DNA of 64,000 nucleotides from Haloarcula sp. CBA1127 (GTDB taxonomy: Archaea; Halobacteriota; Halobacteria; Halobacteriales; Haloarculaceae), in assembly GCF_001485575.1 (NCBI RefSeq), contig NZ_BCNB01000006.1:1488001-1552000 (forward strand), given 5' to 3'. The notes under the pieces are model-generated. The model worked only from the letters and a program-made list of their open reading frames with translations, was not told the origin of the DNA and ran no database searches. This document shows, piece after piece, positions 1-64,000 of the stretch (position 1 is the stretch's first letter; each line of letters starts with the position of its first letter). A program made the translations under genes and the position numbers.

Positions 1-59
1 ACGACGCTGCTGTCTGTGCCATCTACCCGCCCGGCGCGACCATCGAAGACGAGGGCTGA
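1..59 (+). CDS. 3' end of an unidentified upstream gene
   Basis: Only the last 18 codons are inside the window, ending in TGA at 57-59. The visible tail reads AAVCAIYPPGATIEDEG, which is too short to assign to a family. The acidic ending is normal for a haloarchaeal protein. A TATA-like TTTATG follows at 61-66, so the next gene probably has its own promoter. Confidence 0.5.
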   Translation, partial: DAAVCAIYPPGATIEDEG

Positions 60-120
60 GTTTATGATTGCGTAAGATGTGAACCGTCTCCCTTATCCGC
101 GCGGACCCGTAGCCACAGCT

Positions 121-849
121 ATGGACTGTCGGCAGTGTGCCACGCCGCTTGACCGACCGGGCGACTACTGCCTGGTCTGTCACACTGCCAATACGGACGC
201 CGTTGTCCTCGAACTCGACCGTGAGCGGGCGACGGTGACTTCGCTGCTGGACGGGTCGGTCGTCGGCCAGCGGACGGTGACGACGACGCCGGAAGGCGAT
301 GGGAGCGACGAAACGGTCGTCGTCGAACTCCGCAACTTCGCCGGCCTCGTCGCGGACGAGGTTCGGCGTAAACGGCCCGAGGAGGTGTACGTCACGGGCG
401 ACCGCGACGTTATTGCCGCCGTCCGCCCCCAACTGCACTACGAGTTCTTCCGCGTCGAGGGTGACGACCCAGTTCAGCGGGTCATCGACCGCCAGGGCGA
501 GCCAGCGCTCGAAGTGGTCGATGCCGCGCCAGCGGAGAAACTGGGCGGGAGTCACTCGACGCTCATCGGCGGCCGGTCGGGCCAGCGTGTCATCCAGACC
601 GTTGCCGGCCACCCCCACGTCAAGAAAGTCATCCCCGGCCCCATCGATGCTGGCGGCGCGAGTTCGCCGACGGGCGTCCGGGCGAAGGCGACCCGCGCCG
701 ACGCCAACGGCAACGTCCGGGTGCTCATCCGCGACGGCTCCAGCGTTCAGGAGAACCGCGTCGTCACGACGGCCGGCGACCGCGAGCTGGGTGAACACGT
801 CCGGGCCGACCTGAACGAGGCGCTCAAGGAAGCCGAACTGCAGGAGTAG
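121..849 (+). CDS. DUF2103-type predicted metal-binding protein
   Basis: 242 residues. Two CxxC pairs at the N terminus (C3/C6 and C17/C20) make a zinc-ribbon-like knuckle. The C-terminal half contains the conserved core I recognise from DUF2103, with KLGGSHSTLIGGRS and HPHVKKVIPGPI. The biochemical role of this family is not known to me. I chose ATG 121 because the metal-binding cysteines begin directly after it; an in-frame GTG at 79 would add 14 residues but lies too close to the TATA-like TTTATG at 61-66 to be on the transcript. Cytosolic, with no membrane segment or signal peptide. Confidence 0.75.
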   Translation: MDCRQCATPLDRPGDYCLVCHTANTDAVVLELDRERATVTSLLDGSVVGQRTVTTTPEGDGSDETVVVELRNFAGLVADEVRRKRPEEVYVTGDRDVIAAVRPQLHYEFFRVEGDDPVQRVIDRQGEPALEVVDAAPAEKLGGSHSTLIGGRSGQRVIQTVAGHPHVKKVIPGPIDAGGASSPTGVRAKATRADANGNVRVLIRDGSSVQENRVVTTAGDRELGEHVRADLNEALKEAELQE

Positions 850-889
850 CCGACCAGTGGCTCGGCCGCTACGTCTCGGTCCTGGCGGC

Positions 890-1063
890 TCAGACTTGTA
901 CTGGCTGGCCCCGTGTATACCACCAAGCGACGACCGCGATGAAACCGTTCAACACCATCGAAGCGGCGAGCAGCAACCGATTAGCGAAGAGGAACCAGCC
1001 GCCACCGAACAACAGAAACACCGCTGCAAGCCCCCAGAACACGTCTTGGTGCGAAATATCCAT
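890..1063 (-). CDS. small two-helix membrane protein
   Basis: 57 residues, starting ATG at 1063 and ending TGA at 890-892. After a short polar start (MDISHQDVFW) there are two hydrophobic stretches, about residues 10-27 and 30-48, with an arginine between them, then a polar tail ending in QPVQV. It is tail-to-tail with the DUF2103 gene. I do not recognise the family. The clean pattern of two helices and regular third-position G/C support a real gene, but the length makes this tentative. An ORF on the opposite strand over the same bases has no such pattern. Confidence 0.6.
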   Translation of the reverse strand: MDISHQDVFWGLAAVFLLFGGGWFLFANRLLLAASMVLNGFIAVVAWWYTRGQPVQV

Positions 1064-1108
1064 ACAATGACCTGATGGCGTTGAACTAAGAGTCGGTCGG
1101 TCCCAGCG

Positions 1109-1753
1109 TCAGGCAGTTATAACGCCGCCAACAAGCACCGCGGCCACCGCGACACCGACGACGCCAGTCCGGTGAATAGCCGGTAACGCCGTTCGAACGT
1201 CGAGGACCATCGGGAGCGCATGGAGCGCGGCGAGTGCCAGATAGCCAACTGGGGCGACCAGCGGGAACGCGATGGCTCCGGCAGCCAGCAGACAGAGGCC
1301 GACGACGCCCGCACCCAGATAGCCACGCCCGCGCACGGGCTGCCCGGCCCCTTCGAGGACGCCGCCGGTCCAGCAGTAGCCGATAGCCGTCGCACCGACC
1401 CACGCGTGCCAGAACGCCGCTTGTTCGGGGACGATATTGAGGAGGCCACCGACGGTCACCGCTGTCGCAGTAGTATTGACCGTTCCCCAGGCGAGCATCG
1501 CGTCCGAGAAGCGGACCGAGTCCGGCGCGTGGAGGACCGTCAGGCCGACGAAGCCGCCAATGATGACAACCCACATCGCTATGGCGAGCAGCGCGCCGTT
1601 AGCGCGGCTCGACCAGGCGAGGGCCTGTGTACCGCCCCAGCCGACCAGTCCGGCCGCCGCGCCCGAGAGCAAGAACTCCGAGGCGGTAAGCCGCCCGCTC
1701 GTGGCTGGTGCGACCCGCTTGAGGCGACCTCGGAGTTCGTCGAACGCTGCCAT
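1109..1753 (-). CDS. conserved haloarchaeal integral membrane protein
   Basis: 214 residues. The ATG at 1753 is followed by a polar N terminus of about 25 residues (MAAFDELRGRLKRVAP) and then six or seven hydrophobic segments to the C terminus (ending VGGVITA). The reading frame stays open further upstream, but that extension is arginine-rich and covers the neighbouring gene, so it is a shadow. No catalytic or binding motif is visible and I do not assign a function. It lies just downstream of the small membrane gene at 1789-2013 on the same strand and may be co-transcribed with it. Confidence 0.7.
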   Translation of the reverse strand: MAAFDELRGRLKRVAPATSGRLTASEFLLSGAAAGLVGWGGTQALAWSSRANGALLAIAMWVVIIGGFVGLTVLHAPDSVRFSDAMLAWGTVNTTATAVTVGGLLNIVPEQAAFWHAWVGATAIGYCWTGGVLEGAGQPVRGRGYLGAGVVGLCLLAAGAIAFPLVAPVGYLALAALHALPMVLDVRTALPAIHRTGVVGVAVAAVLVGGVITA

Positions 1754-1788
1754 CGAACGGCGGTTCGCCCGCCTCCCTCTTGAGTTCT

Positions 1789-2013
1789 CTAGGCTAGCTC
1801 GGCGGCCAACAGGAGGATGCTGGGGGCGACAAGCAGGACTACGCCGACGAGTAACAGCACCGCCGGCACGACGAGCAGCCCCATGTCGGTGAACAGCCAC
1901 AGACCGAGGCCACCCAGTAGCGCGACGAGACCGACGATTCGCACGAGCCACGTGATGATTCCCTCGAAACCGGAGTCCGCGACGAGGTCGATGACGTCGA
2001 GTATCTCGTCCAT
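1789..2013 (-). CDS. small membrane protein with two transmembrane helices
   Basis: 74 residues: an acidic amphipathic start (MDEILDVIDLVADSG) followed by hydrophobic segments at about 20-41 and 44-72. Function unknown. Genes of this type are common in haloarchaea. It is divergent from rpl37ae at 2118, and the roughly 100 bases between them must hold both promoters. The gene at 1109-1753 follows 35 bases downstream in the same direction. Confidence 0.7.
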   Translation of the reverse strand: MDEILDVIDLVADSGFEGIITWLVRIVGLVALLGGLGLWLFTDMGLLVVPAVLLLVGVVLLVAPSILLLAAELA

Positions 2014-2117
2014 GTCGGTGGGGGGTTGCCGGTGGAGCGTGTTAACCCCTGTGCCCGTCGCAGACCGGACCGAATCTCGAAGGCCTTATGTGGCCGCTCG
2101 GCGGACAACAGACCACT

Positions 2118-2396
2118 ATGGCTAGCAAGAGCGGAAAGACCGGCAGCTCGGGCCGTTTCGGCGCTCGCTACGGTCGCGTGTCCCGACGCCGCGTTGCAGA
2201 GATCGAATCGGAGATGAACGAGGACCACGCCTGTCCGAACTGCGGCGAAGACCGCGTTGACCGTCAGGGCACGGGCATCTGGCAGTGCAGCTACTGTGAC
2301 TACAAGTTCACCGGCGGCAGTTACAAGCCGGAGACGCCTGGTGGCAAGACTGTTCGACGCTCCATTCGGGCCGCACTGTCCGAAGACGAGGAGTAA
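2118..2396 (+). CDS. rpl37ae: 50S ribosomal protein L37Ae
   Basis: 92 residues, the usual archaeal length. A basic N terminus ([18 protein letters not shown]) precedes a C4 zinc finger with ligands C39, C42, C57 and C60, the hallmark of L37Ae (eL43), a zinc-binding protein of the large subunit. It starts at ATG 2118 and is followed 26 bases later by rpoP. The order rpl37ae-rpoP-pcc1 recurs in archaea and links translation, transcription and tRNA modification genes. Confidence 0.95.
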
Positions 2397-2422
2397 AGGA
2401 CCTCCATCCCTATCTCTCAGCT

Positions 2423-2557
2423 ATGAGCTACAAGTGTTCACGCTGTAAGCGCGACGTGACGCTGGACGAGTACGGCGGCGTTCGCTGTCCGTACTGCGGA
2501 CACCGCGTCCTGCTGAAGGAGCGGTCGCCCGACGTCAAAGAGATCAACGTCAACTGA
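2423..2557 (+). CDS. rpoP: DNA-directed RNA polymerase subunit P (Rpb12-like)
   Basis: 44 residues. It has a single zinc ribbon with C5, C8, C22 and C25 and the [10 protein letters not shown]...[11 protein letters not shown] pattern of the smallest archaeal RNA polymerase subunit, equivalent to Rpb12/Rpc10. The C terminus (KEINVN) is typical. It sits between rpl37ae and pcc1 on the same strand, in the expected archaeal order, which strengthens the call despite the small size. Confidence 0.95.
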
Positions 2558-2664
2558 GACGGTCGGTGACGCGGCTGATAGTCGACGGCCGGCTGCGCCA
2601 CGTTGCGAACGGCTTTTCTGGGGCAGCCCTGTGATCGATACGAGGACGTCCCATCCTGAATAGT

Positions 2665-2916
2665 ATGACTGCGACACATCAGACCCACCTCACCGCCGAG
2701 TACGGCAGCGCCGACCGGGCTCGCGCCATCGAGCGGAGCATTCGTCCCGAAATCGACGATATCGAGGGCAACCGGACGACGGCGCGGCTCAGCCGGAATG
2801 GACGGCAAGTCGAACTCACTGTCGAGGCGGCCGACCTCGTCGCACTGCGGGCCGGCATCAACACGTGGCTGACGCTGCGTGGCGTTGCCGAGGACGCTCT
2901 GGCGGGACGGAAGTGA
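2665..2916 (+). CDS. pcc1: KEOPS complex subunit Pcc1
   Basis: 83 residues, the usual size for Pcc1. This is the small dimerising subunit of KEOPS, which makes N6-threonylcarbamoyl-adenosine at position 37 of tRNAs that read ANN codons. The Pcc1 fold is supported by SIRPEIDDIEGNRTTARLS in the middle and by ALRAGINTWLTLRGVAEDA near the C terminus, a conserved helix with an N-S/T-W-like core. It follows rpoP by about 107 bases. The partner catalytic subunits are not in this window. Confidence 0.9.
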   Translation: MTATHQTHLTAEYGSADRARAIERSIRPEIDDIEGNRTTARLSRNGRQVELTVEAADLVALRAGINTWLTLRGVAEDALAGRK

Positions 2917-2980
2917 CGAAAGCGACGCGAAAATAACGGAGGCGTCACAGAGATACCGGAAACAAGTCGGTCGCCAAGCG

Positions 2981-3583
2981 CTACTGCCGGTATCGGTCCG
3001 GGACGTGGGCCGCAATCGACTCGGGGACGTTGCCGAACACGACGGGGGCCAGGGTTGCCAGTCGACGCCGGAGGAGGCTGTACGTCGCGCCGGTGACGAG
3101 GGCCGCGGCGACGACCCACCGGAACGGCCCGTCCAGAACGACGAACAACGGGGCACCCGCAAGTACCATCAGTCCCACATCCGACGGCGCACCGTCGTAC
3201 TGTATCCATCGCTTCGGCGGCCGCCACTGCCCGCGAACGTGGTCGTACACGGCGCGTTCGGACGTGCCTTCCCACGGGCGGAGTTCCAGGCCGCCGCCGT
3301 ACCGGTCCATCCGGCAGTGGAGAGCAGCGCCCATCAGTACGAACGTGAGCGCGACGAGCAGCGGTGTCTGGAGGACGGCGGTGAACCCGGCAGTCGGGAC
3401 AGCCGCGAGTGTGTACCCGCTGGGATAGTGCAGCGTGCGCCGGTGGCCCGAGTACAGGTCGAGGTCGGGCAGAACGCCACCGACGAGGCCGCCAGCGAGC
3501 GCTACCGCGGCGTGGTCTGGCGCAAGGACGAGCAGCGGTGTCGCGATGGCGAGCCCCGCTATCGCGTGCGTCGGCAGCATCAT
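2981..3583 (-). CDS. membrane-bound metal-dependent hydrolase-like protein (YdjM/DUF457 type)
   Basis: 200 residues from the first ATG of an ATG-ATG pair at 3583; a TTG four codons upstream is a weaker choice. The start MMLPTHAIAGLAI, then GGLVGGVLPDLDL about 35 residues later, is the His and Pro-Asp-Leu-Asp pattern of the YdjM/LexA-binding-like membrane hydrolase family. There are about four or five transmembrane segments with a soluble stretch near residues 95-135. The reaction is not established for this family. It is convergent with pcc1 and divergent from the gene at 3659. Confidence 0.7.
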   Translation of the reverse strand: MMLPTHAIAGLAIATPLLVLAPDHAAVALAGGLVGGVLPDLDLYSGHRRTLHYPSGYTLAAVPTAGFTAVLQTPLLVALTFVLMGAALHCRMDRYGGGLELRPWEGTSERAVYDHVRGQWRPPKRWIQYDGAPSDVGLMVLAGAPLFVVLDGPFRWVVAAALVTGATYSLLRRRLATLAPVVFGNVPESIAAHVPDRYRQ

Positions 3584-3658
3584 ATACCTGTACAAGGGGC
3601 CGTAGCCGGTATAAACACGTCGCTGGGTTTATTCTCCGTCGTACCCCAGTCCACTGCA

Positions 3659-4300
3659 ATGAGCGATGGTGCCGGCCGTCCCGACAGCAGCCTCGGGACT
3701 ATCGACCTCGATGACACGTTCGAGAAGCTCTTTCGTGACGGGCGAACCAACGCGATCATCGCGTGGGTGCTCGTCGCGATTCTCACGGCTGTGTTCGTCG
3801 AGAGCGTCCTCGACATCGACTACCAGTGGATACTGCTCGTCGGTGTCGTGGCCGCTGTCGTGCTTGTCCCCCCGGTCGCCTACCGCGAGTGGTGCGTCAT
3901 GCTGCCCTGGGAACTGCTCTTTCTCGCCTGCCTGCCGATCTTGGTCCGCGGCCTCGTCGGGGGGACGGTCGGGACCTTTGCCACGTATCTCTCGCTGGCA
4001 GCGCTGTCACTACTCGTCATCGTGGAACTGGATATGTTCACCGAACTGGAAGTCACACACTGGTTTGCCATCTGTCTCGTCGTCTTGACGACACTCGCCG
4101 CCGTGGCGGCCTGGACGGTGTTCCGGTGGAACGCCGACCGGTTTCTCGGGACGTCGTATCTCACGACCAACGAGGCGCTGATGACCGAGTGGCTGTACGT
4201 CACCCTCGCCGGACTCGTCGCGGGCGTATTGTTCGATGGTTACTTCAGACGGCGGGACCACCGCCTCTGGCGTGGTATCCGACGGATAGTGCGACGATGA
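3659..4300 (+). CDS. integral membrane protein of unknown function
   Basis: 213 residues. A soluble N terminus of about 30 residues (SDGAGRPDSSLGTIDLDD) is followed by about six transmembrane helices and a strongly basic tail (RRRDHRLWRGIRRIVRR), which should face the cytoplasm. Its stop codon overlaps the ATG of the next gene (ATGA at 4297-4300), so the two are probably translated together. The two proteins look like a membrane pair, but I do not recognise this member's family. Confidence 0.75.
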   Translation: MSDGAGRPDSSLGTIDLDDTFEKLFRDGRTNAIIAWVLVAILTAVFVESVLDIDYQWILLVGVVAAVVLVPPVAYREWCVMLPWELLFLACLPILVRGLVGGTVGTFATYLSLAALSLLVIVELDMFTELEVTHWFAICLVVLTTLAAVAAWTVFRWNADRFLGTSYLTTNEALMTEWLYVTLAGLVAGVLFDGYFRRRDHRLWRGIRRIVRR

Positions 4301-4923
4301 GGCTGCCCCGGCCGTCGATGCGGAACCAGCGGCGGATCACCCACGCGATGCAACTCGTCTTGCTCGGGCTGATCGGCTACGGCATCGTCGCCGGCCAGCC
4401 GAAGCCGATCACGAACGGCGGTATCGGCCTGCTCGTCACGTTTCTCCCCGCGGTGATGCGGCGGAACTACAATCTGGCACTGGACCCGTGGCTCGCCCTC
4501 TGGATCACAACCGCGGTGTTCCTGCACACGCTCGGGTCGGCCGGACTCTACGGACAGATCGGCTGGTGGGACCACCTCACCCACGCGATGTCAGCCTCGC
4601 TCATCGCCGCGTTCGGGTACACGACGGCCCGGACCATCGACCTCCACAACGATTCGATTCACATCCCCAAGCGCGTCTTCTTCGTGTACATCTTCGTCGT
4701 CGTGCTGTCCTTCGGTGTGATCTGGGAACTGTTCGAGTTCGCGCTCGACATCGTCGCCACCGAAACGGGTGTCACGATGCCGCTGGCGCAACACGGCCTC
4801 GACGACACGGTCCGGGACACCATGTTCAATTCGCTCGGGGCGCTGCTGGTCGCGGCGTTCGGACAGGCCCACCTCACCGATGTCGCCGAAACCCTCCGGG
4901 AACGGCTGTTCGTTGTCGACTAA
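4297..4923 (+). CDS. DUF2238/YjdF-like membrane protein
   Basis: 208 residues with about six transmembrane helices. Motifs typical of the DUF2238 (YjdF) family are visible: GWWDHLTHAMSASLIAA, FGVIWELFEF and LDDTVRDTMFNSLGALLVA, which put conserved D, H, E and N residues in or next to the membrane. Function is unknown in this family. Translation is probably coupled to the preceding gene through a 4-base overlap. It is the last gene before the Bat-like regulator. Confidence 0.75.
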   Translation: MRLPRPSMRNQRRITHAMQLVLLGLIGYGIVAGQPKPITNGGIGLLVTFLPAVMRRNYNLALDPWLALWITTAVFLHTLGSAGLYGQIGWWDHLTHAMSASLIAAFGYTTARTIDLHNDSIHIPKRVFFVYIFVVVLSFGVIWELFEFALDIVATETGVTMPLAQHGLDDTVRDTMFNSLGALLVAAFGQAHLTDVAETLRERLFVVD

Positions 4924-5040
4924 CTCGGATGTGCCACCGGACCCGTTGCCCGGATGATAGCTAGCGAGACTGTGGTGGCTGAACACAGTGCATCATCGGT
5001 CCGAGTGATTCTGTTCGATGGGGAACGACAGGAACCGTGT

Positions 5041-5060
5041 GCTATCCCCAATGGGGTAGC
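5041..5060. promoter_or_regulatory. palindrome upstream of the Bat-like regulator gene
   Basis: A near-perfect inverted repeat, GCTA-t-CCCC-aat-GGGG-TAGC with one unpaired T. It lies about 100 bases before the start of the large regulator and about 120 after the stop of the upstream gene. It could be an operator for the regulator gene or the stem of a terminator; there is no T-run after it to favour a terminator. Confidence 0.35.
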
Positions 5061-5115
5061 CACTGTGTCGCTAAACGTATAGGTTCGTTGTCCTGATCCG
5101 CTGTAGCGCCGAACA

Positions 5116-5123
5116 GTTATTAT
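5116..5123 (+). promoter_or_regulatory. TATA-like element of the Bat-like regulator gene
   Basis: TTATTATG is centred about 26 bases before position 5146. A transcript starting there would exclude the GTG at 5135 and reach the tandem GTG/ATG at 5156/5159, which is why I place the start codon at 5159. Confidence 0.4.
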
Positions 5124-5158
5124 GCCTCAGTAAAGTGGTTGAACAGCATACCAGGGTG

Positions 5159-7927
5159 ATGATTGGAAACGACCTCGACGACGTCGCGTTTGCGGGAGCG
5201 AGACAGACCGGCGCTGCCAGTCGAGACATCGAAGTCGTGTATCTCGATTCCGACGCGACGGCACGGGAGCAGATACACGAGGGGCTGGCGGACCACCACG
5301 CCGACATAACAGTGACGAGCGTGGCAACGATAGATGCCGCACTGGAAGCCGCCGCGTCGACGGCGGTCTCCTGTCTCGTCCTCGACCCGGCTGGACTGGG
5401 AGATATCCCGGCCGCACTGGTGTCGAACGACCGCTACCCGGTCGTCCTCTACACCGACGCCACTGCGACGGACAGCGCTGCAACTGTCTTCGAGGATGCG
5501 GAGACGGTCGTCAGGAAACAGGGAGACAGACAGCCGATGTTTCTGGCAGAGAAGATCGTCAGCGTCGCGTCGGTGTCGGCTGATCGGACCGAGTCCGCAC
5601 TCCGAGATGCGCTGTCCGGAATCGAATCGCGTGCTGAAGCGAACGAAATCGCTGTCCTGCTGGCGGACGACGGGACGGTACACTGGTCGAGTGATTCGGT
5701 ATCGACGTTCGTTGACCGCCTCGACGATACCCGCCGGGTCGAGGGCTTTTACGACACCATGCGGACGGCACTTCCCGACACGCCCAGCGGCCATCGACAG
5801 TTACAGCGGCTCCGGGACGCCCCGACCGAACCGGTTACGGTCCGGGTTCCGGGTAGCGACCGCGACCAGTACCTCCTTCGACACGGGCACGAGCTACCGG
5901 ACGCCGCGGGGGGACTCACGCTCGTCCTGCTGCGAGACATCACCGAAACCGCCCGCCGTGATGCCCGCACGGCGCTGCTGGATCTCCTCGTCGAGCAGGC
6001 ACAGGACGGCCTTTACACGCTCGACGAACGTGGTGTCATCGACTTCTGTAACGAGTCGTTTGCGGCGACCCTCGGGTACGAGCCGGACGAACTGTGCGGT
6101 GAACACGCCTCGACAGTGCTGGCCTCCGGTGAACTCTCGAAGGGGCAGGCGACTGTTGAAACGCTGCTCGAAACGCCTGAGAAGGAGAGTACGACTGCCG
6201 ATCTGACGTTCTGTCGGAAAGACGGTACCGAACGGGAGGTGTCGATCAACTACACGCTGATTCACGACGAAGACGGCAACTACAGCGGGCTGATCGGCGT
6301 CGCTCGGGACATCACGGAGCACTGTAACCGCGAGCGGGAGTATCAGGAGATGACTGAGCGATTGAATTTCGCGCTCGAAGGCGCGGAACTCGGCGTCTGG
6401 GACTGGAACCCCAAAACCAACGACGTCACCTTCGACGAGCGCTGGACCGGGATGCTCGGCTACACCAGAGACGAACTGGAGCCACACTACGAGACGTGGG
6501 CCGACCTCGTCCATCCTGACGACCTCGACCGAGTGGAACAAGCGCTCGCGGAACTGAAGTCCGGAGAGACCGATCTGTATCAGAGCGAGTTCCGGATGCG
6601 GACGAAAGACGGGGAGTGGCGATGGATCCGGGACATCGGCAAGGTGTTCGAGTGGAACGACGACGAGGCGGTCAGGGCCGTCGGGATCCATCAGGACATC
6701 ACCGAGGAGCGGACACGTCAGGATGCGATCGAACGACAGCGCGACGAACTGGCGACACTCAACGGGGTCAACATGCTCATACAGGACCTCATTCACGCTC
6801 TGGGTGGTGCCGCGACTCGCCACGAGACTGCAGAGACAGTGTGTGAGCGCATTGTCGAATCAGACCTCTGTGACCTAGCGTGGATCGGTGAGCGAGCCGG
6901 CGCAGACGATAGACTCGTGCCGAAAACGGTAGCCGGCGACAATGGTGACGTTCTCGACGAACTCATCGTTAGTGACGGGAACGACCAAGTGCTGTGTGAA
7001 ACAGCCCTCGTGACAGGTGCGGTCCAGACGATACAGGACTGCGGCGACCCGACCGAATTCAAGCAGTGTGGGGCCGCTGCTCGCGAGCAGGGGTTCAAGT
7101 CCGCCGCAGCGATTCCACTGGTTCAGGGGAACACTGTCCACGGTGTTCTCTGCGTGTACGCCGACCAGCCAGCGGCGTTCGGCGGCCGAATAGCTGACAG
7201 TTTCGCAGTCCTCGGTAAGATGGTCGGGTACACGCTCGCCGCGGTCCAGAACAGGCAACTGCTGTCTGACGATACCGCGCTCGAACTGACATTCGAATCG
7301 GAATGCTCTGACATACCCCTTGTCTCGGCGGCGAATGCGTACGGCTGCCGAATCGAGGTCGTCGAATTTGTCGATACCGAGCCGACGCATCTCCTCTATG
7401 TCTCCGTTGACGAAGGGCCGCCCGATGCAGTCTCTGCGCATCTCTGTTCTCAGACGGAGATTCTCGGTTCGCGGGTCGTCCGTGCAGACGGTTCCAGCGG
7501 CGTTATCGAGTTACAGGTTACAGAAACCGTCCAATCGCTGCTTCTCGATGTCGGTGCTCGCTGCCGGACGGTGGTTGCCGACGACGGGGCGCTCTCTATT
7601 ACTGTCGAGGCCCCGCCGGATGCCGACTCCCGGGCGATACGGGACGCAGTCTCCGACCGGGTGCCTGACAGCACGCTGACGGCAAAGCAGGAGTGCGACC
7701 AGGCAGACAACATACTTGACGCCGAAACGGACCCACGCAACCACCTGACTGACCGTCAGGAGGAAGTTCTCCGCAGGGCCTTCCTGACGGGCTACTACGC
7801 CTGGCCCCGGGATACGAACGCCGAGCAACTGGCAGAGAGGCTCGGTATCGCGTCACCGACGCTCCATCAGCATCTCCGGCGAGCGCATCGGAATCTCATC
7901 GATGCTGTGTTCGATATGCAGCGATAA
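5159..7927 (+). CDS. Bat-like (bacterio-opsin activator) multi-sensor transcription regulator
   Basis: 922 residues. Order of domains: a receiver-like module at about 10-130, with the acidic pair reduced to LDSD but the Asp in CLVLDPAG and a Lys kept; a PAS-like stretch ending in LRDITE; two clear PAS/PAC units (ending GVARDITE and GIHQDITEE); a GAF domain at about 520-690; the bacterio-opsin-activator N domain; and a C-terminal HTH_10 helix-turn-helix (LTDRQEEVLRRAFLTGYYAWPR, then AEQLAERLGIASPTLHQHLRRA). Such proteins sense redox or light and activate opsin genes. Halorhodopsin lies 1.5 kb downstream with a matching promoter site. An in-frame GTG at 5135 is an alternative start. Confidence 0.85.
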   Translation: MIGNDLDDVAFAGARQTGAASRDIEVVYLDSDATAREQIHEGLADHHADITVTSVATIDAALEAAASTAVSCLVLDPAGLGDIPAALVSNDRYPVVLYTDATATDSAATVFEDAETVVRKQGDRQPMFLAEKIVSVASVSADRTESALRDALSGIESRAEANEIAVLLADDGTVHWSSDSVSTFVDRLDDTRRVEGFYDTMRTALPDTPSGHRQLQRLRDAPTEPVTVRVPGSDRDQYLLRHGHELPDAAGGLTLVLLRDITETARRDARTALLDLLVEQAQDGLYTLDERGVIDFCNESFAATLGYEPDELCGEHASTVLASGELSKGQATVETLLETPEKESTTADLTFCRKDGTEREVSINYTLIHDEDGNYSGLIGVARDITEHCNREREYQEMTERLNFALEGAELGVWDWNPKTNDVTFDERWTGMLGYTRDELEPHYETWADLVHPDDLDRVEQALAELKSGETDLYQSEFRMRTKDGEWRWIRDIGKVFEWNDDEAVRAVGIHQDITEERTRQDAIERQRDELATLNGVNMLIQDLIHALGGAATRHETAETVCERIVESDLCDLAWIGERAGADDRLVPKTVAGDNGDVLDELIVSDGNDQVLCETALVTGAVQTIQDCGDPTEFKQCGAAAREQGFKSAAAIPLVQGNTVHGVLCVYADQPAAFGGRIADSFAVLGKMVGYTLAAVQNRQLLSDDTALELTFESECSDIPLVSAANAYGCRIEVVEFVDTEPTHLLYVSVDEGPPDAVSAHLCSQTEILGSRVVRADGSSGVIELQVTETVQSLLLDVGARCRTVVADDGALSITVEAPPDADSRAIRDAVSDRVPDSTLTAKQECDQADNILDAETDPRNHLTDRQEEVLRRAFLTGYYAWPRDTNAEQLAERLGIASPTLHQHLRRAHRNLIDAVFDMQR

Positions 7928-7970
7928 GCGATGTGACGCTGTTGGCAATTATAGCCGGCGCGTCCGACGG

Positions 7971-7990
7971 GTACCTAGCTGTCTAGGTAC
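7971..7990. promoter_or_regulatory. perfect 8-4-8 inverted repeat between regulator and DUF7344 gene
   Basis: GTACCTAG and CTAGGTAC flank a CTGT loop. It lies 44 bases after the stop of the Bat-like gene and just before the AT-rich promoter (TTAATAAT at 7994-8001) of the gene at 8032. The position next to a TATA-like box favours an operator, but a terminator hairpin for the upstream gene is also possible. Confidence 0.45.
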
Positions 7991-8031
7991 AGAGTTAATA
8001 ATATTGGAGGTTGTTAATTTAATGCGCATAA

Positions 8032-8439
8032 ATGAGTAACCAAAGGAATGGAGGGTCTCAGAGTGACCAGTGGTGTGGGATGACGCCGTCGGACAGAACG
8101 CTGTCTACGGCGGACGTAGACGACGTGTTCGAGGTTTTGGCTGATTGGCGGCGCCGTGCCGTCTGTCACTACTTCGCGAGCGGTGACCAGGCGGCCGCTG
8201 ACGTTGCGGCGCTAGCCTCGGCAATATCGGAGCACGGGGAGACGGGCACGGTCGATACAACAGATACGTCACCCTCGACGATCCGAACACAGCTCGAAGA
8301 GGAGCACCTGCCAGTGCTCCATCGGATCGGGCTCATCGACTACGACGAGCGAAGCAGCGCAGTGAAGTACTGGGGGTCCCCCACCGTCGAAAAGTGGGCT
8401 GACCACGCGGAAGCTGTCACGCAGCGGACCGACTTCTAA
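8032..8439 (+). CDS. DUF7344-type winged-helix protein
   Basis: 135 residues. The pattern DVFEVLADWRRRAVCHYF, then RTQLEEEHLPVLHRIGLIDYDERSSAVKYWG, is the winged-helix arrangement of DUF7344 proteins: a helix with an Arg triplet, a helix leading to the LP-L-G-IDYD hinge, and a short wing. These are presumed DNA-binding regulators of unknown target. It has its own AT-rich upstream region and lies between the Bat-like regulator and hop. A second protein of the same pattern is encoded at 23422. A role in opsin control is inference from location only. Confidence 0.75.
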   Translation: MSNQRNGGSQSDQWCGMTPSDRTLSTADVDDVFEVLADWRRRAVCHYFASGDQAAADVAALASAISEHGETGTVDTTDTSPSTIRTQLEEEHLPVLHRIGLIDYDERSSAVKYWGSPTVEKWADHAEAVTQRTDF

Positions 8440-8519
8440 TCGGCCGGCGGGCCGCATCTGGGGGGATGCGGGCCGACGAAGCCGCTACTCCTTTTTGATG
8501 GTGGGCCGAACGCCGGAGC

Positions 8520-9281
8520 ATGAATCTCCCACCGGTCGGACTCGGCACGATGGGTATCGAGGACGAGTCCGTCGTTCGGACGGCTGTCGACTGTGGCTAC
8601 CGCCACCTCGACACCGCGCAAATCTACGACAACGAGAGTACTGTGGGCGCGGGTATCGCCACTGCCGAAACCGACCGGGCTGACCTGACTGTCGCGACAA
8701 AACTCTGGATCGACGCCCTCGGGGCGACCGCTGTCCGTCCAAGCACGGAAGCCAGCCTCGACCGACTCGGTCTCGACACCGTCGACCTCCTATACGTCCA
8801 CCGCCCACGTGGCGACTACGACCCCGAAACGACGCTGCCCGCCGTCGAGGCCGTGCGCGAGGCAGGACTGACAGAGCACGTTGGGCTCTCGAACTTCGAC
8901 CCCGACCAGTTGGCTGTCGCGCGCGACCACCTTGACACGATTGCTGCACATCAGGTCGAGTTCCATCCGCTGTTCTGGCGCGAAGCATTGCTCACTGACG
9001 CCCAGAAACACGGCTACCCGCTGGTCGCGTACGCACCGCTGGCCGGCGGTCGCGTGTTCGAGGAACCGACCATTGTCGACATCGCTGCCCAGCACGAGAC
9101 GACCCCGGCCGCCGTCAGCATCGCCTGGGTGACCAGCTACGAGAACGTCGTCACGATTCCAAAGGCGTCCTCACGGTCCCACCTCGAAGCCAACCTCGCC
9201 GCTGCCGACCTGGAACTGACCGACGCCGAAATTGCGCGCATCGAAGCCATCGAGCGTGAAGAAGAGCTGTTCCCGGAGTGA
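8520..9281 (+). CDS. aldo/keto reductase
   Basis: 253 residues forming the AKR barrel. The catalytic tetrad is visible: D31 and Y36 in YRHLDTAQIYDNE, K61 in VATKLW and H94 in DLLYVHRP. The NAD(P)H-binding stretch is IPKASSRSHLEANL near the C terminus. Substrate cannot be read from the sequence; these enzymes reduce aldehydes or 2,5-diketo acids in the cytosol. It starts at ATG 8520. It sits between the DUF7344 gene and halorhodopsin; a link to retinal chemistry is conceivable but not shown. Confidence 0.9.
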   Translation: MNLPPVGLGTMGIEDESVVRTAVDCGYRHLDTAQIYDNESTVGAGIATAETDRADLTVATKLWIDALGATAVRPSTEASLDRLGLDTVDLLYVHRPRGDYDPETTLPAVEAVREAGLTEHVGLSNFDPDQLAVARDHLDTIAAHQVEFHPLFWREALLTDAQKHGYPLVAYAPLAGGRVFEEPTIVDIAAQHETTPAAVSIAWVTSYENVVTIPKASSRSHLEANLAAADLELTDAEIARIEAIEREEELFPE

Positions 9282-9396
9282 GTCGCCCGCCGCTGACGCG
9301 AATGGATAGGCATAGCATGGGACGGTTTAACACAGTAATTCCACCTCGTGTCCGGGACTGGTCTTGTCCTTCCGAAACCCGAATCTAACAGCGGAT

Positions 9397-9411
9397 ACCG
9401 ATACCGTTTGG
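9397..9411 (+). promoter_or_regulatory. candidate Bat upstream activating sequence (UAS) of hop
   Basis: The 15-mer reads ACC-N6-GTTTGG, matching the fixed ends of the Halobacterium bop-type UAS (ACC...GTTnGG). It ends 9 bases before the TATA-like TTTAAG at 9421-9426. If transcription starts about 26 bases after that box, the site spans roughly -51 to -37, close to its place in the Halobacterium bop promoter. Confidence 0.6.
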
Positions 9412-9420
9412 GTACGCGTC

Positions 9421-9426
9421 TTTAAG
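9421..9426 (+). promoter_or_regulatory. TATA-like box of hop
   Basis: TTTAAG lies 24-29 bases before the hop ATG at 9450, predicting a leaderless or nearly leaderless transcript. Confidence 0.55.
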
Positions 9427-9449
9427 TGTTCTCTTCGTAGTTAGTATAC

Positions 9450-10280
9450 ATGACAGCTGCCAGTACCACTGCAACGACAGTGCTTCAGGCGACACAGTCA
9501 GACGTGTTACAGGAGCTACAGTCGAATTTCCTCCTGAACTCATCGATCTGGGTGAACATCGCGCTGGCGGGCGTCGTCATCCTCCTGTTCGTCGCGATGG
9601 GTCGTGACATCGAATCGCCCCGCGCGAAACTCATCTGGGTCGCGACGATGCTGGTGCCGCTGGTCTCGATTTCCAGCTACGCTGGCCTCGCTTCCGGGCT
9701 GACAGTCGGCTTTCTGCAGATGCCACCGGGCCACGCCCTCGCCGGGCAGGAGGTCCTGTCACCGTGGGGCCGCTACCTGACGTGGACGTTCTCGACACCG
9801 ATGATTCTCCTGGCGCTGGGCCTGCTGGCTGACACCGACATTGCGTCGCTGTTCACCGCAATCACGATGGACATCGGGATGTGTGTGACCGGCCTCGCCG
9901 CCGCGCTCATCACCTCCTCGCACCTCCTCCGCTGGGTGTTTTACGGCATCAGCTGTGCGTTCTTCGTCGCGGTCCTGTACGTCCTGCTCGTCCAGTGGCC
10001 GGCCGACGCAGAGGCCGCCGGAACGAGCGAGATATTCGGGACGCTCAAGATTCTCACCGTGGTGCTGTGGCTGGGCTACCCGATTCTGTGGGCGCTGGGC
10101 TCCGAGGGCGTTGCCCTCCTGAGCGTCGGCGTCACCTCGTGGGGTTACTCCGGTCTGGACATCCTCGCAAAGTACGTATTCGCGTTCCTGCTCCTGCGCT
10201 GGGTCGCCGCCAACGAGGGCACCGTCTCAGGGTCTGGGATGGGCATCGGCTCCGGCGGCGCTGCGCCCGCAGATGACTGA
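9450..10280 (+). CDS. hop: halorhodopsin, light-driven inward chloride pump
   Basis: 276 residues with seven transmembrane helices. Aligned by eye with bacteriorhodopsin, R108 matches R82, T111 matches D85, S115 matches T89 and A122 matches D96. This T-S-A set is the halorhodopsin signature and removes both proton-relay carboxylates. The retinal Schiff-base lysine is K241 in GLDILAKYVFAF, with counter-ion D237. Helices C-D (TPMILLALGLL...CVTGLAAALITSSHLLRW) closely follow known halorhodopsins. The N terminus before helix A is about 30 residues and the Gly/Ser-rich tail is typical. It carries its own promoter with a Bat-type UAS. Confidence 0.96.
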   Translation: MTAASTTATTVLQATQSDVLQELQSNFLLNSSIWVNIALAGVVILLFVAMGRDIESPRAKLIWVATMLVPLVSISSYAGLASGLTVGFLQMPPGHALAGQEVLSPWGRYLTWTFSTPMILLALGLLADTDIASLFTAITMDIGMCVTGLAAALITSSHLLRWVFYGISCAFFVAVLYVLLVQWPADAEAAGTSEIFGTLKILTVVLWLGYPILWALGSEGVALLSVGVTSWGYSGLDILAKYVFAFLLLRWVAANEGTVSGSGMGIGSGGAAPADD

Positions 10281-10414
10281 GTAGCGCATCGAGACGTGGG
10301 AAGTATCCTCCTGCTCGCGTATCCTTGGCCGTGTATTCTGGCCGCTCTCTATCCCTGCCCGCACAGCAGCAGATGCAGAAAAAATAAGTTATGTTGCCCA
10401 AGTGACTAGTCTGT

Positions 10415-10597
10415 ATGCCCTCCCCATTCGAAAACCCGGCCATTCGCTACGGTATCCCACTGCTCAGCGCTACGGTTGTCGCGGCTGTCGCGTTCCTCTT
10501 TCTTGAGGGAACGATACGGTATGTTGCACTCGGTATCGCTGTCCTCGAAGTTGTGGTCGCCCCACAGATTCTGAAGCAGGCAGCGGCAAACGCCTAG
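10415..10597 (+). CDS. small two-helix membrane protein
   Basis: 60 residues: a short polar N terminus (MPSPFENPAIRYG), a first helix (PLLSATVVAAVAFLFLEG) and a second (YVALGIAVLEVVVAPQIL), with a short basic-free tail. Proteins of this shape are frequent in haloarchaea, with unknown role. It lies after hop in the same direction with about 130 bases between, so it may have its own promoter. AT-rich AAAAAATAAG lies about 30-36 bases upstream. Confidence 0.65.
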   Translation: MPSPFENPAIRYGIPLLSATVVAAVAFLFLEGTIRYVALGIAVLEVVVAPQILKQAAANA

Positions 10598-10738
10598 TCT
10601 GGGACAGGTCGGCCCTCCGTCGTCGTGTCAGTCCGGTGTGCAGCCCTGTGGCTGTCCACCTCTGACACTCTACGCTTGGCAAAATTGAATCACTGCGAGA
10701 CAGGGCGAGGTTCTTCCCCGGGGTCAGACCCTCGCTTT

Positions 10739-10773
10739 CTACGGAGAGAGTCGCTGACGATCTCGCGGGAACA
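10739..10773. repeat. downstream copy of the aspS 3'-end repeat
   Basis: This 35-base segment matches 10877-10911, the last 35 bases of aspS including its stop codon, apart from a 4-base block (ACGA against TCTG). It lies 138 bases further along, beyond the aspS stop. A shorter shared word, CTGCGAGACAG, lies before each copy (10693-10703 and 10859-10869). Confidence 0.7.
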
Positions 10774-10861
10774 CTGTCACTTCGCTTCGCTCGTGACAAG
10801 CTCCCGCTCGGCAGTCGCGTCGTCGCCTATGGCGACAGACGCTGCCGGTCTCGAACCGCTG

Positions 10862-10903
10862 CGAGACAGTGCGACTCTACGGAGAGAGTCGCTGTCTGTC
10901 TCG
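10862..10903. terminator. long hairpin over the aspS stop codon
   Basis: CGAGACAG-t-GCGACTCT pairs with AGAGTCGC-tgt-CTGTCTCG around a 6-base loop holding part of the aspS stop codon, so the stem covers the last codons and the first 3' untranslated bases. It could act as a transcript 3'-end or stabilising structure. There is no adjacent T-run. The protein ends in the family-typical PRDRQRLSP, so coding constraint explains part of the stem. Confidence 0.4.
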
Positions 10904-10911
10904 CGGGAACA
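10877..10911. repeat. aspS 3'-end repeat, in-gene copy
   Basis: This is the copy inside aspS; on the minus strand it encodes the last residues ([10 protein letters not shown]) and the TAG stop. Together with 10739-10773 it forms a 35-base direct repeat pair with a 138-base period. Confidence 0.7.
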
Positions 10912-12181
10912 GCACCGCTTCCCGGATGTTCTCCAGCCCGAGCATCGTCATGATGAGGCGCTCGCCGCCGAGGCCCCAGCCGGCGTGTGGCGGCATACCG
11001 TACTTGAACATCTTGGTGTAGTACTCGAAGGCTTCCGGGTCCAGGCCCTGCTGTTCGAACCCTTCGACGAGGTGGTCAAAGCGGTGCTCACGCTGGCCAC
11101 CAGAGACCAGTTCCATCGACGGGTGCATCATGTCGAAGCCGGTCGAGACCTCTTCGTCGTCGTCGTGGTCCTTGATGTAGAACGGCTTGATCTCGCTGGG
11201 CCAGTCCGTGATGAAGTAGTGCTCGCCGACTTCCTGCCCGAGGACGTGCTCGGCCTCCGTCGAGAGGTCGTCGCCCCACACCAGCGGCTCGTCGAGTTCG
11301 CCGGTGGCGTTGATTTTGTCGAGCGCTTCCTCGTAGGTGAGTCGCGGGAAGTCGCCCTCAGGAGCCGCGAACTCGTCTTCAAGACCGAGCGCTTCGAGCT
11401 GGTCCTGACAGTTCTCGGCGACGCCCTCGTAGGCGGACTGGACGACGTGTTCGCAGGCGTCCATCGCCTCGGTGTGGTCGTAGAACGCCGACTCGAAGTC
11501 AATGGAGGTCGCCTCGTTGAGGTGCCGCGGCGTGTTGTGCTCTTCGGCGCGGAAGATCGGGCCGATTTCGAAGACGCGTTCGAGGCCGGAGCCGACCATC
11601 AGCTGCTTGAACAGCTGCGGGCTCTGGTTCATGAACGCTTCTTGGCCGAAGTACGTGATCGGGAACAGCTCGGTGCCGCCTTCGGTCCCCGTGGCGACGA
11701 TCTTCGGCGTGTTGATCTCCGTGCAGTTGATATCGCGGAACGCCTCGCGGACCGACCGGAGGACCTCCGCGCGGATCTCGAAGATGGCCTTCACCTCGTC
11801 CTTGCGGAGGTCGAGCGTCCGGTTGTCGAGACGGGTCGGCAGTTCGGCGTCGACCTTGCCCGACGGGTCAAGCGGCAGTTCGGGATCGGCCTCCGAAATC
11901 ACGTCGACAGACTCCGGCGTGACTTCGACACCGGTCGGCGCGCGCGGCTCCTCTTCGACGTCGCCGGTCACCGAGATGACCGACTCGCGCTGGACGTTCA
12001 GCCCCGTTTCCACGAGGTCGTCGTCCATCTCGTCTTTCTCGAACTTGACCTGTATCTTTCCGGTGGTGTCTCGAAGGATAAGGAAGGCAATACCACCGAG
12101 GTCTCGGATCTCGTGGACCCAGCCGGCGACGGTGACCGTGTCACCCGGCGCTGCGTCCGCCGTGTAGGTTCGGTTTTCCAT
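10877..12181 (-). CDS. aspS: aspartyl-tRNA synthetase, predicted non-discriminating
   Basis: 434 residues, archaeal class IIb synthetase. The N-terminal OB-fold anticodon-binding domain (about 1-105) is followed by the class II core, with motif 2 at [15 protein letters not shown] and motif 3 at [14 protein letters not shown]. Two positions known to set tRNA specificity in archaeal AspRS read His23 (GWVHEIRD) and Pro82 (EPRAPTG), where discriminating enzymes have Trp and Lys, so it should charge both tRNA-Asp and tRNA-Asn. GatB in this window then fits amidation of Asp-tRNA-Asn. A TATA-like CTTAAG 24-29 bases upstream suggests a leaderless transcript. Confidence 0.95.
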
Positions 12182-12334
12182 GGCTGTTCGTTCTTGTGGC
12201 CGTAACTTAAGAACAGTCTTTCGAGGCGAGGGAAGGTCGCTCGCAGACCACGGTTGGTTTTAAAAAGGACATAGTACCGCTCAGGTCCGACCGAAGCGAT
12301 AGCCCGTTTTCGCTTAAACATAGCAACAGTTTAC

Positions 12335-12356
12335 AGTGTGTTTTATATAATACACT
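12335..12356 (+). promoter_or_regulatory. TATA box inside an inverted repeat, ABC operon promoter
   Basis: AGTGT at 12335-12339 and ACACT at 12352-12356 bracket TTTATATAAT at 12342-12351. The box centre is about 26 bases before the ATG at 12372, predicting a leaderless transcript. The flanking inverted repeat could be a repressor site that would cover the TATA box. Confidence 0.55.
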
Positions 12357-12371
12357 TTCAAACCCGACCGT

Positions 12372-13271
12372 ATGGCCCTCCCCCGATGGTTCCCCGTTGC
12401 ACGGAAAGAGGCAACCACGTTACTCAAATCGAAAGGCACCTGGATACTTGCACCCCTGCTCGTCGTCTGGGGGTATGGACCAACCTACATCAGTTGGGAT
12501 ACCCTTGGCCCGGACGTTACGGTCGGGTTCGTGCAGGTAGCCGGGTCGTTCCTCCTCCCACTCTGTGTGCTGTTACTGACCTATCGGTCGATTATCCAGG
12601 AGCGCACGTCGGGCAGTCTGAAATTCCTGCTGGGGCTGCCACTCACGCGGACTGACATTCTCATCGGCAAAGTCTTCGGTCGGAGCGTCGGCGCTGTGGT
12701 ACCATTTGCCGTTTCAACAGTTGTTCTCGGCGTGATTGGCGGTTTCAAGTTCGGGCTGTTCTCCCCGCTGCGTTTCATCGGCGTGTTTCTGGTGACGGTA
12801 CTGTACATCGCTGTGCTCGTGTCGATCGCAACAGCAGCATCGGCAGTGACGACTAGCACAGTCCGTGTGACCGCCGTACTCTTCGGCGGTTTCTTTCTGT
12901 TTTTGACACTTGGGTGGAAAATCGTTGGTGTCCGTCTCTACTCAGCTGTGACCGGGAACGCAGTGAATCCGCTCAACCCGCCAGCTGACAGTCTCTTGTT
13001 CGCTATCCTTCGGATTTCGCCGGGTCGAGCGTACCGAACTGTGACGAACTGGATACTCGGACTGGCGAACTCCGGTGACCAGTACACGTCAGTCGCCACG
13101 GTACTGTATCCCGGGCACTCGGTCAACGCGTACGTCGTTGACGCAGCCTTCAGTGGACAGCCAGTCCCGGTCTACCTTCACGAACCACTCGCTCTCGTCG
13201 TATTACTTCTCTGGGGAGTCGTCCCGCTAGCACTGGCCAGCTATCGATTCAACCGAGGTGACCTCGCATGA
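12372..13271 (+). CDS. ABC-2 type transporter permease
   Basis: 299 residues with about six transmembrane helices and a large external loop between helices 5 and 6 (about 185-255). The N terminus (LPRWFPVARKEATTLLKSKGTW) and TYRSIIQERTSGSLKFLLGLPLTRTDILIGKVFGR are typical of ABC-2/NosY-like permeases, where E-R-x-S-G-S/T-L precedes a coupling helix. The ATPase gene overlaps its last 4 bases and a lipoprotein gene follows, so the three form one exporter-type operon. The transported substrate cannot be inferred. Confidence 0.88.
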   Translation: MALPRWFPVARKEATTLLKSKGTWILAPLLVVWGYGPTYISWDTLGPDVTVGFVQVAGSFLLPLCVLLLTYRSIIQERTSGSLKFLLGLPLTRTDILIGKVFGRSVGAVVPFAVSTVVLGVIGGFKFGLFSPLRFIGVFLVTVLYIAVLVSIATAASAVTTSTVRVTAVLFGGFFLFLTLGWKIVGVRLYSAVTGNAVNPLNPPADSLLFAILRISPGRAYRTVTNWILGLANSGDQYTSVATVLYPGHSVNAYVVDAAFSGQPVPVYLHEPLALVVLLLWGVVPLALASYRFNRGDLA

Positions 13272-14017
13272 CGCCACCGGCAATCGAGACTGATGGCCTT
13301 TCGAAACAGTACGGCGACGTTGTTGCGCTCGATGAACTGAACATGACTGTTGCACAGGGCGAGGTGTACGGCTTCCTCGGCCCGAACGGCGCCGGCAAGT
13401 CGACCACGATCAACCTGCTGATGGACTACATCAAACCAACGTCGGGGACAGCGCGCGTTCTCGGCCACGACCCGTGGAACGATGTCGTTGCCTGTCATCA
13501 GCGCGTTGGTATCTGCCCCGACCGTTTCGAGACCTACGAGTCGCTGTCCGCGCGGCGGCATCTCGAACTGGTGATCGATACGAAGCGTGCGGACGACGCC
13601 CCGCGGGCGCTGCTTGAGCGCGTCGGACTGGCCGACGCCATCGAAAGGCCCGCCGGCGAGTTCTCACAGGGGATGGAACAGCGGTTGGCACTCGCGATGA
13701 GTCTCGTCGGGGAGCCGGACCTCCTGATTCTCGACGAGCCGTTCACCGGGCTTGACCCCCACGGTGTCGCGCTGGTACGAGATGTTGTGGAAGCGGAGTC
13801 CGAACGCGGTGCGACGGTGTTCTTCTCCAGTCACGTTCTTGGGCAAGTCGATCTAGTCTGTGACCGCGTCGGGATTCTCTATGAGGGGGATCTCATTGCC
13901 GAAGGGACCCTGCCGGCGCTCCGAGACACCTGTGACCTTTCGTCTGACGCGACAGTCGAGGATATCTTCATGAGACTGACTGACGGCTCCGCACACGCTG
14001 GGGAGGTGGACGCGTGA
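13268..14017 (+). CDS. ABC transporter ATP-binding protein
   Basis: 249 residues. Walker A is GPNGAGKST at 38-46, the signature is FSQGM at 132-136 instead of LSGGQ, and Walker B is LLILDEP near 151-157, followed by a switch His in FFSSHVLGQVD. At the Q-loop position, where Gln is usual, the sequence reads CPDRF. This variant recurs, to my recollection, in haloarchaeal ABC-2 ATPases. The start overlaps the permease stop (ATGA) and its own stop overlaps the lipoprotein GTG (GTGA), so all three products should be made together. Confidence 0.92.
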   Translation: MTPPAIETDGLSKQYGDVVALDELNMTVAQGEVYGFLGPNGAGKSTTINLLMDYIKPTSGTARVLGHDPWNDVVACHQRVGICPDRFETYESLSARRHLELVIDTKRADDAPRALLERVGLADAIERPAGEFSQGMEQRLALAMSLVGEPDLLILDEPFTGLDPHGVALVRDVVEAESERGATVFFSSHVLGQVDLVCDRVGILYEGDLIAEGTLPALRDTCDLSSDATVEDIFMRLTDGSAHAGEVDA

Positions 14018-14586
14018 ATCGCCGCCAATATCTGGCCGTGTCGACGGCAGCACTGTCCGGGCTCGCCGGCTGTTTGGGTGAGCCCGAGTACACGATCTCC
14101 AGCGTGGAAACCGGAGATGATTCGCACCCGCTCGCGCTCGACGTGACAGCAGTCGACCGAAACATAGCGATCGAAAGCCCCGGCCGACTGGACATAACGC
14201 TTCGGAATACTGGGACACAGGACGTTATCATCAAGAACACCGGCGTCTGGCCACTCGGGGTGTTAGGACTGGATTCTGGGGGAGAGTCGGTGTCTGCTGA
14301 CATTCTACTGCTGGCTGACGAGTATGCGGAGGCAGATACCGTCGAGGTACGGCCAAACGGGGCGAGTAAAGATAATGCCCCACTCACCGGAACACTGGCA
14401 GCTGCTGAATCTATTCAGCGGCAGTATGAACTCGACGGGCGGCGGGTATCATCTGCTGGCGCGTACACGCTACAGGGCTACTTTGACGAAGTTCCGCTCT
14501 CCTACCGCACCGGCGAGAACGCAGACTGGGTCGCATATCACCCGTCGGTAACCGTGACACTCACCGAACAGTCGGCGCTTCCCTGA
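14014..14586 (+). CDS. Tat-exported lipoprotein of the ABC operon
   Basis: 190 residues from GTG 14014, which overlaps the ATPase stop. The N terminus has twin arginines at residues 3-4 (NRRQYLAVSTAALSGLAGC) and a lipobox ending in C20, the usual haloarchaeal Tat lipoprotein signal. The mature part is acidic and looks beta-rich (LDITLRNTGTQDVIIKNTGVW), an immunoglobulin-like pattern seen in many secreted haloarchaeal proteins. A binding or assembly role for the neighbouring ABC-2 transporter is inference from the operon. No homologue is recognised. Confidence 0.75.
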   Translation: MNRRQYLAVSTAALSGLAGCLGEPEYTISSVETGDDSHPLALDVTAVDRNIAIESPGRLDITLRNTGTQDVIIKNTGVWPLGVLGLDSGGESVSADILLLADEYAEADTVEVRPNGASKDNAPLTGTLAAAESIQRQYELDGRRVSSAGAYTLQGYFDEVPLSYRTGENADWVAYHPSVTVTLTEQSALP

Positions 14587-14735
14587 GACACAGCAGCGTC
14601 TGTGCCTCGAATTCGCACAGCGGGTCCCTGTGTTGCTGGCGAGCCACAGCTGCGTGTCGAGAACAGTCGGGCGATACCACAGCCTCCGGTACAATATCCT
14701 GAACCTTTGTACTGGTAGCCGTCAAAACAGCCGAC

Positions 14736-15227
14736 ATGGCCGACGCGGAGTACCCTATCGACGACCTGGACCGGAACATCATATACGCGCTCCAGCAGGA
14801 TGCGAGACACACGTCAGCGAGTGAGATCGCCGAGTCGCTCGACGTCTCCGCACGAACTGTTCGGAATCGCATCACAAAGCTCGAAGAGGCCGGTGTTATC
14901 GCCGGCTACAATGTCGATGTCGATTACGAGGCCGCGGGGTATCAGCTCCATACGCTCATCGTCTGTACGGCACCGATCCACGAGCGCGAGGAGGTCGCAC
15001 AGCGGGCACTCGACGTGTCCGGCGTCGTCGCCATCCGGGAGGTCATGACCGGGGCCGACAACGTCCACGTCGAGGTCGTTGGAACTGATGGAAACGACCT
15101 GAGCCGCATTGGCAGGGACCTCAACGATATCGGACTGGAGGTCGTCGACGAAGACCTCATTCGGAACGAGTACACCCGGCCGTTCCACCAGTTCGGGCAC
15201 GACGATGCTGATGCAGACACTAACTAA
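14736..15227 (+). CDS. Lrp/AsnC family transcription regulator
   Basis: 163 residues. An N-terminal AsnC-type helix-turn-helix (IDDLDRNIIYALQQDARHT, then SEIAESLDVSARTVRNRITKLEEAGVI) is followed by an alpha/beta ligand-binding domain with the GADNVHVEVVG stretch. These proteins act as dimers or octamers and often sense amino acids. An amino-acid permease operon starts 128 bases downstream, and an AT-rich palindrome lies in that gap, so the permease genes are a likely target. The last residues (HDDADADTN) are a plain acidic tail. Confidence 0.88.
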   Translation: MADAEYPIDDLDRNIIYALQQDARHTSASEIAESLDVSARTVRNRITKLEEAGVIAGYNVDVDYEAAGYQLHTLIVCTAPIHEREEVAQRALDVSGVVAIREVMTGADNVHVEVVGTDGNDLSRIGRDLNDIGLEVVDEDLIRNEYTRPFHQFGHDDADADTN

Positions 15228-15245
15228 TATAATCTTCCGAATATT

Positions 15246-15257
15246 GATTATATAATC
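15246..15257. promoter_or_regulatory. AT-rich palindrome, candidate Lrp operator
   Basis: GATTATATAATC is a perfect 12-base palindrome in a very AT-rich gap, with TTCCG and CGGAA flanking it at 15235 and 15267. It lies between the Lrp gene and the RCK-like/permease pair. The symmetry and AT content suit an Lrp/AsnC dimer, and it may also contain the TATA element. Confidence 0.45.
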
Positions 15258-15354
15258 ATAATAGTCCGGAATCAGAACTATTTGCTAGATATTTATCGGC
15301 TTCCGGAACTAAGGAGTGCGTACCGGCCGGGTCGCTCCGGCCGCTACGAACCCA

Positions 15355-15819
15355 ATGATATCTCTTACCGCACTCCGCGAGCGAGTGGATGACGACATCG
15401 ACCCCCCGTCGGTACTGGTCATCAGCGACCGGCACGTCGGGTCTGAGGTAGTAACGACGTTAGACCAAAGCACCGATGCCTGTCTCGTCACCGACCACGA
15501 CGGCGTTGCCGGGCAAACGCCCGACGACACCCGCGTGGTAGTCGGTGACGGGCGGGAGCGTGCTGTTCTTCAGGACGCCGGGGCCGAAACGGCCGATGCC
15601 GCCCTGATCTCGATGCAGACGGACCACGGGGCGTTCCTCGTGACACAACTGCTTCGGACGCAGTTCGATGTCGAAACTGTGGTCGTCGTGCTCAATGATC
15701 CACAGCATCGATCGGCGTTCGAGTCGGCTGGCTCGACGGTGATCTGTGGCTCGCAGGTCTTGGCGACCGAACTGGAACGCGCTGTTGCAACGACACTTCA
15801 GACGCCCGAAACCGCGTAA
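15355..15819 (+). CDS. RCK/TrkA-N-like nucleotide-binding protein without a channel
   Basis: 154 residues from ATG 15355; an in-frame GTG at 15316 is possible. It has the alternating strand/helix pattern of a RCK_N (TrkA-N) Rossmann domain: PSVLVISDRHVGSEVV, then TRVVVGDGRERAVLQDAGAE and AALISMQTDHGAFLVTQLLR. The glycine motif near the N terminus is degenerate (SDRHVG rather than GxGxxG). There is no RCK_C domain or membrane part. Only 2 bases separate it from the permease gene, so it is probably a cytosolic regulatory subunit of that transporter; this is inference. Confidence 0.75.
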   Translation: MISLTALRERVDDDIDPPSVLVISDRHVGSEVVTTLDQSTDACLVTDHDGVAGQTPDDTRVVVGDGRERAVLQDAGAETADAALISMQTDHGAFLVTQLLRTQFDVETVVVVLNDPQHRSAFESAGSTVICGSQVLATELERAVATTLQTPETA

Positions 15820-15821
15820 CA

Positions 15822-18026
15822 ATGGCCAAGGATCTGGAACGCGACCTCGGACTGCTGTCAGTGGTAGCGATATCTATCGGCGCGATGGTCGGCAGTGGCA
15901 TCTTTATCCTGCCGGCGCTGGCGGTGAAAGACGCCGGAGCCGGCATCATCGCCGCCTACCTGCTCGCAGGCGTGCTTGTGCTTCCCGCCGCACTCAGCAA
16001 GGCCGAAATGGCGACAGCCATGCCGGAGGCCGGCGGCACATACGTCTACATCGAGCGGTCGATGGGGCCGCTGCTGGGCACAGTTTCGGGACTTGGAACG
16101 TGGTTTTCCCTCTCGTTCAAGGGTGCGCTCGCGCTCGTCGGCGGTGTGCCGTACCTCGTCCTTCTCTTCGACCTGCCGATCCGTCCGGTTGCGATCACGC
16201 TCGCCGTCGTTCTCGTCTTCGTCAACATCCTCGGCGCGGAACAGACCGGCCGACTCCAGATCGGCATCGTCGCAGTCATGCTCGTGGCGATCGGCTGGTT
16301 CGTCGCCGGCGGCGGGCCGGCAGTCAACACCGCGACGTACGGCGGGATGTGGGAGTACGGCGTCGAAGGCATCTTCGCCGCGACCGGCCTCGTGTTTGTC
16401 TCCTTCGCTGGCGTGACGAAAATCGCCTCTATCGCTGAGGAGGTCGAGGACCCGGACCGCGTCATCCCGCTCGGGATGCTGGGCTCGCTCGCCTTCACCA
16501 CGCTGCTGTACGTACTCGTCGTCGCCGTCGTCGTCGGCGTCATTCCGCTCGACCAGCTCGCCGGCAGCACGACGCCCATCGCTGATGCAGCCGAGGCAAC
16601 GCTCGGTACCGCTGGCGTCGCGGCCGTCGTTCTGGCGGCGATTCTGGCGCTGGTCAGCACGGCCAACGCCGGTATCCTCTCCTCGTCGCGCTACCCGTTC
16701 GCCATGAGCCGTGACGGGCTCGCGCCCGACCTGTTCAGTACGGTCAGCGACCGCTTCGGCACGCCGGTGACTGCCATCACGCTGACCGGCGGCGTCATGT
16801 TGCTCCTCATCCTCTTCGTTCCGATTCTGGAAATCGCAAAGCTCGCGAGCGCGTTCAAGATCCTTGTGTTCGCGCTCATCAACGTCGCGCTCATTGGCTT
16901 CCGTGAGAGCGACGCTCCCGACTACGACCCCTCCTTCGAGGTTCCGCTGTACCCGTGGACGCCGATATTCGGCACCCTAACTGGTTTCGCCCTGCTGACG
17001 CAGATGGGCCTTATTGCGATCGTCGGGGCCATCGGCATCGTCGTCGGCAGCGTCATCTGGTATCTGGGCTACGTCCGACCGCGAGTCACCAGAGAGGGCG
17101 CGATCAAGGAATCCGTCCGCCGGAGTATCGGCGACCGCGCGCTCAACCGGACCGAGGAAACGCTCGACGAGACGGCGGAAACCTCCGTCCTTGTCGCGCT
17201 CCCTGAAGGCGCTTCGCGGCAGAGCGAAGCGACACTGCTTGAAGTCGGGGCCGCGCTTTCGCCCACCGGCAGCAGCCTCTCTGTCGTCCAGTTCGACGAA
17301 GTGCCCGACCAGCAGCCCCTCGATTACGCCTCCGGCGTGCAGTCCCCAGACGACCTCGAATTCGAGTGTCGGACCGACGCGCTGGCGGCTGCCCTCGATA
17401 CCCCTGTCGAGTACGGCGAACTCGTCAGCCACCATCCTGAGCGGGCCGTCGCCAACGCTGTCGAAGAGCGCGGCGTCGATGTGCTCTTAGTGGAACGTGG
17501 CGCGTCGTTCGAGGACTCGCTGCTGGGCGACAGTATCGACCGCATTCGGAAACAGACCGACTGCGATACCATCGCCGTCGACGCACAGCCGCTCGACGCG
17601 CTGGAAACGATCACGCTGGTCACGACCCATGGCCCGTACGACCCACTGAAAGTCCGCGTCGGGAACGCTGTCGCGACAGCGACCGGGGCCGACCTCCAGT
17701 TCCTCTACCCGCTCGACGAGCGCCAGTCGGCCGAGGAACGCCAGCAACTCGAAGCGTACCACGACGACCTGCTGGACCTCTGTGACATCCCGACAGATCG
17801 AAGCTTCGTCGACCGAGGCGACCTTCCAGCGGCGATAGACGCGGCTGACAATGATAGAACGCTCCTGATCCACGCAAGCAACGGTGGGCTTTCGGCCCGT
17901 ACGTCAAACGGTATCGGGACCACGCAGTCAGCAATTCAGGACAGTGACCACGCGTCGATGGAAGTAGACACGAAACGCCACCCAGGCGGCGTCGTCGGTC
18001 GGCTGCTCGAACGGCTGGCGTTCTAG
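15822..18026 (+). CDS. APC-family amino-acid permease with C-terminal universal-stress domains
   Basis: 734 residues. Residues 1-430 form about 12 transmembrane helices with the APC signatures MVGSGIFILPALAV near the start and FVSFAGVTKIASIAEEVEDPDRVIP in the middle. Residues about 450-730 are soluble and hold two UspA-like modules (TSVLVALPEGASRQSEATLL and ITLVTTHGPYDPLKVRVGNA). This resembles cationic amino-acid transporters with cytoplasmic Usp domains found in archaea. Uptake of an amino acid by proton or sodium symport is likely, but the substrate is not readable. It is co-translated with the RCK-like gene. Confidence 0.9.
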   Translation: MAKDLERDLGLLSVVAISIGAMVGSGIFILPALAVKDAGAGIIAAYLLAGVLVLPAALSKAEMATAMPEAGGTYVYIERSMGPLLGTVSGLGTWFSLSFKGALALVGGVPYLVLLFDLPIRPVAITLAVVLVFVNILGAEQTGRLQIGIVAVMLVAIGWFVAGGGPAVNTATYGGMWEYGVEGIFAATGLVFVSFAGVTKIASIAEEVEDPDRVIPLGMLGSLAFTTLLYVLVVAVVVGVIPLDQLAGSTTPIADAAEATLGTAGVAAVVLAAILALVSTANAGILSSSRYPFAMSRDGLAPDLFSTVSDRFGTPVTAITLTGGVMLLLILFVPILEIAKLASAFKILVFALINVALIGFRESDAPDYDPSFEVPLYPWTPIFGTLTGFALLTQMGLIAIVGAIGIVVGSVIWYLGYVRPRVTREGAIKESVRRSIGDRALNRTEETLDETAETSVLVALPEGASRQSEATLLEVGAALSPTGSSLSVVQFDEVPDQQPLDYASGVQSPDDLEFECRTDALAAALDTPVEYGELVSHHPERAVANAVEERGVDVLLVERGASFEDSLLGDSIDRIRKQTDCDTIAVDAQPLDALETITLVTTHGPYDPLKVRVGNAVATATGADLQFLYPLDERQSAEERQQLEAYHDDLLDLCDIPTDRSFVDRGDLPAAIDAADNDRTLLIHASNGGLSARTSNGIGTTQSAIQDSDHASMEVDTKRHPGGVVGRLLERLAF

Positions 18027-18740
18027 CTACCGGACTGTCGCCGTCGCGTCTTTCGCGCCTTTCACCGTCTCCCGCACTGCATCGACGCCTTCGTCGTGGA
18101 CGAGGTCCCCGACGACGATGGTATCGGCGTGCTGTGCCATCGTGCGGGCGGACTCGTAGTCGTGGATGCCACCGCCATAGAACAGCGTCGCGTCGTCAAG
18201 GATGTCCGCAGCGGCGGCGACGATATCGGGGTCGCCGAGCATCCCCGAGTACTCCACGTAGACGATTTCCTGTCCCAGCAAGTGTTCTGCGGCTTCGGCG
18301 TAGGCGGCCACGTCGTCCGCGTCGAGGTCGCAGTTGGCCTGCGTGTAAGATGCCACCGACGCCTCCGGGTTCATGACGATGTAGGCCTCGGTGAAGGTCC
18401 GCGACCAGTCGATATCGTCGTCGATACGTATCCACTCCTTGTGCGCGCCGGTGATCCAGGTCACGTCGCCGGCGTTCATCACGACCGGCACAAGATAGCC
18501 GTCGTGACGGTCGCTGTGGACGACAGACGCGGGGTTGGACGGCTCGATATACACGGGGATGTCGTGTTTCCCGCAGGCGTCGACAACCCGCTTCATCTTC
18601 TCCTCTGTCATCCCGGTGGTCCCGCCGACTTCGATGGCGTCAGTCCCCGTCGCCGCGACGTCTTCGAACGTCTCTCCATCGACCAGCGTCTTGTCGGGGT
18701 CTATCTTCACGATGTGGTCCCAGTCCGCCCAGTCGCTCAT
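18027..18740 (-). CDS. (S)-3-O-geranylgeranylglyceryl phosphate synthase
   Basis: 237 residues from ATG 18740 ([17 protein letters not shown]). This is the PcrB/GGGP synthase TIM barrel, which joins geranylgeranyl diphosphate to sn-glycerol-1-phosphate, the first committed step of archaeal ether lipids. Typical pieces are [43 protein letters not shown] and [12 protein letters not shown], the last binding the phosphate. The enzyme is membrane-associated but has no transmembrane segment. It is convergent with the permease gene, whose stop touches its stop codon (18026/18027). Confidence 0.93.
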
Positions 18741-18894
18741 ACCTGCCAGACTTGCGCGTGGCCGTATAACCGCTTCGGATACACCGACCACAGTGGGTCA
18801 CGCTGACAGCCTTGCCCGGACAGCCTGACTGATGTTGGCTCCGGATATATACGTCTCCGAAGATTTATGACGACTATGTTACAATAGTCAGACA

Positions 18895-19371
18895 ATGACA
18901 GCGGACAAACGCCGGTACGTCGTCACTGCCATCCGGGGCGTGCTCGTTTTTACGGGTGCTGTCGTGACGGTGGCAGTGCTGTACTCGTTTTCGACGATGC
19001 CGACAGCGTCGGCATCCGATGACGGCTTCGTCCGCGGACTTTCGTATCTGTTCGGCAGCGTCTTCTTCATCCTCGCGCTGGGCGGTGCCGGACTCGGCAT
19101 CGCCTTGCCATCGCTGTTGGGTGCTGAGGACGCGCTGGCGTTTGACCGCTGGCAACGCCGCTGTCTCCAGGCTTCCGGCGGCCTCTTCATCGGCGGGTTC
19201 GTCGTCGGACTGGTGGCAGGACTGCTCACTGCGTTGCAGTACGGCCTTCTCCTCTGGCTGGTCGCCATCGTCCTTGCCGTGCTCGTCGTCAGTTGCGTGC
19301 TGGTCTGGCGACTGTTCGAGGTGTTCGTCACTGCGCTGGTGCGTCTCATCGCCGCGGAGACCGGCGAGTAA
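18895..19371 (+). CDS. integral membrane protein of unknown function
   Basis: 158 residues with about four transmembrane helices: 10-30, 50-70, 95-118 and 122-150. The N terminus (TADKRRYVVTAIRG) is basic and probably cytoplasmic. No catalytic motif is visible. A TATA-like TTTATG near 18864 predicts a start within a few bases of the ATG at 18895, so it should be leaderless. It is followed 60 bases later by the Rieske gene. Confidence 0.7.
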   Translation: MTADKRRYVVTAIRGVLVFTGAVVTVAVLYSFSTMPTASASDDGFVRGLSYLFGSVFFILALGGAGLGIALPSLLGAEDALAFDRWQRRCLQASGGLFIGGFVVGLVAGLLTALQYGLLLWLVAIVLAVLVVSCVLVWRLFEVFVTALVRLIAAETGE

Positions 19372-19431
19372 ACTCACAGCGATACCTTCCCACGGTAACG
19401 CTGATACTGGCGGCAACCTAACGCGCCAGTC

Positions 19432-19833
19432 GTGCAGCGATTAACGACAGTCGAGACGGTCCACGAGGACGGGTCGTGGCTGTTCACCGCCGAAGACCCC
19501 TACGGCGACCTCGAAGAAGTCGTTCTCGTTCCCTGCGAGGACGGCGTTGAGGCGTGGGTGAACCGATGTACGCACGAGGCACAGCGGTTCGACACCGGGC
19601 GGGGCGTCCCGATGCGCGGTGACCAGCTCATCTGCCCCCGACATGGGTCGCTGTTCGACGCCTGTGACGGCGGCTGCGACAACGGCGACGCCGCGGGGAC
19701 GACGCTCCCCGGCATCGAAATTTCGGAAACCCATGGCGACGTGTTCCTCACGGACGACGACTATACGTTCGCCCACGAGGGTGGTATTGATGACGACGAC
19801 GGCCCGAGTTCCACGTCTCACCTCCAGTTGTGA
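19432..19833 (+). CDS. Rieske-type 2Fe-2S protein
   Basis: 133 residues from GTG 19432. The cluster ligands are C46 and H48 in NRCTHEAQ and C68 and H71 in ICPRHGSLFDACDG, the CxH...CxxH Rieske pattern. The C46-C68 spacing and lack of a membrane anchor match soluble Rieske ferredoxins that serve oxygenases or reductases rather than the bc1 type. A Cys/Asp-rich turn (ACDGGCDNGD) follows the second ligand pair. The next gene starts inside its stop codon, so the two are probably translationally coupled. Confidence 0.9.
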   Translation: MQRLTTVETVHEDGSWLFTAEDPYGDLEEVVLVPCEDGVEAWVNRCTHEAQRFDTGRGVPMRGDQLICPRHGSLFDACDGGCDNGDAAGTTLPGIEISETHGDVFLTDDDYTFAHEGGIDDDDGPSSTSHLQL

Positions 19834-20021
19834 CTACTGGCCACAGCATCGAGCGAGACCGACTGCGAGCGGGCGTCGTTGAGTGTCCGCTCTGTGAGCG
19901 CCAGATACCCGAGCCGCTAACGCACGCGGTCGTCTACGGTGCTGTCGACACAGTCACAGCCGACACCGCGGACGCCGTCGAGTGTCCGGTCTGTGACGGC
20001 GTGACGTTCGTCACCGACTGA
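19830..20021 (+). CDS. small zinc-ribbon protein coupled to the Rieske gene
   Basis: 63 residues starting at GTG 19830, which overlaps the Rieske stop codon. Two CxxC pairs (VECPLCERQ and VECPVCDGV) separated by about 33 residues form a likely zinc ribbon. Function unknown. The coupling suggests a role with the Rieske protein, for example in cluster insertion or as an interaction partner, but nothing in the sequence shows this directly. Confidence 0.65.
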   Translation: MTTGHSIERDRLRAGVVECPLCERQIPEPLTHAVVYGAVDTVTADTADAVECPVCDGVTFVTD

Positions 20022-20034
20022 CCGGGCGGCCCCC

Positions 20035-22518
20035 TCAGGCTTCCAGTTCGTCCTGCCAGTCCCGGACCTGTGTGGCGCTGACGCCCTGCACCTCGGTCGC
20101 GACGATGTCGGGGTCGGCTTCCCGGAGCGCCGCCAGCGAGTCGACGCCGGCGTCGCCGAGCTTTTCGGCGGTCGCCGAGCCGATACCGTTCAGATCTTCT
20201 AAGTCCTCAACGGCGGTGCGGGCCTGATACTCCTCGTAGTTACATATGGGACAGCCAAGTTCCCAGGGGTCGTCGCTGTCGGCGTCGATGACCAGTTCCG
20301 GCAGGTCGTGTTCCTCGCAAAACGCCTCGGTCACCGAGATTTCGCCGTTGCGTGGCAGCGGCAGCGAGTAGTCACAGTCGGGGTAGCGCGTGCAGCCGAC
20401 CAGCCGGGAGCCCGAGCGGAGGTGTTTGATTGCGAGGTCGCCGTCGTGTTCCGAGCCACACTCCGGGCATGGCCCGATAACCTCGTCCTCGCTCTCGTCG
20501 GCCTTCTCGGCCTCACAGCGGGGACAGCCGTGGACAAACGTGTCCCGGCCGGCGAGCATCTTGACGTGGTGCATATCGTGTTCTTCGCAGTGCTCTTCGA
20601 GCACTTGCGGCTCGCCCGTCGACGGGAGCGGGAGCGTGTTTCGACACTCGGGGAAGCCGTCACACCCGACGAAGTACGACCCCTGGCGCGAGCGCCGGAC
20701 CAGCATGTCCTCGCCGCATTTCGGACAGGGGCCGAGCGTCTTGTCGGCTTTCAACGACTCTTGAAGATGCTCGCCGATCTCCTCGCGGGAGTCGCGCAGT
20801 TCATCGAACACCCGCTTGAGCATCTCGCGGGACTCGTCGGCCACGTCGTCGAGCGTTGCCTCGCCGTTGGCGATGGCGGTCATGTCAGCCTCTAGCTGGG
20901 CGGTCATCTCGTCGCTGACGACGTGGTCAGCGAACTCTTCGGCGGCTTCGACGACGGCCATCGCCAGCGTCGTCGGGCGGGGTGGGTCGCCCTCGATGTA
21001 GCCGCGGTCGTACAGTTTCTCGATGGAGTTGTGGCGGGTCGATTTCGTCCCAAGCCCTTTGTCCTCCATCGTCTGGATGAGCCGGGACTGGCCGTAGCGA
21101 CGCGGCGGCTGGGTCTGCTTGGCCTCCATCCGCACCTCGGAGATGGCCAGTTTTTCGCCTTCCTCCACGTCAGGGACGTGGTTCTCGCTGGCGCTGGAGT
21201 AGGGGTACACCTCGTGGTAGCCCGGTTCGACCAGGCGCTTGCCGTTGGCTTTCAGCGAGCGGCCGCCGGCGTCGGCCACGACGCGGAGGTGTTCCCACGT
21301 GGCGGCCTCGGCGACTGTCGCGAAGAAGCGCCGGACGACCAGTTCGTAGATCTCCCACTCGTCGTCCGACAGGTCGGCCTTCGGCGGAATCTCGCCCGTC
21401 GGGTGAATGGGCGGGTGGTCGGTAGTCTCCTCGTCGCCCTCGGTGGCGGTGATGTCGTCCTGCTCCAGCAGGGCCTCGGCGTCCTCGCCGAAGTGTCCGG
21501 CTCCGACGAACTCATCGAGCAGGGCGTCCTCTTCGAGGTCGTCCGGGTAAACCGTGTTGTCCGTTCGCGGGTAGGTGATGTAACCGGTGGTGTACAGTTC
21601 TTCGGCGATGGACATCGCCTGCTGTGCGGAATAGCCCAGCGAACTCGCGGCGGAGATGAAGGCGGTGGTGTTGAATGGCGTCGGCGGGCTGTCGGTGCGG
21701 GTCCGGCGGCGGACGCTTGTCACGGTCGCCGCGTCGACGCTCGTCAAGTCAGCATAGGCGTCGTCGGCGTCGTCCTCGACCCAGACCCGCTCGGCCTCCT
21801 TCCCGTCGTCGTCGTAGAAGTACTGGGCCTCGAAGCCCGACCCGTTCTTCTGGAGGTCGGCGAAGATTTCCCAGTAGTCCTCGGGGTCGAAGGCCTGAAT
21901 CTCACGCTCGCGGTCGACAATGAGTTTCAGCGTCGGCGATTGGACCCGGCCCACGGAGATGAAGTCGTCGCCGAGTTGCCGGGCCGACAGCGAGAGGAAG
22001 CGAGTGAGTGCTGCGCCCCACACCAGGTCGATAATCTGGCGGGCCTCGCCGGCGGCCGCCAGGTCGAAGTCGATGTCGTCGGGGTTGGCGAAGGCGTCCC
22101 GGACCTCCCGTTCGGTGATCGAGGAAAAGCGCACGCGGTCGACGGGCACGCCGGTCTCCTCGCGGATGAGCTCGTAGGCCTCCTTCCCGATGAGTTCCCC
22201 CTCGCGGTCGTAGTCAGTCGCGATGGTCGCCTCGTCAGCCTCGCGTGCCAGTTGCTTGAGCGTGGTGACGATGTTCTCCTGCGTCGGTTCCTTCGTCACG
22301 TCGGCGTCGATGAGTTCGACCGGCTCCACGTCGCGCCAGTCGTTGTACTCCTCGGGGAAGTCGACGCCGACGACGTGCCCGGAGAGGCCGACGACGCGGG
22401 TGTTCCCCCACCGATAGACGTTGACGCCGTTTTGCCTGCTCGCGGACGCGCTCCCCTCGGAGAGGATCTCCGCGATGCGGCGGGCAGCGTTGTCTTTCTC
22501 GGTGATAATCAGCCGCAT
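20035..22518 (-). CDS. topA: DNA topoisomerase I (type IA)
   Basis: 827 residues from ATG 22518 (MRLIITEKDNAARR). It relaxes negative supercoils by single-strand passage. The N-terminal Toprim domain has the catalytic E7 and the acidic triad in DYDREGE (102-108). The active-site tyrosine is Y316 in GYITYPRTD. The C terminus carries several zinc ribbons (GPCPKCGEDMLV, HGCPRCEAEK, GPCPECGSEH, CPICNYEE) and ends with a helix-hairpin-helix module (LNGIGSATAEKLGDAGVDS). The frame runs on upstream of the ATG, but that extension is basic and lacks the family start. Confidence 0.95.
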   Translation of the reverse strand: MRLIITEKDNAARRIAEILSEGSASASRQNGVNVYRWGNTRVVGLSGHVVGVDFPEEYNDWRDVEPVELIDADVTKEPTQENIVTTLKQLAREADEATIATDYDREGELIGKEAYELIREETGVPVDRVRFSSITEREVRDAFANPDDIDFDLAAAGEARQIIDLVWGAALTRFLSLSARQLGDDFISVGRVQSPTLKLIVDREREIQAFDPEDYWEIFADLQKNGSGFEAQYFYDDDGKEAERVWVEDDADDAYADLTSVDAATVTSVRRRTRTDSPPTPFNTTAFISAASSLGYSAQQAMSIAEELYTTGYITYPRTDNTVYPDDLEEDALLDEFVGAGHFGEDAEALLEQDDITATEGDEETTDHPPIHPTGEIPPKADLSDDEWEIYELVVRRFFATVAEAATWEHLRVVADAGGRSLKANGKRLVEPGYHEVYPYSSASENHVPDVEEGEKLAISEVRMEAKQTQPPRRYGQSRLIQTMEDKGLGTKSTRHNSIEKLYDRGYIEGDPPRPTTLAMAVVEAAEEFADHVVSDEMTAQLEADMTAIANGEATLDDVADESREMLKRVFDELRDSREEIGEHLQESLKADKTLGPCPKCGEDMLVRRSRQGSYFVGCDGFPECRNTLPLPSTGEPQVLEEHCEEHDMHHVKMLAGRDTFVHGCPRCEAEKADESEDEVIGPCPECGSEHDGDLAIKHLRSGSRLVGCTRYPDCDYSLPLPRNGEISVTEAFCEEHDLPELVIDADSDDPWELGCPICNYEEYQARTAVEDLEDLNGIGSATAEKLGDAGVDSLAALREADPDIVATEVQGVSATQVRDWQDELEA

Positions 22519-22744
22519 CAGACACCACCTGTCTCTATCATTACTCGTCGCTACGGAGTCAGTTATTCTAAAGGCTTTCGGGAAAATCAGGCGACAGCGC
22601 GGGTGTGCGGGCGCTTGCGGGGCCGCTCGCGCTCGCGCGGAGGTAGCCCCATTACCACTTCGGCAGCGGTCCAACGCAGTTAGGCAGCCTTGGCCTCACT
22701 CATCACTTCGATGCACTCTTGCCACTGCCACCCCGACTGTCGGT

Positions 22745-23290
22745 ATGGATCGCCGGACGACCAAACTCCTCCGCGGAACCGCCGCCGCACTCGTCTTTGC
22801 GACGGCGGCGTTTCACCTCTGGTGGGGACTCCCGCGAAGCATTATCTACGCGCAAGCGATAGAGGGACTGTTCGGCCGGGGGCTCCCGCCAGACCCCCGC
22901 CCGTTCCTGTTTGTCGCCTTCGCCGCGGTGTTGCTCGCCGGCCCGTATCTCATCACCCGTGGCGTCATCGGCCTGCGGAACGCCTATATCGCCGGAACGA
23001 TCCTCATGGTCGCGTCCATCGCCGGCTGGGTGTTCTGGCACGCCACTGGGCACGGTGCCTTCCTCGTCGAGGGGTTCTCCGCACCGTCGTCCGGTAGCGG
23101 CGGACACCACGGCGGGAGTACCACGTTGTTGATACTAGACCATTTCAACACTGAACCGACCGAATCAGCTATCAAGACTCTCGAAGCGCTCGCCGCTGCG
23201 ATCTTCGTCACGCTGCTGTGGAAGGACCCTGCGATAATCCCGAGCGAGCGGCGTGAGAGCGTCGAGTCGAACGCGTCGAGCGAATCGTAG
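22745..23290 (+). CDS. membrane protein with four predicted helices
   Basis: 181 residues from ATG 22745. Hydrophobic segments are at about 11-30, 52-72, 82-102 and 148-160. A Gly/Ser/His-rich loop (APSSGSGGHHGGSTT) lies between the last two and could bind a metal, though this is only suggestive. A polar C-terminal tail rich in Ser and Glu follows. I do not recognise the family. It is divergent from topA, with about 226 bases between the two start codons. Confidence 0.65.
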   Translation: MDRRTTKLLRGTAAALVFATAAFHLWWGLPRSIIYAQAIEGLFGRGLPPDPRPFLFVAFAAVLLAGPYLITRGVIGLRNAYIAGTILMVASIAGWVFWHATGHGAFLVEGFSAPSSGSGGHHGGSTTLLILDHFNTEPTESAIKTLEALAAAIFVTLLWKDPAIIPSERRESVESNASSES

Positions 23291-23421
23291 GACGCAGTGC
23301 AGCGTAGCGGCTATCGGACCGGCCTCTCAGATCAACTGCACCTGTACGATTCAGGATCGATTCGGCAAGGAAACGGCGGTATCGTGACATTTATCATCAA
23401 TAGTATGTCTCTTGTTACAGG

Positions 23422-23757
23422 ATGGAAACTTCTATCCCGGACGTGATATGGGACCCAGGGATGGACCGGGTGTTCGAGGCGTTGTTTACCCGCCGTCGAC
23501 GAATGATTCTGTTCATGTTGAAACAGAGTAGTCCACGGCCGATTGTGGACTTTCTGCCCAGAAGTGCCGGGGCCAGAAACACCGAAACCGAACTCCGCCA
23601 CGACGACCTGCCGCGTCTGGCCAGTCTGGCATATATCGACTGGGACCGAGCGGCCGATGAAGTATCGCGAGGCCAGCGATTCGACGAAATCGAACCGATG
23701 CTCGACCTGCTCGAGAACCACGCTGATGAACTGCCAGCCGACTGGCCACAGCAGTGA
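23422..23757 (+). CDS. DUF7344-type winged-helix protein
   Basis: 111 residues. The pattern MDRVFEALFTRRRRMILFML, then ELRHDDLPRLASLAYIDWDRAADEV, matches the DUF7344-like protein at 8032: an Arg-rich helix, the LP-L---YIDWD hinge and an acidic C-terminal helix. It is presumably a DNA-binding regulator. A TATA-like ATTTATC near 23390 places the transcript start close to the ATG at 23422. It is convergent with gatB. Confidence 0.7.
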   Translation: METSIPDVIWDPGMDRVFEALFTRRRRMILFMLKQSSPRPIVDFLPRSAGARNTETELRHDDLPRLASLAYIDWDRAADEVSRGQRFDEIEPMLDLLENHADELPADWPQQ

Positions 23758-23810
23758 CTGCGACAATGCAGACTCACCACTGCGCCGCGCAGACCGAGTA
23801 GGACGCTGTC

Positions 23811-25328
<1,518 letters not shown>

Positions 25329-25471
25329 TGTCCGGGATTCGGTGGCGCGTGGCTAAAGGCTAACGACCCTGTACAGTGTCGGGGCGGACTCGGCCCACCG
25401 GAGCGGACGTATCACTCGGACTGCCAATGTCTGACGTAGGTATAAGTGTCCACAATGGCTGGGTTACGGAT

Positions 25472-25774
25472 ATGTGCGGCAACCGAGTCGAGGAACTCGA
25501 AACGCGCGTCAGAGAACTGGAAGCGTCGGTCGAAGGACTGACCGACGAACTCGTCGAATGCAAGGTCCGCATCCGGGAACTCGAAGCCAGCGTCGATGAG
25601 GACAACGGATTCAGCGCTGACGAGCCCGACTCGGAGGAATCGGCCGCCACTTCGACGGAGGCCGACACACCTAACACTGAGGATACCAACGAGATTGATA
25701 ACAGGGAGGAAGCCGAGGCCGCGTCGGAGACCGAGACCGAAGAGGACTCGGAGTCCGACATCATCGTCGCGTAG
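25472..25774 (+). CDS. small acidic coiled-coil protein upstream of smc
   Basis: 100 residues from ATG 25472. TATAAG at 25441-25446 lies about 28 bases before this ATG, which supports this start over the upstream ones. Residues 4-40 form a heptad coiled coil (RVEELETRVRELEASVEGL, then RIRELEASV), and the rest is a disordered Asp/Glu/Thr tail. Function unknown. It lies only 21 bases before smc on the same strand, so it may be transcribed with it. A role as an SMC partner is inference from location and the coiled coil. Confidence 0.7.
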   Translation: MCGNRVEELETRVRELEASVEGLTDELVECKVRIRELEASVDEDNGFSADEPDSEESAATSTEADTPNTEDTNEIDNREEAEAASETETEEDSESDIIVA

Positions 25775-25795
25775 GGCTGTCGGCCACACCACCGC

Positions 25796-28700
25796 ATGCA
25801 TATCAAAGAGCTCGTCCTCGACAATTTCAAGAGCTTCGGACGCAAGACCCGAATCCCGTTCTACGAAGATTTCACTACTATCAGCGGCCCGAACGGCTCG
25901 GGTAAGTCCAACATCATCGACGCGATTCTGTTTGCACTTGGACTTGCTCGCACCTCGGGTATCCGCGCCGAGAAACTCACCGACCTCATCTACAACCCCG
26001 GCCACGCCGACGAAGACGCCGAGTACGACGGCGAACGCCAGGCCAGCGTCGAGGTGATTCTGGCAAACGACGACCGGACGCTGTCACGTTCACAGGTCGT
26101 CAACGCCGCCGGCACCGAAGATGTGGGTGACGTGGACGAGATCGCGATCAAGCGCCGCGTCAAAGAGACCGAGGACAACTACTACTCCTACTACTACATC
26201 AACGGTCGCTCGGTCAACCTTTCGGACATTCAGGATCTGCTCGCGCAGGCTGGCGTGACGCCAGAAGGATACAACGTCGTCATGCAGGGCGACGTGACCG
26301 AGATCATCAATATGACCGCCGGCTCCCGTCGGGAGATCATCGACGAGATCGCCGGGGTCGCCCAGTTCGACGCGAAGAAGGCCGACGCCTTCGACGAGCT
26401 GGAGGTCGTGCAAGAGCGCATCGACGAGGCTGAACTCCGCATCGAGGAAAAACAGGACCGCCTCGATCAGCTCGAAGACGAGCGGGAGACGGCGCTCAAA
26501 TATCAAGACCTCCGTGACGAGAAAGAGGAGTACGAGGGGTACCGCAAGGCTGCCGAACTCGAAGACAAGCGCGAGGAACTTGCGGCCGTTGCGGAAGCCA
26601 TCGACGAACTCGAAAGCGAACTCACCGAACTCCAGACGGAACTCGACGAGCGCCAGGGAGCGGTCATCCGACTGGAAGACGAACTCCATGAACTCAACCA
26701 GGAAATCGAGCGCAAAGGCGAGGATGAACAGCTCGCCATCAAGCGCGAGATCGAGGAGATCAAAGGCGACATTTCCCGGCTGGAGGACAAGATCGAGTCA
26801 GCTGAGGAGACTGTCGAGGCCGCTGAAAACGAGCGCCGGCAGGCGTTCGTCCAGATCGACCGCAAGCAAGAAACCATCGACGACCTCGAAAGCGACATCC
26901 GTGAGACGAAAGTCGCCAAATCAAATGTCAAGGCCGACATCGCCGAAAAAGAATCCGAACTCGCGGAGGTCCAGCAACGCATCGACGAGGTCGGCGAGGA
27001 GTTCCAGGAGGTCAAGGACGAACTGGAGGAGAAGCGCTCGCGACTGGAGACGCTCAAAAGCGAGAAGAACGACCTCCAGCGCGAGCAGGACCGCCTGCTC
27101 GACGAGGCTCGGCGGCGCTCGAACGCCGAGGACGAGAAGCGAGCCGCTATCGAGGAAGCCGAAGCCGAGATTCCCGACCTCGAAGCCGACATCGAGGACC
27201 TGCAGACGGAGCTGGAGAAGGCAAAGCAGAACAAGGCGACCATCGGCGAGGTCGTCGACGACCTGCGATCCGAGAAGCGCGAACTCCAGTCGGACCTCGA
27301 TGAGCTGGAGGACGAGATCAGCGCGAAACAGCAGGAGTACGCCCAGCTAGAGGCGAAGGCCGGCGAAGACGGCGATTCCTCGTACGGCCGCGCGGTGACG
27401 GCGATTCTCAACGCCGGTCAGGACGGCGTCCACGGCACTGTCGGCCAACTCGGCGGCGTCGACCCCGAGTACGCCATGGCCTGTGAGACGGCGGCTGGCG
27501 GGCGGCTCGCCCACGTCGTCGTCGACGACGACAGCGTGGGTCAGCGCTGTATCGAGTACCTCAAATCCCGTAGCGCCGGCCGGGCGACGTTCCTGCCAAT
27601 CACGCAGATGCAGAACCGCTCGCTTGGGTCGCTGCCCAGCGCCGACGGCGTCATCGACTTCGCGTACAACCTCGTGGACTTCGACCGCGAGTACGCGGGT
27701 ATCTTTTCCTACGTGCTCGGCGACACCGTCGTCGTCGACAGCATGGACACTGCCCGCGAGCTGATGGGCGACTACCGGATGGTCACGCTCGAGGGCGACC
27801 TCGTCGAGAAGTCCGGCGCAATGACCGGTGGCTCCTCCTCGGGTACGCGCTACTCCTTCTCGGGCGGGGCGGGCAAGCTCGAACGGGTCGCCACGCGCAT
27901 CAACGAACTCGAAGACGAGCGCGCTGACGTGCGCGATGACCTCCGTGATGTCGAGGAACGCCTTGACGACGCCCGCGACCGCGAGTCCGATGCGACCGAA
28001 CAGGTCCGGGATATCGAGACGAGCATCGAGCGCAAGCAGACCGCGCTCGAAGACACCCGCGAGCGCATCGAGCAACTGGAAGCCGACCTCGAAGAGATCG
28101 CCGCCGAGCGCGAGGACGTGGCCGACCAGATGGACGAACTGGAGGCCGATATCGAATCGAAGACCGAAGAGATCGACGCGCTCCAACGCGACATCGACGA
28201 ACTCGAAGCCGAGGTCGAGGATTCGGAACTACCGGACCTGACCGACCAGCGCGAGTCGATTAAGGACGACATCGACACGCTCGAAGACCGCCAGGGCGAA
28301 CTCGACGCCGAACTCAACGAGTACCAGTTAGAGAAGCAGTACGCCGAGGAGGCTATCGAAGACCTCCACGACGACATTGAGGCGGCACAGAACCGCAAGG
28401 CCGACCACGAGGAGCGAATCGACGACCTCGAAACGAAGGTCGCGGAGAAGCAGGAGCTGAAAGGCGAGAAGGAACAGGCTGTTGCTGACCTCGAAGAGGA
28501 GCTGGCCGAACTCAAGTCCGAGCGCGAGGACCTGAAAGCTGACCTGCAGGAGGCCAAGGAGGCCCGTGACGAGCAACAGGCCGCCGTCTCCGAAATCGAG
28601 CGGGACCTCGAATCCGAGCAGGAAACGCAGGAGCGTCTGGAGTGGGAAATCGACGAACTCGAAGCGCAGGTCGGCGACTACGACCCCGAGGACGTGCCCG

Positions 28701-29383
28701 ACCACGAGACGGTCGAGCAGGAGATTGACCGGCTGGAAACGGAGATGGAGAAACTGGAGCCGGTCAACATGCGGGCTATCGAGGAGTACGACCGCGTCAA
28801 CGACGACCTGCAGGAACTCGAAGACAAGAAGGCGACACTGGTCGAGGAAGCTGACGGCATCCGCGACCGCATCGACACCTACGAGGCGCGCAAGAAGGAG
28901 ACGTTCATGGAGTCGTTCACGGAGATCAACGACCAGTTCCAGAACATCTTCGAACGGCTCTCGAACGGTACTGGTCACCTGCACCTCGAAGACGAGGACG
29001 ACCCCTTCGAGGGCGGACTGACGATGAAGGCCCAGCCGGGCGACAAGCCAATTCAGCGGCTGAACGCGATGTCAGGCGGCGAGAAGTCGCTAACGGCGCT
29101 GGCGTTCATCTTCGCCATCCAGCGACACAACCCCGCGCCGTTCTACGCGCTTGACGAGGTTGACGCCTTCCTTGACGCGGCCAACGCCGACCTCGTCGGT
29201 GAACTGGTGGACGAACTCGCTGGCGACGCCCAGTTCGTCGTCGTCTCGCACCGCTCGGCCATGCTGGAGCGGTCCGAGCGCGCCATCGGCGTAATGATGC
29301 AGGGCGACAACGTGAGCGCCGTAACTGGCATCGACCTCAGCGGAGAGGGCGATGGTGACGAGGAGGTGCCGGCTGATGACTAG
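25796..29383 (+). CDS. smc: chromosome segregation/condensation protein SMC
   Basis: 1,195 residues. The N-terminal ATPase half has Walker A GPNGSGKSN at 31-39. Long acidic coiled coils run from about 165 to 500 and from 690 to 1,030. The hinge lies at about 520-680 (GVHGTVGQLGGVDPEYA through EKSGAMTGGSS). The C-terminal half has the signature LNAMSGGEKSLTALAFIFA and Walker B PFYALDEVDAFLD. The protein forms a V-shaped homodimer that loops DNA. scpA starts inside its 3' end (8-base overlap), so the kleisin and SMC are co-translated, as expected for a functional complex. Confidence 0.97.
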   Translation: MHIKELVLDNFKSFGRKTRIPFYEDFTTISGPNGSGKSNIIDAILFALGLARTSGIRAEKLTDLIYNPGHADEDAEYDGERQASVEVILANDDRTLSRSQVVNAAGTEDVGDVDEIAIKRRVKETEDNYYSYYYINGRSVNLSDIQDLLAQAGVTPEGYNVVMQGDVTEIINMTAGSRREIIDEIAGVAQFDAKKADAFDELEVVQERIDEAELRIEEKQDRLDQLEDERETALKYQDLRDEKEEYEGYRKAAELEDKREELAAVAEAIDELESELTELQTELDERQGAVIRLEDELHELNQEIERKGEDEQLAIKREIEEIKGDISRLEDKIESAEETVEAAENERRQAFVQIDRKQETIDDLESDIRETKVAKSNVKADIAEKESELAEVQQRIDEVGEEFQEVKDELEEKRSRLETLKSEKNDLQREQDRLLDEARRRSNAEDEKRAAIEEAEAEIPDLEADIEDLQTELEKAKQNKATIGEVVDDLRSEKRELQSDLDELEDEISAKQQEYAQLEAKAGEDGDSSYGRAVTAILNAGQDGVHGTVGQLGGVDPEYAMACETAAGGRLAHVVVDDDSVGQRCIEYLKSRSAGRATFLPITQMQNRSLGSLPSADGVIDFAYNLVDFDREYAGIFSYVLGDTVVVDSMDTARELMGDYRMVTLEGDLVEKSGAMTGGSSSGTRYSFSGGAGKLERVATRINELEDERADVRDDLRDVEERLDDARDRESDATEQVRDIETSIERKQTALEDTRERIEQLEADLEEIAAEREDVADQMDELEADIESKTEEIDALQRDIDELEAEVEDSELPDLTDQRESIKDDIDTLEDRQGELDAELNEYQLEKQYAEEAIEDLHDDIEAAQNRKADHEERIDDLETKVAEKQELKGEKEQAVADLEEELAELKSEREDLKADLQEAKEARDEQQAAVSEIERDLESEQETQERLEWEIDELEAQVGDYDPEDVPDHETVEQEIDRLETEMEKLEPVNMRAIEEYDRVNDDLQELEDKKATLVEEADGIRDRIDTYEARKKETFMESFTEINDQFQNIFERLSNGTGHLHLEDEDDPFEGGLTMKAQPGDKPIQRLNAMSGGEKSLTALAFIFAIQRHNPAPFYALDEVDAFLDAANADLVGELVDELAGDAQFVVVSHRSAMLERSERAIGVMMQGDNVSAVTGIDLSGEGDGDEEVPADD

Positions 29384-30407
29384 CGAGCCGCCACGCGGCT
29401 CGGAACAGTCAAGCGGCGACCACGGGGAGCCGCGAGACGATGAAGCGCCGGGAGAGCAGGCGGATGACATCCCGCTCAACATCACCGGGCACGAGGACCG
29501 CGACCCGCCCGGCGAATCCGGCGACGCCGCGGCCCTGCTGGGCGAGTCCGCCGATGCGGACGACGATACGGCGGCACAAGACCACCCCGGAAACGACCAG
29601 CCGACCGGCAGCGACGAGGACGGAGACGAAGACGTCGAACCGGTCGAAGTGCTGGTCCAGCTCGCCGACGACGGCGAAATCGATCCGTGGGACATCGACG
29701 TGGTGCGGGTCACGGACAAGTTCCTCCAGCGCATCGACGATGCGGACCTTCGCACGTCAGGGCGGGCGCTGTTCTATGCGAGCGTCTTGATTCGGATGAA
29801 AAGCGACGCGATGCTCGGCGAGGGAGAGACTGAGGAGGAGCCGGCCGAGCCGTGGGAGCAGGCGATGCACGAGGACGCGCCCATTGAGGACCCGGACCCC
29901 TTCGCCGCGCTGGAGTCGGAGATGGACCGACGGCTCGAACGCCGCCGCGCCCGCGGGATGCCACAGACGCTCGATGAACTCGTTCGGGACCTCCGCGATG
30001 CCGAACGGGAATCGTGGTGGAAAGAGTCACGTGAGTACGACACCAGCGACTCTCCGAGCGGGTACGACCGTGGGACGCAGGAACTGGACTACCGCGGGGC
30101 CGACGACATGCGACTGGACGAGGAACCGTCGGCCGCTGACGTGACCGGGACGGCCCACGCTGAGAACATCGACGACATCATCGCTGACGTGCACGACGCC
30201 GTCCGCGAGCAGTACGACCAGGGTCGAGAGGAGGTGCTGTACCGCGAGGTCGACACGGCCGGTGGGACTCGCGTCGAGACGTTCCTCGGATTGCTCTTTT
30301 TAGCTCACCGTGGTCAGGTCCGACTCCAGCAGGATGACCTCTTCGGGGACCTCTGGATTCAGGACCCCAGCGTGGCGACCGGGTCGGACGAAGCTGTGGC
30401 GGACTGA
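29376..30407 (+). CDS. scpA: segregation and condensation protein A (kleisin)
   Basis: 343 residues from ATG 29376, overlapping the smc stop by 8 bases. The first 90 or so residues are a disordered Asp/Glu/Pro-rich extension. The ScpA fold begins at about 97 (VEVLVQLADDGEIDPWDIDVVRVTDKFL), the N-terminal kleisin helices that bind the SMC neck. A winged-helix end (ETFLGLLFLAHRGQVRLQQDDLFGDLWI) binds the other SMC head. The middle is a long acidic linker. The extended acidic N terminus is longer than in bacterial ScpA. Confidence 0.92.
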   Translation: MTSEPPRGSEQSSGDHGEPRDDEAPGEQADDIPLNITGHEDRDPPGESGDAAALLGESADADDDTAAQDHPGNDQPTGSDEDGDEDVEPVEVLVQLADDGEIDPWDIDVVRVTDKFLQRIDDADLRTSGRALFYASVLIRMKSDAMLGEGETEEEPAEPWEQAMHEDAPIEDPDPFAALESEMDRRLERRRARGMPQTLDELVRDLRDAERESWWKESREYDTSDSPSGYDRGTQELDYRGADDMRLDEEPSAADVTGTAHAENIDDIIADVHDAVREQYDQGREEVLYREVDTAGGTRVETFLGLLFLAHRGQVRLQQDDLFGDLWIQDPSVATGSDEAVAD

Positions 30408-30505
30408 CTCCCTCGTCCACAATTATCCGCCGTGGGTGGCCGACACTGAACGTCGAGAGTGACACGGCAAACAGGTTCAAACGGGTCGAACCCTAAACAG
30501 AGGTA

Positions 30506-31609
30506 ATGGCGACCCAGTCCTCGCCGCCGGAGTTGCCGGACCCGGAAACGCTCGCAGACACGTTCCACGTGTACGAGATCGACAGGACCGCCGAGGACGG
30601 CGTCCGGTATTACGGCGAGCCACTGACCGAGTCCGAACAGGTCATCCATCGCATCGCGCCGGCGTTCCGTCAGCGCGGGTACCGCGTCGCGCTCAAGCGG
30701 GAGATGGGCGAATGGGTGCTGATTGCCCACGAGCGGTCGCTCGGCGTCGACGGCATCCCGTGGTTGAACGTCGGGCTCGCCGTCCTGACGCTGTTGTCGA
30801 CGCTGTACGCCGGGACCCGCTGGTACGGGCTGTCCGTGCTCGAAGACCCGACAGCCATGCTCAAGGCGTGGCCTTTCGCCGCGGCCGCACTGGGTATCCT
30901 CGCAATTCACGAGTTCGGCCACTACGTCATGAGCCGGTACCACGAGGTTGAGGCGAGCCTGCCGTACTTCCTGCCGTTTCCGAACGTGCTCGGGACGCTG
31001 GGTGCGGTCATCAGCATGAACGACCACATTCCCGACCGGAAGGCGCTGTTCGACATCGGTGTCGCTGGCCCGCTGGCGGGTCTCGTTGCGACAGTCGTCG
31101 TGACCGCCATCGGCGTGACGCTCCCACCGGTAGAGGTAACTCGCGGCATCGTCACGAACATCGAACTCGGCTACCCGCTGTTGTTGCAGGGCATCGCCGC
31201 AGTCATGGGCGAACAACTTGAGTACGCGAACCCGCAACTCCTCCCGAACCCGGTCGTCATCGGCGGCTGGGTGGGGGCGTTCGTGACTTTCCTGAACCTC
31301 CTGCCAGTCGGCCAACTCGATGGTTCACACGTCGCCCGGTCGCTGTTCGGTGACCGACTGTCTCTGGTCCAGCTTGCCGTCCCTGTCGCCCTGTTTGGAC
31401 TCGCTGGCTATCTCGTCGCCTTCGAGGGGGGCCGAGCGGCCGGGCTGTGGGCGTTCTGGGGGGTTCTGGCGCTGGTGTTCGGCCGGCTCGGGTCCGCGAC
31501 GCCGCTGGACGAGACGCCGCTGGGACCGGGCCGCTGGGCTGTCGGCCTGCTTACGTTCGTTCTGGGGATGCTCTGTTTCGTTCCGGTGCCGCTCGTTATC
31601 ACGATGTAG
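30506..31609 (+). CDS. site-2-protease family intramembrane metalloprotease
   Basis: 367 residues. A soluble N-terminal domain of about 85 residues precedes seven or so transmembrane helices. The zinc site is HEFGH at 135-139 and the third ligand is D272 in NLLPVGQLDGSH, both classical for S2P/RseP peptidases. No PDZ domain is present. The enzyme should cleave membrane-embedded substrates, such as anti-sigma-like or lipid regulator proteins, but the substrate is unknown. It is about 100 bases after scpA on the same strand. Confidence 0.92.
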   Translation: MATQSSPPELPDPETLADTFHVYEIDRTAEDGVRYYGEPLTESEQVIHRIAPAFRQRGYRVALKREMGEWVLIAHERSLGVDGIPWLNVGLAVLTLLSTLYAGTRWYGLSVLEDPTAMLKAWPFAAAALGILAIHEFGHYVMSRYHEVEASLPYFLPFPNVLGTLGAVISMNDHIPDRKALFDIGVAGPLAGLVATVVVTAIGVTLPPVEVTRGIVTNIELGYPLLLQGIAAVMGEQLEYANPQLLPNPVVIGGWVGAFVTFLNLLPVGQLDGSHVARSLFGDRLSLVQLAVPVALFGLAGYLVAFEGGRAAGLWAFWGVLALVFGRLGSATPLDETPLGPGRWAVGLLTFVLGMLCFVPVPLVITM

Positions 31610-31639
31610 CGCCCGCCGCTCGTTCTCCCCGCAGACGAC

Positions 31640-32290
31640 TCACAGCCCGTACGGGTCGTATTCGGGCCTGTTGTCCGCGTCGGCAGAGAGGTCATATCGC
31701 TCCCGGAACTCAGTAAGTAGGTCGTCAGCGCCAGCAGTGAATAGCACGGCGACGCCATACGGGCGGGAGTACGAGTCGGAATCGGGCGCGTCGGGGTCGA
31801 TGAAGATAGCGTCCGTCGGCGGTTCGCCGATACCGGGGAGTTCAGTCAGCAGTGATTCCATCGGCACGAGGCCGGTGAGCACGCTCGGGACAAAGGTACC
31901 GCCGGGCAGCGGCGCGCGCGGCTGAACAAAACACTCCGCGACCGGCTCGCCGTCTTCTTCGAGTACGGCGCTTGCCGGGCGTTCCAGCCCCGGCTCCCAG
32001 AGGTCAGCCGCCACTTCCGGGACTTCGGCATCCACAGCAAAGTCCATCGTCACGCGGTCAAGCCGCTCGAACGAAAGCAGCGACCAGGCCTCATCCGAGT
32101 CGTCGGGGTCGCCGCCCAGCGTCGCTTCAACGAGATCGCCCGTCCGGAGGTCGTCAACTGCCGGCTGTCGTTCGCCGTAGCCGGACTGGTACACGGTGTA
32201 GAGCCGCGTTGCATCGGTGTCGAACAGATTGATGTGCGGGACCGCATCGACGACCCGGTAGACCCTGAACACGCCCGTGCGCTCGTCCAT
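31640..32290 (-). CDS. conserved haloarchaeal protein of unknown function
   Basis: 216 residues from ATG 32290 (MDERTGVFRVYRVVDAVPH); the frame is open further upstream but the start fits the protein's own beta-strand opening. It is soluble and acidic, with an N-terminal beta-rich part that includes GDLVEATLGGDPDD and a C-terminal alpha/beta part. No metal-binding or catalytic motif stands out. It is convergent with the S2P gene. Confidence 0.65.
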   Translation of the reverse strand: MDERTGVFRVYRVVDAVPHINLFDTDATRLYTVYQSGYGERQPAVDDLRTGDLVEATLGGDPDDSDEAWSLLSFERLDRVTMDFAVDAEVPEVAADLWEPGLERPASAVLEEDGEPVAECFVQPRAPLPGGTFVPSVLTGLVPMESLLTELPGIGEPPTDAIFIDPDAPDSDSYSRPYGVAVLFTAGADDLLTEFRERYDLSADADNRPEYDPYGL

Positions 32291-32338
32291 ACTTTCCCGA
32301 CGCGCTCCATCGTCAAGACTCCGCGGACTCACCGGCGC

Positions 32339-32575
32339 TCAGGCAGCCGTCATGAGCTTGAGCCACTCGGTCAGGCAGTCGTCGCTACAGTGGTGGTGAT
32401 GCTGTCGGTCGCCGCTCGTGTCTAGTACTCCGACGACGAGATGCCAGTCGTCGGCGTATACGTGGCCGCCACAGACCACGCAATCGCGCACCGTCTCGTC
32501 GTCTGTCCGCTTCCCGACAGACACCGTCTCGACGTAGTATGTCCCTCCAAGGGCGTACGGCGCTTCCAGCTCCAT
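32339..32575 (-). CDS. small zinc-binding protein (DUF7576-like)
   Basis: 78 residues from ATG 32575. It has a likely treble-clef zinc site: DCVVCGGHVY, then HHHHCSDDCLTEWL, giving a CxxC pair, a His cluster and a CxxxC near the C terminus. This pattern recalls small haloarchaeal zinc proteins often labelled DUF7576, though I cannot verify the name. Regulatory or nucleic-acid-binding roles are typical for such fingers. The gene lies just upstream of the 31640-32290 gene on the same strand. Confidence 0.7.
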   Translation of the reverse strand: MELEAPYALGGTYYVETVSVGKRTDDETVRDCVVCGGHVYADDWHLVVGVLDTSGDRQHHHHCSDDCLTEWLKLMTAA

Positions 32576-32669
32576 CGGCACAGTCTGGGGACTACACACC
32601 CCTAAATGACGGGGACAAATCGACCAGTCCGACGCAACACCGAGGTAGCCTCGGCTCTAAGCCACAGGT

Positions 32670-32921
32670 ATGAGTCAATCCACGGACCTCCCGGACCCGG
32701 ACCCGGAACAGCTCCGCCTGGCCGTCGAACGGCTGCTCGACGAGACGGTTGACCGCGACGAGGCGCTCCACGTCACGGCCGATGACCTATCGGTCTCCGT
32801 TCCAATGCGGTTCGGTTCAGACTCCCCGCAGGCAACGTGGCGGTTCAACGGCGACGTGACGATCTCAGTCGACGGTGTTCGGGGGCCGCTCAGAGAGTGG
32901 GTCGACCTCCTCGAAGAATAG
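32670..32921 (+). CDS. small acidic haloarchaeal protein, unknown function
   Basis: 83 residues, very acidic N terminus (QSTDLPDPDPEQLRLAVERLLDE) with a helix, then a beta-rich half (DLSVSVPMRFGSDSPQATW) ending in a helix (REWVDLLEE). No known motif. The codon use and the protein's amphipathic pattern support a real gene. It stands between the DUF7576-like gene and the dehydrogenase remnant. Confidence 0.65.
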   Translation: MSQSTDLPDPDPEQLRLAVERLLDETVDRDEALHVTADDLSVSVPMRFGSDSPQATWRFNGDVTISVDGVRGPLREWVDLLEE

Positions 32922-32942
32922 CCGGCGTCGGAGCCGAAGCGC

Positions 32943-33097
32943 TCAGAACGCCTCAACGTGGGGGCGGAGTCGGGTTCCAGCGTCCACGCCGAGCGGTCCT
33001 GTTCGACGAGGTGCCAGTACGACTGGGCGACCTCGTCGGGATCAAGGTACGTCTGGGCGTCGCGGTCGGCTGTGCCCGTGGCGTCTGGTGGGCGAAT
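32943..33097 (-). pseudogene. frameshifted C-terminal remnant of a short-chain dehydrogenase
   Basis: Read on the minus strand, the frame gives IRPPDATGTADRDAQ, then TYLDPDEVAQSYWHLVEQ and DRSAWTLE, the usual C-terminal helices of haloarchaeal SDR enzymes (L-D-P-x-E-V-A...W...DRSAWT). At WTLEPD the frame breaks. Adding one base there restores the expected ending LRPHVEAF with a TGA stop at 32943-32945. Only about 50 of some 250 codons remain; a stop codon lies just upstream of the remnant and no catalytic YxxxK part exists. It is therefore a truncated, frameshifted relic. Confidence 0.75.
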
Positions 33098-33171
33098 CTA
33101 TGGTCATAGCGGCGGTTCGGAATGGAGGGCCGCAATATCCACGGTGATGCTTGGAATTACAGGGTTCCGTG

Positions 33172-33417
33172 TCAGTCGTCTCCTCCATGTGCGTGGCCGA
33201 TACGCAGCGTCACGGCGTTGCAGACGACGAGCGCGACGAACGCGATCCGCGTCGCCCCGGAGTTCAGGCCGGTAACCAGTAGCGGAAGATACAGAAATGG
33301 GAGCGCAATCGCTGTCCAGAACGCGATGCCTCGAACGGCGGAGACGAGCGGCTCGTCGAACTCCGGTATGGACTCATCAAACTGGGCGAGTAATTCGTAT
33401 GCGGACGAACTTGACAT
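33172..33417 (-). CDS. small two-helix membrane protein
   Basis: 81 residues from ATG 33417. A soluble acidic N terminus (SSSSAYELLAQFDESIPEFD) precedes two hydrophobic segments (GIAFWTAIALPFLYLPLLVTG and IAFVALVVCNAVTL). The C terminus is His/Gly-rich (RIGHAHGGDD). A TATA-like TTATAAGC at about 33453-33460 on the minus strand lies near 40 bases upstream. Function unknown. Confidence 0.65.
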   Translation of the reverse strand: MSSSSAYELLAQFDESIPEFDEPLVSAVRGIAFWTAIALPFLYLPLLVTGLNSGATRIAFVALVVCNAVTLRIGHAHGGDD

Positions 33418-33517
33418 ATGGAGGGACCTGCCCACGGCTTCTACTGGAGATAGCTTATAACCGCTAGAGGTTTCCGCCCGTTTCGCTTCGTTTCACGCAT
33501 AGCGGCCCCTAGCCGTT

Positions 33518-33555
33518 CATTTTATTATCGGCTGAGCAACGCTTAGACATTTTAT
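33518..33555. promoter_or_regulatory. two CATTTTAT direct repeats upstream of the 33601 start
   Basis: CATTTTAT occurs at 33518-33525 and 33548-33555, 30 bases apart, about three helical turns. It is followed by the TATA-like TATAATA at 33573-33579. The spacing would place both copies on the same DNA face, as expected for a regulator. Confidence 0.35.
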
Positions 33556-33572
33556 CAGCGGTGCAGCTGTGG

Positions 33573-33579
33573 TATAATA
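33573..33579 (+). promoter_or_regulatory. strong TATA-like box before the 14-codon stub
   Basis: TATAATA is centred 25 bases before the ATG at 33601, the distance expected for a leaderless haloarchaeal transcript. It is among the best promoter matches in the window, yet the only frame it serves is 14 codons long. Confidence 0.5.
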
Positions 33580-33600
33580 CGTATAACACCCTCGGTTACA

Positions 33601-33645
33601 ATGGCACCTCCACTGGACGTGTACGACCGATTATGGTCCGAGTAG
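33601..33645 (+). CDS. 14-codon open frame, possible gene stub
   Basis: The product would be MAPPLDVYDRLWSE, followed by TAG. A TATA-like box lies at the correct distance for a leaderless start at exactly this ATG. The peptide has the look of a protein N terminus, not a random frame. Its last bases overlap the stop codon of the minus-strand gene at 33631. It could be a decayed gene start, a leader peptide or a promoter for an antisense transcript. Certainty is low. Confidence 0.35.
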   Translation: MAPPLDVYDRLWSE

Positions 33646-34062
33646 TGACACAGTTACGTCGTGCGCTGTGTCGCTTAGTGTCGTGCTATCGACGACGTGG
33701 TCCGGAAGCGACTCCCGCCACTCGGCGAGTCGCTGTTCGTGGTAGGCCCGATGGCGCTCCACCGAGTACGTCTCGTCGTCCGCATCCCGGAGTTCGTCGG
33801 CGGTGTCGTCAGGCGTCGGATACGACGGTGCATCCGTAGCCAGCAGCGAATCGGGCTCGATGTGAATCGGTTCATCGTCGTCGTCGGGCTGGACGACGTG
33901 GAGACGCGCCCGCATCCGGCCGCTGAACGGCGGTGTGACGCGCAACACCGTCTCTGATCCGTCCGCAGCCGCTTCGATAGCTGCAATGAGATCGGTGGCA
34001 CTTATCGCGAGTGATTTGATATCTGTCGGGTCGGTGTCCATGGCTGAGTCTGTATGTTCCAT
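33631..34062 (-). CDS. conserved haloarchaeal protein of unknown function
   Basis: 143 residues from ATG 34062 (an ATG at 34041 is also possible). The N-terminal half has a helix and strands (ATDLIAAIEAAADGSETVLRV), the middle is Asp-rich and the C-terminal third is helical (RHRAYHEQRLAEWRESLPDHV). No catalytic motif. The gene begins 12 bases after the stop of the pyridoxamine-phosphate-oxidase-like gene, so the two are likely one transcript. Confidence 0.65.
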   Translation of the reverse strand: MEHTDSAMDTDPTDIKSLAISATDLIAAIEAAADGSETVLRVTPPFSGRMRARLHVVQPDDDDEPIHIEPDSLLATDAPSYPTPDDTADELRDADDETYSVERHRAYHEQRLAEWRESLPDHVVDSTTLSDTAHDVTVSLLGP

Positions 34063-34074
34063 TGGTTCAGGCTG

Positions 34075-34512
34075 TTACATCCGATTGCTGTAATCCCAGG
34101 TGTGGAGTCGGTCGGGCGTAATCGTGATCCGTATCTCACGGCGGTCGGGTGCAAGCAGTTGGTCGGCCAGTGGTGAGTCGGTCCCGCCGAGATACCGGTG
34201 CAATAAGTCGGTGAGAACCGTCTTCTCCTCGTCCGCTGTCATCGTCGCTGTTCCATTGCCTCTGACGCCGCAGTACGGCTGCTCGTTCGTCGAGATTTCG
34301 AACGAGACATTGGCGTCATGGTCGAGGTAGTCGACAACCGCTGCGTCCGCCCCGGTTGCACACTCGAAGACACCGTCAACGAACCGATACCAGAGCGAGA
34401 GCATCCAGGGTTTGTCTGCTGGAGTTCGGCATCCGAGACGGAGTGGCACCGTTTCGGTGCTGAGAAACTGTTCCATCTCCTCGCTTGTCCACGGTCCGGA
34501 GACGGTCACCAT
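34075..34512 (-). CDS. pyridoxamine 5'-phosphate oxidase-like flavin-binding protein
   Basis: 145 residues from ATG 34512. The split beta-barrel pattern of this superfamily is visible: MEQFLSTETVPLRLGCRTPA, then PWMLSLWYRFVDGVFECATG, VDYLDHDANVSFEIS and YCGVRGNGTATM, with REIRITITPDRLHTWDY at the end. Such proteins bind FMN, F420 or haem as dimers; the cofactor cannot be told here. A TATA-like TTAACAT at about 34535-34541 lies 26 bases upstream and predicts a leaderless transcript. Confidence 0.82.
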   Translation of the reverse strand: MVTVSGPWTSEEMEQFLSTETVPLRLGCRTPADKPWMLSLWYRFVDGVFECATGADAAVVDYLDHDANVSFEISTNEQPYCGVRGNGTATMTADEEKTVLTDLLHRYLGGTDSPLADQLLAPDRREIRITITPDRLHTWDYSNRM

Positions 34513-34682
34513 ACACACACCGTATGGTCGCCGCTATGTTAACATCTCTGGGATGAGTTACTGCATTGTGACAGCGCATCTTCACGAAAGGAGTCAATAG
34601 AGCAACCATAATATTCTCAGAATCGATAATCTGCTGGGTAGCTTTATCTTGCTGTTCAGGAAAGTCACCGTGAGAGCAGTGC

Positions 34683-35297
34683 GTGAGCCGACAGGAGGGA
34701 CAACAAGTGCAAAAGCGTGGTGAGACCGAGGAGGCAACGGTGCTCGTCGTCGACGACGAGCAAGATATCGCGGATCTGTATTCGACGTGGCTGCTGACCG
34801 CACACGACGTTCGGACCGCACACAGCGGTACGGAAGCGCTCCAGTTAGTCGATGCGTCCGTCGACGTCGTCTTTCTGGACCGGCAGATGCCCGATATGAG
34901 CGGTGACGAGGTCCTCGATACCATCGCAGAACGGGGTATCGACCCCGCAGTGGTGATGGTGACGGCCGTCGACCCTGACTTCGACATTGTCGAGATGCCC
35001 TTTGACGAGTATCTGACCAAGCCGGTCAGCCGCGAGGACCTCCTCGACACCGTCTCGGAGATGCTTATCCGAACCACGTACGACGACCGGGTTCAGGAGT
35101 ACTTTGCCGTAGCTTCGAAGAAGGCGACACTAGAAACCCAGAAGAACACGCCACAACTCGAAGCAAGCGATGAATACCAGACCGTCAACGAGCGGTTCGA
35201 AGAACTCCGTCAAAGGGCCGATGCCACGGCCGCAGAGATTGACGACTTCGAGTCCGTGTTTCAGCAGTTCCCCGGTAGCGGCCTCTCGTCTGGCTAA
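34683..35297 (+). CDS. response regulator with HalX domain
   Basis: 204 residues from GTG 34683. A receiver domain spans about 18-125, with VVDDEQ at 22-27, phospho-acceptor D66 in VFLDRQMPDMSG and the Lys of DEYLTKPVS. The C-terminal HalX domain (LLDTVSEMLIRTTYDDRVQEYFA onwards) is a helical module found mostly in haloarchaea. There is no DNA-binding domain, so output goes through protein contacts. The sensor partner is not next to it; the histidine kinase at 38064-40643 is a candidate. A TATA-like TTTATC lies at about 34642. Confidence 0.9.
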   Translation: MSRQEGQQVQKRGETEEATVLVVDDEQDIADLYSTWLLTAHDVRTAHSGTEALQLVDASVDVVFLDRQMPDMSGDEVLDTIAERGIDPAVVMVTAVDPDFDIVEMPFDEYLTKPVSREDLLDTVSEMLIRTTYDDRVQEYFAVASKKATLETQKNTPQLEASDEYQTVNERFEELRQRADATAAEIDDFESVFQQFPGSGLSSG

Positions 35298-35489
35298 TCG
35301 CTGGCGATACTTCTCTCACGAAGCGACAGTAATGCGTCGAGCAGTCGGAGCAAACGTGCTGGCGTTTGAGAACAACTCGTTGACGACGCAGTCTGCTTGC
35401 TCGGCACCACTGCTCGGGCTGATGTAGCGCTGTTTCCCGAATCCGAGATAGAGACGCTACTGGCTGCTAGTCGATGTGATCTGGAAAGT

Positions 35490-35633
35490 GCCCGGGGAGG
35501 GCTCCGAACCCTCGATCTCCGCATGGCCCAGGTCTGGGGCGTGACGAGCGCCCCGGGGTCATGACGGGTGCACTGCCGCATGAGTCGAAAGACCCTATGA
35601 GTGCGGCGCTATGTCCAGCTAAGCCACCCGGGC
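35490..35633 (-). tRNA. tRNA-Met(CAT), elongator, with intron
   Basis: Read on the minus strand, exon 1 (35633-35596) holds the acceptor strand GCCCGGG, the D arm and the anticodon arm up to CTCATA with anticodon CAT. The intron of about 71 bases (35595-35525) lies after position 37. Exon 2 (35524-35490) holds TGCGG, the variable loop, the T arm GAGGG-TTCGGAG-CCCTC and CCCGGGC, which pairs fully with GCCCGGG. No CCA is encoded. Introns at this place are known in haloarchaeal elongator tRNA-Met. Confidence 0.93.
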
Positions 35634-35778
35634 GCGGGTGCATTCAGCCGTTGGCCGTTAGCCGTCTTGAAGGTTCTCATCTCTGTCGGGACTGTGGTAC
35701 AGTCCCACGCCGCGAGCGCTTCATCGGCGCTGCTACTCGACCCGCGGATTTAAGCCACCACGCAGGTATGCAGGCAGT

Positions 35779-36789
35779 ATGGAGATACCAGACCTCGTCC
35801 AGCAGGAACTCGGGGACGAGGAGATCCGGGGCGGTGTCAACCTCGGCGACGAAGACGCGGCCTGTTTCACACCGACCCGGACGCTCGTCTACCGCGGTGA
35901 GGGTCTTCTCAGCGACGAAAAGGTCGCCAGCTATCCACACGACTTCGAACGGCTCACGGTTTCGGAAGGCCGACGCAAGACCAAGTTCTCGCTCATCTAC
36001 ACCAGCGAGAAGCTCGAACTGTCTGTCCCCGGGAGCCGCGCTGATGCCGTCCTCGAACGGCTGCTCGAAGGGAAGCTCACTGTCTCGGGCGGCATCGCCC
36101 CCGACGAGAGTCTCGCCGGCGTGTTCCGGTTCAGCGAACTCACGCTGGTGGTTACCGACCGCCAGCTGCTCAAGCACATCGGCAACGTCACCTGGGACGC
36201 CGACTACGAGGCGTTCTCCTTCGACGACGTGACCGGCCTAGAGTTCGAGGAAGGCAGCGTCGCTACGGCCGTCGTCCTCTCGTTCAACGAGCGGCCAGAG
36301 CGCATCAAAGCGCCGTCCGAGGAAGCACCGATGGTCCGGAAAACGCTCGAAGAGGCCCTCTTCGCGTACCACGAAGTCGATTCACTTGCCGACCTCAACG
36401 CCAAGGTTGGGGCCGACCCCGACAAGGGTGCTGACGAAGCCGGCAACGGTCTCGGCCTTGAATCCGGCATCGACCCGCTTGTGAGCAACGACGAGGAGAG
36501 CGGCGAGGATTCCGAGGGTGAATCCACAAGCGCCAGTACACAGGCCGCGACCGCGTCGACCGATGAGCAGGGACCCACCGCTGAAGCCCCGACGGAGACA
36601 CGATCCAGTGACACAGCTGGCATAGACACCGGATCGGTTGAGTCGGACACCACCACAGACCCCGATATCGCTGAACTCGAAGCACAGGTCGCCGAGCTGA
36701 CCGCCGCTGTCGAGGCTCAGAACGAACAGCTCCAGAAGCAGGAGCGAACGATCAAACAGCTCATCAAGGAACTCCGGCAAGGTCGTTGA
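35779..36789 (+). CDS. haloarchaeal protein with PH-like N domain and coiled-coil tail (DUF7115-like)
   Basis: 336 residues. Residues 1-215 form one domain with PH-like strands (LVYRGEGLLSDEKVASYPHDFERL, then RKTKFSLIYTSEKLELSVPG, VTDRQLLKHI). The region 215-295 is disordered Asp/Ser/Thr-rich, and 300-336 is a coiled coil (AELEAQVAELTAAVEAQNEQ). I believe this matches DUF7115 haloarchaeal proteins, of unknown function. TTTAAG sits about 30 bases before the ATG. It is divergent from tRNA-Met. Confidence 0.65.
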   Translation: MEIPDLVQQELGDEEIRGGVNLGDEDAACFTPTRTLVYRGEGLLSDEKVASYPHDFERLTVSEGRRKTKFSLIYTSEKLELSVPGSRADAVLERLLEGKLTVSGGIAPDESLAGVFRFSELTLVVTDRQLLKHIGNVTWDADYEAFSFDDVTGLEFEEGSVATAVVLSFNERPERIKAPSEEAPMVRKTLEEALFAYHEVDSLADLNAKVGADPDKGADEAGNGLGLESGIDPLVSNDEESGEDSEGESTSASTQAATASTDEQGPTAEAPTETRSSDTAGIDTGSVESDTTTDPDIAELEAQVAELTAAVEAQNEQLQKQERTIKQLIKELRQGR

Positions 36790-36985
36790 GCCGTCTGTTT
36801 TTCGATTGAATCTGTACTTCCGGGTCCGCTTATCTAACAAGTCGTGAACGCAGCCACCACCTTGCTACTTGCAGGTCTTACCTTCCCGGTCGCAGAATCA
36901 GGGCCGCTCTCTACGGCCGCAACCTCGCCGCTCACGGCTCCTCCTGTCGCCGTTTGCGTAGTCGAGACCGCTCCCTGCGCTCTCG

Positions 36986-37351
36986 CTACTCTCTCCCTAA
37001 CACTTTCCGAATACACGTCGACCCGAACGGCCCCAGTTCGCCGTCGTCGAACTGGACGAAGTGGCCCGTACTGATAGCTGCACCACAGCGCTGACACGAG
37101 AACTCCCCCTCACGGACGACGACGTCGCTGTCGAAGTTCACGTACGACCCCTGTGACCGCGGGCGAACGACGCCGTTCTCGCGCTCGATGAGGCCGCGCA
37201 TCACTGCGGTGTCGAGGATTTCGCGCTGGACCTGTGGGTTGGTCGTCACCGTCTCGATACGGTCGAGCGCGTCGGCGACGGACAGCTCCCCGTGTTCCAG
37301 ATGGGCGAGCAGTTCGACGCCGAGTTCGACCGGGTCTCGCGTCTCGGACAC
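36986..37351 (-). CDS. DUF5830-like protein with C-terminal zinc ribbon
   Basis: 121 residues from GTG 37351; a GTG 13 codons upstream at 37390 is possible, but the TTTTA at about 37385 fits a leaderless start at 37351. The N-terminal part is helical (RDPVELGVELLAHLEHGELSV), like a small winged-helix domain, and the C terminus has CQRCGAAISTGHFVQFDDGELGPFGSTCIRKVLG, a zinc ribbon with C-x2-C...C. DUF5830 is my best match. Regulatory role inferred. It is divergent from the TVP38-type gene at 37427. Confidence 0.65.
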   Translation of the reverse strand: MSETRDPVELGVELLAHLEHGELSVADALDRIETVTTNPQVQREILDTAVMRGLIERENGVVRPRSQGSYVNFDSDVVVREGEFSCQRCGAAISTGHFVQFDDGELGPFGSTCIRKVLGRE

Positions 37352-37426
37352 AATCGCCGATTCAACCCCGAGCAACGTAAAAGATACCACAAAGCGTTTG
37401 TCGATTGCTACCGCTCAATTGGGTAG

Positions 37427-38086
37427 ATGGACCGCCTCGCGAAGCGACAGCTGATCGGGACCGCCGGACTGGTGGCAGTCGTCGCTATCGTGACGACGCT
37501 GCTTACACCCGAGCGGGTGGTGGCCCAGCTGATGCACCTTGCTGACCACCCTGTCTACCTCGCGGGTGTCATCGTCGGACTGTATCTGGTCCGCCCGTTC
37601 TTCGCGTGGCCGACGATGCCGCTGTCCGCGTTCGTCGGGTTCGTCCTCGGCATCAAATACGGCTTCCCGGTCGCACTGATGGGCGCACTCGTCACCTGCC
37701 TCATCCCCTACCGGTTCGCACTCCGGGCCGGCGAACAGGGGGGGATGTTCGGCTGGCTGGGGGACTCAGGCCGGCGGATTATCGAGGTGACCGGCGAGAC
37801 ACGGGGCGTCCTCGCGGCGCGACTCTCACCGGTGCCCGCGGACCCCGTCTCCTATGGGGCCGGGTTCGCTCGCGTCTCGCCGCGTTCGTTCGCTGTCGGG
37901 ACGTTCCTCGGTGAGATTCCGTGGGTCGCGGTCGAGGTCACCGCCGGCGCGTCACTGCGGTCGCTAACGCTCACTGGCCTCACCGTCGACGCACTCCCGC
38001 ACGTTCTGCTGTTCTCCGCGGCACTGGCCGTGCTGGTGCTTGCGGGGCCGGCCTACCGCCACGTCAACGCTCCGAACTCGTCGTAA
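37427..38086 (+). CDS. TVP38/TMEM64 (VTT domain) membrane protein
   Basis: 219 residues with about five or six transmembrane segments. The VTT/SNARE-associated core is visible in VIVGLYLVRPFFAWPTMPLSAFVGFVLG and in ALMGALVTCLIPYRFALRAG. These proteins are distant relatives of DedA and may act as lipid scramblases, but the role in archaea is unknown. The last 23 bases overlap the 3' end of the convergent histidine kinase gene, which is unusual. Confidence 0.82.
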   Translation: MDRLAKRQLIGTAGLVAVVAIVTTLLTPERVVAQLMHLADHPVYLAGVIVGLYLVRPFFAWPTMPLSAFVGFVLGIKYGFPVALMGALVTCLIPYRFALRAGEQGGMFGWLGDSGRRIIEVTGETRGVLAARLSPVPADPVSYGAGFARVSPRSFAVGTFLGEIPWVAVEVTAGASLRSLTLTGLTVDALPHVLLFSAALAVLVLAGPAYRHVNAPNSS

Positions 38087-40643
38087 ACTCGAACCGCGCG
38101 CCGCCGCCGTCGCTCTCTGTCACCGACACTGACCAGCCGTGAGCCTGTGCGACCTCCCCGACGATTGCCAGCCCGAACCCGGTTCCGGTATCGCTTGTGG
38201 TGTAGCCCCGTTCGAACACGTCATCTCGCTCTTCCGGCGGAATACCAGCGCCGTCGTCGGCGACATAAAATCCGGTATCCATTGTCCCGACGGAGACTGT
38301 GATCGGGGCCGCGTTGTCCGCGCAACGCCCGTGCTCCTCCGCGTCGTCGGGCTGCTCCTGGTCGCTTGCGGACCCATGTTCCACACTGTTCCGGAACAGG
38401 TTCTCGAACACCGCACGGAGCCGTGCCGCGTCAGCTTCGACCGTCGCTGTCCCGTGTTTTTCGAGCGCGGCTTCACCGGTTTCGACATCGGCCCAGGCCT
38501 GCCCTGCAAGGGCGGCGAGGTCAACCATCGTCGTCTCGCCGACCGTATCGCCCTGTCTGGCGAGGGTCAACAGATCGTTAATGAGTTCGTCCATCCGCTC
38601 AGCCGCGGACTCCGCCGCTTCGAGGTGCGATACGTCTCCCGACGACCGAGCGACCGATATCCGCCCTTTGACCACGTTCAGCGGGTTTCGCAGGTCGTGG
38701 CTGACGACAGATGCGAACTCCGCGAGCTGTCGCTCTCTCTCTTTCCGGTCGCTGATATCGCGGATGACGCCCGCTGTACCGTTGAACTCCCCGTCCGCGG
38801 CCGGAAGCAACGCGATATGGATCTCGATAGGGGTGTGCTCCCCGTTCTGGTCGACGATATCCGTTTCGAAGGTCACGTTCTGCCGGGTCGGGTCAGACAG
38901 CATGGTCCGGATGAGGTCGCTGCCGCGGTTGATGTCCTCGCCGGCCATGATCGTGGAGATGTGCTCACCGATGAGTGCATCCGGTTCGAACCCTGTTAGT
39001 CGCTCTACCGCCTCGTTCACGTAGGTGAAGACGCCCTCGTCGTCGAGGGTGTACACCGGGTCGCCGACGGCCTCGATGATCGTCTCGTAGCGTTCGAGTT
39101 CCCGCTCGCGTTGCTTTCGCTCTGTCGTCTCGCGCATCACGCCGACTGACCCGTCGAAGTTCCCGTCCTCGTCGAACAGCGGTGCGATCCTGTCCTCGTT
39201 GATCCGGACTGTCCCGTCAGCGGATATCGTCCGCATCTCGTAGGCAGCCCACATCCGCTCGTCGTCGTCGAGCAGGTCACAGATGAGTGCTGTCGCTCTT
39301 TCGACATCCGTCTCAGGCATGAACCGGGACGGCTCCGAGCCGATGATTTCCGAGCGGTCGTACCCCAGATGGGCGGCCATCGCCTCGTTTACCATCTCTA
39401 CTGTCCCGTCAGTATCGAGGACGTACATCGGGTCCCCGACGTTTTCGACCAGCGTCCGGTACTCCCTGAGCTCCCGTTCCCGGCGTTTCCGTTCAGTGAT
39501 ATCCCGGCCGATACCGGCAATCCCGAACAGGTCTCCGCGCTCGTCTTCGATGAGTGAGCCCTTGAATTCGTACTGGAGCGTCCTGCCGTCAGCCGTCTCG
39601 ACTCCTGCCTCGATAGTTCCGTACCCCGTCTCCAGCGTCTCCTCGAAGGTACGCCATAATTTCTCGTGGTCGGAATCCACGATGAGTTCCCCAATGGCCA
39701 TCGACGCTAACTTCTCGTTTGTGTAGCCGGTCACCGACGAGACGGTGTCGTTCCATCGGACCAGACTGCCATCGGGACCGACAACGTAGAACATATCGTC
39801 GACGGAGTCGATGAGCTTCTCGGTAAATGCTCGCTGATTCGCGAGCTCCCGTTCGCGCTCCTCGCGCGCGGTTACGTCGGTGATGAACCCTTCGAGGATT
39901 TCGACGCCGTCGTCGTCAGTGCCGACGACGCGCCCGCGCTCCCACATCCAGCGAGTTTCACCATCGGCCGTCTCGATCTGGTAGGAGACTTCGAACGGCT
40001 CGTCGGCGGCGATACAGGTCTGGACCGTCTCCCAGAGACGCTCCGTCTCGGAATCCTTGATCAGCGTGCCCCAGGAGACATCGCCGCTCTCAAGCGCCCC
40101 CGAACTGTAGCCGACTAACTCCGTTGCACCGTCGCTGACGAACTCCATCGGCCAATCAGGCTCGTTCCGGGCGCGATACACCATCCCCGGCAGATTCGAA
40201 ATGAGCGTCGACAGCATCCGCTCGGACTCTTCGAGCGCGGCCTTGGCCCGCCGTTCCCCGACAGCCCGTTCGATACGGTTGGCAAGGACGGTGTACTGGT
40301 CCGTCCCGACTCCTTTCTGGAGATATTCGGTGACGCCGGCGGAGATGGCATCACTCGCGATTTCCTCGTTTCCTTTGCCAGTAAAGAGAATAAAGGGTAG
40401 CTCCTCGTACTCCTCGCGGACGACCTTCAGGAATTCGAGCCCGTCCATGCCCGGCATATCGTGATCGCTGACGACACAGTCGAACGTGCGCTCGGACAAT
40501 CGCTCTAACCCATCTGCCGCACTTCGCTCGGTACAGACGGAGATATCGCCCTGTGTTTGCTCCAGATGGACCGCAACGAGATCGCCGAGGTCGGGGTCAT
40601 CGTCGACGTGCAGCACCGAAATTTCTTCCCCGTGACCACTCAT
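38064..40643 (-). CDS. receiver-PAS histidine kinase
   Basis: 859 residues from ATG 40643 (MSGHGEEISVLHVDDDPD). Order: receiver (about 8-125; D60 in VVSDHDMPGMDG, K110), four PAS/PAC units ending in FITDVTARE, GIGRDITERK, GVMRETTERK and GVIRDISDRK, then HisKA with the phospho-His in FASVVSHDLRNPLNVVKG, and the ATPase (N box ENLFRNSVEHG, G box VADDGAGIPP, then TGFGLAIVG). A receiver at the N terminus is common in haloarchaeal kinases. There are no transmembrane segments, so it senses internal signals. No neighbour is an obvious partner; HalX regulators such as that at 34683 are candidates. Confidence 0.93.
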   Translation of the reverse strand: MSGHGEEISVLHVDDDPDLGDLVAVHLEQTQGDISVCTERSAADGLERLSERTFDCVVSDHDMPGMDGLEFLKVVREEYEELPFILFTGKGNEEIASDAISAGVTEYLQKGVGTDQYTVLANRIERAVGERRAKAALEESERMLSTLISNLPGMVYRARNEPDWPMEFVSDGATELVGYSSGALESGDVSWGTLIKDSETERLWETVQTCIAADEPFEVSYQIETADGETRWMWERGRVVGTDDDGVEILEGFITDVTAREERERELANQRAFTEKLIDSVDDMFYVVGPDGSLVRWNDTVSSVTGYTNEKLASMAIGELIVDSDHEKLWRTFEETLETGYGTIEAGVETADGRTLQYEFKGSLIEDERGDLFGIAGIGRDITERKRRERELREYRTLVENVGDPMYVLDTDGTVEMVNEAMAAHLGYDRSEIIGSEPSRFMPETDVERATALICDLLDDDERMWAAYEMRTISADGTVRINEDRIAPLFDEDGNFDGSVGVMRETTERKQRERELERYETIIEAVGDPVYTLDDEGVFTYVNEAVERLTGFEPDALIGEHISTIMAGEDINRGSDLIRTMLSDPTRQNVTFETDIVDQNGEHTPIEIHIALLPAADGEFNGTAGVIRDISDRKERERQLAEFASVVSHDLRNPLNVVKGRISVARSSGDVSHLEAAESAAERMDELINDLLTLARQGDTVGETTMVDLAALAGQAWADVETGEAALEKHGTATVEADAARLRAVFENLFRNSVEHGSASDQEQPDDAEEHGRCADNAAPITVSVGTMDTGFYVADDGAGIPPEERDDVFERGYTTSDTGTGFGLAIVGEVAQAHGWSVSVTESDGGGARFEFTTSSER

Positions 40644-40689
40644 ACCACTCTTTTCATCGTTCCAAGATAATAAACCCGTGAGCGTCTCG

Positions 40690-40812
40690 TCAGTAGAACG
40701 TATCAGCGCAGTCGTACACGACGCCGTGTTCCGGACAGACGTACTTGCAGTGTCGGTGGTACATCGCCCGCTCACAGAGCGGGCAGGGCCGACCGCCGGG
40801 CTGCTCGTCCAT
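40690..40812 (-). CDS. 40-residue zinc microprotein
   Basis: The product is 40 residues, starting ATG at 40812 and ending TGA at 40690-40692. It has C10/C13, C22 and C26, plus H19, H21, H29 and C35 (RPCPLCERAM, then HRHCKYVCPEHGVVYDC). This is the density of metal ligands seen in haloarchaeal zinc-finger microproteins, and the sequence reads as a compact conserved finger. Function unknown; similar microproteins affect swimming or biofilm in Haloferax. It is about 46 bases upstream of the kinase gene on the same strand. Confidence 0.75.
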   Translation of the reverse strand: MDEQPGGRPCPLCERAMYHRHCKYVCPEHGVVYDCADTFY

Positions 40813-40917
40813 GATTCCGTAGAGCAGCCCCGCTCGCTTGTGTCTTCCGGAGTTTCGGAACGGATTCTAGCCGAAATTGGAACAATCCCTTTTGCGGGGT
40901 AGGCCCTCGATTGAGCC

Positions 40918-42438
40918 ATGACTGACGATCTCCTCGACTCGCCCGGCGGTCGGCTGCTGGTCAGCGTCGCCGCAGCCGTCGCGGGCCTAGCCGGGTCCTA
41001 CGCAGTGACCGGCTACGCGCCCGCGTTCGTCGCCTCGCCGATTGAGCGGGCACTCGCGCGGTCGATGCCGGGTATCGTCGTCTCGACTGCCATCTCGACG
41101 CTCGGTAGCCTCGGCCAACAGCTCAATCTCCTGCTCGCCATCGGACTTGCGGGGCTGTTCATCGCGCTGGCAGCCAGGGCAGCAATCCTCACCGGCCAGT
41201 TGGCGAACAATCGCGCTCTCCCGCTCGTCGGAACGGCTGTCGTGACCTGGGCCGTCAGCGTGGTTCTTACCGGTAATGTCGTCCTCGCCGCTGGCCCAGC
41301 AATTCCCGCCGCTGCTGTCGTCGGACTCGCACAGGTCCTCGACGGCTTCGGTGGCCCCACGTCACCGATCTCCTCGAAACGGCGGCGGGCGCTCTCGACG
41401 GTCGGCGCGGCCGTCGGCGCGGCGACAGTCGGTTACACAACCGGCAACCAGCGGTCTGCCGGCGCGACAGGTGACGATGCGCCCGCACTCAACGCGCCGG
41501 GGGCCGATCTCGACGATGTAGACGAGAAGCTCGCCGTCGCAGCGGACTATTCCCTGGGCTTTGACGATATCGACCCGCTGGTCAGCGAGAACTTCTACGA
41601 GGTCGACATCAACTCTATCGACCCGGAGCTGTCGGCCGCGGACTGGTCGCTCTCCATCACCGGCGCTGTTGAGGAGGAGATCACGCTCACCTACGCGGAC
41701 CTGCTGGAGATGGACGCGGAAAACCGATTCGTCACACTCCGTTGCGTTGGCGAGAGTCTTAATGGCTACAAGACGGATACCGCGCTGTGGACCGGCGTTA
41801 CGGTCGACAGCCTCCTCGAGGCAGCCGGCATCCAGAGCGGCTGTGAGTGCGTCATGCTCCGCGCCGAGGACGACTACTACGAGGAGTTCCCCATCGACGC
41901 GCTCCGGGGCGGGATGCTCGCCTACGGCATGAACGGCAAGGTCCTCCCGCGTGGCCACGGCTACCCCGTCCGAGCGCTGGTCCCCGGCCACTGGGGTGAG
42001 GTCAACGTCAAGTGGCTCTCAGAGATCGAGGTCCTCGACGAGGAGGCCGAAGGCTACTGGGAGAAACGCGGCTGGCAGGGAACCGGGCCGGTGAATCCGG
42101 TCGCCAAGCTCCACCACGAATCGATGCTTTCGGACGGCCGCCGACGCATCGGCGGCCACGCCTACGCTGGCCTGCGCGGCGTCCAGCGCGTCGAAGTCTC
42201 CACTGACGGCGGCGAGACGTGGGCGGACGCAACGCTCTCGGACCAACTGCCGGCGGCTGACGGTGACGGCCCCGCCGAGGACGCGTGGCGACAGTGGGAG
42301 TACATCTACGACCCACCGTCCGGCGGCCACACCGTCACCGTCCGGATGGTCGATCAGCGTGGCGAGGTCCAGCCGGAAACGGAGACTGACTCGTATCCCA
42401 GCGGTGCCTCGGGCTGGGTCTCCAAACAGTACTCGTAG
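40918..42438 (+). CDS. sulfite-oxidase-like molybdopterin oxidoreductase with membrane anchor
   Basis: 506 residues. The first 175 or so contain about four or five transmembrane helices, then a twin-basic linker (SSKRRRALSTVGAAVG) resembling a Tat motif inside the protein. The molybdopterin domain follows (about 225-400) with the Mo-ligand C276 in FVTLRCVGESLNGY and pterin contacts such as HWGEVNVKWLSEIEVLD. The C-terminal Mo-co dimerisation domain is an immunoglobulin-like fold (GVQRVEVSTDGGETWADATL). This membrane-bound form of the SuOx family probably oxidises or reduces a sulfur or nitrogen compound, substrate unknown. Confidence 0.88.
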   Translation: MTDDLLDSPGGRLLVSVAAAVAGLAGSYAVTGYAPAFVASPIERALARSMPGIVVSTAISTLGSLGQQLNLLLAIGLAGLFIALAARAAILTGQLANNRALPLVGTAVVTWAVSVVLTGNVVLAAGPAIPAAAVVGLAQVLDGFGGPTSPISSKRRRALSTVGAAVGAATVGYTTGNQRSAGATGDDAPALNAPGADLDDVDEKLAVAADYSLGFDDIDPLVSENFYEVDINSIDPELSAADWSLSITGAVEEEITLTYADLLEMDAENRFVTLRCVGESLNGYKTDTALWTGVTVDSLLEAAGIQSGCECVMLRAEDDYYEEFPIDALRGGMLAYGMNGKVLPRGHGYPVRALVPGHWGEVNVKWLSEIEVLDEEAEGYWEKRGWQGTGPVNPVAKLHHESMLSDGRRRIGGHAYAGLRGVQRVEVSTDGGETWADATLSDQLPAADGDGPAEDAWRQWEYIYDPPSGGHTVTVRMVDQRGEVQPETETDSYPSGASGWVSKQYS

Positions 42439-42481
42439 GGCAAAGCGAGCGGCACATACCGCTGTAGTCGCTACCGTGCGT

Positions 42482-42772
42482 ATGGACGAGACGATTGCGG
42501 GCGAGGTAATCCACGTCGTCCCGCCGGCCGACCACGAGGACTACGACTTCGAGCCCAAGATGGCGTCGCTCGCTGAGTCACGCTACGTCATCGTCTGCCG
42601 CAAGGGCGGGAAGCCGTCGTGGCTCGAACGGATCGTGGCATTTCTCCGCCGCCAGCCCATCGAGCCGGTCACGCTCGTCGCAGATTCGGCGGCCGAGGAA
42701 GGAACAGAAGTCACCGCGACTGTCGAGGAAACGACGATTACCGGCGTGTACGACGTGACGGAATTCCGGTAG
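42482..42772 (+). CDS. small haloarchaeal protein of unknown function
   Basis: 96 residues from ATG 42482. Beta-strand-rich ends (TIAGEVIHVVPPADHEDYDF, then TEVTATVEETTITGVYDVTEFR) flank a basic, positive middle (VCRKGGKPSWLERIVAFLRRQP), unusual for haloarchaea and suggestive of nucleic acid or membrane contact. No family recognised. It is 43 bases after the molybdoenzyme gene and may share its transcript. Confidence 0.65.
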   Translation: MDETIAGEVIHVVPPADHEDYDFEPKMASLAESRYVIVCRKGGKPSWLERIVAFLRRQPIEPVTLVADSAAEEGTEVTATVEETTITGVYDVTEFR

Positions 42773-42856
42773 CCAGCCCTCAGCGAGTTAGCGCACAGCG
42801 AAAAGAACGACCTTCAGGCGCGGTGAAATCCGAATCCGCGTGGTCAGACGACTACG

Positions 42857-45800
42857 TCAGCACTCGGACCAGCCACAGGACTCGCAGGTCTTGCAACCCT
42901 CTGAGTAGTACAGCGACAGCGAGCCACAGTCAGGACACTCTGGGCTCTCGCCGGCGTCGATGATGTCCTGTTGGTCGCCACTCGTGTCGGATGCGGCGGC
43001 TGCGCCGCCGTCGGTCTGCGTCTGCGTGGCGGTCTCGCCTTCAGCTTTTTCGGCGGTTTCCTCTAGCGTGGTCTGGTCGGGGTAGGCCTTGTCGACATCG
43101 CCGTCGAGGTAGCGACGGAGAGCCGTGCCGATGGCGTCCGGGATGGACTGGATCTGCTCGCCCTTGTCCCAGGCGACCTTCGGCGACCGGATACCTTGCA
43201 GTTCGTCGGCGATTTCCTCTGGGTCGACGCCCGAGCGAAGTGCCGTCGAGATGGTCTTGGCCAGCGCCTCGGTGAAAGAGGCGGTGAAGCCGCCGGAGTT
43301 GCCGATGTTGGCGAACAGCTCGAACGGCCGGTCGGCCTCGGGGTCCTCGTTGATGTTGACGTAGAGCTTCCCGTAGCCGGTGTCGATGCGCTGTGTCACG
43401 CCGTGGAGCACGTCGGGTCGGGTCTGCTTCTCGGCGTACTCGGCGTCTCCGTCGGCGACACCCAGCACTTGCTGGATGGAGTCGTCGATGGCGGCCTGGA
43501 CGGCCTCGTCCTCGAGGAAGCCTTCGATGCCGCCGAAGACCTCCTCGATCTGTGCGACGATCTCGTCAGCGTCCATGTCCGAGAACTCCGTGTTCTGGGC
43601 GCGCGTGGTCAGCACCTGCTTGCTGCGGGTGCCATCGCGGTAGTAGGTAACGCCCTTGCCGCCGTGGTCGTAGATGTACTCGAACACTTCGGCGGCGTCC
43701 TCGGTCGTGGAGTCGTTCGGGGCGTTGACCGTCTTCGAGATGGCGGAGTCGACGCCCTCCTGACAGGCCACCTGAATACCTGCGTGCTGCTTCGCCGAGA
43801 GGTCGCCCGTCGTGACGAACAGCTCGCCGATGGCATCGGGCACGGTCGTCAGCCCGTCGACGCCGTCGAACTCGTTGTTGGCCATCTGCTCCTGGGCCTC
43901 CTGTTTGACGGCTTCGACGTCGATGTCGTTGTCCTCCAGCGCACGGAGGAAGTAGTCGTCGAACTCCACAAGCATCTCGTCGCCCTGTACGTCGTCGGAG
44001 ACGTTCTTGTAGTAGGCGACGTTGTAGATCGGTTCACACCCGCCGGTGGTGTTGCCGATCATCGAGGTCGTTCCGGTCGGGGCGATGGTCGTGGTGTTGT
44101 GGTTGCGGATGGGGTACCCGTCTTCCCAGTCCGCCGCGTCCTCGCCGGTCTGCTTCTCGAACCAGTCGGAGTAGTCTGTCGGGTTCGCGTACTTGGAGTT
44201 CTCCCATTCAGTGAAGACGCCCCGTTCCTCGGCGAGTTCGTGGCTCGCGGCCTTCGACCCGTGGTTGATGTGGCGCATCGTCTGGCGGGCGATTTCGTTG
44301 GCCTCCTCGGTCCCGTAGGCGACGCCGAGCTGGATGTACAGCTGGGCAAGGCCCATGATACCGAGGCCGATTTTTCGCATCTCCCGGACCTTCTGCTCGA
44401 TCTTCTCGACCGGGAAGTCGGACATCGTAACGACGTTTTCGAGGAAGCGGGTGCCGAGTTCGATGCGTCGGTCGAACTCCTCCCAGTCGATGGCGTCCTC
44501 GAGGAACGCGTCGATAGCAGCTTCCGTCGAGTCGTACTCGTCGGCGTGGGCCTCCGACCAGACGCGCCAGTCCGGCGCGTCCGTGGCGGCCAGCGTCGAG
44601 AGGTTGATGTGCCCGAGGTTACAGGCCTCGTACTCCTCGAGGGGCTGTTCGCCACACGGGTTTGTGGCGAGGATCTCGTGGTCGGGATGCTCCTCAACGT
44701 CGAAGGAGTGCTGCTTGTTCACCCGTTCGAGGTAGATAACGCCGGGTTCGCCGTTCTCGTGCGCGCCCTCGACGATGTCGTCCCAGAGTTCCTCGGCCGG
44801 AATCGAGAGCTCTTCGCCAACCTCGACGTGCTCGCCGAGGCCGAACATGTCGTACAGTTCTTTCGTCTCTTCGGTGGCGATATGTGCTTCGCCTGTCCGT
44901 GGGTTCGTGAAGGTGAACTCCTCACCGGCCTTCAGCGCCTCCATGAAGTCGTCGGTGACGCCGACGGAGATGTTGAAGTTCGAAAGGTGACCCTCGACGG
45001 CGTTTCGGAGGTGCTTTGGCACCTGACCGTCGTCGTCAATGAGTTCCCGTGCTTCCTCCAGCGCCTCGGCGAAGGAGTTGTGCGTGAAGTCGTCCGGGTC
45101 GTTCAGGCGCAGCGTCTCGGCGAGCGAGACGTCCTTGTTCTTGGCGTGGATGAACTGGATGACGTCCGGGTGGGAGACTCGCATGACACCCATCTGTGCG
45201 CCACGGCGGGCGCCGCCCTGCGCGATGGTCTCGCACATCTGGTCGTAGGTCCGCATGAACGTGATGGGACCGGAGGCGATGCCGCCGGTCGAGCCGACGG
45301 GGTCGCCGTACGGGCGGAGCTTCCAGAACGCATAGCCCATGCCACCGCCGGACTGGAAGACCTGCGCGGCCTCCTTGGCAGTCTGGTGGATGTCGTCGAT
45401 GTCGTCGCCGGGAGAGTCGACGAAACAGGCGGAAAGCTGCTGGAGTTCGTCGCCGGCGTTCATCAGCGTCGGCGAGTTCGGCATAAAGGAGAGCTGCTCC
45501 ATCTGCTCTTGGAAGGCGTCGGCGGTCGATTCGACGTGGTCGCGGACACCTTCGGGCAGTTCCGGCACGACCGTCTCGTAGGCGAACTTGTTGACGTTGT
45601 AGACAGAGAGTTCGGTCTCGACGTCGTCGTCCACGGACGTTCCTTTGCCGAACACCTCGTCGGCGAGTTCGTCGCGGCGCGGGTGGTCGGGCTTCAGCTG
45701 GTCTGGCGAGACGTGTACGTCGACGTCCTGCTTGTTGGCCTCGAACACAGCCTCAGCGAGCGCGATGTTCTTTGCGACACGGTCGAAGAGGTCTTCGGGT

Positions 45801-45955
45801 CCCTCGATGAGGTCCCCATTAGCATCCTTCCGGAGGTAGCGAGCCGGGAGGATGTTGTGGTAGGCGTTGCCTGTGAGTCGCTCTTCGATAGTGTCACCGT
45901 CAGTACGTTTGATCGGGAGCGTAATCTCGTCAGCGGAAAGGTCGCTGTTACTCAT
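42857..45955 (-). CDS. nrdJ: class II (adenosylcobalamin-dependent) ribonucleoside-diphosphate reductase
   Basis: 1,032 residues from ATG 45955. It reduces ribonucleotides using a cobalamin radical. The active-site cysteines are C177 (LQQLSACFVDSPGDD) and C434 in the radical-bearing motif NPCGEQPL. TIAPTGTTSMIGNTTGG is the phosphate-binding loop. The C-terminal part ends in a zinc ribbon with redox cysteines (ECPDCGSLSLYYSEGCKTCESCGWSEC-type pattern, split here by eye into two CxxC pairs). No inteins are present. A GGAGGAGG ribosome-binding site precedes the start and TTAAAC at 46061-46066 is the likely promoter. Confidence 0.95.
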   Translation of the reverse strand: MSNSDLSADEITLPIKRTDGDTIEERLTGNAYHNILPARYLRKDANGDLIEGPEDLFDRVAKNIALAEAVFEANKQDVDVHVSPDQLKPDHPRRDELADEVFGKGTSVDDDVETELSVYNVNKFAYETVVPELPEGVRDHVESTADAFQEQMEQLSFMPNSPTLMNAGDELQQLSACFVDSPGDDIDDIHQTAKEAAQVFQSGGGMGYAFWKLRPYGDPVGSTGGIASGPITFMRTYDQMCETIAQGGARRGAQMGVMRVSHPDVIQFIHAKNKDVSLAETLRLNDPDDFTHNSFAEALEEARELIDDDGQVPKHLRNAVEGHLSNFNISVGVTDDFMEALKAGEEFTFTNPRTGEAHIATEETKELYDMFGLGEHVEVGEELSIPAEELWDDIVEGAHENGEPGVIYLERVNKQHSFDVEEHPDHEILATNPCGEQPLEEYEACNLGHINLSTLAATDAPDWRVWSEAHADEYDSTEAAIDAFLEDAIDWEEFDRRIELGTRFLENVVTMSDFPVEKIEQKVREMRKIGLGIMGLAQLYIQLGVAYGTEEANEIARQTMRHINHGSKAASHELAEERGVFTEWENSKYANPTDYSDWFEKQTGEDAADWEDGYPIRNHNTTTIAPTGTTSMIGNTTGGCEPIYNVAYYKNVSDDVQGDEMLVEFDDYFLRALEDNDIDVEAVKQEAQEQMANNEFDGVDGLTTVPDAIGELFVTTGDLSAKQHAGIQVACQEGVDSAISKTVNAPNDSTTEDAAEVFEYIYDHGGKGVTYYRDGTRSKQVLTTRAQNTEFSDMDADEIVAQIEEVFGGIEGFLEDEAVQAAIDDSIQQVLGVADGDAEYAEKQTRPDVLHGVTQRIDTGYGKLYVNINEDPEADRPFELFANIGNSGGFTASFTEALAKTISTALRSGVDPEEIADELQGIRSPKVAWDKGEQIQSIPDAIGTALRRYLDGDVDKAYPDQTTLEETAEKAEGETATQTQTDGGAAAASDTSGDQQDIIDAGESPECPDCGSLSLYYSEGCKTCESCGWSEC

Positions 45956-46519
45956 CGCCCGCTCCTCCTCCCGACAGCGGCCGTCTGTCGGTCGATACCC
46001 CTCGTCGTAGCTACCCGTGATCCTGTCATTTCTGGCGGCGAATACGTAGTCATCGATAGCGTTTAATCCTTCTTGTCTGCGATTCGGCGGCGGCCGTAGC
46101 AATCTCCGGAGTCATGGCTACGGTACTCGACGAACTGTGCTGGTGACGCGTGAAACGATAGCCGCGTACAACGGAATAGATGCCGTCGTTTCTCCTTAAT
46201 ACTGTCCAGACCGAGGTGAAAGTGAAACCCCGACCCTGTGAACCACCAGACGTGAGTGAGATATCCAGTAGAAACTGGCGGGGGTTTGCGGGTGATGATA
46301 TACGCTCGCTAACAGTGCGTAGGGATGTAATAAGGCTGTGTCAGACGCGCCGCCGTAGTGCGGTTTTGACAAAACTGGTCTGTCAGTCCGTGCGGTGTCG
46401 ATATCGTGTGGCCTGTGCTCTATTTCATCCGGGAAAGTGCCCGCTATCTAGTTCGAGAGTGGACTGGGTGGAAGGCGGGAGGCGGGACGCTTACAGGTCT
46501 GTGGACCGAAGGAACGTGC
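45956..46519. other. 564-base region without a recognised gene
   Basis: It holds, in order: the nrdJ leader with a GGAGGAGG near 45964 and a TATA-like TTAAAC (minus strand, 46061-46066); the structured element at 46225-46287; the palindrome GTTTTG-a-CAAAAC at 46363-46375; and the start region of the J-domain gene. No open frame longer than 25 codons shows a protein-like composition. Open frames running into the next gene are shadows. Confidence 0.6.
46225..46287 (+). ncRNA. candidate structured RNA
   Basis: AAACCCC at 46225-46231 pairs with GGGGTTT at 46281-46287, and an inner hairpin CCAGT-agaa-ACTGG lies at 46265-46278. TTAATA at 46196 sits about 29 bases upstream and could be a TATA box. 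It could be a small non-coding RNA or a leader structure. No known RNA family is recognised and coding evidence is absent. Confidence 0.3.
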
Positions 46520-47080
46520 GTGCAGTACGATGGGCTCACCAAGGGAATCGCGGTGGTGTTCGGAGGCCTGACAGTCGTCCTGACGGCGGTGGGCCTCGTG
46601 ATCAATCCTGCGGTGCTTTTTCTGGCACTCATGTTCGGGGTGTCGACGTATTTCATGTACTACCACCTCAGCGGGAAGATGGCTGCAAGCCTCTACGAGC
46701 GGGTCGAACGACAGGCGGCACAGAACACGGGGAACGCCCGCCGTGGGGGGTTTGGGGCTGGCCCGCGGGAGGAATGGGAACCACCGCGGGACGGCCGCCG
46801 AGCGCGCCGCTCGCGAGCGTCGCAGGGTGGCCAACGTCGCCGACAGCGACAGCGACGCCAGACAGCCGGCGACCGGCAGCGCCGACAGCGCGTCCAGTCG
46901 TCGGGACCGAGTCCGGCGGAGGCCTACCGGCGGCTGGGCCTCGATCCGGACGCCGACCAGAGTACTATCAAACGAGCCTACCGGGAGAAGGTCAAGGAGG
47001 TCCATCCCGACACCGACAGCGGGAGCGAGACGGAGTTCAAGCAGGTGCAAGCGGCCTACGAGACGCTGACCGACGACTGA
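46520..47080 (+). CDS. membrane protein with C-terminal J domain
   Basis: 186 residues from GTG 46520 (MQYDGLTKGIAVVFGGL); a longer frame from 46406 has a less plausible start. Two transmembrane segments (about 9-29 and 31-47) are followed by a linker rich in Arg and Gln (about 85-125), then a DnaJ domain at 130-186 with YRRLGLDPDADQSTIKRAYR and the HPD motif in KVKEVHPDTDSGS. The J domain should stimulate DnaK at the membrane. Its placement at the C terminus and the basic linker are unusual. Confidence 0.8.
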   Translation: MQYDGLTKGIAVVFGGLTVVLTAVGLVINPAVLFLALMFGVSTYFMYYHLSGKMAASLYERVERQAAQNTGNARRGGFGAGPREEWEPPRDGRRARRSRASQGGQRRRQRQRRQTAGDRQRRQRVQSSGPSPAEAYRRLGLDPDADQSTIKRAYREKVKEVHPDTDSGSETEFKQVQAAYETLTDD

Positions 47081-47117
47081 CCGCAATTCCCATATACGCC
47101 GCTCCGAACCCGAACGT

Positions 47118-47801
47118 ATGGACAGCGACGCACCTCCCCTTATTGTGGATATCGACGGGACACTGACCGACGAGAGCCGAGCGCTTGACCCCCACGTCGT
47201 ACCGGTCCTCCGCGAGTGGCCTGCACGTGTCGTCATCGCGACTGGGAAAGCGATGCCGTTCCCGATTGCGCTCTGTGAGTTTCTCGGTATCGAACGGACA
47301 GTCGTCGCCGAGAACGGCGGCGTCGTGTTCGTCGAAGCGACCGACGAACTCAGGCTGGAAGGCGATCACGAGGCGGCGCTGGCGGTCGGCGAAGCCTACC
47401 GTGATCTGGGCCACGACCTCGGCTTCGGGCAGGTCGACCTGGCGAACCGATGGCGCGAGACGGAACTCGTCGTGTCGCTCGACCAGCCGCTCGAACCGCT
47501 GGAGGAACTGGCCGCGGCACGCGGGCTCGTCGTCCTCGACACCGGCTTCGCCTACCACGTGACGGACCCGGTCGTCGACAAAGGGACAGGACTCGAAGCG
47601 GTGTGCGCGGAACTGGATCTGGAGCCGGCAGAGTTTCTGGCGGTCGGCGACTCGGTGAACGACGCCCAGATGTTCGACCTGGCCGGAGAGGCCGTGGCCG
47701 TGGCCAACGCCGACGAGTCGGCGCTCGAACGGGCCGACCAGGTGACCGATGCGAGCTACGGTGACGGCTTTCTCGAAGCGGTTGCGCCGTATCGGGACTG
47801 A
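47118..47801 (+). CDS. pgp: phosphoglycolate phosphatase (HAD family)
   Basis: 227 residues. HAD motif I is VDIDGTLTDES near residue 11, with the nucleophile Asp; motif II is IATGKAMPFPIALCEFLG; motif III/IV is VVDKGTGLEAVCAELD and FLAVGDSVNDAQMFDLAG. The cap region and the length match archaeal Pgp, which removes phosphoglycolate formed in metabolism or DNA repair. Cytosolic, needs Mg2+. It starts about 37 bases after the J-domain gene, on the same strand. Confidence 0.88.
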   Translation: MDSDAPPLIVDIDGTLTDESRALDPHVVPVLREWPARVVIATGKAMPFPIALCEFLGIERTVVAENGGVVFVEATDELRLEGDHEAALAVGEAYRDLGHDLGFGQVDLANRWRETELVVSLDQPLEPLEELAAARGLVVLDTGFAYHVTDPVVDKGTGLEAVCAELDLEPAEFLAVGDSVNDAQMFDLAGEAVAVANADESALERADQVTDASYGDGFLEAVAPYRD

Positions 47802-48079
47802 CTCCACCCATTTGGTGTTTCCAGTTGCTGTTGGAACTGTCGCTACCTGGACTGGCGAACAGGTGACGCCATCGACAGCCCCGACTATCCACGGGGCGGC
47901 GTCACACGACCGCAAACCCCGTTTAGCGGCTCAGTCCACGAGCGGTCTGGCTTCGCCTTTAGGTATACATATCCGTCCGGTCGCTACTGTGAGAGACACA
48001 CTCAGCCACCGGATTCAGAAGGTCTCTGGAGCCGTAAATCCGGGGAAGGCTTATATCTGCCCCACAGTAACGGGAGGAT

Positions 48080-49711
48080 ATGAGCCCCGACCGGGCTGTC
48101 CTCCGGCGCGCGCTTGACCGCGGTGAACGGGAGGGCGGCAGCGTCGAGTTCAAAGAACGGCTCACCGAGAACCTCCATCTGTCCGAGGGGCGACTCGAAT
48201 CCCTCGCGGCACAACTCCGCCACCGCGTTCTCTCCGGAGATGGGGAGGCAACGTACGTCGTCGGCGTCACCGACGACGGCGGTCTGGCCGGCATCTCGCC
48301 GGCGGAGTTCTCAGAGTCGATGGACGTACTCAGCCTGCTGGCAGAGGAGGCCGGCGCACACATCGAGGAGGTGAAAACGTGGGGCGTCGACGGCGTCTCA
48401 GACGACGGGGCGACCGACACAGACGGTATCGTGGGTGTCGCGACGGTCTCTGAGGGGTCGGTCCTCGCGGACGACGACCACATCGTCGTGGGCACCGCTG
48501 GCCACGTCGACCACGGCAAATCCACGCTCGTGGGGTCGCTGGTCACCGGTGACGCCGACGACGGCGAAGGTGGGACACGCGGCTTTCTCGATGTCCAGCC
48601 TCACGAAGTCGAGCGGGGACTGTCCGCGGACCTCTCCTACGGCGTCTACGGCTTCGACGACGACGGCGAGCCGATCCGCATGGACAATCCCCATCGGAAG
48701 GATGACCGAGCGCGAGTCGTCGAAGCATCCGACCGGCTCGTTTCCTTCGTCGACACTGTGGGCCACGAGCCGTGGCTCCGGACGACGATCCGCGGCCTCG
48801 TGGGACAGAAGCTCGATTACGGCCTCCTGACCGTCGCGGCCGACGACGGGGTGACCGAGACGACGCGAGAACACCTCGGTATCCTGCTGGCGACGGACCT
48901 CCCGACGATTGTCGCCATCACCAAGACCGACCTCGTCGACGGTGAACGGGTCGCCGAAGTCGAACGCGATGTCGAACAGGCACTGCGGGAGGTCGACAAG
49001 ACCCCGCTTCGGGTCGAGCGCCACGGCGTCGACACGGCTATCGATGAAATTTCTGAGACCGTCGTTCCCGTTGTTACCACCAGCGCCGTCACGAAGGAGG
49101 GGCTGGACGCCCTCGACGAGATGTTCGAGGCGTTGCCAAAGACCGCCGGCGAAGTGGGTGACTTCCGGATGTACGTCGACCGGACGTACAACGTCCAGGG
49201 AGTCGGCGCGGTCGCCTCCGGCACCATCAAATCCGGCGAGGTCGAGGCCGGCGACGAGCTGTTACTCGGACCGATGCAGGACGGGAGCTTTCGCGAGGTC
49301 GAAGTGCGGTCCATCGAGATGCACTACCACCGGGTTGACGAGGCCAAGGCCGGCCGTATCGTCGGCATCGCGCTGAAGGGTGTCCGCGAGGCGGACATCG
49401 AGCGCGGGATGGTCCTGCTGCCGAGCGACGCGGACCCGTCACCGGTCCGTGAATTCGAGGCCGAGGTGATGGTGTTGAACCACCCGACTCGAATCGGCGA
49501 CGGCTACGAACCTGTGGTCCACCTCGAAACGGTCAGCGAGGCCGCGGCCTTCTATCCGGAAGGCGGGCAGTTGCTTCCGGGTGACGCCGGCAAGGCACGC
49601 GTGCGGTTCAAGTTCCGCTCCTATCTCGTCGAGGAAGGCCAGAAGTTCGTCTTCCGCGAGGGGAGTTCGAAGGGCGTCGGAACCGTCACCGACATCGACC
49701 CGGTTGAGTAG
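48080..49711 (+). CDS. GTPBP1-type translational GTPase
   Basis: 543 residues. An N-terminal extension of about 130 residues (VEFKERLTENLHLSEGRLESLAAQLRHRV, then GEATYVVGVTDDGGLAGIS) precedes the GTPase domain: G1 GHVDHGKS at 141-148, G3 DTVGHE at 225-230 and G4 TKTD at 281-284. EF-Tu-like domains 2 and 3 follow (MYVDRTYNVQGVGAVASGTIK onwards). The family resembles GTPBP1/GTPBP2, which in eukaryotes act on ribosomes and mRNA surveillance. TTATAT at about 48051 precedes the ATG at 48080, fitting a leaderless transcript. Confidence 0.9.
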   Translation: MSPDRAVLRRALDRGEREGGSVEFKERLTENLHLSEGRLESLAAQLRHRVLSGDGEATYVVGVTDDGGLAGISPAEFSESMDVLSLLAEEAGAHIEEVKTWGVDGVSDDGATDTDGIVGVATVSEGSVLADDDHIVVGTAGHVDHGKSTLVGSLVTGDADDGEGGTRGFLDVQPHEVERGLSADLSYGVYGFDDDGEPIRMDNPHRKDDRARVVEASDRLVSFVDTVGHEPWLRTTIRGLVGQKLDYGLLTVAADDGVTETTREHLGILLATDLPTIVAITKTDLVDGERVAEVERDVEQALREVDKTPLRVERHGVDTAIDEISETVVPVVTTSAVTKEGLDALDEMFEALPKTAGEVGDFRMYVDRTYNVQGVGAVASGTIKSGEVEAGDELLLGPMQDGSFREVEVRSIEMHYHRVDEAKAGRIVGIALKGVREADIERGMVLLPSDADPSPVREFEAEVMVLNHPTRIGDGYEPVVHLETVSEAAAFYPEGGQLLPGDAGKARVRFKFRSYLVEEGQKFVFREGSSKGVGTVTDIDPVE

Positions 49712-49726
49712 CGGCCCGTCGTTTCA

Positions 49727-50221
49727 CTACTCTTCGTTGTTTCCGGTCGGCCGTCTGTACCCGTCATCCGTTTTCTCGGCAAGTCCGAACAGCACGGCCC
49801 ACTCCAGTAGGTTCACCACTCGACCCCGCCAGATGGCTTCCCAGTCGGTGTGACGTTCACGCTCCCAGCGGGGAATCTCCTCTCTGAGAGCATCGAATGC
49901 ATCGTCAGTGTCCACCGGCTCCAAACCGAGCGCGGCGAGGAGCACGTCGACGCCGAAGACCGATTCCTCGAAGGCTGCCGCGAGGTCCGCCCGGTCGGGG
50001 TCGGTCCTCGTCCGGTAGTAGCCCCGGTCGCTCTCACCGACCAGTCCCAGCGCCTGCAGGAAAACCAGATATTTCCGGGCCGTTTCGCGGTCGGACACGT
50101 CGGTCGCTGTCTGGATAGATCGACAGCAATCGTCCTCGCTGTCAGGGACAAGCGGAAGCGCCTCTCTTGCGGTTTCCAGAAACGAGCGCGAGCGGGCCGG
50201 CGGCGCGACCTTGTAACGCAT
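49727..50221 (-). CDS. conserved haloarchaeal protein, unknown function
   Basis: 164 residues. A basic N terminus (RYKVAPPARSRSFLETARE) precedes helix-rich segments, including ETARKYLVFLQALGLVGESDRGYYRT, which looks like a winged-helix part. The middle is acidic and the C terminus ends RRPTGNNEE. It might be a DNA- or RNA-binding regulator, but nothing decisive is visible. It follows mch by 6 bases on the same strand, so the two are probably one operon. Confidence 0.65.
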   Translation of the reverse strand: MRYKVAPPARSRSFLETAREALPLVPDSEDDCCRSIQTATDVSDRETARKYLVFLQALGLVGESDRGYYRTRTDPDRADLAAAFEESVFGVDVLLAALGLEPVDTDDAFDALREEIPRWERERHTDWEAIWRGRVVNLLEWAVLFGLAEKTDDGYRRPTGNNEE

Positions 50222-50227
50222 ACCCGA

Positions 50228-51160
50228 TTACAGGCCGAAGCTCTCGGCTAACACGCCCTCGCTCGTCTCGCCGACGACGTGCGTGTCGCCACCGACCACG
50301 TCGATAGTGACCGCGGCGGGGCCGAACAGTTCGACGGGGAGCTCCGCGAAGTCCCAGTCGACGTCCTCGAAGACGCCTTCCATCGGCTCGCCGTATTCTT
50401 CGGCCGCGACGGACGGCACCTCGTCGAAGCGGTCGAAGGACTCGTCGACGGTGAGGTGGACCTCGCTGCCGTAGGCGAGTGCATCTGTGGTCCGAGCCAT
50501 CGCAGTCGCTTCGTCATCGGCGACCGGCGCGACCGGCGCGCGGCCGCTGGCTGACAGCACCGACACTGGGTCGAAGCCGAGTTCGGCCAGTCGGAAGACG
50601 GCCAGTTCGGCGGCTCGGGCCGCGGCGACGACGCTCCCGGTGACACTCGCCGTCGCGAACGACGGCAGGAACACGCCGGTCTCGGGGACGCCGGTGCGCT
50701 CGGCGACCTGGCTCGCGACGGCCTCGTCCGGCAGTTCGTCGGTCTCTAGAGCCAGCACGGCGAAGTCAGCGTCCTCGCGGTAGCCGATGCGCTGGAAGGC
50801 TTCCTCTTCGGCAACGAGTGCGCGTGCGGGGCCGCTCCCGAGCGCCTCGAAGTCATCGGTGGCCAGCTCCCAGCCGCCCTTCTGCGAGCACAGCAGGGCC
50901 AGTGCCGGGTGGTCAGTCGACAGTTCGACGTGATTCAGCGGCGCGCCGCTGATGGTGTCCATCGTTGACTGGACCGTCGCCAGCCCGGCCGTCTGGATTT
51001 CCGCGAGTAGCATGCCGGCCTCGACAGCTCCGGGGACCTCGACACCGAAGTCCAGCACCGCGGCATCGCCCTCCAGCGCGTGTACGTCTATCGTGAGCTC
51101 GTCGGCGAAGTCGATGGCCTCGTCTACGAGTTCCGTGGCCATCCGATTGAGACTATCCAT
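50228..51160 (-). CDS. mch: methenyltetrahydromethanopterin cyclohydrolase
   Basis: 310 residues, close to the usual length. It interconverts methenyl- and formyl-tetrahydromethanopterin. Typical parts are MDSLNRMATELVDEAIDFAD, VEVPGAVEAGMLLAEIQTAGL, ELSTDHPALALLCSQKGGW and PSFATASVTGSVVAAARAAELAVFRL. Haloarchaea make no methane, so the enzyme serves C1 transfer with folate or a methanopterin analogue. It sits between the thiamine-binding-type gene and the 49727 gene on the minus strand. Confidence 0.92.
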   Translation of the reverse strand: MDSLNRMATELVDEAIDFADELTIDVHALEGDAAVLDFGVEVPGAVEAGMLLAEIQTAGLATVQSTMDTISGAPLNHVELSTDHPALALLCSQKGGWELATDDFEALGSGPARALVAEEEAFQRIGYREDADFAVLALETDELPDEAVASQVAERTGVPETGVFLPSFATASVTGSVVAAARAAELAVFRLAELGFDPVSVLSASGRAPVAPVADDEATAMARTTDALAYGSEVHLTVDESFDRFDEVPSVAAEEYGEPMEGVFEDVDWDFAELPVELFGPAAVTIDVVGGDTHVVGETSEGVLAESFGL

Positions 51161-51184
51161 ACGCCGTCTTTGGCACCCTTCCCT

Positions 51185-51517
51185 TTAATCTCCGCCTTCG
51201 GCCGCGTCGCTTCTGGCCGCCCGACCCAGATGCTCCTCGACGGCGTCGACCTTATCTCGCGCCTGCTGGTCAACGGTTCGCTTGTCGTCGATCTTCAAGA
51301 ACGTACTCACGCGGTCGGTCTGCTCGCCGACAGCCTCGTGAGCCGCGTGGGTGGCCGCGAACAGTTCCTCGCTGTCCTCCGCTTCGATGATGGTCCCCAT
51401 CGGCGTCGTCTTGTACTCGACGTCGAACGCCTCCAGCGCCGCGACGGCGTCAGCGACGTACGACGACATACTACCTTCGATGACCGGTGCGACCGAGAGA
51501 AACCCTATGCAGGTCAT
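51185..51517 (-). CDS. MTH1187/YqgV (UPF0045) family thiamine-binding-type protein
   Basis: 110 residues from ATG 51517 (MTCIGFLSVAPVIEGS). It has the ferredoxin-like fold of the MTH1187 family: SSYVADAVAALEAFDVEYKTTPMGTIIEAE, and a C-terminal helix VDAVEEHLGRA. Members bind thiamine or a related ligand as dimers or tetramers. The frame extends upstream but that part is a basic shadow. It precedes mch by 24 bases on the same strand, so it belongs to that operon. Confidence 0.85.
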   Translation of the reverse strand: MTCIGFLSVAPVIEGSMSSYVADAVAALEAFDVEYKTTPMGTIIEAEDSEELFAATHAAHEAVGEQTDRVSTFLKIDDKRTVDQQARDKVDAVEEHLGRAARSDAAEGGD

Positions 51518-51613
51518 ACTGATTCCCACGTGCGCCCGCGACCTAACCGCTATGGTACTCACGCTCGCTATCGGTGTCAGACTTGAGTAAAGAACTGCCG
51601 CTGTTCGGAACGC

Positions 51614-52261
51614 TTACTCGCCTTCCTCGACCGGTGCCCCGCGAGCGTTCGTTTTCACGCTCTGGAGCCCCTGCTTCGCTTTCTGCTTGGAGGCGTAGCC
51701 CTGCCCGCAGTCGGCGATGATCTCCCCGTTGTCGTGGCGGAGCCGCCAGCGCGCCTTGCCCTCGCTGTCTTTGAACAGTTCGAATGTCGCCTTGCTGCCC
51801 CCTTCTTCGACAACACTGTCATCTTTCGACTCATCGACGACGTACGCCCCGGGCGCGTTGGATTTGACGCTCTCAAGACCCTGCTCGGCCTTCTGCTTGG
51901 AGGCGTAGCCCTCCCCGCTGTCGGCGATGATGTTCCCGTTGTCGTGGCGGAGCCGCCAGCGGTACTGCTCGGCGCTGTCCTCGTACACCTCGAACGTCGC
52001 CTTGCTCGCAGCCACATCGGTCTCCACCACTCCCTCGTTCTCGTCCCACTCCATATCGATTTCGAGTGTGACAGTACCGTCTTCCCGCTCGACCTCGACC
52101 TCGAACTCGGATTCGGCCGGTGGTGTGACTGTCACAGTCTGTTCCTCGTCAGCCGGCGCGGGCTCACCGCGGCTGAGCCTGTTTGCCAATCGCCGGAAGT
52201 ACGACGCGATTCCTCTTCGACTCCGTGTTTCCTGTGACTCGTGAACCGTCTTGTCCGTCAT
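51614..52261 (-). CDS. protein with tandem YegP (DUF1508) repeats
   Basis: 215 residues. An acidic N-terminal part with some Tat-free basic start (residues 1-85) precedes two near-identical DUF1508 modules at about 86-138 and 156-208, exactly 70 residues apart. Each has SKATFE, RWRLRHDNG, IIAD, GYASKQKA and GL-SVK-NA. The module is a small alpha/beta unit of unknown function, seen as a single or double copy in YegP-like proteins. The high identity of the copies suggests recent duplication or gene conversion. Confidence 0.88.
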   Translation of the reverse strand: MTDKTVHESQETRSRRGIASYFRRLANRLSRGEPAPADEEQTVTVTPPAESEFEVEVEREDGTVTLEIDMEWDENEGVVETDVAASKATFEVYEDSAEQYRWRLRHDNGNIIADSGEGYASKQKAEQGLESVKSNAPGAYVVDESKDDSVVEEGGSKATFELFKDSEGKARWRLRHDNGEIIADCGQGYASKQKAKQGLQSVKTNARGAPVEEGE

Positions 52262-52592
52262 ACACTCTCATTGTCGATGGGGCAACAAATAATGGTACGC
52301 CTCAGTTGCCAAGTGACACCGGCGTCGCTGAGCAGCCTAGCTGCCAGCAAATGCCTGTAGATGGGATTAGAAGCGTTGCTTGTCGACTTGAAATCAGAGA
52401 AATGCGCTGGCTGGGAGTGAGCAATCGCGACGCGATTGCGAGCCACGACGGACGAAGTCCGTCGGTGTTTGAACCCGATGCAAATCCTCACTGACGCTCG
52501 GATTTCCGTGATTCAAATTCAGTGCGATTGCACGACTCACGGATACCGAGCACACGTGACGCGGTGCTCAGTGGAATAGTTCGTCGTAGAAA
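52262..52592. other. 331-base region with a tRNA-Gly-derived scar
   Basis: It holds no gene. It contains the partial tRNA-Gly 3'-end copy (52398-52416), the palindromes GCAATCGCG-a-CGCGATTGC (52431-52449) and CGACGGAC-gaa-GTCCGTCG (near 52445-52465), and a stretch up to the real tRNA end. The segment 52262-52397 shows nothing recognisable. Confidence 0.6.
52398..52416. repeat. partial tRNA-Gly 3' end, possible attachment-site copy
   Basis: AGAAATGCGCTGGCTGGGA is identical to 52588-52606, which includes the 3' end of tRNA-Gly (acceptor and first T-arm bases). It is 190 bases away in the same orientation. Such a copy is typical of the far end of an element integrated at a tRNA gene. Confidence 0.65.
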
Positions 52593-52606
52593 TGCGCTGG
52601 CTGGGA
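52588..52606. repeat. tRNA-Gly-side attachment-site copy
   Basis: The 19-base counterpart of 52398-52416; 14 of its bases belong to the tRNA-Gly acceptor and T arm (52593-52606), and 5 lie just beyond the mature 3' end. Confidence 0.65.
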
Positions 52607-52664
52607 TTTGAACCCAGGTTGTGACCATGGCAAGGTCACGTGATACCAACTACACTACCAGCGC
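52593..52664 (-). tRNA. tRNA-Gly(GCC)
   Basis: 72 bases on the minus strand: acceptor GCGCTGG with CCAGCGC and discriminator A, D arm, anticodon arm GTGACCTTGCCATGGTCAC (anticodon GCC) and T arm CTGGG-TTCAAAT-CCCAG. It is a standard cloverleaf without intron; CCA is not encoded. Its 3' end is the target of a duplicated 19-base repeat. Confidence 0.96.
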
Positions 52665-53012
52665 TTGCTTCATTTGCACTGACCTTCGCGACCGTGGGTC
52701 GCTCAGTACCAGCGTGCAACGCCTCGTTGCAATCAAATCTGGCGGGGGTGAGAGTAAAAAGCCTTCCGTTTTCCGGGGAAAACCATGGGAAGTGAGGGCA
52801 ATCACCGCCCCGCTTGAGCGCCGGATCGTGTGATGGCGTCACGAGACATGGCCTTTCGGAAGCGGCAATCTAGTGAATGGGTGCATCGGTCCCGAACCGG
52901 CATGACGGACCATGTGAACGCGACGCATCGCGAACGCGAAACGGGGGCTTTTTAAGCCCTGGAAAGGGAGATATCGGCACAGTCTAGTGGCGCGACGTGG
53001 AAGCGTCACGGC
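52665..53012. other. 348-base promoter region between tRNA-Gly and the ribosomal operon
   Basis: It contains a TTTTTACT box on the minus strand (about 52753-52762), a possible tRNA-Gly promoter, and the operon promoter at 52945-52959. The rest is G/C-rich with no open frame of protein-like composition. Confidence 0.6.
52945..52959 (+). promoter_or_regulatory. TATA box within a palindrome, ribosomal operon promoter
   Basis: GGGC-TTTTTAA-GCCC is an inverted repeat with its TATA-like TTTTTAAG at 52949-52956. The predicted start is near 52978, giving a leader of about 35 bases before the ATG at 53013. It would drive the SPOUT methyltransferase and the whole S10/spc block. Confidence 0.55.
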
Positions 53013-53858
53013 ATGACGACCAGCGTACTCGTGCCGTCTTCCCTCGCACGGGAAGCCGAAGACAGACGCGAGGCAACTCGCAAGCTCGGTTACGTGGCCC
53101 GCGCGGCCGCGGTTTACCGGGTTGATCGGCTGACAGTGTACCCCGACCCTGACGGGGCGGGCAAATGGGAAGACGGGTTCGTCGAAACCGTGCTGCGGTA
53201 CGCCGCGACGCCCCCGCACCTCCGAAAGGAGATGTGGGGTAAGCGGGACGAACTGGAGTACGTCGGCGTCCTGCCGCCGCTCCGCGTGCGTTCACAGACC
53301 GGCTCCGGATCTGAGGGTTCGGGGTCGTTAAGACAGGGAATCGTGACCGAGGTCGGAGCTGATGGGCGCGTCCGGGTCAATTGCGGCATGCAACACCCGA
53401 TCTCCCTTCCCGTCCCAGCGGATATGGACGTGGAACAGGGGGAGCGCGTGACCGTCAGGGTCTCTTCGCGACGGCCGGTCCGGGCGAAACTCGTCGACGC
53501 CCCCACAACGGGATTCGACGTTGTCGCCGCGGACCTCGATGCGGCACTCTCGCGCGACGATGCCGGGCTCACTATCGCGTCCTCGCGATACGGCGAGCCG
53601 GTAACGTCGATCCGTCTCGGCCAGTTGGCCGAGCGGCGCGACGCCGAGGGCGGCATGACCGTCGCCTTCGGGGCACCCGAGCGCGGGTTACCGTCGATAC
53701 TCGACGTTGCCCCGGACGCCGTCGGGGGAGACCAGACGAGCGACGAACCAGAAGGGTTCGACCTCTGGCTGAATACGGTTCCGAACCAGGGCAGTGAGGT
53801 TGTGCGAACGGAAGAAGCTCTGTTCGCCTCCCTCACCTGTCTAACCCTCACGGAGTAA
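53013..53858 (+). CDS. SPOUT-family RNA methyltransferase (COG2106, C9orf114-like)
   Basis: 281 residues. It is the gene that usually opens the S10 operon in archaea. The SPOUT fold is indicated by the start TTSVLVPSSLAREAEDRREATRKLG and by VYRVDRLTVYPD, an inserted OB-like part (GIVTEVGADGRVRVNCG) and the knot region near the C terminus (MTVAFGAPERGLPSIL onward). COG2106 proteins methylate rRNA uridine or pseudouridine; the site is not readable here. Four bases separate it from rpl3. Confidence 0.85.
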   Translation: MTTSVLVPSSLAREAEDRREATRKLGYVARAAAVYRVDRLTVYPDPDGAGKWEDGFVETVLRYAATPPHLRKEMWGKRDELEYVGVLPPLRVRSQTGSGSEGSGSLRQGIVTEVGADGRVRVNCGMQHPISLPVPADMDVEQGERVTVRVSSRRPVRAKLVDAPTTGFDVVAADLDAALSRDDAGLTIASSRYGEPVTSIRLGQLAERRDAEGGMTVAFGAPERGLPSILDVAPDAVGGDQTSDEPEGFDLWLNTVPNQGSEVVRTEEALFASLTCLTLTE

Positions 53859-53862
53859 ACGA

Positions 53863-54879
53863 ATGCCACAACCAAGCAGACCACGCAAAGGCTCGCTGGG
53901 CTTCGGCCCGCGCAAGCGCTCGACGAGCGAGACGCCTCGCTTCAACAGCTGGCCGTCTGACGACGGGCAGCCGGGCGTCCAAGGGTTCGCCGGCTACAAG
54001 GCAGGCATGACACACGTCGTGCTTGTCAACGACGAACCTAACTCCCCCCGCGAGGGGATGGAGGAGACTGTCCCGGTGACAGTCATCGAGACGCCGCCGA
54101 TGCGCGCCGTCGCCCTGCGAGCGTACGAAGACACGCCGTACGGTCAGCGTCCGCTGACGGAAGTCTGGACCGACGAGTTCCACTCGGAACTTGACCGGAC
54201 CCTAGACGTTCCGGAGGACCACGACCCGGACGCTGCTGAGGAACAGATACGCGACGCACACGAGGCCGGTGACCTCGGGGACCTGCGACTCATTACGCAC
54301 ACCGTCCCCGACGCCGTCCCGAGCGTCCCGAAGAAAAAGCCCGACGTGATGGAGACTCGCGTCGGCGGTGGGTCCGTTTCGGACCGCCTCGACCACGCCC
54401 TCGACATCGTCGAGGACGGTGGCGAACACGCCATGAACGACATCTTCCGCGCCGGCGAGTACGCCGACGTGGCCGGTGTCACGAAAGGCAAAGGGACGCA
54501 GGGTCCCGTCAAGCGGTGGGGCGTCCAGAAACGGAAAGGCAAGCACGCCCGTCAGGGCTGGCGCCGACGGATCGGCAACCTCGGTCCGTGGAACCCGTCC
54601 CGAGTGCGCTCGACGGTCCCCCAGCAGGGGCAGACCGGCTACCACCAGCGCACCGAGCTCAACAAGCGCCTCATCGATATCGGCGACGGCGACGAGCCGA
54701 CCGTCGATGGCGGCTTCGTCAACTACGGCGAGGTCGATGGGCCGTACACGCTCGTGAAGGGCTCTGTGCCCGGTCCGGACAAGCGCCTGGTGCGCTTCCG
54801 GCCCGCGGTGCGTCCGAACGACCAACCGCGCCTCGACCCCGAGGTGCGCTACGTCTCCAACGAATCGAACCAGGGATAA
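53863..54879 (+). CDS. rpl3: 50S ribosomal protein L3
   Basis: 338 residues, archaeal/eukaryal length. The start PQPSRPRKGSLGFGPRKRST and the loop with VTKGKGTQGPVKRWGVQKRKGKHARQGWRRR, which reaches the peptidyl-transferase centre, are diagnostic (uL3). It is the first large-subunit gene of the operon, followed 3 bases later by rpl4. Confidence 0.97.
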   Translation: MPQPSRPRKGSLGFGPRKRSTSETPRFNSWPSDDGQPGVQGFAGYKAGMTHVVLVNDEPNSPREGMEETVPVTVIETPPMRAVALRAYEDTPYGQRPLTEVWTDEFHSELDRTLDVPEDHDPDAAEEQIRDAHEAGDLGDLRLITHTVPDAVPSVPKKKPDVMETRVGGGSVSDRLDHALDIVEDGGEHAMNDIFRAGEYADVAGVTKGKGTQGPVKRWGVQKRKGKHARQGWRRRIGNLGPWNPSRVRSTVPQQGQTGYHQRTELNKRLIDIGDGDEPTVDGGFVNYGEVDGPYTLVKGSVPGPDKRLVRFRPAVRPNDQPRLDPEVRYVSNESNQG

Positions 54880-54882
54880 CCT

Positions 54883-55623
54883 ATGCAGGCAACAATCTAC
54901 GACCTGGACGGCAACACAGACGGCGAGGTCGACCTGCCGGACGTCTTCGAGACGCCGGTTCGGACAGACCTCATCGGCAAAGCTGTACGTGCCGCACAGG
55001 CCAACCGAAAGCAGGACTACGGGTCCGACGAGTACGCCGGCCTCCGAACGCCGGCCGAGTCCTTCGGTAGCGGCCGCGGCCAGGCACACGTCCCGAAGCA
55101 GGACGGCCGTGCCCGCCGCGTCCCGCAGGCGGTCAAAGGGCGAAGCGCCCACCCGCCGAAAACCGAGAAGGACCGCTCGCTCGACCTCAACGACAAGGAA
55201 CGGCAGCTGGCCGTTCGCTCGGCGCTGGCCGCGACGGCCGACGCCGACCTCGTCGCCGACCGCGGCCACGAGTTCGACCGTGACGAAGTGCCCGTCGTCG
55301 TCTCCGACGACTTCGAGGACCTCGTCAAGACGCAGGAAGTCGTCTCGCTGCTGGAGGCGCTCGACGTCCACGCGGACATCGACCGCGCCGACGAGACGAA
55401 GATCAAGGCTGGACAGGGTTCGGCCCGTGGACGGAAGTACCGTCGTCCCGCCTCGATCCTCTTCGTGACCAGCGACGAGCCGTCGAAGGCTGCCCGCAAC
55501 CTCGCGGGTGCCGACGTGGCAACCGCCAGCGAGGTCAACACTGAAGACCTCGCGCCTGGCGGCGCGCCCGGTCGACTCACCGTCTTCACGGAATCCGCAC
55601 TCGCGGAGGTGGCCGAGCGATGA
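54883..55623 (+). CDS. rpl4: 50S ribosomal protein L4
   Basis: 246 residues. It matches archaeal L4 (uL4, formerly L1e/L4e): MQATIYDLDGNTDGEVDLPDV at the start, the long exit-tunnel loop GRGQAHVPKQDGRARRVPQ, and the C-terminal core SILFVTSDEPSKAARNLAG. Its last 4 bases overlap rpl23. Confidence 0.97.
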   Translation: MQATIYDLDGNTDGEVDLPDVFETPVRTDLIGKAVRAAQANRKQDYGSDEYAGLRTPAESFGSGRGQAHVPKQDGRARRVPQAVKGRSAHPPKTEKDRSLDLNDKERQLAVRSALAATADADLVADRGHEFDRDEVPVVVSDDFEDLVKTQEVVSLLEALDVHADIDRADETKIKAGQGSARGRKYRRPASILFVTSDEPSKAARNLAGADVATASEVNTEDLAPGGAPGRLTVFTESALAEVAER

Positions 55624-55877
55624 GCTGGGATGTCATCAAACACCCACACGTCACGGAGAAGGCCATGAACGACATGGACTTCCAGAACAAGCTCCAGTTC
55701 GCCGTCGATGACCGCGCCTCCAAGGGCGAGGTCGCCGACGCCGTTGAGGAGCAGTACGACGTGACAGTCGAACAGGTCAACACGCAGAACACGATGGACG
55801 GCGAGAAGAAGGCCGTCGTTCGCCTCTCTGAGGACGACGACGCTCAGGAAGTCGCCTCCAGAATTGGGGTGTTCTAA
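55620..55877 (+). CDS. rpl23: 50S ribosomal protein L23
   Basis: 85 residues, the short archaeal form (uL23), with the opening SWDVIKHPHVTEKAMNDMD and KLQFAVDDRASKGEVADAVEEQYDV. It sits at the tunnel exit and contacts SRP. Starts in the rpl4 stop overlap (ATGA). Confidence 0.97.
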   Translation: MSWDVIKHPHVTEKAMNDMDFQNKLQFAVDDRASKGEVADAVEEQYDVTVEQVNTQNTMDGEKKAVVRLSEDDDAQEVASRIGVF

Positions 55878-55879
55878 CG

Positions 55880-56602
55880 ATGGGACGACGAATCCAAGGA
55901 CAACGGCGCGGCCGCGGGACCTCCACGTTCCGTGCTCCGTCGCACCGTTACAAGGCTGATCTGGAGCACCGCAAGGTCGAGGACGGCGACGTCATCGCCG
56001 GCACGGTCGTCGACATCGAGCACGACCCGGCCCGCTCGGCCCCGGTCGCCGCCGTCGAATTCGAAGACGGCGACCGACGACTCATCCTCGCGCCGGAAGG
56101 CGTTGGGGTGGGCGACGAGCTACAGGTCGGCGTCAGCGCCGAGATCGCACCCGGGAACACGCTCCCGCTGGCCGAGATCCCAGAGGGGGTCCCGGTGTGC
56201 AACGTCGAATCCAGCCCCGGTGACGGTGGGAAGTTCGCCCGCGCGTCGGGTGTCAACGCCCAGCTGCTCACCCACGACCGCAACGTCGCGGTCGTCAAGC
56301 TCCCTTCCGGGGAGATGAAGCGGCTTGATCCGCAGTGTCGCGCCACCATCGGCGTCGTCGCCGGTGGCGGCCGAACTGACAAGCCGTTCGTGAAGGCTGG
56401 CAACAAGCATCACAAGATGAAAGCGCGAGGGACGAAGTGGCCCAACGTCCGCGGTGTGGCAATGAACGCCGTCGACCACCCGTTCGGTGGTGGCGGACGC
56501 CAGCACCCCGGCAAGCCCAAGTCCATCTCGCGGAACGCCCCGCCTGGCCGTAAGGTCGGGGACATCGCCTCGAAGCGAACAGGTCGAGGTGGCAACGAAT
56601 GA
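55880..56602 (+). CDS. rpl2: 50S ribosomal protein L2
   Basis: 240 residues, as in Haloarcula L2 (uL2). The C-terminal motif with [19 protein letters not shown], needed for peptidyl transfer and 23S rRNA contacts, and the start [20 protein letters not shown] are present. Its last 4 bases overlap rps19. Confidence 0.98.
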
Positions 56603-57021
56603 GCTCAGAATACCAAATCGGCCACGAAGGAGAGTTCTCCTTCCGCGGCCACACGCTCGACGAGCTGCAGGAGATGGAGCTCGAGGAAGTCGCGGAACTG
56701 CTCCCCGCTCGACAGCGGCGAAGTATCGTACGCGGCCTGACCGAGGAGAAACACAAGCTCCTCGAAAAGGCCCGCGAGGCCGGCGAAGAGGAGACAGCCA
56801 ACGACCCGATCCGGACACACCTGCGCGACATGCCGGTGGTCCCGGAGATGGTCGGGCTGACCTTCGCCGTCCACGACGGCCAGAACTTCGAGCGTGTCAA
56901 AGTCGAGCCCGAGATGCTCGGCCACTACCTCGGTGAGTTCCAGCTCACCCGGAGTAGTGTCGAACACGGTCAGGCCGGTATCGGAGCGACACGCTCCTCG
57001 AAGTTCGTACCGCTCAAATAA
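56599..57021 (+). CDS. rps19: 30S ribosomal protein S19
   Basis: 140 residues, archaeal S19 (uS19) with the N-terminal extension ([22 protein letters not shown]). The core [22 protein letters not shown] and the C-terminal [16 protein letters not shown] are diagnostic. Two bases separate it from rpl22. Confidence 0.96.
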
Positions 57022-57023
57022 TC

Positions 57024-57491
57024 ATGGGAATCAGTTACTCAGTCGAAGCCGACCCGGACACGACGGCCAAAGCGATGCTCCGGGAGCGGCAGATGAGCTT
57101 CAAGCACAGCAAGGCCATCGCCCGCGAGGTCAAGGGCAAAACGGCCGGCGAGGCTGTCGACTACCTCGAGGCGGTTATCGAGGGCGACCAGCCCGTTCCG
57201 TTCAAACAGCACAACTCGGGCGTCGGCCACAAAAGCAAGGTCGACGGCTGGGACGCCGGGCGCTACCCGGAGAAGGCCAGCAAGGCCTTCCTCGACCTGC
57301 TCGAGAACGCGGTCGGCAACGCCGACCATCAGGGCTTCGACGGTGAGGCCATGACGATCAAGCACGTCGCCGCCCACAAGGTCGGCGAGCAGCAGGGTCG
57401 CAAGCCCCGCGCGATGGGGCGTGCCTCGGCGTGGAACAGCCCGCAGGTCGACGTCGAACTCATCCTCGAAGAGCCGGAGGTCGAAGACTAA
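57024..57491 (+). CDS. rpl22: 50S ribosomal protein L22
   Basis: 155 residues (uL22), with RQMSFKHSKAIAREVKGK near the start and the hairpin region IKHVAAHKVGEQQGRKPRAMGRAS that lines the exit tunnel. Its stop overlaps the start of rps3 by one base. Confidence 0.97.
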   Translation: MGISYSVEADPDTTAKAMLRERQMSFKHSKAIAREVKGKTAGEAVDYLEAVIEGDQPVPFKQHNSGVGHKSKVDGWDAGRYPEKASKAFLDLLENAVGNADHQGFDGEAMTIKHVAAHKVGEQQGRKPRAMGRASAWNSPQVDVELILEEPEVED

Positions 57492-58423
57492 TGGCCGACG
57501 AACAACAGTTCATCGAGGACGGACTCCAGCGGACCCAGATCGACGAGTTCTTCGCAGAGGAACTCGGTCGAGCCGGCTACGGCGGCATGGACGTCGCCAA
57601 GACGCCGATGGGAACCCAGATCGTGCTCAAAGCCGAGAAGCCAGGGATGGTCATCGGCAAGGGCGGGAAGAACATCCGGAAGATCACGACGGAACTCGAG
57701 GACCGATTCAACCTCGACGACCCGCAGGTCGACGTGCAGGAAGTCGACGAGCCGGACCTCAACGCCCGCATCGTCGCGGATCGACTGGCCAACGCACTCG
57801 AACGTGGCTGGTACTTCCGCAAAGCGGGCCACACCACCATCGACCGCATCATGGAGTCGGGCGCACTCGGCGCAGAGATCGTCCTCTCCGGGAAGGTCAC
57901 TGGTGCACGCTCGCGCGTTGAGAAGTTCAACCGCGGCTACGTCAAGCACAACGGCGAACCCGCAGAGGAGATCGTCGACAGCGGCGTCGGCGTCGCCGTG
58001 ATGAAGCTCGGGACCATCGGGGTCCGAGTCAAGATCATCCCGCCGAACGCGGAGCTCCCCGACGACTTCGAGATCTACGAGGATGTCGACGTCGAGGACT
58101 ACGTGGCTGACACCGACGGCGAGTCCGTCGAGGAACTCCTCGAAGGCGAGCCCGAAGACAGCGAGACGGCCGAGGAACTCGACGAGGACGTGGCCGCCGG
58201 GGCCGCCGACGACTCCGAGGCTGACGAGGAGTTCGTCGACGAGGAAATCGTCGAAGAAGACGTCGAAGTCCCGACTGACGACGATGTCGAGGATGTCGAC
58301 GTCGACGAACTCGAAGACGCTGTCGACGAGGAACTCGACGAGGACGTCGAGGCGGAAGCCGAAGAGCTGATGGACGAGATGGACGACGAGTCCGCGGACG
58401 ATGAGGAGGGTGACGACGAATGA
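57491..58423 (+). CDS. rps3: 30S ribosomal protein S3 with a long acidic tail
   Basis: 310 residues. A KH domain is at about 15-100 with [19 protein letters not shown]; the second domain ([21 protein letters not shown]) follows, to about residue 200 (uS3). The last 100 or so residues are almost all Asp, Glu and Val in short repeats, a long acidic tail also seen in other haloarchaeal S3 proteins. Overlaps rpl29 by 4 bases. Confidence 0.97.
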
Positions 58424-58635
58424 CCGTCCTCCACGTCCAGGAGATTCGGGACATGACGCCCGCCGAACGCGAGGCGGAACTCGACGACCTGAAGACCGAA
58501 CTGCTGAACGCCCGGGCCGTGCAGGCCGCGGGTGGTGCGCCGGAAAATCCCGGTCGCATCAAGGAACTGCGGAAGGCTATCGCCCGCATCAAGACGATCC
58601 AGGGCGAAGAAGGCGACCTGCAGGAGAACGAATAA
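58420..58635 (+). CDS. rpl29: 50S ribosomal protein L29
   Basis: 71 residues, two-helix L29 (uL29): [22 protein letters not shown] and the C-terminal helix [15 protein letters not shown]. It overlaps rps3 and the next gene by 4 and 1 bases. Confidence 0.96.
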
Positions 58636-58919
58636 TGCCACTGACACCCGAGACGCTCCCACGACACGAACTCGTCGGCCTCGACTGCGAGGTCGTCGCG
58701 GCGTCCAATCCGGACGTCATCGGTATCAGCGGAACTGTCGTCATGGAGACGACACAGATGCTGACACTCGAGGGTGCCGACCGGGTGTGGCACGTGCCGA
58801 AGGACAGCGCGACGTTCGCGTTTGCCCTGTCGACCGAGACGGTTCTCGTCGACGGCGACCGACTCGTTGCCCGTCCCGCTCGTCGCACAGAGAACACAGG
58901 AGATTCACTATGGCGCTAG
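58635..58919 (+). CDS. rnp1: ribonuclease P protein component 1 (Rpp29/Rnp1)
   Basis: 94 residues, start ATG 58635, overlapping the L29 stop. It is the Rpp29/Pop4 subunit of RNase P (Sm-like barrel): [18 protein letters not shown], then [17 protein letters not shown] and a C-terminal [15 protein letters not shown]. It helps fold the RNase P specificity domain. Its place inside the S17 cluster, before rps17, is typical of archaea, and it overlaps rps17 by 10 bases. Confidence 0.93.
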
Positions 58920-59248
58920 GACTGAACGTACAGGAACCGGAGGAAACCTGTGCCGATCAGAACTGCCCGTTCCACGGAGAGCTCTCCGTGCGCGGACAGA
59001 CACTGAACGGCGAGGTAGCCTCCACTGACATGGAGAAGACCGTTGTCGTCGAGCGCGAGTACGACGTGAAGGTGCCGAAATACGACCGCTTCATGAAGCG
59101 GCGGAGCCGCGTTCCGGCTCATGCACCCGATTGTCTCGACCTCGCGGTCGGTGACACGGTCACGATAGCAGAGTGTCGACCGCTCTCGAAAACGAAAAGC
59201 CACGTCGTCGTCGGCGTGGTCGCCGACGAACAGGACGGTGATGCCTGA
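58910..59248 (+). CDS. rps17: 30S ribosomal protein S17
   Basis: 112 residues from ATG 58910 ([21 protein letters not shown]), overlapping rnp1. The S17 OB-fold core ([23 protein letters not shown], then [21 protein letters not shown]) is clear (uS17). The N-terminal [10 protein letters not shown] adds a possible metal site typical of archaeal S17. Confidence 0.96.
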
Positions 59249-59646
59249 TGGAAGCACTCGGTGCTGACGTCACGCAAGGCCTGGAGAAGGGCTCGCTCAT
59301 CACGTGTGCGGACAACACGGGAGCGCGCGAACTTAAGGTCATTTCCGTCCACGGCTACTCGGGAACGAAGAACCGCCACCCCAAAGCTGGGCTGGGCGAC
59401 AAGATCACGGTCTCGGTCACTAAGGGGACGCCCGAAATGCGTCGTCAGGTGCTCGAAGCCGTCGTCGTCCGCCAGCGAAAGCCGATCCGTCGACCCGACG
59501 GCACCCGCGTCAAGTTCGAAGACAACGCGGCCGTCATCGTCGACGAGAACGAGGACCCGCGCGGGACCGAGCTGAAAGGTCCCATCGCACGGGAAGTCGC
59601 ACAGCGATTCGGCAGTGTGGCATCAGCAGCGACGATGATTGTATAG
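59248..59646 (+). CDS. rpl14: 50S ribosomal protein L14
   Basis: 132 residues (uL14): [19 protein letters not shown], and [38 protein letters not shown] pattern, split here to show the conserved central barrel. Starts in the rps17 stop overlap. Confidence 0.97.
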
Positions 59647-59650
59647 AACC

Positions 59651-60013
59651 ATGAGCAAGCAACCAGACAAACAACGCAAGAGTCAACGACGTGCCCCGCT
59701 CCACGAGCGGCACAAGCAGGTCCGGGCGACGCTGAGCGCCGACCTCCGCGAGGAGTACGGCCAGCGGAACGTCCGCGTCAACGCTGGTGACACCGTTGAG
59801 GTGCTCCGTGGTGACTTCGCCGGCGAAGACGGCGAAGTCATCAACGTGGACCTCGACAAGGCCGTCATCCACGTCGAAGACGTCACGCTCGAAAAGACAG
59901 ACGGCGAGGAAGTCCCGCGACCGCTGGACACCTCGAACGTCCGCGTGACGGACCTAGACCTCGAAGACGAGAAGCGCGAGGCGCGTCTCGAATCGGAGGA
60001 TGATTCCGCATGA
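59651..60013 (+). CDS. rpl24: 50S ribosomal protein L24
   Basis: 120 residues from ATG 59651 (uL24). The KOW motif is in [21 protein letters not shown]. The basic start ([20 protein letters not shown]) is typical of archaea. Its last 4 bases overlap rps4e. Confidence 0.96.
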
Positions 60014-60714
60014 GTAACCACCAGAAGCGACTCTCGGTGCCGAACAGTTGGCCCGTAGAGCGCAAGACCGCGACGTTTACGGTGAAAGCCGGTGCCGGCC
60101 CGCACGGTGAGTCGGGGGTTCCCCTGCTCATCGTCCTTCGGGACGTACTCGGCTACGCCGACAACCGCAAAGAAGCCCGCTACGCCCTCAACGAGGACAA
60201 CGTCCTCATCAACGGGAAGGCCATCTCCGACGAGGAACGCCCCGTCGGGATGTTCGACATCCTGGCCTTCACCGAGCGCGAGGAGTACTACCGCGTGTTC
60301 CCCGGCGAGGGTGGTCGGCTGGCGCTGACCGCAATCGACCCGGACGCGGCCGAATCCAAGCTCGGTAAGATCGCCACCAAGACACACGTCTCCGGTGGCG
60401 ACGTTCAGCTGGGTCTCCACGACGGTGAGACGCTCATCGTCGAGGACGACCAGACCTACGATGCTGGCGACTCCATCGTCGTCGGCAACGAGGACGGCGA
60501 AATCGTCGCCCACTTCGAGTACGAAGAGGGCGCGCTCGTCACCGCCGTCGACGGCGCCCACGCGGGCGAAGTCGGCGAAATCGAGGAGATTCAGGTGACG
60601 CCGGGTTCGGCACAGAACAACGTGATCGTCTCGCAGGACGAGGGCGAAGGCTTCGAGACAGTCGAAGAGTACGTCGTCGTCATCGACGAGAACTTCACGG
60701 GTGATGATGAATGA
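60010..60714 (+). CDS. rps4e: 30S ribosomal protein S4e
   Basis: 234 residues, eS4 type: N-terminal S4 domain ([21 protein letters not shown]), central domain, and the KOW part ([20 protein letters not shown]). It overlaps the next gene by 4 bases (ATGA). Confidence 0.96.
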
Positions 60715-61244
60715 GCTCCGAGAGTGAGTCCGGCGGCGACTTCCACGAGATGCGCGAACCGCGCATCGAGAAGGTCGTCGTTCACATGGGAATCGGCCAC
60801 GGTGGCCGCGACCTCGCCAACGCAGAGGACATCCTCGGGGAAATCACCGGGCAGACGCCGGTTCGAACGAAGGCCAAGCGGACTGTCGGCGAGTTCGACA
60901 TCCGCGAGGGCGACCCCATCGGTGCGAAGGTCACCCTCCGCGACGAGATGGCCGAGGAGTTCCTCCAGACGGCGCTGCCGCTCGCTGAACTGGCGACGAG
61001 TCAGTTCGACGACACCGGCAACTTCAGCTTCGGCGTTGAGGAACACACCGAGTTCCCGAGCCAGGAGTACGACCCGAGCATCGGAATCTACGGGCTGGAC
61101 GTGACGGTCAACCTCGTCCGTCCCGGTTACCGCGTCGCCAAGCGCGACAAGGCGTCGCGCTCGATTCCGACGAAGCATCGACTCAACCCGGCGGACGCCG
61201 TCGCCTTCATCGAGTCGACCTACGACGTGGAGGTGAGCGAATGA
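60711..61244 (+). CDS. rpl5: 50S ribosomal protein L5
   Basis: 177 residues (uL5). It has [16 protein letters not shown] near the start and [24 protein letters not shown] in the 5S-rRNA-binding part; the C-terminal [18 protein letters not shown] is archaeal. Overlaps rps14 by 4 bases. Confidence 0.97.
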
Positions 61245-61426
61245 GCGAAAGTGAAACCACAGACGAGCCCGATTCCGAGACGGCATCCAGTGAGCGAACT
61301 GGCCAGCTCGAGTCCTGTCAGCGCTGCGGTCGCGAACAGGGACTCGTCGGCAAGTACGACATCTGGCTGTGCCGCCAGTGCTTCCGCGAGATTTCGCGTG
61401 GCATGGGCTTCAGGAAGTACAGCTAA
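61241..61426 (+). CDS. rps14: 30S ribosomal protein S14
   Basis: 61 residues, zinc-binding form with C26, C29, C44 and C47 and the tail GFRKYS (uS14). An acidic N-terminal stretch of about 20 residues is a haloarchaeal addition. Confidence 0.96.
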
Positions 61427-61428
61427 CA

Positions 61429-61821
61429 ATGACAGGGAACGACCCATTTGCCAACGCACTGTCGGCGCTTAACAACGCCGAAAGCGTCGGGCACCTAGAG
61501 CAGACAGTATCGCCCGCTTCGAACGAGATCGGCAGCGTCCTCGAGGTCTTCTACGACCGCGGGTACATCGACGGATTCAGTTTCGTCGACGACGGCAAAG
61601 CCGGCGAGTTCGAAGTTGAACTGAAAGGAGCCATCAACGAGTGTGGCCCGGTCAAGCCCCGCTACTCTGCGGGCGCAGACGAGTTCGAGAAGTGGGAGAA
61701 GCGGTTCCTCCCCGCCCGTGACTACGGGACCCTCGTCGTGACGACCAGCCACGGCATCATGAGCCACTACGAGGCTCGTGAGCAGGGCGTTGGTGGCCAA
61801 GTCATCGCGTACGTATACTAA
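61429..61821 (+). CDS. rps8: 30S ribosomal protein S8
   Basis: 130 residues (uS8): NDPFANALSALNNAESVG, and the RNA-binding C-terminal part LVVTTSHGIMSHYEAREQGVGG. It lies 2 bases after rps14 and 2 before rpl6. Confidence 0.97.
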   Translation: MTGNDPFANALSALNNAESVGHLEQTVSPASNEIGSVLEVFYDRGYIDGFSFVDDGKAGEFEVELKGAINECGPVKPRYSAGADEFEKWEKRFLPARDYGTLVVTTSHGIMSHYEAREQGVGGQVIAYVY

Positions 61822-61823
61822 CA

Positions 61824-62360
61824 ATGCCACGAGTAGAACTGGAGATTCCGGAGGACGTGGACGCCGAGCAGGACCACCTTGACATCACTGTCGAGGGGGA
61901 CAACGGCAGCGTCACGCGTCGGCTCTGGTACCCTGACATCGACGTGTCTGTCGACGGCGACACGGTCGTCATCGAATCCGATGAGGACAACGCCAAGACG
62001 ATGTCGACGATCGGTACCTTCCAGAGCCACATCGAGAACATGTTCCACGGCGTGACCGAGGGCTGGGAGTACGGTATGGAGGTCTTTTACTCTCACTTCC
62101 CGATGCAGGTCGACGTCGAGGGTGACGAAGTCGTCATCGAGAACTTCCTGGGCGAGAAGGCCCCCCGCCGCACGACGATCCACGGCGACACGGACGTCGA
62201 AATCGACGGCGAGGAGCTGACCATCAGCGGTCCCGACATCGAGGCCGTCGGCCAGACCGCCGCGGACATCGAACAGCTCACGCGCATCAACGACAAGGAC
62301 GTGCGTGTGTTCCAGGACGGGGTGTACATCACCCGCAAACCAAACCGAGGTGACGCCTGA
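61824..62360 (+). CDS. rpl6: 50S ribosomal protein L6
   Basis: 178 residues (uL6), the two-domain L6 fold: start [18 protein letters not shown], then [23 protein letters not shown] and [19 protein letters not shown]. Its stop overlaps the rpl32e ATG by one base. Confidence 0.97.
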
Positions 62361-63085
62361 TGGCGGACAATGAGGAAGACGTCGAAGCAGAGGAAGAGTA
62401 CACCGAACTGACCGACATCAGCGGTGTCGGCCCATCCAAAGCGGAGTCACTTCGTGAGGCCGGCTTCGAGTCGGTCGAAGACGTTCGCGGTGCCGATCAA
62501 GACGCGCTCGCCGATGTCAGCGGTATCGGGAACGCGCTGGCGGCCCGAATCAAGGCCGACGTCGGTGGACTCGAAGTCGAGTCCGAGACCGAAGCCGAAG
62601 TCGAAGAGGAAGGCGGCGAGGAAGCGCCCGACGAGGACGTGGAGACGGAACTCCAGGCCCGCGGGCTCACCGAGAAGACGCCGGACCTCTCCGACGAGGA
62701 CGCGCGGCTACTGACCCAGCGACACCGGGTCGGCAAGCCGCAGTTCAACCGTCAGGACCACCACAAGAAAAAGCGCGTCTCGACCTCGTGGCGCAAGCCC
62801 CGCGGCCAGCTCTCGAAGCAGCGCCGCGGTATCAAGGGCAAGGGCGACACGGTCGAGGCAGGCTTCCGCTCGCCGACCGCGGTTCGCGGCAAGCATCCGT
62901 CCGGCTTCGAGGAGGTTCGCGTGCACAACGTGGATGACCTCGAAGGCGTTGACGGCGACACAGAGGCTGTCCGGATCGCCTCGAAGGTCGGTGCTCGCAA
63001 GCGCGAGCGAATCGAAGGGGAAGCCGAGGACGCGGGTATCCGCGTGCTCAACCCCACCTACGTCGAAGTCGAGGTGAGTGAGTGA
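62360..63085 (+). CDS. rpl32e: 50S ribosomal protein L32e with N-terminal helix-hairpin-helix extension
   Basis: 241 residues. The eL32 core is at about 105-241 ([20 protein letters not shown], then [23 protein letters not shown]). The first 100 or so residues are extra: an acidic start, a helix-hairpin-helix pair at about 19-67 ([19 protein letters not shown] and [17 protein letters not shown]), then an acidic linker. The same kind of module closes topoisomerase I. In eukaryotes the extension is absent. Confidence 0.96.
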
Positions 63086-63534
63086 TGACTGATCTCTCTG
63101 CACAGAAGCGACTCGCGGCTGACGTCCTCGACGTCGGGAAGAACCGCGTCTGGTTCAACCCCGAGCGACAGGGCGACATCGCCGACGCGATCACCCGCGA
63201 GGACGTTCGCGAACTGGTCGATGAGGGCGCCATTCAGGCGAAAGACAAGAAAGGCAACTCCCGTGGACGCGCCCGGGAGCGCCAGAAGAAGCGTGCATAC
63301 GGCCACCAGAAGGGAGCCGGTTCCCGGAAAGGGAAGGCAGGCGCACGGCAGAACTCCAAGGAGGACTGGGAGTCACGCATCCGCGCACAGCGGACGAAGC
63401 TGCGCGAACTGCGTGACGAGGGAACGCTTTCGAGTTCGCAGTACCGCGACCTGTACGACAAGGCCGGCGGTGGCGAGTTCGATAGCGTTGCCGATCTCGA
63501 ACGTTACATCGACGCAAACCACGGTGACGCATAA
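63085..63534 (+). CDS. rpl19e: 50S ribosomal protein L19e
   Basis: 149 residues from ATG 63085, overlapping the L32e stop (ATGA). eL19: TDLSAQKRLAADVLDVGKNR, then GRARERQKKRAYGHQKGAGS and the C-terminal SQYRDLYDKAGGGEF. It reaches across to the small subunit. Confidence 0.97.
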   Translation: MTDLSAQKRLAADVLDVGKNRVWFNPERQGDIADAITREDVRELVDEGAIQAKDKKGNSRGRARERQKKRAYGHQKGAGSRKGKAGARQNSKEDWESRIRAQRTKLRELRDEGTLSSSQYRDLYDKAGGGEFDSVADLERYIDANHGDA

Positions 63535-64000
63535 TGGCGACAGGACCACGATATAAAGTACCGATGCGGCGACGCCGCGAGGCCAGAACCGATTACCATC
63601 AGCGGTTGCGCCTGTTGAAATCCGGTAAGCCACGTCTCGTTGCTCGAAAGAGCAATAAACACGTCAGGGCGCAGCTGGTGACGCTTGGCCCCAACGGCGA
63701 TGACACTCTCGCGTCCGCTCACTCGAGCGACCTCGCCGAGTACGGCTGGGAGGCCCCGACGGGCAACATGCCCTCGGCGTACCTCACCGGTCTGCTCGCC
63801 GGGCTTCGCGCGCAGGAAGCGGGCATCGAGGAGGCAGTGCTTGACATCGGACTCAACAGCCCGACCCCCGGAAGCAAAGTATTCGCAATACAGGAAGGCG
63901 CAATCGACGCCGGCCTGGACATTCCGCACAACGACGACGTACTCGCCGACTGGCAGCGCACGCGCGGTGCCCACATCGCCGAGTACGACGAGCAGCTCGA
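63534..64000 (+). CDS. rpl18: 50S ribosomal protein L18 (5' part)
   Basis: The first 155 codons are in the window; the gene continues past 64,000. uL18 with the start ATGPRYKVPMRRRREARTDY and the core VLDIGLNSPTPGSKVFAIQEG, which binds 5S rRNA with L5. Its ATG overlaps the L19e stop by one base. Beyond it, S5 and L30 would be expected. Confidence 0.96.
   Translation, partial: MATGPRYKVPMRRRREARTDYHQRLRLLKSGKPRLVARKSNKHVRAQLVTLGPNGDDTLASAHSSDLAEYGWEAPTGNMPSAYLTGLLAGLRAQEAGIEEAVLDIGLNSPTPGSKVFAIQEGAIDAGLDIPHNDDVLADWQRTRGAHIAEYDEQL

Follow-up and report, generated by a model that had tools for sequence, protein, structure and literature searches.

A predicted Bat-type activator site shared by halorhodopsin and carotenoid genes in Haloarcula

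The Bat regulon and its upstream activator sequence (UAS) are already known from four genes, bop, brp, crtB1, and bat, and what has been described in Halobacterium covers the proton pump together with its pigment. The UAS at these four Halobacterium genes reportedly has the form ACCcnactagTTnGG, a description said to go back to Baliga and DasSarma in 1999 and Baliga et al. in 2001. Our literature search found no report that places hop, the halorhodopsin gene, in the Bat regulon or that extends the regulon to Haloarcula crtI through a site that has drifted; the primary UAS papers lay outside that search, and an earlier mention is possible. In Halobacterium, transcription is activated when Bat binds the UAS at low oxygen and in the light (PMC2253796, PMC3184054, PMC1885257), and at bop both Bat and Brz are needed (PMC2253796, PMC3184054). 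On sequence grounds, the comparisons reported here would add the chloride pump to the regulon, at about half of the distinct hop promoters examined in the order, and would also add Haloarcula crtI; production of opsin and provision of its chromophore would then be coordinated for both pumps.

In the window analyzed here, a 64-kb stretch of Haloarcula DNA, hop encodes a light-driven chloride pump of 276 amino acids (9450 to 10280, plus strand; PF01036, E = 2e-48) and belongs to the hop ortholog group, which has members in 133 of the 293 genomes analyzed for the order. Upstream lies the 15-mer ACCGATACCGTTTGG (ACC-GATACC-GTTTGG; 9397 to 9411, plus strand), separated by a nine-base spacer (9412 to 9420) from the hop TATA box TTTAAG (9421 to 9426, plus strand), which was assigned from its sequence and from the AT-rich peak found 9 to 12 bases past the motif across hop promoters. 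The letters and the spacing are exactly those given in an earlier sequence-only reading of this DNA. Because the ATG at 9450 comes 24 bases after the TATA box, the hop transcript is probably leaderless. We delimit the predicted upstream activator site as ATACCGATACCGTTTGG (9395 to 9411, plus strand), with the core CCGATACCGTTTGG (9398 to 9411, plus strand) and a consensus common to crtB1 and crtI.

Like the Halobacterium UAS, the Haloarcula site stands directly before the TATA box at a fixed spacing (9 bases here, 8 to 9 in other hop promoters), has CC...GG ends and a GTTnGG half-site, both seen in CCGATACCGTTTGG and common to crtB1 and crtI, and occurs at crtB1, which the Bat gene adjoins. 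As in a Bat regulon, it is common to rhodopsin and retinal genes (crtB1, crtI, and hop) that would be co-regulated. Unlike the Halobacterium UAS, it is found ahead of hop and crtI, and its ACTAGT core has been lost (hop, CCGATACCGTTTGG; crtI, CCGATGCAGTTTGG); no central ACTAGT-like palindrome is present at Haloarcula hop, although one is present in other genera.

The looser pattern ACC-N6-GTTnGG is not enriched in the 64-kb window (4 matches versus 2.31 expected, with at least 4 matches in 20 of 100 shuffles of the window), and the Haloarcula hop site scores 2.1 bits on the order-wide hop matrix, below the 95% null of 5.9. What makes the site significant is not the 15-mer itself but how it is conserved, where it lies, and that it recurs at crtB1 and crtI. 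When hop promoters were compared across Haloarcula, as the sequence-only reading had advised, ATACCGATACCGTTTGG proved invariant over 17 bp in all 14 distinct promoters despite diverged flanks, the next longest invariant run upstream of hop in the same set being 6 bp, and the distance from site to TATA box was constant even where all flanks had changed. The single more diverged species (locus L015) retains TACCGATACGGTTCGG. No second conserved block was found upstream of this 14- to 17-bp site in the Haloarcula hop promoters.

When 95 nonredundant regions upstream of hop from outside Haloarcula were searched for motifs without supervision, by expectation maximization, the result was CCTTACTAGTnnGG (log-likelihood of 227, versus ∼42 for shuffled sets), which we take to be essentially the published bop UAS ACCcnactagTTnGG. 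Counted above a 99% null threshold at 99 hop loci, this motif occurs in 46 of the 99 proximal regions, 1 of the 99 distal regions, and none of the 99 coding regions. It lies mostly at −52 to −59 from the ATG, about 56 bases before it, and 8 to 9 bases before the TATA box, the TATA peak falling 9 to 12 bases past the motif end. In Haloarcula, the hop site stands at this position too and keeps the GTTTGG right half and the outer CC, with a drifted core. The earlier suggestion of a Bat-type UAS at hop is supported at both scales of comparison, the putative site being conserved across Haloarcula and having counterparts at hop genes across the order.

Several other genera have the CCTTACTAGTnnGG motif in their bop promoters as well. 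In Haloarcula, drift at bop has produced CCATATATTTTGGG and relatives, and the bop site of the genome studied here, CCCTATATTTTGGG, is likewise drifted and unlike the hop site. It had been proposed that regulation here concerns hop "rather than" bacteriorhodopsin; this part of the proposal is not supported, since bop carries a conserved site of its own, placed as at hop. Two variants were observed in passing. Haloarcula bop promoters (L159 to L173) carry CCWTATATTTTGGG-like forms that are conserved in the genus and unlike the hop, crtB1, and crtI sites, and in one genus the hop promoters (L073, L074, and L080) have CCCGATACTGYCGGTTTGGTATCG in place of the site, with a longer inverted repeat, CGATAC...GTATCG.

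The interval between bat and crtB1 contains CCGAAGCAGTTTGG, which does not vary among 13 Haloarcula genomes and stands eight bases ahead of a CTTAT-type TATA sequence. The joint consensus of the hop and crtB1 sites, CCGAWRCMGTTTGG, occurs exactly three times in the 4.36-Mb genome, at crtB1, at hop, and at crtI, and in every case a TATA box follows closely. The third of these (ATACCGATGCAGTTTGG, contig position C6:2659217; core, CCGATGCAGTTTGG), which was not used in making the consensus, precedes a TATA box 53 bases ahead of crtI, the phytoene desaturase gene (CrtID equivalog, E = 7e-228). Across 30 genomes of the genus, CCGAWRCMGTTTGG has 40 matches, versus 3 for the reversed pattern, and most of them are this same trio. 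We regard the trio as our strongest argument that hop shares its activator with pigment synthesis.

Sites with one mismatch to CCGAWRCMGTTTGG at C6:517505, 398623, 1265990, and 1107177 all lie inside open reading frames (ORFs), and two others (C6:1814649 and C6:2514402) are not clearly coding and have no rhodopsin gene. In genomes G244, G289, and G227, exact matches fall within or next to ORFs that have no relation to rhodopsin, and no such site was seen in the sop2 and blh promoters. A GTG-started CPxC ORF of 45 to 49 codons starts precisely 52 bases past the crtB1 site (L207, about 2887 to 3030); we set it aside as a gene, the coding reading being weak because its codon positions vary evenly (11, 12, and 15).

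We counted 22 BAT-domain and 36 HTH_10 matches in the genome, where bat, crtB1, crtY, and brp form one cluster 360 kb from hop. The Bat encoded there (526 amino acids; C6:1135706-1137283) resembles Halobacterium Bat in its PAS_4, GAF_2, BAT, and HTH_10 domains and in its linkage to crtB1, crtY, and brp; unlike Halobacterium Bat, it has no linkage to bop. Within the window, a paralog with the order PAS-PAS-GAF-BAT-HTH_10 (5159 to 7927, plus strand; 922 amino acids from the ATG at 5159, or 930 from a GTG at 5135) ends 1.47 kb before the hop site. Between it and hop are genes for a DUF7344 protein (8032 to 8439, plus strand; PF24035, E = 5e-14) and an aldo/keto reductase (8520 to 9281, plus strand; PF00248, E = 4e-52), and downstream of hop an aspS-like tRNA synthetase ORF (10877 to 12181, minus strand), named by sequence resemblance and present in the same block in relatives, forms the other end of the syntenic block.

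The sequence-only reading had described a Bat-like regulator about 1.5 kb upstream of the site. The PAS, GAF, BAT, and HTH_10 domains and the synteny with hop in Haloarcula agree with that description. In a tree built from the BAT and HTH_10 domains, whose deep support is modest, the window regulator does not group with the brp/crtB1-linked and bop/hop-linked Bat proteins and forms its own clade (support, 1.0), nearer to L025 and L032. It differs from Halobacterium Bat in this separate position, in its two PAS domains, and in its longer N terminus. The brp-linked Bat groups in the same tree with Bat-type genes that adjoin hop in other genera. At six such loci (L021, L106, L109, L112, L123, and L125), a Bat-clade gene is divergent from hop at a distance of 103 to 195 bp, and five of the six hop promoters have the canonical site, which could be usable by both genes.

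Taken together, these observations make it probable that 9395 to 9411 is the Haloarcula Bat UAS, that hop belongs to a regulon with crtB1(-crtY-brp) and crtI, and that the activator is most likely the brp-linked Bat. A Bat-family activator would bind next to the TATA box and, once bound, would recruit or stabilize TBP/TFB at hop; the best candidate is the canonical PAS-GAF-BAT-HTH_10 protein of 526 amino acids encoded beside crtB1, and the chloride pump would be coupled to its chromophore supply through a common activator. Since the same site stands at pump and pigment genes, halorhodopsin and retinal synthesis are probably turned on jointly. Binding, activation, the signal, and the choice of binding paralog at Haloarcula hop we infer from Halobacterium and from sequence. 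A counterpoint to control by the brp-linked Bat is that Haloarcula hop lacks the ACTAGT found at the center of the bop UAS; moreover, CCCTATATTTTGGG at bop is unlike the hop site in the same genome, so that one protein would need to accept both. The hop locus would offer short, exact, and testable sites and a case in which gene adjacency points to the wrong regulator.

Adjacency is what suggested, in the sequence-only reading, that the regulator encoded at 5159 acts on hop, and a relative of it does occur in every hop-bearing Haloarcula genome of the order-wide set, on the same contig, ∼1 to 4 kb upstream and in the same orientation. We nonetheless consider it unlikely that this paralog binds the hop site and controls hop. 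Among the HTH_10 proteins of the genome that were inspected, only it and Bat have the recognition helix core HQHLR, and it keeps some probability because of this shared core; yet 37 of 53 columns of its helix-turn-helix are invariant among Haloarcula, compared with 51 of 53 for the brp-linked Bat (identical in 13 of 14 genomes), and in five species its recognition helix SPTLHQHLR has become SSTLLQHLR or SPTLLQHLR beside an unchanged hop site. The protein is not a member of the Bat clade, G244 and G292 retain its gene block while lacking hop, and no matching autoregulation site was found in the region upstream of its own gene. The same type of site stands far away at crtB1 and crtI, and a separate Bat is encoded in the bat-crtB1-crtY-brp cluster, where the sister site is also found. 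The synteny of the neighbor is real and conserved, but the neighbor is a weaker candidate than the brp-linked Bat. The hop site has drifted from the order-wide consensus in the very clade that has this type of neighbor, and a quite unlikely variant would have the hop-adjacent paralog taking over hop from Bat, perhaps along with crtI and crtB1, with the site drifting to suit it; if true, this would be a lineage-specific rewiring of the rhodopsin regulon, with chloride-pump control separate from proton-pump control.

Joint action of Bat with the paralog, or with some further factor of, say, the Brz zinc-finger type, the two perhaps dividing oxygen and light between them, has a precedent in the dual requirement at Halobacterium bop (PMC2253796, PMC3184054) and could draw on the two HQHLR helices of the genome; the single 14- to 17-bp element, with no second conserved block upstream, argues against it, and we hold it to be decidedly improbable. 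It is scarcely credible that the match arose by chance or that it represents a general promoter element, namely a BRE variant. The loose pattern alone is not significant in the window and the match to the order-wide matrix is weak, but chance was rejected on account of the 17 bp that are invariant amid a diverged region and of the genome-wide trio of exact consensus matches, all at phototrophy or carotenoid genes, and a BRE was rejected because of the same three matches and the spacing, the site ending 9 bases before the TATA box, which is too far.

Other features of these neighborhoods were noted. Two Haloarcula genomes (G292 and G244; loci L244 and L245) keep the regulator, DUF7344, aldo/keto reductase, and aspS-like genes with no hop between the last two, which reflects either hop loss or the state before hop arrived. 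In two relatives (L010, 7116 to 7862, and L062), a second aldo/keto reductase copy lies on the other side of hop. At L210 (C6:2916000-2925000), another BAT/HTH_10 regulator is encoded 3.4 kb away from a sensory rhodopsin II-like gene; a TFB-like gene separates the two, and the rhodopsin gene is adjoined by a transducer-like gene.
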